Translations under genes and position numbers: made by a program
Part shown: positions 1 through 32,729 of the stretch, piece by piece
Layout: each line of letters starts with the position of its first letter
Position numbering within the stretch: position 1 is the first letter of the stretch
Source: Gammaproteobacteria bacterium
GTDB taxonomy: Bacteria; Pseudomonadota; Gammaproteobacteria; Xanthomonadales; SZUA-5
Direction of reading: 5' to 3'
Length of the DNA stretch: 32,729 nt
Assembly: GCA_030430155.1 (NCBI GenBank)
Contig: JAUIFV010000037.1
Coordinates: 1-32,729 of the forward strand
The notes under the pieces: model-generated
What the model saw: only the letters and a program-made list of their open reading frames with translations
What the model was told of the DNA's origin: nothing
Database searches by the model: none

Positions 1-2379
1 GTCCTGCACGGCCTGCGCCAAGTTGGTCAGTCGCTCAGCATCGACGGCCGCGCCCTGCAGCCTGAGTTCGAAAGCCTCGACCCATTGCAGCATTGCCGGG
101 TTGGCCGCCTCCGGCGCCTGCAATTCCTCGCCCAGGCTGCGCAGCACCTGCTGCAGCAGCGCCATATCGCCCAGTGCCGCCGCCGACTGCCCCAGACCCT
201 GGGCCAAAGACAGCCGGTCCGGATGCCCCAGCGGCAGCTGCGCGGCGGCCTTGGCGTAATTGTCGGCAAACAGCGTTCTTGCCCGCTCCGACTCACCCTG
301 CAGCAGCATCACCTGACCCTGGTTGTAGCGCAGCGTGTAGTGGAAATCGTGCTCGGGCGGCAGCCCGCGGTCGGCGATTTCGCTGGCCTGGGCGAAGTAG
401 ATCTGCGCCTGCTCGTAGTCACCGCGCGAGCGGCTGAGCACGCCGGCTGCGTTGAGCATGAAGCTCACCCTGGGGTGATCCGGACCCAGCTCTTTGAGCA
501 ACAGCTGCGAGGCCTGATCAACCAGTTCCGCCGCACGGGACTCGTAGTAGGCCGCTTTCGGACCTCCGGCTGCGCTTATCCGGAAGTAGGTGTAACCCAG
601 GTTGCCCATCGCCGTGGCCCGGTCGACGTCTATACCCGGCTCATCGACCTGCGCCTGCAGAGTCAGAGCTTCTTCGAAGGCCTGCGTGGCCGCCTCCATC
701 TCACCCTGCGCGGTCAGCACCAGCGCCAGCGCATCCAGGCTGTGAGCGCGTATGGCGGGGCTGGTGTCGGGCAGCTGATCGAGCACCGCAATGGATTTCT
801 CCGCCGCACTACGGGCGCTGTCGAGATCGGCTGAGGCGTTGGCGATATTGGCCAGTTGCTTGTAGGCGATCGCCATCGCTTCGGTAGGCGGATCATCGTC
901 ATTGTAAAGGGCCACGGCCTGCCGGGCGGCGTCCATCGCCTTGCTGTTCTCGCCCTGGTTCCAATAGGCGGTGCTGATCACGGAGAGCAGACGGGCGCGG
1001 GTTTGCCTGCCCAGGCGCTGGTTCTGGCCCAGCTGATCCACGGCACGATCGAGCAGTTCGGTAGTGCTCAGAGTCGCCTGATGGGCGCGCACCGGGTCGG
1101 TTTGCTCAAACAGATCCGACCAGAACAACGCGGTCGCCTCGGCGCGCTCCTTCTCGGCCTGCAGCAGCTCGGCCTGGGCGCTGATCTGCCGATTGCTGAC
1201 CAGCAGCACCAGCGCGACGCCGACCAGCGCCGACAGGCCCAAGATGGCTGTAGCCACCGGCCAGCGATGGCGGCGTACGAATTTGCCCAGCTGATAGCCC
1301 AGAGTCGCCGCCTTGGCCTGAACCGGCTCCCCGTCCAGCCAACGGCGCAGATCCTCGCCCAGCGCCCCCGCCGACAGATAGCGGCGCTCCGGCTCCTTGG
1401 CCATCGCCTTGAGCACCACATTGTCCAAGTCGGTTGGCACAGCCGTTCGATGGCGCGACGGCGGCAGCGGGTCGGTGGTTGCCAGCTTTGCCGCGATTTC
1501 ACTGAGCCCGGCATCGGCAAACTCATAGGGTGCGTTGTCGGTGATCAAGCCGTAAAGCACCACGCCCAGCGAGTAAACGTCGCTAAGCGTGGACGGCGAC
1601 TGCCCTTCGATTTGCTCCGGACTGGCGAACTGCGGTGTCAGCGGACGTTGCCCCTCGATCAGCGTGGTCTGCCCGCACGGGCCGGCATCCAACAGCCGGG
1701 CAATACCGAAGTCCACCAGTTGGACCACGCCGTCGTCGTCCACCAGAATGTTCGCCGGCTTCAGATCGCTGTGCACAACCAGATTCTGATGCGCGTGCTG
1801 CACCGCCTCGCAGACGCCCAGGAACAGCTCCAGCCGCTGGCGTAAATCCAAATCGCGCCTGGCCGCGTACTCATCCAGCGGCAGCGCGCCCTCCAGAAAG
1901 GGCATCACCAAGTACGGTCGGCCGTCGGCGCTGACCCCGCCGCCGAGTATCTTGCAGATGTGCCGATGATTGAGTCTGCCCAGGATCTGCCGCTCGCGCA
2001 GGAAGCGGCGCAGGCCCTGTTCGCTGGCCAGTCCAGGCTTGACCACTTTGATCGCCACCTGCTGATCGAAGTCACCGTCGGCACGCTCGGCCAGATAAAC
2101 CGCGCCCATACCGCCGCTGCCGATCTGCTGCAGCACCCTGAACTCGCCCAGCTTCTGAGCTATCAGATCCTGTCCCGACGCTGGTGCGTCGCCCACGGCG
2201 ATGGGCGAGTCATCCATCAAAGTCGCCTCGGCGGCGCCGGCATCAAGCAGCGAGATCAGTTCGGCGCGCACCTCGGCGTCCGGACAGGCGCTCTCCAGCC
2301 ACTGCCCACGCTCCGCCTCGGGCATATCCAAGGCCGCGTTGTACAGCGCGCGCAGTTGCTGCCAGCGTTGCGGGGTCAT
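1..2379 (-). CDS. Membrane-anchored serine/threonine protein kinase with TPR-type C-terminal region (3' end outside window)
   Basis: The frame is open from the ATG at 2377-2379 to the window edge (793 codons), so the C-terminus is missing. Residues about 78-345 form a Hanks-type kinase domain: glycine loop GSGGMGAVY (87-95), ATP-binding Lys in VAIKVV (Lys111), catalytic loop VVHSDLKPANI (201-211), metal-binding DFG (223-225) and SPEQ (253-256). A single hydrophobic segment (about 373-395) follows, then a long alpha-helical, Ala/Leu-rich region with the spacing of tetratricopeptide repeats. This is the usual build of cytoplasmic-kinase/sensor-tail proteins in Xanthomonadales. The catalytic HRD is HSD, so the Arg that usually contacts the activation loop is replaced, while the catalytic Asp and the Lys two residues later remain. 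It is divergent from glnS with a 144-bp gap. Substrate and signal are unknown. Confidence 0.9.
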   Translation of the reverse strand, partial: MTPQRWQQLRALYNAALDMPEAERGQWLESACPDAEVRAELISLLDAGAAEATLMDDSPIAVGDAPASGQDLIAQKLGEFRVLQQIGSGGMGAVYLAERADGDFDQQVAIKVVKPGLASEQGLRRFLRERQILGRLNHRHICKILGGGVSADGRPYLVMPFLEGALPLDEYAARRDLDLRQRLELFLGVCEAVQHAHQNLVVHSDLKPANILVDDDGVVQLVDFGIARLLDAGPCGQTTLIEGQRPLTPQFASPEQIEGQSPSTLSDVYSLGVVLYGLITDNAPYEFADAGLSEIAAKLATTDPLPPSRHRTAVPTDLDNVVLKAMAKEPERRYLSAGALGEDLRRWLDGEPVQAKAATLGYQLGKFVRRHRWPVATAILGLSALVGVALVLLVSNRQISAQAELLQAEKERAEATALFWSDLFEQTDPVRAHQATLSTTELLDRAVDQLGQNQRLGRQTRARLLSVISTAYWNQGENSKAMDAARQAVALYNDDDPPTEAMAIAYKQLANIANASADLDSARSAAEKSIAVLDQLPDTSPAIRAHSLDALALVLTAQGEMEAATQAFEEALTLQAQVDEPGIDVDRATAMGNLGYTYFRISAAGGPKAAYYESRAAELVDQASQLLLKELGPDHPRVSFMLNAAGVLSRSRGDYEQAQIYFAQASEIADRGLPPEHDFHYTLRYNQGQVMLLQGESERARTLFADNYAKAAAQLPLGHPDRLSLAQGLGQSAAALGDMALLQQVLRSLGEELQAPEAANPAMLQWVEAFELRLQGAAVDAERLTNLAQAVQD

Positions 2380-2523
2380 CGATGAACCGAATGCGAATCC
2401 GTGTGATCTTAGTTTACGTTGTCCACGTCATGCTGGGGTATGCGTCTGACCGAGCGCGGCGCGCTGGCTTCATCCGCCCTACCCAGTCACAATTGCCGGT
2501 TTAGTCCGCCACAGCGAATCCCG

Positions 2524-4224
2524 ATGAGCGCCGCCGACACGCCCAATCACTTCATCCGCACCATGATCAGCAAGGACGTCGCCGCCGGCAAGCACGACGG
2601 CCGCGTGGTCACCCGCTTTCCGCCCGAGCCCAATGGCTATCTGCATATCGGCCACGCCAAGAGCATTTGCCTGAATTTCGGCATGGCGCGCGATTTTGGC
2701 GGCGTTTGTCACCTGCGCTTTGACGACACCAACCCGGTCAAGGAAGACCTGGCCTATGTGCGCGCCATCCAGGAGGACATCCACTGGCTGGGCTTCGAAT
2801 GGGATGCCCTGCGCCACGCCTCGGACTATTTCGAGGTCTTCTACCAGTGCGCGCGCCGATTGATCAGTGACGGCAAAGCCTATGTCTGCGATCTCAATGC
2901 CGATCAGGTGCGCGAGTACCGCGGCACGCTGACCGCGCCGGGCCAGAACAGCCCCTGGCGCGAGCGCAGCGTGGAGGAGAACCTCGATCTGTTCACCCGC
3001 ATGCGCAACGGCGAGTTCGCCGACGGCAGCCGCACCCTGCGCGCCAAGATCGATATGGCCTCACCAAACATCAATCTGCGCGATCCGGCCATCTACCGCA
3101 TCCGCAAGATCGCCCATCAGAACACCGGCGACGCCTGGCCGATCTACCCGATGTACGACTATGCCCACTGCATCTCGGATGCGCTCGAAGGGATCACCCA
3201 TTCGCTGTGCACACTGGAGTTTGAGGATCATCGGCCGCTGTACGACTGGTATCTGAACCAGCTCGATCTGAAGGCCAATCCGCAGCTGGCCGACTCGCTG
3301 CAGGGCGCCGACATGGACATCCCCATCTCGCGCCCGGAGCAGACCGAGTTCGCCAGGCTCAACCTCGATTACACGGTGATGAGCAAGCGCAAGCTGGTCG
3401 AGCTGGTGAGCAAGGGCCTGGTCGAGGGCTGGGATGACCCGCGCATGCCTACCCTGTCGGCGCTGCGCCGACGTGGGGTGACCGCGGCGGCGATACGCCT
3501 GCTTTGCGATCGGGTCGGTGTGACCAAGCAGGTTACGGTGATCGATTATGGCGTGCTGGAAGGCTGCGTACGCGAGGACTTGGACCAGCATGCGCAGCGG
3601 CGGATGGCGGTACTCGATCCGCTGCCGCTGACCATCGAAAATCTCCCGGAGGGCTATGCTGCGACCATCGAGGTCGCGAACCATCCGCAGCAGCCGGAGA
3701 TGGGCACGCGTGAGCTGAGCCACGGTCGCCAGCTGTACATTGAGCGCAGCGACTTTGAGGAAGAACCACCCAAAGGCTTCAAGCGACTCGTCCCCGATGG
3801 CAACGTACGCCTGCGTCACATCGGCATCGTTCGCTGCGTTGGCGTCGACAAGGACGCCGAAGGAAAGGTGATCGGATTGCGGGCCACGCTCTATCAGCCC
3901 GACGAAGCGCCGAAGGTCAAAGGCACCATCCACTGGGTCTGCGCCGAGCATGGTCGCCAGGCCACCGTGCGCCTCTACGATCGCTTGTTCAACGTGCCCG
4001 ACCCGGACGCAGGACCAGGCAGCTACATCGACCACCTCAACCCCGATTCACGCGAGGTCATCGCCGCCGCCTGGGTCGAACCGGCCGCCGCCGAATCGGA
4101 AGCAGAGACCCGCTACCAGTTCGAGCGCATAGGCTATTTCGTCAGCGACCGCCGCGAGCATCGCGCCGAGGCGCCGGTGTTCAATCGCGTGGTCTCGCTG
4201 CGTGACAGCTGGGGCAAGGGCTAG
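2524..4224 (+). CDS. glnS: Glutaminyl-tRNA synthetase (GlnRS)
   Basis: Class I aminoacyl-tRNA synthetase that charges tRNA-Gln with glutamine in the cytoplasm. The 566-residue product is close to the usual length (E. coli about 554). It shows the [11 protein letters not shown] signature (34-44, with the HIGH box at 41-44), the GlnRS/GluRS-typical LRFDDTNP segment, and a KMSKS-type loop VMSKRKL (285-291). The C-terminal half matches the anticodon-binding beta-barrels (for example LRHIGIVRC and IHWVCAEHG). The frame is open 105 bp further upstream, but the ATG at 2524 gives the conserved start [18 protein letters not shown], so the longer start is rejected. The stop is followed after one base by the next ATG, implying cotranscription with the small downstream gene. 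Confidence 0.97.
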
Positions 4225-4225
4225 C

Positions 4226-4750
4226 ATGGACGCCAAGCAGCTGAGCCGTATCAGCCTGCCGGTTCGCGCCGGCGCCTACCAGGGCATGGCCGACCTGCAC
4301 GGGATACTTAGCTTTGATGGCGAGTCGGTGCAGCTGTCATTCCAAACCGCGGACGCCATTCTGGGTCTGCTCAAATCCAAGCCCGGCAGCATTAGTCTCA
4401 GCCTGGACGCCATCGATCTGATCGAGTATCGGACCGGCTGGTTCTGGCTGATGCCTTACGTGGAAGTGCACTGTCACGATTTCGCATCACTGGTGAACGT
4501 TCCCAGTGCCGAAGGCGGCAAGCTGCGTTTGCGATTGAGCTTTGCCGAGCGCGCCAAGGGCCGCAAGCTGGTCGACGCGATTCGCTTCGCCCGCGCACAG
4601 GCACTGCACGAAGCGCTCAACCAGGGGCTGGAGCCCGGCGCGGCGATAGTCAACCCGCCCCCGCTGCCGACGTCGACGTCGACGACTACCGAAGCGGAAC
4701 TGGAGATGGAACAGAGCGCTGCGCGTCGACCCAACCGTGAAAATCCATAG
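4226..4750 (+). CDS. Conserved hypothetical protein, possible PH/GRAM-like beta fold, coupled to glnS
   Basis: A 174-residue soluble protein without signal peptide or clear membrane helix. Its ATG lies one base after the glnS stop codon, so translational coupling is likely. Residues about 1-135 alternate short beta-type strands (for example LHGILSFDGESVQLSFQT, then a GWFWLMPYVEVHCHDF strand pair) and end in an amphipathic helix (RKLVDAIRFARAQALHEAL). That order resembles small bacterial PH/GRAM-like domains, but no motif proves it. The last 40 residues are low-complexity (a PTSTSTTTE run, Glu/Ala and Arg/Asn) and probably disordered. I do not recognise the family. The gene runs into the heptamer repeat at 4785 and converges on the DUF1993-like gene. 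Confidence 0.75.
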   Translation: MDAKQLSRISLPVRAGAYQGMADLHGILSFDGESVQLSFQTADAILGLLKSKPGSISLSLDAIDLIEYRTGWFWLMPYVEVHCHDFASLVNVPSAEGGKLRLRLSFAERAKGRKLVDAIRFARAQALHEALNQGLEPGAAIVNPPPLPTSTSTTTEAELEMEQSAARRPNRENP

Positions 4751-4784
4751 CCCCCGTACAAGTCCAAGCCGGGAGCCGCTGCTT

Positions 4785-4822
4785 CCTGGGCCCTGGGCCC
4801 TGGGCCCTGAGCCCTGGGCCCT
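4785..4822. repeat. CCCTGGG heptamer repeat, copy 1
   Basis: About five tandem copies of a CCCTGGG/CCCTGAG heptamer lie between the convergent genes ending at 4750 and 4839. The unit contains the self-complementary GGGCCC, so the tract can fold. The same unit recurs at 5488, 13850, 16764, 16815 and 30249, always between genes. A role as terminator or REP-like element is inferred. Confidence 0.85.
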
Positions 4823-4838
4823 TGTTCCAACTGTCGGA

Positions 4839-5345
4839 CTATTTCGCCCCCAAGAAGTCCCGCTTGCCGATCTGCAGCCCGTTGTGACGCAAGATCGCGT
4901 AGGTCATGCTGAGGTGGAAATAGAAGTTGGGCAGCACGAAGAAATGCAGATAGGGCAAGCCCTTGAAGTGCATCGGCTGTCCGCCGATCAACAGCTCGAT
5001 GTCGCGCTCCTCCGACCCATTCAGCTGATCCGGAACGAAGGCACGCATGTGCGCCAGCGCGCGCTCGATGCGATCACGCAGCTCAGCGAAGCTGGTCTCG
5101 TTGTCTTCCCACTTCGGCACCTCCAGACCAGCCAGGCGGCTGCAGCAGGCCTTGGCCATGTCGGTGGCGATCTGCACCTGACGCACCAGCGGAAACATAT
5201 CCGGCGCCAGGCGCGAACCGAGCAGCACGCTCTGCTCTATACCGCGTTCCTCGGCATCGGCTTCGGCCTTGCTCAGAATCTCGCTGATCGCGCCGAGCAT
5301 GCGCTCGAATACCGGAATCGATGAGGCGTACATGGAACTGGACAT
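4839..5345 (-). CDS. DUF1993 domain-containing protein
   Basis: A 168-residue all-alpha protein resembling the DUF1993 family (DinB-like four-helix fold, function not established). Recognisable stretches are the N-terminal SSMYASSIPVFERMLGAISEIL, LLGSRLAPDMFPLVRQVQIATD in the first third, and the C-terminal LPYLHFFVLPNFYFHLSMTY followed by LRHNGLQIGKRDFLG. The frame is open to 5567, but translation through that stretch reads across the heptamer repeat and gives low-complexity peptide. The ATG at 5345 gives the family-typical start MSSSMYASS and is chosen. It lies downstream of priA on the same strand with a 172-bp gap that holds repeat copy 2, so it may or may not be cotranscribed. Confidence 0.88.
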   Translation of the reverse strand: MSSSMYASSIPVFERMLGAISEILSKAEADAEERGIEQSVLLGSRLAPDMFPLVRQVQIATDMAKACCSRLAGLEVPKWEDNETSFAELRDRIERALAHMRAFVPDQLNGSEERDIELLIGGQPMHFKGLPYLHFFVLPNFYFHLSMTYAILRHNGLQIGKRDFLGAK

Positions 5346-5487
5346 GGCTACTCCCAAGGAATTGAAGGCAGCCTTATTCTGACTGTCTGATTCACCGCGT
5401 AAAGGGCCAAATCCGTCAGCGGGCCGGCCAGATGCGCCAATGACCGGAAAGTCGCAGGGAGCTCTGTTCAGTACCCGACAACGCCAT

Positions 5488-5512
5488 CCTGGGCCCTGGG
5501 CCCTGTGCCCTT
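5488..5512. repeat. CCCTGGG heptamer repeat, copy 2
   Basis: Three to four heptamer units sit 5 bp beyond the priA stop codon, between two genes on the minus strand. Translated in the minus frame, the tract yields the GHRAQGPG type of peptide, which creates false N-terminal extensions of the downstream gene. Confidence 0.85.
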
Positions 5513-5517
5513 GCTCT

Positions 5518-7677
5518 TCAATACCAATCCAACGGATCCACATCAACAGTCCAATGCACCGCACCACGCAGCTTGCGCAGCTGTACCAGCCACGCCCCCA
5601 GCAGGCCGTGCAGACTGTCGCGACGATCGGACATCAGCATGATCTGACCGCGTTCGCGATTGGCTCGCCTGGCCATCGGTGGCGACAGCGGACCGAACAG
5701 CTCAACGCCGTCGGGCAGCATCAGTCTGGCCTGTTCGGCGGCGCGATTCAGAAACTCGTCCAGAGTCTCGCGCTTGACTGAGTCAGCGCGCAGCAGCGCA
5801 CTGTGCGCGAAGGGCGGCATCCGAGCCGCCCGGCGCTCGGCCAGGGTGGTCGCGGCGAAGCTGCGGTAGCCCTGGTCCAGTAGCTGACGCAGCACCTGAT
5901 GCTGCGGGAAGGCGGTCTCCAGCACTACCATTCCGCGCGCATCTCGACGTCCGGCCCGACCGGCGACCTGCACCAGCAGCTGGGCCAGTCGCTCGGTGGC
6001 GCGAAAATCCACGCCGTGCAGCTGCTCATCCAGCTGGCAAACCACCACCAGTCCCAGGCGCGGCAGATCGTGGCCCTTGGCCAGCATCTGGGTACCAACA
6101 ATGATTGCCGCACCACCCTTGCGCAGCGCCGCCAGACCAGCTTCGCGGGCCCCTTTGCGTGCCACTGTATCGCGATCGAAACGCAGGATCGGTGTATTGG
6201 GGAAGGCCTTTACCAGCGCGTCCTCCACCCGCTCGGTCCCGACCCCCAAGGCGTGTAGCGCCAGACTTCCGCAATCCGGACAGCTGGCCGGTGTGGGCAT
6301 CGACAATCCACAGTGGTGACAGCGCAAGCGGCCCTCGCCGCGATGGATCACCAGTCTGGCGTCGCAGTCGCTGCATTGCGCCTGCCAGCCGCAATCGCGA
6401 CAGATCAGCACTGGCGCAAATCCGCGCCGATTGCGGAACACCAGCACCTGCTGGTCGCGCTGCAGATGCTCGGCTATCAGCTGCTGCGCCTGCCCGCCGA
6501 TGACGCTGAAAGTCGGCGCCTGGGATAGGTCCTCCACCCACCAGCGCGGCGCCGGCACTCCGCCGACCCGCGTATCCAGCTGCAGACGCTGCATGCGCCC
6601 GCGCTCGACATTGGCCAGCGACTCCATCGATGGGGTGGCCGAGCCCAAAACCACCGGCACCGCCAGAGCCTGAGCGCGCACCAAAGCCATATCACGAGCG
6701 TGATAACGCACCCCCTCCTGCTGCTTGTAGGCGCCGTCGTGCTCCTCATCGACCACGATCAAACCGAGTCTGGGTAGAGGCGCCCACAGCGCTGATCTGG
6801 TCCCTACGACGACGTCGGCCGCGCCGTCGGCGACGGCGCGGTGCGCAATCAGCCGCTCACCTTCAGCCAGCTCAGAATGCAGCACAACGATCTGTCCATC
6901 GAGCTGGTGCTGCGCACGCTGCACCATCTGTGGCACCAAACCGATCTCCGGCACCAATATCAACACCTGTCTGCACAGTGCCAGGGCCCGACGCGCCAGA
7001 GCCAGAAAGACCTCCGTCTTGCCGCTGCCGGTGACCCCGTCGAGCAGCCAGGCAGAATAGCCGCCATCCAGTGCCACCGCGTCCACCGCCGCCTGCTGCT
7101 CGGGCTGCAGAGTAGGCAGCCGGCCCTGACGAGCGCGAATACCGGGCAGCAACTCGACACGCTCGACTACGCCTCTTTGCTCCAGCTGACGCAGCGCCGT
7201 GGTCGCTTTCGGCAGCAACTCGAGCAATTCGGCCTGAGGCACGCAATCGGCGCCCAGCTTGGCCAGCAGCTCAGACTGCAGCGGCGACCTCGATTGCGCC
7301 GCCGCATCTGTTACCAGAGCGCGCCAACCCAGTGGCGCCCTCACTTTGGGCAGGCGTACCCGTCGCAGCGCCGCCGGCAGAGCCATGCTCAGCACTTCGC
7401 CCTGACCGCGGTGGTAGTAGCGGGCGACGAAGCTGAGACTGCGCCAGAGCTCCTGATCGAACCAGGGCTGCTCGTCGAGCAGGCTGCGTATGGACTTCAG
7501 CTCGCGAGTGTCGTCTGCGCCGCGCTCGCCGCTGCCTACCACGTAGCCCACCGTCTCCCGGTGGCCAAACTCAACCAGCACTCGCGCACCTGTCGCCGGC
7601 CGCAGATCACCCGCAAGGTAGTCGAAGGGTCCAGGCACTGGCGCGGCGAAAGCTACCTGGACCAGCCAATCAGCCAC
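5518..7677 (-). CDS. priA: Primosomal protein N' (replication restart helicase PriA)
   Basis: Superfamily 2 DNA helicase that recognises stalled forks and reloads the replisome. With the chosen start the protein has 719 residues (E. coli 732). It shows the N-terminal 3'-DNA-binding region (VQVAFAAPVPGPFDYLAG), Walker A GVTGSGKTEV (about 214-223), Walker B/DEAH-type VVDEEHD (about 308-314), and the PriA zinc-binding insert with paired Cys (CRDCGWQAQCSDC, then CHHCG and CPDCG). The helicase C-terminal motifs include GTQMLAKGHDLPRL. Two GTG starts are possible: 7740 adds 21 untypical residues, while 7677 places the conserved first strand at the family position. Neither has a strong Shine-Dalgarno. 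The spacer upstream carries DnaA-box-like sites. Confidence 0.95.
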   Translation of the reverse strand: MADWLVQVAFAAPVPGPFDYLAGDLRPATGARVLVEFGHRETVGYVVGSGERGADDTRELKSIRSLLDEQPWFDQELWRSLSFVARYYHRGQGEVLSMALPAALRRVRLPKVRAPLGWRALVTDAAAQSRSPLQSELLAKLGADCVPQAELLELLPKATTALRQLEQRGVVERVELLPGIRARQGRLPTLQPEQQAAVDAVALDGGYSAWLLDGVTGSGKTEVFLALARRALALCRQVLILVPEIGLVPQMVQRAQHQLDGQIVVLHSELAEGERLIAHRAVADGAADVVVGTRSALWAPLPRLGLIVVDEEHDGAYKQQEGVRYHARDMALVRAQALAVPVVLGSATPSMESLANVERGRMQRLQLDTRVGGVPAPRWWVEDLSQAPTFSVIGGQAQQLIAEHLQRDQQVLVFRNRRGFAPVLICRDCGWQAQCSDCDARLVIHRGEGRLRCHHCGLSMPTPASCPDCGSLALHALGVGTERVEDALVKAFPNTPILRFDRDTVARKGAREAGLAALRKGGAAIIVGTQMLAKGHDLPRLGLVVVCQLDEQLHGVDFRATERLAQLLVQVAGRAGRRDARGMVVLETAFPQHQVLRQLLDQGYRSFAATTLAERRAARMPPFAHSALLRADSVKRETLDEFLNRAAEQARLMLPDGVELFGPLSPPMARRANRERGQIMLMSDRRDSLHGLLGAWLVQLRKLRGAVHWTVDVDPLDWY

Positions 7678-7740
7678 GCAGCGCGTCCCGCGTCCTGACC
7701 AGGCCTGTAAACACCTCCAAAAGCGTGAGTGGGCGCACAC

Positions 7741-8009
7741 TTATGCACACTACGCGAGCGCAGAGAACGCCGCCCAACTCTCCTGTCAAGACTTTTTTCT
7801 GAAAAAAACGCACATTCATAAGTGATTGTTTTTCCATAGCTTCGCGCTGCTGATCACAAATCTGTCACAAAGCACGAAGCCGCATACCTACTGGATTCCG
7901 GACCTGTGGGCGGCTCTTCTCCACAGACTTATCCACAGGGCGTGTGGACAACTCAAACTAATCCCCAAGGGACAACGACTTACCGAAAATTTCTGAAATC
8001 TTCTTCACA
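7741..8009. promoter_or_regulatory. Cluster of DnaA-box-like sites in the AT-richer priA/sigma factor spacer
   Basis: Two exact matches to the DnaA-box consensus TTATNCACA lie on the plus strand: TTATGCACA at 7741-7749 and TTATCCACA at 7929-7937. One-mismatch relatives are TTCTCCACA at 7917-7925, TTGTCCACA on the minus strand at 7943-7951, and TTCTTCACA at 8001-8009. An AT-rich block with T and A runs occupies about 7791-7835. The region separates divergent priA and sigma factor genes and encodes no supported protein. DnaA-dependent regulation of priA, DnaA titration or a replication origin are all inference; none of the usual origin neighbours is in the window. Confidence 0.5.
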
Positions 8010-8155
8010 AGATGTCGATAAGTGACGCGCAGGGTCAGCGCCCGATTATCGCACCAAGGAGCGATCAGCCGGCTCCTGCGCAGCGACCGGTCAACCGTTT
8101 CGACACTGCTGCGTTGTATTGCCCATCGAGCCCATTGACGAAGGCTACAACCACT

Positions 8156-8761
8156 ATGATTGAGCAAGTCCTGGAAGCAAGGTCAATGGCCATGGCGAAA
8201 CCGGCGTCCAGTGACGCCCAGGCGCAGCGCGTCGCACTCAACCGCTTCTTGCAGGAGGTTGAGCGCAAGGCGCTGCGAATGGCCGAACTGGGCACTCGTG
8301 ATCGCGAAGAGGCAATGGATCTGGTTCAGGACGCGATGTTGGCTTTCGTCCGCAACTACGCGCGCAAGCCTTCGGCGCAATGGGCGCCGCTGTTCTACAA
8401 AGTGCTCGATAGCCGACTGCAGGATTTCCATCGCCGCCAGAACGTGCGCAACCGCTGGCGAGTGTGGCTAAAGCCATTCGCAGCAGATGATCAGCGCGCC
8501 ACCGACCCGCTGGAACAGGCGCCTGCGCCCGAGACCATCGGTCCGGCACATCAGGCGCAGGGGAGCGAGGCCATAGGCGAGTTGGATCAGGCGCTGCAGC
8601 AGTTGCCACCGCGGCAGCGTCAGGCCTTCCTGCTGCGGATGTGGGAAGGCTTTGACGGGGCGATGACTGCAGGCATCATGGGCTGCTCTGAGGGCAGCGT
8701 GAAGACGCATCTCTCCCGCGCCATGCACACCCTGCGCGATCGCCTGGAGGACTATCGATGA
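8156..8761 (+). CDS. RNA polymerase sigma-70 family (ECF-type) sigma factor
   Basis: A 201-residue alternative sigma factor. Region 2 is visible as RKALRMAELGTRDREEAMDL followed by VQDAMLAFVRNY. Region 4 with its helix-turn-helix is visible as LQQLPPRQRQAFLLRMWEGF, then IMGCSEGSVKTHLSRAMHTL. Between them is a Pro/Ala-rich linker. The frame is open to 8012, but ATG 8156 (GAAGG about 11 bases upstream) or ATG 8186 fit the family better; homologues I recall begin close to the ALNRFLQEVERKALRMAE segment. It is first in a four-gene overlapping unit with a small single-span membrane protein and two exported proteins. That context suggests a sigma/anti-sigma-like envelope-linked regulatory unit (inference). 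Confidence 0.88.
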   Translation: MIEQVLEARSMAMAKPASSDAQAQRVALNRFLQEVERKALRMAELGTRDREEAMDLVQDAMLAFVRNYARKPSAQWAPLFYKVLDSRLQDFHRRQNVRNRWRVWLKPFAADDQRATDPLEQAPAPETIGPAHQAQGSEAIGELDQALQQLPPRQRQAFLLRMWEGFDGAMTAGIMGCSEGSVKTHLSRAMHTLRDRLEDYR

Positions 8762-9147
8762 GCAACAGCGAGAACGACAAGCGCTTTGCCGAGGCCATCC
8801 GAGCGCAGCTGGACGACTCACTGAATGATTACGACGCGGCGACCCTGTCGCGACTCAATCAGGCCCGTCAGCGTGCGTTGGACGAGCTCCCCAAAGCCGG
8901 CCGACTGCCATGGCATTGGCCTGCACTGGCCTTTGCGAGCGCGTTGGCGCTGGTGGTGCTGATCGGCTTTCCTGGTGGCCAAGTGCAGGTCAGCCCGGAG
9001 ATGGACGATGTCGCGCTGGTGGACATCGATCTCAGTGACGACGAAATGGCCCTACTGGCCAGCGATGACGACCTGGAAATGCTCCAGGATTTGGAGTTTT
9101 ACGCGTGGTTGGAACAACAGCAGGATTGGGATGGCTCCTCCTCCTGA
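8758..9147 (+). CDS. Small single-span membrane protein, DUF3619-like; candidate anti-sigma partner
   Basis: A 129-residue protein whose ATG overlaps the sigma factor stop by four bases (ATGA). The N-terminal 50 residues are a charged helix (KRFAEAIRAQLDDSLNDYDA, then TLSRLNQARQRALDEL) of the type seen in DUF3619 proteins. One transmembrane segment follows (about 53-71, WPALAFASALALVVLIG). The C-terminal part is strongly acidic (VDIDLSDDEMALLASDDDLE). Topology and position resemble anti-sigma factors, with the N-terminus able to bind the sigma factor in the cytoplasm, but there is no zinc-binding HxxxCxxC motif, so that role is inferred. Confidence 0.8.
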   Translation: MSNSENDKRFAEAIRAQLDDSLNDYDAATLSRLNQARQRALDELPKAGRLPWHWPALAFASALALVVLIGFPGGQVQVSPEMDDVALVDIDLSDDEMALLASDDDLEMLQDLEFYAWLEQQQDWDGSSS

Positions 9148-9338
9148 GCGCTCCGCTGGCCGACCCGGCCGCTGCCCCGCCACCAAGTCGGGAGCAGCTG
9201 CTGTTCATGCTCGAGTTCAGCGACGCACAGGGCGAGTTCATCGACCCTTTCGAAGTAGAGCGTATTGCCGAGTCAGAGCAGCCCCGCAGCAGCACAACCA
9301 CAGCGGACGCGGAGGCCGAAGATGCCGACCGTGACTAG
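9105..9338 (+). CDS. Small exported protein of the sigma factor operon
   Basis: A 77-residue frame that overlaps the preceding gene by 43 bp and the following gene by 17 bp. The GTG at 9105 has a GGAG eight bases upstream; a TTG at 9126 is an alternative. The N-terminus is signal-peptide-like (GLGWLLLLSAPLADPAAA), followed by a short folded-looking segment (REQLLFMLEFSDAQGEF, then IDPFEVE) and an acidic, Ser/Thr-rich disordered tail. I recall similar small proteins with a LLEFL..F.DADG..IDP pattern between DUF3619 and DUF3106 genes in related bacteria. Function is unknown. The two overlaps and the Shine-Dalgarno support it as real. Confidence 0.6.
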   Translation: MVGTTAGLGWLLLLSAPLADPAAAPPPSREQLLFMLEFSDAQGEFIDPFEVERIAESEQPRSSTTTADAEAEDADRD

Positions 9339-9990
9339 CCGTATCGCTGTGTTACTGCTGGCGCTGAGCAGTATGCTCGTCGCCGCTACGGCGTTGGCGC
9401 AGGACTGGGAGAGTCTGGACCAGGAAACCAGACGAGTGCTGCCCCCCTTCGAAAACGAATGGGAGGCACTGGACCAGCCGACTCGGGAGCGCTTGGTCGC
9501 TCAGGCCAGGCGCTGGAGCGCGGCCAGCCCGGAGCAGCGCGCTGAAGCAGCCGAGCGATTCGCCCGCTGGCAGCAACTGGAGCAACCTCAACGCGACCAG
9601 CTGCGCGAGCGCTTTCGCTGGTTTCGCAATCAGCCGCCTGAGCGCCAGCGCCAGCTGCGCCGGGTATTCCATCGCTTTCGCCATCTGCCGCCGGAAGAGC
9701 GCCGTGCGCTGATGCGGCGTTTCGAGAGAATGAGCGACGAACAGCGCCAGGGCTTTGTTGAAGGTCTGCGGATAAACGACCGAGCCGCCAACATGCGACG
9801 CTTCTGGGAACGCTTCAGCGTCGAGGAACGTCGCGAAATTCGCCGCATCGACCGCAGCTTGAGCGAGGAGCAGCGGATGATTCTGCGCCACCGCATGCGC
9901 AGCGCCCGCGGCGACGAACGCGAGGCCCTGATGCGGCGCTGGATCAACATGAGCGAAGAGGAGAGGCGAGAGTTTCTGCAGCCGCGGTGA
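9322..9990 (+). CDS. DUF3106 domain-containing exported protein
   Basis: The protein has 222 residues from the ATG at 9322, which has a GGAGG seven bases upstream. An N-terminal signal peptide (SRIAVLLLALSSMLVAATALAQ, cleavage probably after ALA-Q) precedes a mature part made of repeating Arg/Glu-rich helices, each with a phrase such as PEQRAEAAERFARWQQL, PPERQRQLRRVFHRF and PPEERRALMRRFERM. This is the DUF3106 pattern, resembling periplasmic Spy/CpxP-like helical proteins only in general character. It is the last gene of the sigma factor operon and plausibly its effector in the envelope (inference). The frame of an upstream ATG at 9265 is rejected because it would bury the signal peptide. 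Confidence 0.85.
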   Translation: MPTVTSRIAVLLLALSSMLVAATALAQDWESLDQETRRVLPPFENEWEALDQPTRERLVAQARRWSAASPEQRAEAAERFARWQQLEQPQRDQLRERFRWFRNQPPERQRQLRRVFHRFRHLPPEERRALMRRFERMSDEQRQGFVEGLRINDRAANMRRFWERFSVEERREIRRIDRSLSEEQRMILRHRMRSARGDEREALMRRWINMSEEERREFLQPR

Positions 9991-10012
9991 TGGCGATTCC
10001 GCTTTGACGAGC

Positions 10013-10029
10013 GCCGGCATCTTGCCGGC
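10013..10029. repeat. Short perfect hairpin after DUF3106 gene (dispersed-repeat type)
   Basis: GCCGGCA (10013-10019) and TGCCGGC (10023-10029) form a 7-bp perfect stem around a three-base loop, 22 bp past the DUF3106 stop. There is no clear T-run. I recall this GCCGGCATCTTGCCGGC unit as a common dispersed element in Xanthomonadales and other proteobacteria. It may end the operon transcript. Confidence 0.6.
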
Positions 10030-10087
10030 ATGCTTTTCGCTCCTGATGTCGAACCTAGACCTAGGTGAGAGGCGATTCGCCTGGTCG

Positions 10088-10167
10088 CGTCGAATCGATC
10101 TTAGCGAGCAGATCGCGCCACAGTGATTCTCCGGCGGCCGCAGCAGAACACTCATGAGTTCCGGGCT
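10088..10167 (-). repeat. Inverted partial copy of the 180-bp element at 12233
   Basis: Read on the minus strand, this 80-bp stretch matches the first 82 bp of the element at 12233-12412, including CTGCGGCCGCCGGAGA and GTGGCGCGATCTGCTC and the terminal CTCATGAG motif. The other end of the element is not recognisable here, so it is a half copy or a diverged member. It lies upstream of the monooxygenase gene, in the opposite orientation to the copy inside the decarboxylase-like gene. Confidence 0.75.
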
Positions 10168-10251
10168 AGAGCATGCGCGATCGCGATTCCGCCAGCAGGC
10201 CCGCACGCTTCGGCCATCCCGAGCAGCGATCGTCGCCACTATATTGAGTCG

Positions 10252-11739
10252 ATGCGCGAGAGCCAGCCCAGCATACGAGTACAGGCGTTGATCATCGGCG
10301 CCGGCTTTGCCGGCATCGGCATGGCTCGGCAACTGCAACAGTTGGGAATCGAGAACTTCGTCCTCATCGAGCGCGCCAGCGGACCCGGCGGCGTCTGGGA
10401 AGCCAATCGCTACCCCGGCGCCGCCTGCGACGTTCCCTCCAATCTCTACTCGTTCAGTTTCGCCCCGGCCACGCACTGGTCCAGACGCTACGGACTGCAG
10501 CCGGAGATTCGCACATACCTGGTCGACCAGCTGCACAGGCTGCAGCTTGGTGATCGGGTGCACTTCGACACCGAGATTGTCAGCGCGTGCTGGGATGCCA
10601 ATGACGGCAGCTGGCGGGTGCAGAGCGTGGACGGCCGTATGTGGCAAGCACGAATGCTGATCAGCGCGGTCGGCCAGCTGTCCAATCCGGCGCTGCCGAC
10701 GATCGATGGGCTCGATACCTTCGCCGGTCCCTGCGTGCACTCGGCGCAGTGGCCCGATGATCTGGATCTGCACGGCAAGCGGGTCGCGGTGATTGGCAGC
10801 GGCGCCAGCGCAATCCAGTTCGTACCGGCGATCCTGCCGCAGGTGCAATCGCTGACTTTGTTCCAGCGCTCGCCGCCCTACGTGCTGCCCAAGCCGGATC
10901 AGCCCTACAGCGACGCCAAACGCGCCCGCTACCGACGCTGGCCGTGGCTGCTGCGCCTCAGTCGGCTGGGCCAGTATCTGTCTCACGAGGCGCGTGGGAT
11001 GGTCCTGCTGCACTCGCCGCTGCTGCTGCGCGGCTACCAGTGTTACTTCAATCGCACCTTGCGTCGGGAAATCGCCGATCCTCAGCTGAGAGCCAAGCTG
11101 CAGCCCGGCGAGCGATTGGGCTGCAAGCGGGTGCTGTTCTCCAACGATTGGTACGCGGCGCTGGCCGACGCCAAGACCGAGGTGATCGGCTCGCGCATCC
11201 GTGCCATCGAAGAGCACGCGGTGGTGACTGATGATGGAGTCCAGCACCCGGCCGACGTGCTGATACTCGGCACCGGCTTTCAGGCCACCCGCTTTCTCAC
11301 CCCCATGCAGATCACCGGCAAGGACGGATTGGATCTCAACCAGGCCTGGGACAAGGGTGCGGAGGCCTACTACGGCATGTGCATGCCGGGTTTCCCCAAC
11401 TTCTTCATGCTCTACGGCCCCAACACCAACCTCGGCCACAATTCCATCGTCTACATGCTGGAATCCCAGCTGCGCTATCTGCGCGGCGCGCTCTGCCTGC
11501 TACGCGATCATCCGCAGCGTTCCGTTGAGGTGCGCAACGAGGTTCAAACCGAGTATCAGCAGCGTCTGGAGCAGCGACTGCGTCGCTCGGTTTGGGCCAG
11601 CGGCTGCAGCAGTTGGTATCACGACGAGCACGGGCGTATCACCACCAACTGGCCAGGTTCCACCCTGAGCTACGCCTGGCAAACACGGCGTTTTCTCCCC
11701 CACCACTACAAGCACGTTGATCACGGGCCGCATTCATGA
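10252..11739 (+). CDS. Flavin-containing monooxygenase, Baeyer-Villiger type
   Basis: NAD(P)H- and FAD-dependent oxygenase of 495 residues. It has an FAD-binding GAGFAG (16-21), the BVMO-type GGVWEANRYPGAACD (46-60), the Baeyer-Villiger fingerprint FxGxxxHxxxWP (FAGPCVHSAQWP, 157-168), a second nucleotide-binding GSGASA (182-187) and a late GTGF motif. Such enzymes insert oxygen next to a ketone to form an ester or lactone; the substrate cannot be read from the sequence. The ATG at 10252 begins 13 residues before the first beta strand, as usual. The stop overlaps the ATG of the decarboxylase-like gene (ATGA), so the two are translationally coupled. Confidence 0.93.
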   Translation: MRESQPSIRVQALIIGAGFAGIGMARQLQQLGIENFVLIERASGPGGVWEANRYPGAACDVPSNLYSFSFAPATHWSRRYGLQPEIRTYLVDQLHRLQLGDRVHFDTEIVSACWDANDGSWRVQSVDGRMWQARMLISAVGQLSNPALPTIDGLDTFAGPCVHSAQWPDDLDLHGKRVAVIGSGASAIQFVPAILPQVQSLTLFQRSPPYVLPKPDQPYSDAKRARYRRWPWLLRLSRLGQYLSHEARGMVLLHSPLLLRGYQCYFNRTLRREIADPQLRAKLQPGERLGCKRVLFSNDWYAALADAKTEVIGSRIRAIEEHAVVTDDGVQHPADVLILGTGFQATRFLTPMQITGKDGLDLNQAWDKGAEAYYGMCMPGFPNFFMLYGPNTNLGHNSIVYMLESQLRYLRGALCLLRDHPQRSVEVRNEVQTEYQQRLEQRLRRSVWASGCSSWYHDEHGRITTNWPGSTLSYAWQTRRFLPHHYKHVDHGPHS

Positions 11740-12590
11740 ATCCGGTGGACTACACAGCGTCTTCGGAGTTGACTCCCCCGCCCTGGCAGATGCAGGGGAA
11801 GGGTTGGATCATCGCTGCACATTGGCGTCGGGGCTGGCTGCTGGAACGCGGCTGGATTCCCGCCAATCTGGCCGACCGCTATGTCGGTGGGCCAGGCGCC
11901 ATCATGCTGGTCGACTACCAGCACTGCCCGATCGGCCCCTATCGCGAACTGCTGATGATTCCTGGCCGATTTCGCAGCCCTGCGGGCATTCGCCACAGCA
12001 TCACTCGCATAACGGTTTCCACCCAGATCAGCATCGACAACGGCCGAGCGCACTGGGCCATCCCCAAAACCCTGGGCGACTTCCAGATCGAAGCCACGGC
12101 CCGCGGCGAGCGCTGGCAGATCGCCGAGAATGGCGCCCCGCTGGCGCGATTCGAGCTGCGCGCGCGTGGCCCCAGGCTGCCGGTCAGCACTCGTGTGCTC
12201 CCAGCGGCGCTAGGCACGCTGGCGCAGCCTCTAGCCCGCACGTTTCATGAGTCTTCTACTGCGGCCGCCGGAGAGCCGCCGTGGCGCGATCTGCTCCCTA
12301 CGATCGACTCGACGTACAGGTCAAGTAAGCCTTCATCGATCTCCAGTCCGCGGACCGCACCACGGCAACTCTCCAACGTCCTCGCTACGAACACTCATGA
12401 AACATGCGGGCTTGACCACGGCTGGCTGCTGACCCGCCCCAGCGCCAGCGGTCAAGTGCGTTTGGCTAAGCTGGAGGCGAGTTGGGCCGACCCCGAGCGC
12501 TTCCCGGAACCGGACGGAGGGCGCGTGCTGCTCAGCGTTCAAGTGCCGAGCTTCAATATGCAGTTTCCGCTTGCGCGTATGCTGAGCTGA
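11736..12590 (+). CDS. Acetoacetate decarboxylase-like protein carrying an in-frame repeat insertion
   Basis: A 284-residue protein that overlaps the monooxygenase stop by four bases. Residues 1-165 resemble the acetoacetate decarboxylase family: GPYRELLMIPGRF around Glu71, and AHWAIPKTLGDF with Lys111 where the Schiff-base lysine is expected. Residues about 166-226 come from the 180-bp inverted-repeat element at 12233-12412. Deleting it in silico joins LAQPL directly to DHGWLLTRPSASGQ and leaves a 224-residue protein. The insertion adds exactly 60 codons without a stop, so the frame is intact, but 60 Ser/Pro-rich residues in a compact beta fold may reduce or abolish activity. Family membership is moderately certain. 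Real acetoacetate decarboxylation is not implied. Confidence 0.85.
   Translation: MNPVDYTASSELTPPPWQMQGKGWIIAAHWRRGWLLERGWIPANLADRYVGGPGAIMLVDYQHCPIGPYRELLMIPGRFRSPAGIRHSITRITVSTQISIDNGRAHWAIPKTLGDFQIEATARGERWQIAENGAPLARFELRARGPRLPVSTRVLPAALGTLAQPLARTFHESSTAAAGEPPWRDLLPTIDSTYRSSKPSSISSPRTAPRQLSNVLATNTHETCGLDHGWLLTRPSASGQVRLAKLEASWADPERFPEPDGGRVLLSVQVPSFNMQFPLARMLS
12233..12412 (+). repeat. 180-bp MITE-like element with 24-bp terminal inverted repeats, inside a coding sequence
   Basis: The ends 12233-12256 and 12389-12412 are inverted repeats matching at 22 of 24 positions (outer part AGCCCGCA, inner part GTTTCATGAGT). The interior holds CTGCGGCCGCCGGAGA and GTGGCGCGATCTGCTC, shared with 10088-10167. 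The element is 60 codons long and stop-free in the host frame. No transposase is present, so it would be non-autonomous. A target-site duplication is not clear; at most CT flanks or overlaps each end. Confidence 0.85.
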
Positions 12591-12628
12591 CCGATACTGC
12601 CGGCGGATTCGCCACGCCAAGGTTAGTG

Positions 12629-13849
12629 ATGCTGGAAGACATCCGAGTTCTCGACCTTTCCCGGGTCCTCGCCGGCCCCTGGGCAACGCAATTGCTTGCC
12701 GACTACGGCGCCGAGGTGATCAAGATCGAGCATCCGGCAGGCGGCGACGATACCCGAAGCTGGGGACCGCCATTCCTGCGCGACGAAGCTGGCAATGAGA
12801 CTGCTGAGTCGGCCTACTTCCTCTCCGCCAACCGCGGCAAACGCTCGCTCAGCGTTGACATCAGCCAGCCCGCCGGCCAACGGCTGATCACACAGCTTGC
12901 CGAACGGGCCGACGTACTGGTGGAGAACTTCAAGGTCGGTGCGCTGGCCAGATACGGACTCGACTACGCCGCCCTGCACGCGCTGAACCCGGCATTGATC
13001 TACTGCTCGATCACCGGCTTTGGCCAAACCGGCCCGGACGCCCAGCGCGCAGGTTACGACGCGATGATCCAGGGCATGGGCGGCTTTATGTCGTTGACCG
13101 GCCTGCCTGAGGACGCGCCCGGGGGCGGGCCAGTCAAGGGTGGCGTGGCGATCGCCGATTTGATGTGTGGGATGTACGCCAGCAGCGCCATCCTGGCCGC
13201 GCTGCATGCCCGCGCCGGTGATGGCCAGGGCCGGCATCTGGATCTGTCGCTGCTCGACACCCAGGTTGCCTGGCTGGCCAATCAGGGCGCCAACTATCTG
13301 ATCGGGGGAGCCGTCCCGCAGCGATACGGCAGCGCCCATCCGAACATCGTGCCTTATCAGGGCTTTGCGACCAGCGACGGGCACCTGATGCTGGCGGTAG
13401 GCAACGACGGCCAGTTCCAGCGTCTGTGCCGCTGCGCCGGGCGCGCGGAACTGGCCAACGACCCGCGCTTTGCGCGCAATGCCGATAGGGTCGAACACCG
13501 CGCCGCCCTGCTCGCCGAGTTGGCGCCGATGCTGACGGCGAAGAGCACCGCGCAGTGGCTACTCGAGCTGCGAGCGGCCGAAGTGCCCTGTGGTCCGATC
13601 AATACGCTTGATCAGGTCTACGCCGAACCCCAGGTTCGCCATCGACAGCTGGTCCAGCCTCTCGCTCACCCGCTCAACCAGGCGCTACCGAACGTCGTCT
13701 GTCCAGTGCGGGTGAACGGGCAAACCAGCAGCAGCCAGCGCCCACCGCCGCTGCTGGGCCAGCACAACCGCGAGATCCTCCGAGAGTTGGGCTACAGCGA
13801 GGCGCAAGTCGCTGAGATGTTGCACCAGGGCATCGTCGGAGCGGGATGA
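12629..13849 (+). CDS. CaiB/BaiF (family III) CoA-transferase
   Basis: A 406-residue enzyme that moves CoA between carboxylic acids by the family III mechanism. Typical blocks are VLDLSRVLAGPWATQLLADY (near the N-terminus), AEVIKIEHPAGGDDTR, NRGKRSLSVD, ENFKVGALARYGLDY and SITGFGQTGP. The catalytic Asp is expected in AGYDAMIQGMGG (Asp144). The ATG at 12629 starts immediately before the first conserved strand; the longer open frame back to 12482 overlaps the preceding gene and is rejected. It lies 38 bp after the decarboxylase-like gene on the same strand, probably in one operon with the monooxygenase. The acyl substrate is unknown. Formyl-CoA- or succinyl-CoA-type donors are possible from the family. 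Confidence 0.93.
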   Translation: MLEDIRVLDLSRVLAGPWATQLLADYGAEVIKIEHPAGGDDTRSWGPPFLRDEAGNETAESAYFLSANRGKRSLSVDISQPAGQRLITQLAERADVLVENFKVGALARYGLDYAALHALNPALIYCSITGFGQTGPDAQRAGYDAMIQGMGGFMSLTGLPEDAPGGGPVKGGVAIADLMCGMYASSAILAALHARAGDGQGRHLDLSLLDTQVAWLANQGANYLIGGAVPQRYGSAHPNIVPYQGFATSDGHLMLAVGNDGQFQRLCRCAGRAELANDPRFARNADRVEHRAALLAELAPMLTAKSTAQWLLELRAAEVPCGPINTLDQVYAEPQVRHRQLVQPLAHPLNQALPNVVCPVRVNGQTSSSQRPPPLLGQHNREILRELGYSEAQVAEMLHQGIVGAG

Positions 13850-13893
13850 GGGCCCAGGGCGCAGGGCCCAGAAATGCGCCACCCTGGGCCCTG
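13850..13893. terminator. Heptamer repeat copy 3 forming an inverted hairpin between convergent genes
   Basis: The repeat begins on the base after the CoA-transferase stop codon. CAGGGCCCAG (13862-13871) pairs perfectly with CTGGGCCCTG (13884-13893) around a 12-base loop. There is no T-run on either side, so intrinsic termination is not proven. The site between a plus-strand and a minus-strand gene end fits a bidirectional terminator or mRNA-stabilising stem. Confidence 0.55.
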
Positions 13894-13995
13894 ACCGCTC
13901 CATCAAGCCTTACGCCCAAGTCCCAATGGCGCCGCCCAGCGAGCTGAGGCAGATCGGCGCCATAGGCCCAATGGCAAGGGCAAGGCGGTAACGAT

Positions 13996-15129
13996 TCAGG
14001 TCTGTAAAGCGCGCAGTATCCGCCGCCGACTCCACTGCCAATCCGCCAACGGCTTCAAGCAGGTGTCCCGGGCCCAGATCAGCAATGGATGCTGCGACTG
14101 AAACAACGGCGTTGCGATGCGACTGAACCGCTGGTAGGGCTTCGCCAGCCTCCGCTGCAGTACTTCATACTGACGCACCGCAAGCGACCAATCGTCCTCG
14201 GCGCAAAGCCGCTCTGACAGGCTCAAAGCACTCTGCAGCGCGAGCCTGACCCCCTGCCCCAATTGCGGACTGAGACTGTGTGCTGCGTCGCCGACCAGCA
14301 CGACGCGCCGATGGGCAAAGCCACGCAGGCTCACCTCGCGACCGCGCCATTGGTACCAGCTTCCGATCAGTTCGGCGTGCGCTAGTCGAGCCGCCGCTGC
14401 CGGCACAAGGCCAATCAGCAGCCGCTTCCACTGCTCTGCATCGTGGATTTGCCCGAGCTGCTCGGTCGGAACGTTCGCCGCAATGACAACGGTCTGAGCT
14501 GCTACCGGCCACAATGACACATGAGAGCCGCCATGAAAGTACTGATCGCAGCTGGGAGCTCGCCCGGTATCGCAGGTAGCCGGGATTGTCGCCAGCACGC
14601 TGAGCGCGTTCCAGCGCGGTTTGCCATGAACCCAATGCCGCTTGGTCAGCGCTGTCCGCACCGCGGAGTTGGCCCCATCGGCGCCGACGATCAGATCGAA
14701 GGGGCCATAGCCCTTGCCGTCGGCGCCGGTCAACGTACCGGCGGCAGCATCCACGCTGCGGACAGCTAGGCCCGTTTGCGTTTCCCTGACGCCAGGGTCG
14801 ATGCAGGCAAGTAGCTCGCATAGCGCCGCACGCCGAATGCCCACGCCAAAACCGGCTTCCGTATGCCAATCCAACAGGGTCTTTTTCTCGTTGCCGATCC
14901 GCACCCGGTGGATCGCCACGCCGTGCCGATTCAAGGCCTCTTCCAAACCGAGTCCGCACAAGATTCGTACCGCCGCAGGAGCCAACAGCAGGCCGCCGCC
15001 GTGTTCAGCGCCTGAGCGGCGCTCGAAGCGCTGCACCTGATGTCCCGCACGCGCCAACAGCCCGGCGATCAAGGCGCCAGCAATGCCGTAGCCAACAACG
15101 GCAACAGACTTGCCGCGCACATCGCTCAC
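13996..15129 (-). CDS. FAD-dependent monooxygenase (PHBH/UbiH-like)
   Basis: A 377-residue group A flavin hydroxylase. It has the Rossmann motif GYGIAG (13-18) with a downstream acidic strand end (RFERR), the DG motif GADGANSAVR (149-158) and the GD motif VLVGDAAHSLSPQLGQG (277-293). These define FAD- and NAD(P)H-binding aromatic or isoprenoid hydroxylases; the substrate is unknown. The GTG start at 15129 overlaps the stop of the desaturase gene by four bases (GTGA). A frame open to 15864 is a reading of the desaturase gene in another frame and is rejected. Last gene of a three-gene overlapping minus-strand operon. Confidence 0.9.
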   Translation of the reverse strand: MSDVRGKSVAVVGYGIAGALIAGLLARAGHQVQRFERRSGAEHGGGLLLAPAAVRILCGLGLEEALNRHGVAIHRVRIGNEKKTLLDWHTEAGFGVGIRRAALCELLACIDPGVRETQTGLAVRSVDAAAGTLTGADGKGYGPFDLIVGADGANSAVRTALTKRHWVHGKPRWNALSVLATIPATCDTGRAPSCDQYFHGGSHVSLWPVAAQTVVIAANVPTEQLGQIHDAEQWKRLLIGLVPAAAARLAHAELIGSWYQWRGREVSLRGFAHRRVVLVGDAAHSLSPQLGQGVRLALQSALSLSERLCAEDDWSLAVRQYEVLQRRLAKPYQRFSRIATPLFQSQHPLLIWARDTCLKPLADWQWSRRRILRALQT

Positions 15130-16082
15130 TGACGCAGAATACTCGTCGCCTCGGCGCTGGTTGGACTGATCCCCGTCCTGGGCGGAAGCATCTGCGGTGT
15201 CTGTACGTCCCAAGCCAGGCCCAGCCGCTGCAGCAGTCTGACAAAGGCAAAGCCGGGATCGACCTGACCCGGATACAGCCCGTGCCGGGCCGACGCGGGG
15301 AAGGCGTGATGGTTGTTGTGCCAGCTCTCGCCCATCGAAAACCAGGCCGCCCAGGGCACGTTGTGAGCCTGCACCGAGCCACCGTCGACGATCCAGCTTT
15401 GCGGCCCGTGCGAATGGCAGATGTAGCCCACGAACCAGTGCATGGACACGCCCACGGCAACCCGTACCGCGATTCCCCACACCAGCCACGGCATGCCACC
15501 CAACCAGTACAACAGCAGCGCCAGGGGCAACTGCTGCAGCATCCAGGTGCGCTGTAGAAAGCGATAGTAGGGATCGTCGCCTATGCCCGGGCCAGGATCG
15601 AATCCCGGCGGATGCTGCAGCTCCAGCCTGCAGTGCAGGTTCCAAAAGGCGTCCTTGAGCATCCCCTGGCCGTGTCGGAGATAGGGATGACAATCGCTTT
15701 GGCGCTGCGCCCAATCGCGGAAATCGTGTGACTGAATCACCCAGAACGGCCCCTGCATGCCGACCATCGTGCCGCTCCAAACCAGCAAGCGCTCCAGCCA
15801 CTTGGGGCACTTGAAGGTGCGATGGATCAGACGCCGATGAAAGCCCACCGAATGACCGGCGCACATGGTCACCTCAAGCAGCACGAAGAACACCGCAAAG
15901 GCGCTCCAGCTGAAATAGACTGGCCCCAGCACCAGCGCCGCCAGGAGCATTGATCCATTCCAAAACGAGCGGGCCGGATCCCAGCGCACCCGACCCTGGT
16001 GCTGATCCACATGCTCGCCAAGGATCAGCGAATTGACCTTGTACGGCCCTGCGGCGGCATCACCGAAACGAGACTCAGCCAT
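15126..16082 (-). CDS. Fatty acid / acyl-CoA desaturase-type di-iron membrane enzyme
   Basis: The protein has 318 residues and several hydrophobic segments (about 42-75 and 180-222). It carries the histidine boxes of membrane desaturases: HSVGFHRRLIH (77-87), SHDFRDWAQRQSDCHPYLRHG (from 118) as the second region, HWFVGYICHSHG (215-225) and GESWHNNHHAFP (251-262). The last, HNNHH, is the most diagnostic. Members introduce double bonds into acyl chains using O2 and an electron donor. The second box lacks the standard HxxHH form, so this is a divergent subfamily and another oxidised lipid is possible. The ATG at 16082 overlaps the SRPBCC gene end by eight bases. Operon partners are the SRPBCC protein (upstream) and the FAD monooxygenase (downstream). 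Confidence 0.88.
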   Translation of the reverse strand: MAESRFGDAAAGPYKVNSLILGEHVDQHQGRVRWDPARSFWNGSMLLAALVLGPVYFSWSAFAVFFVLLEVTMCAGHSVGFHRRLIHRTFKCPKWLERLLVWSGTMVGMQGPFWVIQSHDFRDWAQRQSDCHPYLRHGQGMLKDAFWNLHCRLELQHPPGFDPGPGIGDDPYYRFLQRTWMLQQLPLALLLYWLGGMPWLVWGIAVRVAVGVSMHWFVGYICHSHGPQSWIVDGGSVQAHNVPWAAWFSMGESWHNNHHAFPASARHGLYPGQVDPGFAFVRLLQRLGLAWDVQTPQMLPPRTGISPTSAEATSILRQ

Positions 16083-16764
16083 CGGATCGACTCCCCACAG
16101 ATTGCTGCGCAACGGCTTCGCTGCGCCGCTCGTACATCTGTAGCCCATGTTCAACCAGATCACCAATCAACAGCTGCGCAGCCCAATCGGCATAGAAGTT
16201 GAACTGGGTGGAGATGCGGTAGCGCACCACGGCGGTGACCCGGGTTCGGCCGGCATCGGGCTGCAGACTGAACTCCGTATCGATCAGATCGAAGTAGTGC
16301 CCACCAATGACAACATGATCATCCAGAGCAGCGCGGGGAAAGGAATCCGGCAGGAAGCGGTAGCGCCAACGCAAATGCGTCGGCGGCTGCCAGTCCTCGA
16401 TGACCTCCTCGAAGTACACGCCTTTGCCCCAACGCGAGGTCCTCACCCGCTCCTCTCCGCGCAACTCCGTGCGCCCTGAGTTGGGCAGCGGTACGCCAAT
16501 GCGCTCGGTCATCGGTTCGTTCATCTCTTGCGCAGTGATGGCAGGCGTATCCACCAACTGTTGCCAGACCACTTCGATGGGCGCATCGACGACGACGCTG
16601 CGCTCGATGCGGCTGTATTCGACCGACAGTGGATCGCCAGTGCCGAGCAAGCCCAGGGCCAGCGGCAGAGCGGCGAAGCTGTACAGCGTTGGTCGAGGCC
16701 AGTTGGTGTAGCGGCAGATGGCTCCCATGATCAAACCGCCGATGCCACCGAGGACGGCAAACAT
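16075..16764 (-). CDS. SRPBCC-family (START/Bet v1-like) membrane-anchored protein
   Basis: A 229-residue protein with an N-terminal hydrophobic region (AVLGGIGGLIMGAICRY, then a second segment LYSFAALPLALGLLG). A lipid- or ligand-binding SRPBCC-type domain follows: RIERSVVVDAPIEVVWQQLV at its start, and YFDLIDTEFSLQPDAGRTRV later. Such domains bind hydrophobic ligands. The ATG at 16764 is immediately next to the CCCTGGG repeat, so the repeat lies in the leader; the longer open frame to 16890 reads through the repeat and a terminator and is rejected. A start at the Met of MGAICRY is an alternative. First gene of the operon with the desaturase and FAD monooxygenase. Confidence 0.8.
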   Translation of the reverse strand: MFAVLGGIGGLIMGAICRYTNWPRPTLYSFAALPLALGLLGTGDPLSVEYSRIERSVVVDAPIEVVWQQLVDTPAITAQEMNEPMTERIGVPLPNSGRTELRGEERVRTSRWGKGVYFEEVIEDWQPPTHLRWRYRFLPDSFPRAALDDHVVIGGHYFDLIDTEFSLQPDAGRTRVTAVVRYRISTQFNFYADWAAQLLIGDLVEHGLQMYERRSEAVAQQSVGSRSDG

Positions 16765-16845
16765 GGCCCAGGGCCCAGGGCCCAGAAAAGCGGCATCCGG
16801 CGCGCTCTTGATCCTCTGGGCCCTATGCCCTGAGCCCTGGGCCCT
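16764..16845. repeat. CCCTGGG heptamer repeat, copy 4, inverted pair
   Basis: Left arm 16764-16785 carries the heptamer in the minus orientation and right arm 16815-16845 in the plus orientation, separated by about 30 bp, so the two can form a long stem. It sits between the SRPBCC start codon and the autotransporter terminator. On the minus strand the mRNA leader would be strongly structured just before the SRPBCC start. Confidence 0.8.
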
Positions 16846-16846
16846 A

Positions 16847-16882
16847 AAGAAAAAAGGGCGGCGACCTGCGTCACCGCCCTTT
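16847..16882 (-). terminator. Rho-independent terminator of the autotransporter gene
   Basis: On the minus strand AAAGGGCGG (16882-16874) pairs with CCGCCCTTT (16861-16853) around a 12-base loop and is followed by a T-rich run (TTTTTTCTT to about 16847). It lies 38 bp beyond the stop of the YadA-like gene in the same direction. Confidence 0.9.
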
Positions 16883-16919
16883 GCTACCACGCATTGGCCA
16901 ATGAACCGGCCGCTACGAC

Positions 16920-18659
16920 TTACCAGCCGTAGCCGAAGCCGAGGCCAGCCTGCGCTTCGTCGCTGCTGAAGGCACCGCCGAAGGTCAGGGTCATGTTGTC
17001 GTCGAAGGCGCGCTGATAGCCAATCGACAGCGCCGATTCGCCACCGGCAAAGCCGGCACCGATGGCCAGCCTGTTGTCGGTACGCAGACCGGCGGCACTG
17101 CCGACCATGGTGGTCATCGCTGCGTTCAGCGCGGCCACTTCGTCGATACGCTCATTGGTCTCGCTGAAACGGCGATCGGCGTAGTTCTGCAGGAAGTCGA
17201 TCTCGGTGCGGAACTGACCGAAGTTCACTGCGTCAGTGGCCTGGGTACCGGCCGCAACGTTGGTGATCTGACGCGCGTTGGTGCCCGAGCCCACCGAGAC
17301 AGTATTGGCGCGGTTGGCCACCGAGCCGTTGCCCAGCGCCACGCTGTTCTCGGCGCTGGCGGTGGAGTTGGCACCCACCGCAACGCTGTTGTTGGCGCTG
17401 GCGGTGGAGGCGCGGCCCACCGCGGTGGAGGAGCCGCCGCTGGCGGTGGCGGAGTTGCCGTTGGCCACGCTCAAGCCGCCGCTGGCATCAGCTCGCCAGC
17501 CGGTCGCGGTCGCGCCCAGCCCACCAGCCGAAGCCTGGGTGCCAACCGCGGTGGAATGGAAGCCGGTGGCAGAGGCGGTTTGACCCACGGCCAAGGCGTC
17601 TTCGTCCGACGCCACAGCGCCCTGACCGACCGCGGTGCTGTTCTCGCCGGTCGCCTGCGCGGCGCGGCCGTTGGCCGTGCTGTTGGAGCCGGAGGCATTG
17701 GCGTCGTTACCGGTGGCGGTGGACAGCGAGCCGCTGGCGCTGGCACGCCAACCCACGGCGGTGCCGCCGCGGCCAGCGGCGCTGGCCTGGGTACCGATGG
17801 CGCTGGAGTGGAAGCCGGTGGCCGACGCGGTCTGGCCGACAGCCAGGGCGTCTTCGTCAGAGGCGACCGAGCCCTGGCCAAGTGCGGTGGCATTGGCACC
17901 GGAGGCGGAGGAGCCCTGACCTACCGCAGTGGAGTTGGCACCCGAAGCGGTTGCGGCGCGGCCGTTGGCCGTGCTGTTGTCGCCGGAGGCATTGGCATCG
18001 TTGCCGGTAGCGGTGGACAGTGCGCCGGTGGCCTGGGCACGCCAGCCCAGCGCGGTACCACCACGCCCGGAGGCGTTGGCCTGCGCGCCGACTGCGGTGG
18101 AATGGAAGCCGGTGGCGGTTGCGGTCTGACCAAAGGCGGTGGCGTCCTCATCGGTGGCACGGCTGCCCTGGCCGACTGCGCTGGCGTTGGCACCAGTGGC
18201 CTGAGCGTCCTGACCCACGGCGGTGGTGTTGTCGCCGGTCGCGGTGGCCGCACGGCCATTGGCGGTGCTGTTGGCACCGGAGGCTACGGCGTTGTTACCG
18301 GTCGCGGTGGAGAGATCGCCGCTGGCGTTGGCACGCCAACCCAGCGCGGTGCCGCCACGGCCCTCGGACGCGGCCTGTGTGCCCAGCGCGGTGGAGTGGA
18401 AGCCGGCCGCGTTGGAAAGATGACCGAAGGCAGCGGAGTCTTCGTCAGTCGCGCGGGAGCTGGTGCCCACGGCGGTGCTGTTCAGACCGCTGGCCACGGC
18501 GCTGCGGCCGCAGGACAGGGCATTGGCGGGTGTCGCGCTGGTTCCGGGCAGCTGCTCGCAGCGATCGCCCGCCCACAAATTGCCGCTCAGCGCCAAAGTC
18601 AGACCAATGATCAGCGGTGATTGCCGAAATAGCTTGCTACCACTCGGGAACGTCGTCAT
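16920..18659 (-). CDS. YadA-like trimeric autotransporter adhesin
   Basis: A 579-residue outer-membrane adhesin. It has a signal peptide (residues 1-30, ending NLWAGD), a head of 14-residue YadA/Hep_Hag-type repeats (about 52-450, pattern xxAxGxxSTAxGxx), the neck SVGSGTNARQITNVAAGT (455-472) and a short coiled stretch (FRTEIDFLQNYADRRFSETN). The C-terminal membrane anchor (about 510-579, MTTMVGSAAGLRTDNRLAIG onward) ends in an aromatic residue (GYGW). The head repeats are organised in larger modules starting at residues 69, 167, 265 and 349. There is almost no stalk. ATG 18659 has GGAG eight bases upstream. Monocistronic, with its own terminator. It probably mediates attachment or autoagglutination (from the family). 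Confidence 0.95.
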   Translation of the reverse strand: MTTFPSGSKLFRQSPLIIGLTLALSGNLWAGDRCEQLPGTSATPANALSCGRSAVASGLNSTAVGTSSRATDEDSAAFGHLSNAAGFHSTALGTQAASEGRGGTALGWRANASGDLSTATGNNAVASGANSTANGRAATATGDNTTAVGQDAQATGANASAVGQGSRATDEDATAFGQTATATGFHSTAVGAQANASGRGGTALGWRAQATGALSTATGNDANASGDNSTANGRAATASGANSTAVGQGSSASGANATALGQGSVASDEDALAVGQTASATGFHSSAIGTQASAAGRGGTAVGWRASASGSLSTATGNDANASGSNSTANGRAAQATGENSTAVGQGAVASDEDALAVGQTASATGFHSTAVGTQASAGGLGATATGWRADASGGLSVANGNSATASGGSSTAVGRASTASANNSVAVGANSTASAENSVALGNGSVANRANTVSVGSGTNARQITNVAAGTQATDAVNFGQFRTEIDFLQNYADRRFSETNERIDEVAALNAAMTTMVGSAAGLRTDNRLAIGAGFAGGESALSIGYQRAFDDNMTLTFGGAFSSDEAQAGLGFGYGW

Positions 18660-18895
18660 GGATCAATCTCCAGTGTCGTTTATGTGCTTGAAAGTTACCG
18701 CTATTGACCCTTGACCACGCCATGGCACCGTCATTGATCGTTTGCGGACTCCCGCTCTATTACGCGAGTTAAACTGTGTGCGGGACAGCCGTCTGTACAC
18801 ATCTTGCTTTGACCGAACGTTGTTGTTTGCGCCGATGGCGCCGTGCAGCAGCGCTCCCACCCACCGTGCGCCCAATCCTACGCCACTAGCTCGCC

Positions 18896-20227
18896 ATGGC
18901 AACAGCCAGCACACTGAATGCGCCTTCCACTACACATTCAAGGCCAACCGGCTTGACCGCCACGGCCGCCAAACATGTTCCGCTGCAGACCGCGGACTGC
19001 GCCGTGGTCATCGGCGGCGGGCCAGCGGGATTGATGGCGGCCGAGACCCTGCTGAATGAAGGATGCCCGGTCAGGCTGTACGAGTCCGCGCCGTCGGTGG
19101 CGCGCAAGTTCCTGATCGCCGGCAAGGGCGGTTTGAATCTCACTCACGCCGAACCCTACGCGCAGTTTGTCAGTCGTTACGCCGAGCGCAGCGCGGAGGT
19201 GGCCAGATGGCTGGCCGAGTTCAACGCCGATGATCTGCGCCAATGGGCGGCCGAGTTGGGCTACGCCACGGTGGTCGGCAGCTCCGGCCGGGTGTTTCCG
19301 GCCGACTTCAAGGCCGGGCCGATGCTTCGAGCTTGGGTCCACCGATTGCGCAGGCAGGGCCTGGACCTCCACACCGGCGTGCGCTTTGTCGGCTGGGAGG
19401 GCGAGTCAATGCTGCTCACCGGCAGCTTCGGCAAGATCAGGCTCAAACCGCTGGTCACCGTGCTCGCGCTCGGTGGCAGCAGCTGGAGCAAACTCGGCGC
19501 CAGCGGTGCCTGGGTGGATATCCTCCGCGATGAGGGAGTCGAGGTGGCCGACCTGCAGCCCAGCAACTGCGGCTTTGAACGGCCCTGGAGCGAACACTTT
19601 CAGCAGCGTTATGCCGGTCAGCCGGTGAAACAGGTGGTCGCCAGCGTCGCTGGTCGTCAGCCGCTGCGCGGCGAGTTCATGCTCACCGATGCCGGCGTCG
19701 AGGGCAGCTTGATCTATGCGCTGAGCGCCAGCCTGCGTGACCAGCTCCAGCGACAGGGCAAAGCTACCCTGGAAGTGGACCTATGCCCGGAGCGGTCCTT
19801 GGATTGGCTGTGTGGACGATTGGCGCAGCCGCGCGGCAAGCGCTCCTGGAGCGAGTTTGCGCGCCGCCGATTGGGCCTGGACGGCTCCCGCTATGGTTTG
19901 CTGCGCGAGGTGGCCGACGGCACCGACTTCGACAGCGCCGAGCGATTGGCAGCGAGGATCAAGCGGCTGCCGCTGAGCATGCACGCCACGCGCCCCATCG
20001 ATGAAGCGATCAGCTGCGCCGGCGGGGTCCGTTTCGAAGCTTTGGACGAGGATGGAATGCTGCGCGCGCGCCCTGGGGTCTGGTGCGCCGGGGAAATGCT
20101 CGATTGGGAGGCCCCAACCGGCGGCTATCTGCTCACGGCCTGCTTCGCCAGCGGTCGTGCCGCCGGATTGGCTGCTGCACGTTGGGCGCACGCCTGTCCT
20201 TCGACTCAGAGCCCTACCCCGAAATGA
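18896..20227 (+). CDS. TIGR03862-type flavoprotein (HI0933/YhiN-like NAD(P)/FAD-dependent oxidoreductase)
   Basis: A 443-residue flavoprotein. The dinucleotide-binding motif is VVIGGGPAGLMAAE (37-50). It is followed by the HI0933-family block ARKFLIAGKGGLNLTHAEP, in which KGGxN is diagnostic, then SSGRVFPADFKAG and ALGGSSWSKLGASG. The C-terminal motif is DWEAPTGGYLLTACFASGRAAG. The reaction of this family is not established. The first 30 residues before the Rossmann fold are low-complexity (Thr/Ala-rich), and the true start could lie later. It overlaps rlmC by four bases (ATGA). Confidence 0.9.
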   Translation: MATASTLNAPSTTHSRPTGLTATAAKHVPLQTADCAVVIGGGPAGLMAAETLLNEGCPVRLYESAPSVARKFLIAGKGGLNLTHAEPYAQFVSRYAERSAEVARWLAEFNADDLRQWAAELGYATVVGSSGRVFPADFKAGPMLRAWVHRLRRQGLDLHTGVRFVGWEGESMLLTGSFGKIRLKPLVTVLALGGSSWSKLGASGAWVDILRDEGVEVADLQPSNCGFERPWSEHFQQRYAGQPVKQVVASVAGRQPLRGEFMLTDAGVEGSLIYALSASLRDQLQRQGKATLEVDLCPERSLDWLCGRLAQPRGKRSWSEFARRRLGLDGSRYGLLREVADGTDFDSAERLAARIKRLPLSMHATRPIDEAISCAGGVRFEALDEDGMLRARPGVWCAGEMLDWEAPTGGYLLTACFASGRAAGLAAARWAHACPSTQSPTPK

Positions 20228-21357
20228 TCCGCTGCGAGTATTACGACCAGCAGCTGTGCCGCTCCTGCGGCTGGATTACCCAGGACTACGCCAGCCAACT
20301 GCAGCGCAAACAAGCGCAGTGCCTGCAGGCGCTGGCTGAGGTCAGCGGGGATGCCGTTGATTGGCGACCCGCCGCACCCAGTGCAACGACCGGCATGCGC
20401 AACAAGGCCAAGATGGCGGTGGGTGGCAGCAGCACCGATCCGATACTGGGGTTGGTCGAGTTGGACAGCGACGCCGTGGACTTAAGCCAGTGCCTGCTTT
20501 ATCCCGCCAGCCTGAGCGCCTACTTTCCGCTGCTCAAGGACTTCATCGCCCGCGCCGCTTTGCGGCCCTACGATCCGCAACTGCGCCGCGGCGAGCTGAA
20601 GTTCGTATTGCTCACCGAACCGCATCCTGGCGGTCCGCTGCTGCTGCGTTTGGTGCTGCGTTCGCGTGAGTCGCTGGATCGAATTACCAAGCATCTGCCC
20701 GAGTTGACCCGGCAATTGCCGCCGCACAGCGTGATCTCGGTCAACCTGCAGCCTGAGCACAAGGCGGTGCTCGAGGGTGAGTCGGAGATCCTGCTCAGCG
20801 AGCAACGCTGGCTGCCGGTCCAGTTCAACGGCCATCGATTGCTGCTGGGCACGCAGAGCTTTCTGCAAACCAACACCGCGGTTGCCAGCGCCCTGTATGC
20901 CGAGGCGCAAGATTGGTTGAACTCACTGGCGCCGCGCAGCGTGCTGGATCTGTACTGCGGCATCGGCGCCTTCGCCTATCACGCGGCGGCGTCTGAACGC
21001 TCGGTGCGCGGCGTGGAAATCAGCGCCGAAGCGGTCGCCGCCGCCAATGCCGCGCTGCAGTTGAATCAACCGGTAGACCTGGTCTTCAGCTGCGCCGATG
21101 CAGCGCAGTCGCTGGGCGCCGAGTTGGACGCCGGGCTGGTGATAGTCAACCCGCCGCGGCGCGGTCTGGACGCGGCCTTGTGCGAGCAGCTGGACCGCGC
21201 CGAATGCAGTCACCTGCTCTACTCCAGCTGCAATTTGGATACGCTAAGTCGAGACATCGGCAGATTGAGGCAGTTCCGAATCCGCCGCGCGCGTCTATTC
21301 GATATGTTTCCGCATACCCGACACTTTGAAGTACTGGCCCTGCTGGAACGCCGATGA
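20224..21357 (+). CDS. rlmC: 23S rRNA (uracil(747)-C(5))-methyltransferase RlmC
   Basis: SAM-dependent methyltransferase that modifies U747 of 23S rRNA. The 377-residue protein parallels E. coli RlmC (RumB) along its length. Cys4, Cys12, Cys15 and Cys90 match the 4Fe-4S ligands (CEYYDQQLCRSC and later SQCLLYPAS). The RNKAKM block (59-64), the QSFLQTN motif, the SAM site LDLYCGIGAF (241-250), VNPPRRGL, and the catalytic Cys336 in YSSCNLDTL follow, with FDMFPHTRHFEVL near the end. The ATG at 20224 overlaps the flavoprotein stop. A longer frame from 20083 overlaps the preceding gene and is rejected. The gene end overlaps prmB by four bases. Confidence 0.96.
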   Translation: MIRCEYYDQQLCRSCGWITQDYASQLQRKQAQCLQALAEVSGDAVDWRPAAPSATTGMRNKAKMAVGGSSTDPILGLVELDSDAVDLSQCLLYPASLSAYFPLLKDFIARAALRPYDPQLRRGELKFVLLTEPHPGGPLLLRLVLRSRESLDRITKHLPELTRQLPPHSVISVNLQPEHKAVLEGESEILLSEQRWLPVQFNGHRLLLGTQSFLQTNTAVASALYAEAQDWLNSLAPRSVLDLYCGIGAFAYHAAASERSVRGVEISAEAVAAANAALQLNQPVDLVFSCADAAQSLGAELDAGLVIVNPPRRGLDAALCEQLDRAECSHLLYSSCNLDTLSRDIGRLRQFRIRRARLFDMFPHTRHFEVLALLERR

Positions 21358-22274
21358 GCGACGCCCAAATCGACGCAACGCTGATTGATCTGATTGTCCA
21401 TGGTGCGCGGCGACTGCAGGCGGCTGGCGTTAGCGTTGGTCATCATCAGGACAACCCATTGGACGAGGCCAGGGCGCTGGTCCTGCACGCGTTGGCGCTG
21501 CCTGAGGACTGGCCGGCGCATCTGGGCAAGGCACGCATCCTTGCAGAGGAAGTGGCGGCGGTCGATGCCCTATTTGATCGCCGCATCAACGAGCGCATTC
21601 CGGCCGCCTATCTGCTCGGATTTGCCGACTTCGCCGAGCTGCGTCTGAAGACTGATCCGCGCGCGCTGGTACCGCGCTCGCCGATTGCCGAGCTGATCCT
21701 GGATTCCTTCCAGTCGCTCGATCGCCCAACCCGTATCGAGCGCGCCCTGGATCTGTGCACCGGCGGCGGCTCTATCGCCTTGGCGATGGCGGCCCACCAC
21801 CCCGATTGGCGCGTGGACGGGGCCGATATCAGCGTCGACGCGTTGAGTCTGGCCGCGGAGAATCGCGAGCTGCTGGGGCTGGATGTAGAGCTGATCGAGT
21901 CGGATCTGTTCGAACAACTGCGCGACCGCCGCTATGACCTCATCGTCTCCAATCCGCCCTATTTGAGCACCAGCGAGTTCGACCAGCTGCCTGCCGAGTA
22001 CGCCCACGAACCGGCGCTGGCGCTGCCTTCGGGCACCGACGGTCTGGACATCACCCTGCGCATACTCGTCGAAGCCAGCCATCATCTGAGCGCAGACGGT
22101 TTACTGGTGGTGGAGATTGGTGAGGCCGAGCGCGCGCTGCGCCGATTGCTGCCTGAGCTGCCGCTGCACTGGATCGAGTTCAGCGTCGGGCAGATGGGCG
22201 TCTTCGCGGTGCGCCGAGAGACGCTGGTCGCGCATCAACAGCGCATCGCGGATTTGATCAGCCGGCGCGGCTAG
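21354..22274 (+). CDS. prmB: Ribosomal protein uL3 N(5)-glutamine methyltransferase PrmB
   Basis: SAM-dependent enzyme that methylates a glutamine of ribosomal protein L3. It has 306 residues (E. coli about 310). The N-terminal helical domain includes RINERIPAAYLLGFADF (PAAYL is typical of PrmB/PrmC). The SAM motif is ALDLCTGGGSIALA (131-144) and the catalytic NPPY is at 200-203 (SNPPYLSTSEFDQLPAEY). The late VVEIGEAERAL motif is also present. PrmC is the alternative, but position next to rlmC and the PxALVPRSPIAELI block favour PrmB. It is coupled to rlmC by an ATGA overlap, so two ribosome-modifying enzymes share an operon. Confidence 0.92.
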   Translation: MSDAQIDATLIDLIVHGARRLQAAGVSVGHHQDNPLDEARALVLHALALPEDWPAHLGKARILAEEVAAVDALFDRRINERIPAAYLLGFADFAELRLKTDPRALVPRSPIAELILDSFQSLDRPTRIERALDLCTGGGSIALAMAAHHPDWRVDGADISVDALSLAAENRELLGLDVELIESDLFEQLRDRRYDLIVSNPPYLSTSEFDQLPAEYAHEPALALPSGTDGLDITLRILVEASHHLSADGLLVVEIGEAERALRRLLPELPLHWIEFSVGQMGVFAVRRETLVAHQQRIADLISRRG

Positions 22275-22333
22275 CCCCGAACGTCATAGCCCCGCGCAAG
22301 CGGCGGGCTCCGCGCGGCTCGACAGTCACTGGA

Positions 22334-22354
22334 TCCCGGCTCAGGGCCGGGATG
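22334..22354. repeat. Dispersed palindrome between convergent prmB and hydrolase genes
   Basis: ATCCCGGC and GCCGGGAT form a perfect 8-bp stem around a five-base loop, with TGG before and GAC after. I recall this TGGATCCCGGC...GCCGGGATGAC form as a widely dispersed repeat. There is no T-run, so only a weak case exists for termination. Confidence 0.6.
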
Positions 22355-22391
22355 ACCAGGGAAGGTAGATCAGGACAGGCTCATCGGCTAG

Positions 22392-23324
22392 CTAGGCAAT
22401 CCCAAATGGCAGCGCCTGGGTCGACACCACCCGCTCCCCTACCGGCACCCCGCGCAGGAAGGCGATCCCGGCGGCAATGCACTTGGGATCGGAAACGATG
22501 CGGTGATGACCCAGCCCGTGGGTGCTCAGCAGCTGCGCCTGCGGCCAGTAGCGGGCGTAGCGCTCGCCCTCCTCCCAGCCCACTTCCCGGTCTTCCAGGT
22601 CGTGGATGATCAACGCCGGGGTGGCGATCGATGGCGCCATGCGGTGCGCCTGCCAATACTCCATCGCAATGCCCTCACGGCGACCGAGCTCAGCCTGCAT
22701 GTCGCGCTTGAGCTGGTCGGGCAGGCCCAGAACGCGGGCGAAGCGGCTGGTGGCGGCCAGCGGGTCTGCCGCCGGCGCGATGAGGATGGCGCGTCTGGCG
22801 GAAACTCCTTCAGCCAATGCAGATGCCACCGCAGCGCCGCCCAGAGAATGGCCAATCAGCGTATCGATCGGCGCCAGTGCGGCGCAGACCTGCTGCAGGC
22901 TGCGTGCAAACTGCGGCAGCGTGGCCCGCTTGCCGTCGCTGCGCCCGTGCGCCCAGTGGTCGAAGCTGGCCACGCTGTAGCCCGCCGCCAGCAGAGCCTT
23001 GGCCCAGTTCGCTGCGCGCAGTCCGAACGACGACCAACCGTGACAGAACAGGGCCAGCGGCGCCGACTTGCGGGTAGGCCAGCGGTAGATCGCCAAGCGG
23101 CCGTCATCGACCTGCAGGTAGTCCAGCTGCGCATCGCCCAGATCCGCCTTGAGCGCCCGATCGCGGGTTCCGGGCAACGGCGTACAAAATAGATCGACGC
23201 TGCGACCGATAGCCGCGCCGCTGCTCCACAGCGAGGTCAGCCGCAGCTGCGCGCCCATAATTCGGGCCGGACTAAAGTGAACGCTCGTGCTTTTTTTCAA
23301 TGCTGCCAACAGTACCGAACTCAT
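22392..23324 (-). CDS. Alpha/beta hydrolase
   Basis: The 310-residue product shows the alpha/beta hydrolase fold landmarks: oxyanion strand LALFCHGWSSFG (90-101), nucleophile elbow LIGHSLGGAA (157-165) with Ser160, an Asp candidate in IIHDLEDREVGW (Asp242 or Asp245) and a catalytic His in THGLGHHRIV (His273 or His274). The first 60 residues precede the fold, and a hydrophobic start is not evident. ATG 23324 has AAGGAGG seven bases upstream. It lies 33 bp after the TetR gene in the same direction, so it is probably the regulator's operon partner and target. Substrate unknown: an ester or thioester is likely. Confidence 0.88.
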   Translation of the reverse strand: MSSVLLAALKKSTSVHFSPARIMGAQLRLTSLWSSGAAIGRSVDLFCTPLPGTRDRALKADLGDAQLDYLQVDDGRLAIYRWPTRKSAPLALFCHGWSSFGLRAANWAKALLAAGYSVASFDHWAHGRSDGKRATLPQFARSLQQVCAALAPIDTLIGHSLGGAAVASALAEGVSARRAILIAPAADPLAATSRFARVLGLPDQLKRDMQAELGRREGIAMEYWQAHRMAPSIATPALIIHDLEDREVGWEEGERYARYWPQAQLLSTHGLGHHRIVSDPKCIAAGIAFLRGVPVGERVVSTQALPFGIA

Positions 23325-23357
23325 CTACTTGCCTCCTTGGGCCTTGCTGAGGCTGCT

Positions 23358-23987
23358 TCAGCCTATTGCCGCGGACTGTCGCGGCTCCGCCAGATAGCGC
23401 TGCAGAACGTGGTTGGCGGCCTGCGCCGTCCGCGCCACTGCCTGCTGATCGTTGAACAAGCGCAGATCGTGATGCAGCGCAAGAAGCACCGCATAGAATT
23501 CAAACGCCACCTGGGCCGGATCGGCATCGGCGCGAAAGTCGCCGGCGTCGATGGTCATTTGTATGGTCCGCTCCATCTGCCGCCGCAGCCGGTGTTGATA
23601 GCCCACCAGCGCATCACGGATCGGCCCCGGCTTGTCATCGAATTCGGCGACCGCGGCGAGCACCACGCAGCCGCCTCGATCGAGTCCGCTGACAAATGCC
23701 AGCCACCCGCTGATCAGCGCGCTCAGACGCGGCAAACCGCGCGGCTGGGCAAAGGCCGGGGCGAACACCGCGTCGCCAACGGCATTGATGGCGTGCTCGA
23801 GCACCGCCAGTTGGAAGCCTTCGCGCGAGCCGAAATGGGCGAACAACCCACTTTTGGACATCTTCACTTCGGCGGCGATGGTGCCAAAGGTCAAGCCATC
23901 CAGCCCCACCCGACGGGCCAGTTCATGGCCCGCTTCCACGATCAGTTCGCGCGTGCGGGCACCCTTGTTGGTGGCTGCAGATGACAT
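23358..23987 (-). CDS. TetR/AcrR family transcriptional regulator
   Basis: The product has 209 residues. An N-terminal helix-turn-helix domain (about 10-57) reads LTFGTIAAEVKMSKSGLFAH followed by FGSREGFQLAVLEHA, the classic TetR recognition-helix form. The C-terminal ligand domain is helical with DRGGCVVLAAVAEFDDKPGP, resembling the C-terminal TetR_C_6-like group. The upstream palindrome at 24002-24013 starts 15 bp before the start codon and suggests autorepression. The ligand is unknown. It forms an operon with the alpha/beta hydrolase. Confidence 0.92.
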   Translation of the reverse strand: MSSAATNKGARTRELIVEAGHELARRVGLDGLTFGTIAAEVKMSKSGLFAHFGSREGFQLAVLEHAINAVGDAVFAPAFAQPRGLPRLSALISGWLAFVSGLDRGGCVVLAAVAEFDDKPGPIRDALVGYQHRLRRQMERTIQMTIDAGDFRADADPAQVAFEFYAVLLALHHDLRLFNDQQAVARTAQAANHVLQRYLAEPRQSAAIG

Positions 23988-24001
23988 GAGACTAAATTAG
24001 C

Positions 24002-24013
24002 ACGACCGTTCGT
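24002..24013. promoter_or_regulatory. Putative TetR operator
   Basis: ACGACCGTTCGT is a near-perfect palindrome (its complement reads ACGAACGGTCGT), 15 bp upstream of the TetR start codon. This is the type of site recognised by many autoregulated TetR repressors. It also lies about 100 bp upstream of the riboswitch, so it could touch the gcvP promoter as well. Binding is inferred. Confidence 0.5.
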
Positions 24014-24097
24014 ATCTTTCCAGTACGCTCCCCTGCACCTAGCGCTGCACGGGTTTCACTGGGCCGCGAGCTTCCAGCGTGATAAATTGCGCGCCGC

Positions 24098-24304
24098 GTC
24101 ACGGGAGAGATCGAACGGCGGGGGCTCGTGCCCTTCGCGTCGTTCGACGCCGAAGGAGCAACCGCCCCGGAAACTCTCAGGCAAAGGGACCGTCACGCGC
24201 ACCGCCGGGCCAAGATCCGTCGGTGGCGCTCTGGAAAGTGATCGCGGCAAAGGCCGTGCTCCGCCGAAGGAATAACGCTCTCAGGCACCTAGACAGATGG
24301 GGCG
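24098..24304 (+). ncRNA. Tandem glycine riboswitch upstream of gcvP
   Basis: Two glycine aptamers lie in series. The first (about 24100-24193) contains GGGAGAG, GCCGAAGGAGCAA (24149-24161) and CTCTCAGGCAAAGGGACCG (from 24174). The second (about 24226-24304) contains CTCTGGAAAG, GCCGAAGGAATAA (24263-24275) and CTCTCAGGCA (24278-24287) ending in AGACAGATGGGG. The duplicated GCCGAAGGA and CTCTCAGGCA cores are the hallmark of the class. The linker between aptamers is about 30 bases. The expression platform must lie in 24305-24396. In known cases glycine binding switches on glycine cleavage genes, which fits gcvP directly downstream. Confidence 0.96.
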
Positions 24305-24396
24305 CGTACCGAGCCGTAAGGCTGGGCCACCGCGCGTTGCCGTCTGCGCTTGCCAGTCGGACCACGCGCATCACTCGCGCTTGCAAGGACTGTTCG

Positions 24397-27255
24397 ATGT
24401 CTGACTCCACGCCATTGCCCGTTGCCCCCCGTGATTTCGCTGCCCGCCATATCGGCCCCTCGCCTGCCGAAGTGCATGAGATGCTGGAGGTGGTCGGCGC
24501 GCAGTCCATCGACGAGTTGATGGCGCAGACCATGCCGTCGTCCATCCGCACCACCAGCCCGCTGGGGGTCAATGCGGCACTCAGCGAGACCGATGCTATC
24601 GCGCGGCTGCGCCGCATCGCCGAGCGCAATCAGTGCTATACCTCGCTGATCGGCCAGGGCTATTACGGCACGCTGCTGCCGGCGGTGATCCAGCGCAACA
24701 TTCTGGAAAATCCGGCCTGGTACACGGCATACACCCCCTACCAGCCGGAAATCAGCCAGGGCCGGCTGGAAGCGCTGCTCAACTTCCAGACCATGATCTG
24801 CGAACTCACCGCGCTGGAGGTGGCCAACGCCTCCCTGCTGGACGAGGCCACCGCCGCTGCTGAAGCGATGGCGGTTGCCGAGCGCAGCGCCCGCAAGCTG
24901 CCCAAGGCTTTCTTCGTTGATCGCGATTGCCACCCGCAGACCATCGCCGTGCTGCGCACGCGCGCCGAACCATTGGGCTGGGAGGTGCTCGTTGGCGATC
25001 CGCTGACCGATCTGAATCCGACCGCCGTGTTCGGCGCGCTGTTCCAGTATCCGGGCAGCTCCGGCGAGGTGCGCGATTTCCGTCCGGCGCTGGCCAGTCT
25101 CAAGGACGCCGGCGCAATCGGCGTGATGGCAGCCGACCCGCTGGCGCTGTGCCTGCTGACTCCGCCCGGCGAACTGGGCGCGGACATCGTCATCGGTTCC
25201 ACTCAGCGCTTCGGCGTGCCGGTCGGCTACGGCGGCCCGCACGCCGGCTACATGGCCGTCCGCGACAACCTCAAGCGCGGCATTCCCGGGCGCCTGATTG
25301 GCGTCTCGGTGGACCGTCGCGGCAACAGAGCGCTGCGTCTGGCCCTGCAGACCCGCGAGCAGCACATTCGTCGCGAGAAGGCCACCAGCAACATCTGCAC
25401 TGCGCAGGTGCTGCTGGCGGTGATCGCCTCGATGTACGCGGTCTATCACGGGCCGCAGGGTCTCAAGGCCATCGCCGAAGACGTCCATCGGCGCACGGCG
25501 CGGCTGACGGCGGGCCTGAAGCAGCTGGGATTTGCCGTGGTCAATGAGCACGCCTTCGACACCCTGACCGTGAAAGCACCGGGCCGCGCCGAAGGCATCC
25601 ACGCCGCCGCTACAGCGCAGCGCATCAATCTGCGCGTGATCGATGCCGATCACGTCGGCATCAGCCTGGACGAGTGCACCACGCCGGCCATCGTCGAGGC
25701 GGTCTGGCGGGCCTTTGGCGGCAGCTTGAGCTACGCCCAGATCGAGCCCACAGCCGGTCTGCTCCCCGCCGCGCTACGCCGCCAAGGCCAGTGCCTGCAG
25801 CACCCGGTGTTCGACTGCCATCATTCGGAGACCGAGCTCCTGCGCTACATGCGCAAGCTGGCCGACCGCGACCTGGCTCTGGATCGGGCGATGATCCCCC
25901 TGGGCTCGTGCACCATGAAGCTCAACGCCACCGCCGAGATGATTCCGATCACCTGGCCGGAATTTGCCACCCTGCACCCCTTCGCCCCGCCGGCGCAGGC
26001 CAGGGGCTATCAGCAGCTGTTCGAGGAGCTGTCCCAGGCGCTGATTGAGATCACCGGCTATGACGCCATCTCGCTGCAGCCCAACTCCGGCGCGCAGGGC
26101 GAGTACGCGGGCCTGTTGGCCATCCGCGGCTATCACCAGCAGCGCGGCGATGACCAGCGCACGGTGTGTCTGATCCCATCCTCGGCGCACGGCACCAATC
26201 CCGCCTCGGCTCAGATGGTCGGCATGAGCGTGGTCATCGTCGACTGCGACAGCAAGGGCAACGTCGACGTCGCCGACCTGCGCGCCAAGGCAGAGAAGCA
26301 CAGCGCACAGCTGGCCGCGCTGATGGTGACCTACCCCTCCACCCACGGCGTCTTCGAGGAACAGATCCGCGAGATCTGTCAGATCGTCCACGACCACGGC
26401 GGCCAAGTCTATCTGGATGGCGCCAACATGAACGCCCAGGTTGGCCTTTCGCGGCCGGGCGACTACGGCGCCGACGTCAGTCATCTGAATCTGCACAAGA
26501 CCTTTTGCATTCCGCACGGCGGCGGCGGCCCTGGCATGGGCCCGATCGGGGTCAAGGCGCATCTGGCGCCCTTCCTTCCCGGCCACCCGTTCCTGGACAA
26601 GGGCGAATCAGCGGTCGGTCCGGTGTCGGCGGCGCCCTATGGCTCGGCCTCGATCCTGCCGATCAGCCACGCCTACATCCTGCTGATGGGACCGGACGGA
26701 CTGCGCCACGCCACCGAGGTGGCAATCCTCAATGCCAACTACGTCGCCAAGCGCCTGGAAGCGCACTTCCCGGTGCTCTACAAGAATCACAATGGCCGCG
26801 TCGCCCACGAATGCATCATCGATCCGCGCAGCTTCAAAGACAGCGTCGGGGTGAGCGTGGACGACATCGCCAAGCGGCTGATCGACTACGGCTTCCATGC
26901 TCCGACGATGAGCTTCCCGGTCGCCGGCACGCTGATGATCGAACCCACCGAGTCCGAAGCCAAGATCGAGCTCGATCGTTTCTGCGACGCGATGATCCAG
27001 ATCCGCCAGGAGATTGCCGAGATCGAGTCCGGCCGCTACGACGCCGAGCATTCGCCGCTGCGCTATGCGCCACATACGGTCGAAGATCTGGCCGACGAGG
27101 CCTGGGATCGCCCCTACAGTCGCCGCGAAGGCGTGTTCCCGCACAGCGTCGCTGCGCTGGACAAGTACTGGGCGCCGGTGGCCCGGGTCGACAATGCCTA
27201 CGGCGACCGCAACCTGATCTGCACCTGCCCACCGTTGGAGGATTACCAGGGCTGA
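24397..27255 (+). CDS. gcvP: Glycine dehydrogenase (decarboxylating), P-protein of the glycine cleavage system
   Basis: PLP enzyme that decarboxylates glycine and passes the aminomethyl group to the lipoyl arm of GcvH. The single-chain form has 952 residues (E. coli 957). The N-terminal half carries [37 protein letters not shown] and [20 protein letters not shown]. The C-terminal half carries [30 protein letters not shown] and the PLP lysine in [20 protein letters not shown] (Lys701). ATG 24397 has AAGGAC seven bases upstream and follows the riboswitch. The open frame running back to 24079 crosses the riboswitch and is rejected. gcvT and gcvH are not adjacent in this window. Confidence 0.98.
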
Positions 27256-27302
27256 GGTCAGTGCCACCGCACAGCTTGAGGCATTCGCAATAGCCGCTCT
27301 TG

Positions 27303-27400
27303 TGTAGGAGCCTGCCTGCAGGCGATTCGCAACGGTTCGCATTGATAGCAATCACCAGCCGTGCCGCCAGATCCGAATCGCGAGCAGGCTGGCTGCTACA
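27303..27400. repeat. REP-like inverted pair downstream of gcvP
   Basis: Arms 27303-27328 (beginning TGTAGGAGCCTGCCTGC) and 27375-27400 (ending GGCTGGCTGCTACA) are complementary at 22 of 26 positions and are separated by 46 bp. TGTAGGAGC ends are typical of REP/BIME elements in Pseudomonas and Xanthomonas. A related half lies at 30285-30298. No RAYT transposase is in the window. Confidence 0.75.
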
Positions 27401-27520
27401 GAAGGACGCGAGCCGAACTGATTGGAAAAGATTCCCACAGGCGCAACCGTCGGCACGCATCGCCCGGCGTTGGGGCGTTACACTGACCGTTGACGTCGGT
27501 GGCGAGCAGATCGAAGGCCC

Positions 27521-28228
27521 ATGCGTTCGGAGGTCGTACGGCTCTTTCAAACCCTGGACCATCGCTGCGGGTATTTTCCCGACCGGCTGGCGCGCAATCT
27601 GGTCATTGATCCGCTGGCGCCGAATCTGGCTGGGGTCTACGACCACGCGCTGGCGCGCGGCTTCCGCCGCGCCGGTGGACACGTCTACCGTCCGCACTGC
27701 CGCGGCTGCCAGGCCTGCGTGCCCTGCCGGATCAAGATCGCCGACTTTCGTGCCTCGCGCGCGCAGCGCCGGGTGGCCAAGCGCAATGCGGATCTGCACG
27801 TGCGCTGGCGCCGGGCCAGCTTCAGTCCGACTCATTTCGCCCTCTACCAGCGCTACATCGCCGAGCGCCATCCCGGCGGCGGCATGGACAACCCACAGCC
27901 GGATGACTACTCCCGCTTCCTGCTCAGCCCGTGGTCGCGCACCCACTATCTGGAGCTGTGGCTTGATCGCTCACTGGTCGGCGTTGCGGTGACCGATATC
28001 GGGCCGCGCGGGCTGTCGGCCGTCTACACCTTCTTCGAACCCGAACTGGCCGAGCGCAGCCTCGGCACCTACGCCATCCTGCGTCAGATCCAGGCCTGCC
28101 GGGAGCGGGGTCTGGAGCACCTTTATCTCGGCTATTGGATCGCCGAGCACCCGAAGATGGAGTACAAGGCCAGCTTCAGACCGCTGGAGATCCTGGTCGA
28201 CGGCCAGTGGCAGGCGCGCCCGGTTTGA
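27521..28228 (+). CDS. bpt: Aspartate/glutamate leucyltransferase (Bpt), N-end rule aminoacyl-tRNA-protein transferase
   Basis: Transfers Leu from Leu-tRNA to proteins with N-terminal Asp or Glu, marking them for ClpAP through ClpS. The 235-residue product has the family hallmarks: an early CGYFPDRLARN, a four-Cys cluster YRPHCRGCQACVPCRI (Cys60, 63, 66, 69), LYQRYIAERHPGGGM, and the C-terminal acyltransferase block SLGTYAILRQI with LYLGYWIAEHPKMEYK. The length and Cys spacing fit Bpt rather than the longer eukaryotic ATE1. ATG 27521 has GAAGG about seven bases upstream. The stop codon overlaps the probable TTG start of the potassium channel. Confidence 0.94.
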   Translation: MRSEVVRLFQTLDHRCGYFPDRLARNLVIDPLAPNLAGVYDHALARGFRRAGGHVYRPHCRGCQACVPCRIKIADFRASRAQRRVAKRNADLHVRWRRASFSPTHFALYQRYIAERHPGGGMDNPQPDDYSRFLLSPWSRTHYLELWLDRSLVGVAVTDIGPRGLSAVYTFFEPELAERSLGTYAILRQIQACRERGLEHLYLGYWIAEHPKMEYKASFRPLEILVDGQWQARPV

Positions 28229-29256
28229 AGCAGCGCAAGCCTCCGCGACGGCGGCTGTTCCTGCGGCCCAAGTTCAGCCCCGAACAAACGCTGGCACTGC
28301 GCGCGCTGATCGTGTTCGCGCTGCTGGCCCTGGTCCTGGCTGCGTTCTGGTTTGATCGAGAGGCACTCCGCGACGGACTGGACGGCGAGGTTTCATTCAC
28401 CGATCTGCTCTACTTCACCATGGTCACGGTGACCACGGTGGGCTACGGCGACATCGTCCCGGTCGGCGACACCGCACGTCTGATCGACGCATTCCTAGTC
28501 ACTCCGGTGCGCCTGCTGGTGTGGTTCATCTTCCTCGGCACCGCCTATCAGTTCGTGGTGCAGCGAATCCTTGAGGACCTACGCATGAAACGACTGCAGA
28601 ACGAGCTGACCGGCCATGTGCTGCTGTGCGGCTACGGTCATGCCGGCCGGGTCGCCGCCGCCGAACTGATCGACAAAGGCACGCCGCCGGAACAGCTGGT
28701 AGTGATCGATCCGGTGCAATCGCGCGTGGAGGAGGCCGCCGAGATGGGCATGGTCGGGGTCTGCGGCGACGCCACCCATGAAAGCCTGTTGCGCGATTTG
28801 CAATGCCACAAAGCAGCCAGCGCGGTCCTTTGTCTTCCGCGCGACGACACCGCCCTACTCTGTCTGCTGACCCTGCGCTTCATGGCCAAGGATCTGAAGA
28901 TCATCGCCATGGTCCGCGAGGAGGAAAACGTCAAGCTGGTGCGCCGCTCCGGGGCCCATCTGGTGGTAGCCCCGTCGCGGGTCAGCGGTCAACTGGTCGC
29001 CGACGCCGTGCACGGCCGCTTCCTGGCGCCCTTCCTGCTCGATCTGATCTCCACCCGTGGTCGATTCAAGCTAACCGAAGTTCATGCCGACGACGACTGG
29101 ATAGGCAAGAAGATGAACGGCTGCGGGGCGCGGCTAATAATCGGCCTGGAGCGCAACGGTCGAACCATCGGCTTTTGGGACAATCCCGATGAGCTCATCC
29201 TGGCCGGCGATCTGCTGCTGGTGATTGAGCGTAACCCCTCGGCGGGGGAAACCTAG
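28225..29256 (+). CDS. Potassium channel protein with RCK (TrkA-N) domain
   Basis: The protein has 343 residues if started at TTG 28225, which overlaps the bpt stop (TTGA). TM1 (about 24-43, ALRALIVFALLALVLAAFWF), the pore helix with selectivity filter TMVTVTTVGYGDIVP (65-79) and TM2 (about 88-110) are followed by a Rossmann-type RCK domain with VLLCGYGHAGRVAAAELID (132-150) and VVIDPVQSRVEEA. A second RCK_C-like region includes the segment GFWDNPDELILAGDLLLVIE. Such proteins form tetrameric potassium channels gated by nucleotide or ion binding. The open frame extends upstream into bpt, but that part is out of frame with any recognisable sequence. No ATG is suitable before the first membrane segment. 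Confidence 0.9.
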   Translation: MKQRKPPRRRLFLRPKFSPEQTLALRALIVFALLALVLAAFWFDREALRDGLDGEVSFTDLLYFTMVTVTTVGYGDIVPVGDTARLIDAFLVTPVRLLVWFIFLGTAYQFVVQRILEDLRMKRLQNELTGHVLLCGYGHAGRVAAAELIDKGTPPEQLVVIDPVQSRVEEAAEMGMVGVCGDATHESLLRDLQCHKAASAVLCLPRDDTALLCLLTLRFMAKDLKIIAMVREEENVKLVRRSGAHLVVAPSRVSGQLVADAVHGRFLAPFLLDLISTRGRFKLTEVHADDDWIGKKMNGCGARLIIGLERNGRTIGFWDNPDELILAGDLLLVIERNPSAGET

Positions 29257-29306
29257 CCGCCGGGCCGCGCCCGCAAACCGTCGTACAGTTTCGGCCGCCT
29301 GCACTT

Positions 29307-29317
29307 GAGGGCCCAGG
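29307..29317. repeat. Possible remnant of the CCCTGGG heptamer repeat
   Basis: A single GGGCCCAGG unit lies in the 94-bp gap between the convergent potassium channel gene and the secreted-protein gene. It may be a decayed copy or chance. Confidence 0.3.
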
Positions 29318-29350
29318 AAGACAGCACCTGAGAATCCAGGCTAGCGAGAA

Positions 29351-29893
29351 CTACGGCTCGAATCCATCGACCATGATCGGCGGCTCGGGAGGTGGACAGA
29401 AGTCCTCCCGGTACACATTCACCCTTAGCTCAATAATCGGCGTCTGCTCGTTGCCGCAGGTATGCCTCCACTTCATTACCCACTGACGGTCGAACGTGCT
29501 GTAGTCACCTTCGAACCGCGGATACTCGAAAAGGCCGCATGAACCGGGAGGAAAATTCGGGTAAGTGGGAACAGGCCCACTCGGCCCGTAGCAGCTCTCG
29601 ATAACCAACGCCAAGCCGCTCAGGGAGTTCCACGAATTGGGGTCTGAAGGATCGGATTGCCCAAAGCTACCCTCTTCGGTAATCCACCCCTGGCGCAGCC
29701 CCGGAGGAGAGGGAAGCAGTTCCCGAACACATCCTGTGGGTGGTCCTGGCTCGTCGAGCCAGACTTCAAAGGTCGTGTAGAGCGGGATCGGCGTCACGCT
29801 GCAGGTGGGCGGATCGCCCGCTTGCGCAGCGCTGGACATCAAGCCGAGGAGGCAACCCGCCGTCAGCGCCCGCATGTTGGGGGAGGCGAACAT
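29351..29893 (-). CDS. Secreted protein of unknown function with C-terminal DGFEP
   Basis: A 180-residue protein. ATG 29893 has a GAGG nine bases upstream; upstream frame to 29941 and a second Met at 29875 are alternatives. The signal peptide is MRALTAGCLLGLMSSAAQAG. The mature part is rich in Pro, Gly and Trp and contains paired cysteines (TCSVTP, GCVREL, ESCYGP, GSCGLFEY, HTCGNE, DFCPPPEPP), suggesting disulfide bonds outside the cytoplasm. The chain ends IMVDGFEP. I recall F.DGFE endings on many secreted proteins of Rhodanobacteraceae-like bacteria. No family is recognised. It is convergent with the potassium channel gene. Confidence 0.78.
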   Translation of the reverse strand: MFASPNMRALTAGCLLGLMSSAAQAGDPPTCSVTPIPLYTTFEVWLDEPGPPTGCVRELLPSPPGLRQGWITEEGSFGQSDPSDPNSWNSLSGLALVIESCYGPSGPVPTYPNFPPGSCGLFEYPRFEGDYSTFDRQWVMKWRHTCGNEQTPIIELRVNVYREDFCPPPEPPIMVDGFEP

Positions 29894-30019
29894 GCTATGA
29901 ATCCTCGCTAGTCGCGCAGCAATACCCCTAGTAACTCCCATTTAGCTCTGAAAATCAAGGACTTTAATCACATTGTTGAGGAATCGCTCACATTTGCAAG
30001 CGACAAATCAACGGGATAG

Positions 30020-30298
30020 GCCGGACCTCAGGGTCCGGCACCGCTGACCACCACCGAAGTCGACGGCTACGGAACCGTATTCGCGCATCAGCGAGTCTTC
30101 GGCGTAGGCGATTGCATATATTGCCTACGCGCGCCCTCACACCCGACCGGCCCGAATCGGCCGGATCGCATCGACGCGCCCATACGAGGCATCCGATCGC
30201 TTGCAAGCGAGCTCCCACACGTAACGGCGATGCCGCGACGTTTCGCCGCTGGGCCCTGAGCCCTTTGCCCTGGGCCCTTGCACCAGGAGCAGGCTCCT
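30020..30298. repeat. Cluster of hairpins and REP-like elements in a 429-bp intergenic region
   Basis: The region 29894-30322 has no supported gene. It holds a series of stem-loops: GCCGGACC/GGTCCGGC (30020-30039), GTAGGC/GCCTAC around an AT-rich loop (30104-30128), the perfect palindrome TCGCTTGCAAGCGA (30197-30210), the heptamer repeat copy 6 (30249-30279) and AGGAGC/GCTCCT (30285-30298), which shares GCAGGCTCCTAC with the REP-like pair at 27303. It lies upstream of the secreted-protein gene and downstream of the aminotransferase gene. Confidence 0.75.
30249..30279. repeat. CCCTGGG heptamer repeat, copy 6
   Basis: Four units (CCCTGGG, CCCTGAG, CCCTTTG variants) lie 44 bp beyond the stop of the aminotransferase gene, which reads on the minus strand. 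The orientation is the same as copies 1 and 2 (plus strand). Confidence 0.85.
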
Positions 30299-30322
30299 AC
30301 CGAACGCCGCAGCAGCGATGCA

Positions 30323-31438
30323 TTAACGCCCCAGCACTGCCGTCAGCGCCATCACGCAGCGATCGACCTTCTCTGGTCGGCTGCTTTCGCCCATCAGACC
30401 GATACGCCATACCTTGCCAGCCAGACTACCCAAGCCGGCACCGATCTCGATCTGGTGCTCGCCCAGCATCCGCTTGCGAACCCCAGCCTCATCCACACCC
30501 TCAGGAACCACCACGGTGTTGAGCTGCGGCAGCCGATAGCGCTCTTCGACCAGCAGTTCCAAGCCGATGCCCTGCAGCCCGTCCCGCAGCCGGACGTGAT
30601 TGGCCTGGTGCCGCGCCCAGGCCTGCTCCAGGCCCTCTTCCTGCAGCGCTACCAGCGACTCATGCAAGCCGTAAAGCGCGTTCACCGGCGCGGTGTGGTG
30701 ATAGCTGCGCGCGCCCTCACCTTCCCAGTAATTCATCACCAGGCTCAGGTCCAGAAACCAGCTCTGCACCGGCGACTTGCGTGCCTTCAGCGTATCCACC
30801 GCCCGCGCGCTGAAGCTGATCGGCGACAGCCCAGGCGGCGCGGACAGGCACTTCTGCGAACCGGAATACAGCGCGTCGATGCCCCACTGATCGACCTCCA
30901 GCGGGATGCCGCCCAGGCTGGTCACCGCGTCGACGATGGTCAAGGCGTCGAACTCCCGCGCCAGCGCGCACAGCGCCTGGGCGTCGGACTCCACACCGGT
31001 GGAGGTCTCTGCGTGCACAAAGGCCAGCGCCTTGACACCGCTGTTAGCGGCGAACGCCGCGCGCACCTTGTCCAAATCCACCGGCTTGCCCCACGGATCC
31101 TCGACCAGGATGGCTTCGGCGCCAATCCGCCGCACGTTCTCCGCCATCCGCCCGCCAAACACGCCGTTGATGCAGACGATGACCTTGTCGCCCGGCTCCA
31201 GCAAGTTCACAAAGCAGGTCTCCATCCCTGCCGAGCCGGGCGCCGAGACCGGTACGGTCAACGGGTTCTCGGTGCGAAAGGCGTAGCGCAGCAGGCCCTT
31301 CAAATCGTCCATCATCGCCACGAAGGCCGGATCGAGGTGGCCGATGGTGGGACGGGCCAGTGCCTGCAGCACGCGCGGCGCAACGTCGGACGGGCCAGGC
31401 CCCATCAGCAATCGGGAAGGCGGATTGAAACTGGGCAT
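30323..31438 (-). CDS. Alanine-glyoxylate / serine-type aminotransferase (class V, PLP)
   Basis: The 371-residue product belongs to class V PLP aminotransferases and resembles alanine-glyoxylate aminotransferase. It shows the N-terminal LLMGPGPSDVAPRVLQAL and TIGHLDP, the GSAGMET cofactor loop (68-74), the Asp of IVDAVTSLGG (Asp170), and the PLP-binding Lys in SGSQKCLSAPPGLSP (Lys196). The C-terminal KVWRIGLMGESSRPE is family-typical. Members make glycine from glyoxylate with alanine or serine as donor; serine-pyruvate activity is the alternative. ATG 31438 has AAGGAG seven bases upstream; an upstream in-frame Met at 31456 is rejected. Glycine production next to gcvP is a thematic link. Confidence 0.92.
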   Translation of the reverse strand: MPSFNPPSRLLMGPGPSDVAPRVLQALARPTIGHLDPAFVAMMDDLKGLLRYAFRTENPLTVPVSAPGSAGMETCFVNLLEPGDKVIVCINGVFGGRMAENVRRIGAEAILVEDPWGKPVDLDKVRAAFAANSGVKALAFVHAETSTGVESDAQALCALAREFDALTIVDAVTSLGGIPLEVDQWGIDALYSGSQKCLSAPPGLSPISFSARAVDTLKARKSPVQSWFLDLSLVMNYWEGEGARSYHHTAPVNALYGLHESLVALQEEGLEQAWARHQANHVRLRDGLQGIGLELLVEERYRLPQLNTVVVPEGVDEAGVRKRMLGEHQIEIGAGLGSLAGKVWRIGLMGESSRPEKVDRCVMALTAVLGR

Positions 31439-31753
31439 GGATACTCCTTGTTGCAATGCAGCAGAAAGTCGGACGCTAGCCTAGACTGATTCCGTGGACC
31501 GCGTCCAACCGTCCTGCGACCGCCAAAACCCAAGCTGAACGTCCCCGTTCAGCAGGCGGTTCCAACCCCGAAATCAGATTGCATGCTTTACAAAAGTGTG
31601 CTGGGAATCACGCAGACTTCACAGTACACTGCTGCGTTGAGCGCCGCCGTCGGCGCTTCCCACACCATCCCGCAGCTCCATGGCGATTGTGCCTCGGCGC
31701 AACCGCGACCCAGATGTACGTGGTCCTGCCTCCTACTGACACGGAGTTCCCCA
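31439..31753. other. Intergenic region between divergent aminotransferase and BNR-protein genes
   Basis: The 315 bp between two divergent start codons hold no supported gene. An AT-richer patch near 31575-31630 contains TTTACA (31587-31592), but no well-spaced -10 box follows. Promoters for both genes must lie here, and none is convincing by eye. Confidence 0.5.
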
Positions 31754-32729
31754 ATGTCATTGAGTCGTCAAAAGAGCCGGTCGATGCCCGGTTTGGCGTT
31801 TGCACTGTTACTCGGCGCATTCTTTCAACCTGCTTTCGGCCAGGACGCGGCAATCGATGCCAGCCGCGGCGTCGATGACGGCGTGGACTATGCCGCATTG
31901 ACCAAATTCGGCCCCTGGGATGACCGCAACTACGATCTGACCGCTGCTGACGTCGCACTGCTGCCTGAGAACGACCGATATCTGCAAGGCGTACCCGCGT
32001 TCTTCAAGATCCAAAAGCGCAAGGAGATGGCGGCACAGGGCTTTCCGCTAGATCGCCACTATCCCCGCGAGACCGACAAAGAATTTCAGTTTCGCTACGG
32101 CGGCCTGCTGATCAACGGCGAACTGCATCGCAAGGGCCTGGGTATCTACACCCACCCGGATCCGAAGAACCCACCGCCCAAGCTGCAGTTGGCCACCGAA
32201 CCGCAACCAAAAGCGGTTCCAATTGAAGGCGAAGGCCCGTTTGACGGCACCGCAAGCAACAACGAAACCACCATCGAATTCAATCCGGCCAATCCGAATC
32301 AGGTCGTTGCTGGATCCAATGGCAGCGGTGGCCAGCGACACTCCTATTCTTCCGACGGGGGCGCCACCTGGATGAGCGCGGGCGCGCTACCTAGTTCCTG
32401 CTGTGACCCGGCGATGGATTGGGCACCTGACGGCTCAGTCGTCTACACCGCGACCCTGGGCAACGCGACTGGCGGCGGCGGTGGGTTCAACACCGAGATT
32501 TACTGGTCGACCAACGCCGGTCAGACCTGGCAAGGTCCGGTGAGCGTTTCCACTGGTAGTTCCGACAAGGAATTCATCCACGTCGACCGCGCCCCTGGCT
32601 CGCCACACCTGGGCCAACTCTACGCCACCTGGCATCAGGGCAACGTCATGCAGTTTGCCCGCTGCAACTACAACAACGGCACCAACATGCTGGACTGCGA
32701 TCCGACCCAGTCCTTTGGTTCCGAAGAGC
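31754..32729 (+). CDS. Secreted BNR/Asp-box repeat protein, sialidase-like beta-propeller (partial)
   Basis: Open from ATG 31754 (GGAG seven bases upstream) to the window end: 325 residues, C-terminus missing. A signal peptide (LAFALLLGAFFQPAFGQ, residues 14-30) is followed by about 130 residues of unassigned sequence, then a region with two Asp-box motifs of the S-x-D/N-x-G-x-T-W type: SSDGGATW (199-206) and STNAGQTW (252-259). These mark bladed beta-propellers of sialidases and related exported proteins. TIEFNPANPNQVVAGSNG is typical of that region. Without the catalytic Arg triad and the C-terminus, enzyme activity cannot be claimed; a surface-binding or peptidase-associated propeller is equally likely. 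Confidence 0.85.
   Translation, partial: MSLSRQKSRSMPGLAFALLLGAFFQPAFGQDAAIDASRGVDDGVDYAALTKFGPWDDRNYDLTAADVALLPENDRYLQGVPAFFKIQKRKEMAAQGFPLDRHYPRETDKEFQFRYGGLLINGELHRKGLGIYTHPDPKNPPPKLQLATEPQPKAVPIEGEGPFDGTASNNETTIEFNPANPNQVVAGSNGSGGQRHSYSSDGGATWMSAGALPSSCCDPAMDWAPDGSVVYTATLGNATGGGGGFNTEIYWSTNAGQTWQGPVSVSTGSSDKEFIHVDRAPGSPHLGQLYATWHQGNVMQFARCNYNNGTNMLDCDPTQSFGSEE

Follow-up and report, generated by a model that had tools for sequence, protein, structure and literature searches.

In-Frame Insertion of a YTAR-Targeting MITE in a Decarboxylase-Like Gene of a Lysobacterales Genome

The best-known miniature inverted-repeat transposable elements (MITEs) inserted in frame in coding sequences are those of Rickettsia, Neisseria, and enterobacteria, according to the available text of two accounts (PMC2229807, PMC10969869). 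The Rickettsia palindromic elements (RPEs) are described there as small palindromic repeats with an open frame, present in genes of unrelated proteins and in intergenic regions, and the available text of PMC2229807 states that their target duplication is unknown. In the same text, the 107-bp Correia/NEMIS and the ERIC elements appear as MITEs with terminal inverted repeats (TIRs), an open-frame version of which is fused in genes, and the Correia version carrying stop codons is almost exclusively intergenic. Two elements of other Gammaproteobacteria, MITEAba12 and QMITE1, can likewise overlap or fuse with genes, as indicated in the available parts of their descriptions (PMC6382973; PMC5896051). 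Here, we describe a MITE family of a Lysobacterales genome that joins the in-frame coding MITEs; its target rule can be stated, a transposase family is probable for it, and it shows signs of having been active recently. Our literature search yielded no published description of this family, which is no proof of absence. Like the RPEs, to which it was compared by description, it is found in frame in protein genes, and it acts like an RPE. It differs from them in its Lysobacterales host, in the definite YTAR duplication, and in having a transposase family that is probable, and we do not class it as an RPE. Correia/NEMIS and ERIC elements are described with TA at their termini (PMC2229807, available text), whereas the present family has YTAR targets and IS1380-type ends. 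In MITEAba12, each of the six frames has two or more stops according to the available text (PMC6382973), unlike in the present element, and the duplication lengths of MITEAba12 and QMITE1 differ too.

The window analyzed is a 32,729-nucleotide stretch of contig JAUIFV010000037.1, and its features are listed in table 1. The first-pass annotation had reported a 180-bp inverted-repeat element inside a gene at positions 12233–12412. The element is real: its inverted arms, of 27 nt each and spaced by 132 nt, are complementary at 24 positions (89%), and the single-stranded DNA fold of this stretch reaches −44.9 kcal/mol, as compared with −26.5 (sd 3.1) in shuffled sequences (z −6.0); none of 200 shuffles folded as well. 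Its length also stood, the net insert being 180 bp or 60 codons once CTAG and CTTG are assigned as the two target copies, but its coordinates had to be shifted. We found the end word at two sites in the window, where shuffles predict 0.25; 5 of 100 shuffles also reached two. A truncated second copy of the MITE lies at 10088–10169 on the minus strand, upstream of a flavin monooxygenase-like gene; it comprises 70 bp at 88.6% identity and an end closing in GGGCTAG. An Rfam match of the element to MIR3454 (32.1 bits for a gathering threshold of 142) was ascribed to the palindrome and rejected, and neither the element peptide nor the host protein had a match in PHROGs.

Table 1. Features of the insertion site in the window, and family copies located at stop codons
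Feature	Position	Strand	Basis or remark
Host ORF of 284 aa with weak similarity to acetoacetate decarboxylase; the 60-residue addition follows residue 165 or 166	11736..12590	+	ORF, Pfam, homologues
MITE copy with both target copies	12231..12414	+	Net insert 180 bp, in the single open frame of the family consensus
Left target copy CTAG (YTAR)	12231..12234	.	Sequence
Right target copy CTTG, one base different from the left copy	12411..12414	.	Sequence
Left inverted arm	12230..12256	+	Inverted-repeat search
Right inverted arm	12389..12415	-	Inverted-repeat search
Stop-codon copies L002, L007, L008, L009, L010, L019, L027, L030, L053			PhoB, NAD-binding, RdgB, PurD, PIN, MAPEG, DnaG, RuvA, fatty acid hydroxylase

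Since the net insert is divisible by three, the frame stayed open and the host ORF passes through the element without any stop. Removing the element leaves 224 residues with the junction LAQPL-DHGWLLTRP, the continuous protein that had been predicted, as the ORF and the target copies confirm. The label given to the gene stood only in part: the acetoacetate decarboxylase profile PF06314 does match, with an E value of 3.2e-4 and 20.7 bits, under its curated cut-off of 29.8. The description of the element as read as protein appears sound at the level of the sequence, that is, of the open 284-aa frame; the fusion would be translated with 60 additional residues.

We searched 61 genomes, the genome itself and 60 relatives, for the host protein and obtained matches in six. 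Beyond the own genome, the host protein itself is matched only in G001, of the same genus (64% overall identity), and in G058, from a different family of the order (38%); the matches in the remaining genomes are at or near the element part. Both homologues are devoid of the 60 residues, as the junction alignment illustrates: LAQP-LDHG-WLLT in the window with the element removed, LAQP-SGDR-WLLT in G001, and LAQP-NGAE-LLLT in G058. In the genome_contigs collection, the whole host protein had no confirmed relative. The two verifications proposed with the first-pass annotation, on homologues lacking residues 166–226 and on further genomic copies of the 180 bp, thus both came out in its favor, with the insert absent from the two homologues found and at least 40 additional copies in the own genome. 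Given these copies elsewhere and these insert-free homologues, the probability that these residues have long belonged to the protein family, with no insertion involved, is practically nil.

A more serious alternative is that the fused gene is a decaying pseudogene whose open frame is coincidental and due to a recent insertion. The window copy differs from the family consensus by only 12 substitutions, which is compatible with a recent event, and 60 residues inserted in a small domain may well harm it. Against this, the flanks are free of stops and frameshifts, and the dN/dS of the N-terminal part of the protein relative to G001 is 0.23, a ratio that mostly reflects the time before the insertion. 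For the C-terminal part, dS relative to G001 is saturated and yields no ratio; this part is also less conserved between the insert-free homologues of G001 and G058 (18/59 identical residues vs. 64/156). We regard a pseudogene as less probable than not, while giving it appreciable weight. With a profile built from the three homologues, no solved structure was retrieved at E values up to 0.1, and an AlphaFold model from the single sequence was useless (mean pLDDT 35.6).

In the 5.06 Mb of the own genome (287 contigs), the MITE occupies at least 41 places, over at least 128 bases and with 76–100% identity; this is a minimum, as 40 of 185 first-look candidates were scored. The 21-base end gave 97 matches with up to three mismatches and none in a reversed control. 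Forty of the 41 places were aligned with a consensus, and 38 of these are untruncated, the other two being shortened by contig ends; the 41st place, beside another copy in contig C176, was examined apart. At that locus (L093, 4447–5126), three family members stand in a row in the same orientation, and the middle one, of the window subfamily, abuts one of its neighbors. The net length is exactly 180 bp in half of the copies (19/38). Identical YTAR sequences flank 14 of the 38 untruncated copies, three of these sequences being non-palindromic. Recent activity of the family is suggested by two copies, the full-length L002 and the truncated L028, whose aligned parts match the consensus without any mismatch. 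The family thus combines TIRs, target duplications, many short copies without a transposase gene, and empty sites, the latter in the decarboxylase-like gene (G001 and G058) and in an M14 peptidase gene (G001). The earlier designation as MITE-like can be narrowed accordingly to a YTAR-targeting MITE whose ends match those of an IS1380-family element of a related genome. A search with the core pattern of the element returned two contigs, both from one Lysobacterales MAG, and nothing among viral contigs. With a looser end pattern, we observed on one contig classed as viral (L107, 801–1044; IMGVR_UViG_3300015264_000082) a 244-bp element with the exact ends CTAGCCCGCATTATTCATGA on both sides.

The end pattern is present in 15 of 299 genomes of the order, with 91 occurrences in the same-family genome G006, and the spacing of paired ends varies by genome (about 252 bp in G006, 167 bp in G103). 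In G006, an IS1380 transposase gene (NF033539, 397 bits for a cut-off of 180) is located between ends showing one and three mismatches in 16 positions, flanked on both sides by TTAG. The ends of this IS1380 element, which has a TTAG/TTAG duplication, match those of the MITE, which itself, unlike IS1380 elements, encodes no transposase. On this ground, the MITE was likely moved by IS1380-type transposition into YTAR targets. Eukaryotic piggyBac elements, for which IS1380 serves as outgroup, target TTAA and sometimes CTAA or TTAG (PMC10813416, available text); for IS1247, an IS1380-family member, the part of PMC3281130 that covers it gives a 5-bp duplication, versus 4 bp here. PF13701 was found in four of 14 end-bearing genomes, and among 11 PF13701 matches fetched from related genomes, only that of G006 (L138) had a matching end pair in the fetched flanks. 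Another, in G032 (L139), had a single end with two mismatches, and the full-length PF13701 genes of G103 had no matching ends in the fetched flanks, though this genome contains 29 exact ends. We detected no autonomous partner in the own genome: no PF13701, PF01609, or PF13546 gene is present in the assembly, a fragmented MAG in which a copy may have collapsed, and PF13546 had no match across nine genomes. IS1182 (NF033551) was considered as another candidate and rejected: its model matched only sub-cut-off fragments in four of 10 genomes, the own genome contributing three fragments, and the best end-like word near any fragment has four mismatches.

In our opinion, the 180-bp sequence is with high probability a non-autonomous DNA transposon, a MITE, most likely mobilized in trans by an IS1380-type transposase into a 4-bp YTAR target, the frame staying open with 60 residues added. 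The one-base difference between the two target copies at the window site counts against this explanation. The putative transposase would have moved the window copy in trans into a CTAG, the CTA of which encoded leucine in the decarboxylase-like gene. The insertion has the only orientation and phase that keep the element free of stop codons, and the protein would have gained 60 residues.

Only one of the six frames of the family consensus is open, the forward frame CTA-GCC-CGC of 60 codons. Because TAR is a stop codon, a YTAR inside a gene can be read only as YTA-R or NYT-AR; these two phases and the two orientations give four configurations, of which one is readable. Most MITE copies lie outside genes. 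Among the 38 copies, two clear and two probable ones are in frame, all in this same open frame. The clear cases are the window copy and that of an alpha/beta hydrolase gene in C211 (L050), and the probable ones concern the signal peptides of two proteins, the M14 peptidase (C16) and a protein without Pfam match (C6), the latter signal peptide being putative. The M14 peptidase has an orthologue in G001, 81% identical over query residues 61–468 and also without the insert, with the junction MVARLIAAALLLSG versus MVRQL-(60 residues)-VSVLLLAAC in the own genome. For the hydrolase, an empty site is indicated by the Pfam domain, which begins at residue 110, directly after the element at 51–107; the best other match to the enzyme part, in G003, reaches 48% over about 105 residues. 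These natural insertion variants of the decarboxylase-like protein, of the hydrolase, and probably of two signal peptides offer tests of the tolerance of proteins to 60 foreign residues.

The target rule, the probable transposase family, and the apparent recent activity make it possible to compare the numbers of readable and unreadable insertions with target availability. We applied a simple codon-usage gene caller to 131.6 kb of the own genome, consisting of the window and 18 stretches each chosen for holding an element, and left out the YTAR sites within the elements themselves. This yielded 85 intergenic sites, 26 sites at stop codons, and 41 and 37 sites in genes according to phase. For 38 insertions, 4.1 readable in-gene copies are expected from this availability and four are observed. 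Conversely, 11.6 unreadable in-gene copies are expected versus one observed (P(≤1) = 2e-5; P(≤3) = 9e-4), namely L011, in an ORF whose halves have no Pfam match. The in-gene count rests on judgement, and anciently broken genes would escape it: the two signal-peptide copies were added by inspection, their upstream parts being too short for a coding score, and three copies with a coding score on one side only (L054, L055, and L056) were left out. When, more strictly, a coding score is required of both flanks, only three copies are retained, two readable and one unreadable, and the difference is not significant (P = 0.17). We infer that unreadable in-gene insertions were removed by selection. Twenty further copies, mainly of a related subfamily, contain at least one stop in the frame that is open in the consensus, and none of them lies in a gene with a coding score on both sides, a situation paralleled by the contrast between the 107-bp and 155-bp Correia elements in the available text of PMC2229807.

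The consensus has one open 60-codon frame and a net length divisible by three, as would be expected of a selfish coding module whose frame is kept open by selection for life in genes and whose peptide is shared by several proteins. Similarly, the hydrolase copy L050 is open despite 24 substitutions, while other copies with at least 17 substitutions are not. However, in the 40 copies, substitutions are distributed over the three codon positions as 144, 157, and 157, and the synonymous, nonsynonymous, and nonsense changes number 143, 304, and 11 versus 136, 307, and 11.1 expected; in addition, the majority of copies sit outside genes. A selfish coding module is therefore very improbable. The open frame belongs to the consensus without being preserved copy by copy, and it shows no coding selection across the family. 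It is conceivable, although we consider it unlikely, that the YTAR target rule and the reading frame fit together, the open frame having been shaped by selection among master copies and not on each copy. If so, master copies in the YTA-R frame, with a length divisible by three, could spread through genes at little cost and add 60-residue inserts to several proteins.

Eleven of the 38 copies sit in a target whose TAR serves as stop codon to an ORF with a coding score, and nine of these ORFs have a Pfam or NCBIfam match (table 1). The stop codon is retained after insertion through the target duplication. A preference for stop codons was considered and rejected: outside genes, 10 of 33 copies occupy such sites compared with 26 of 111 YTAR sites (P = 0.23), near the expectation from availability. 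One insertion in C16 touches two ORFs at once, overlapping the stop of the upstream one and codon 5 of the M14 gene, and leaves both frames open.

The window contains other repeats. Heptad arrays of the CCTGGGC type, which form a separate repeat family, are located at 4785–4820, 5488–5509, 16765–16786, 16815–16843, and 30248–30276, and an array of this type is also present in the left flank of element copy L006. At 17367–18500, a long coding region includes tandem repeats of about 294 bp, in four copies with 65–100% identity to the reference copy.
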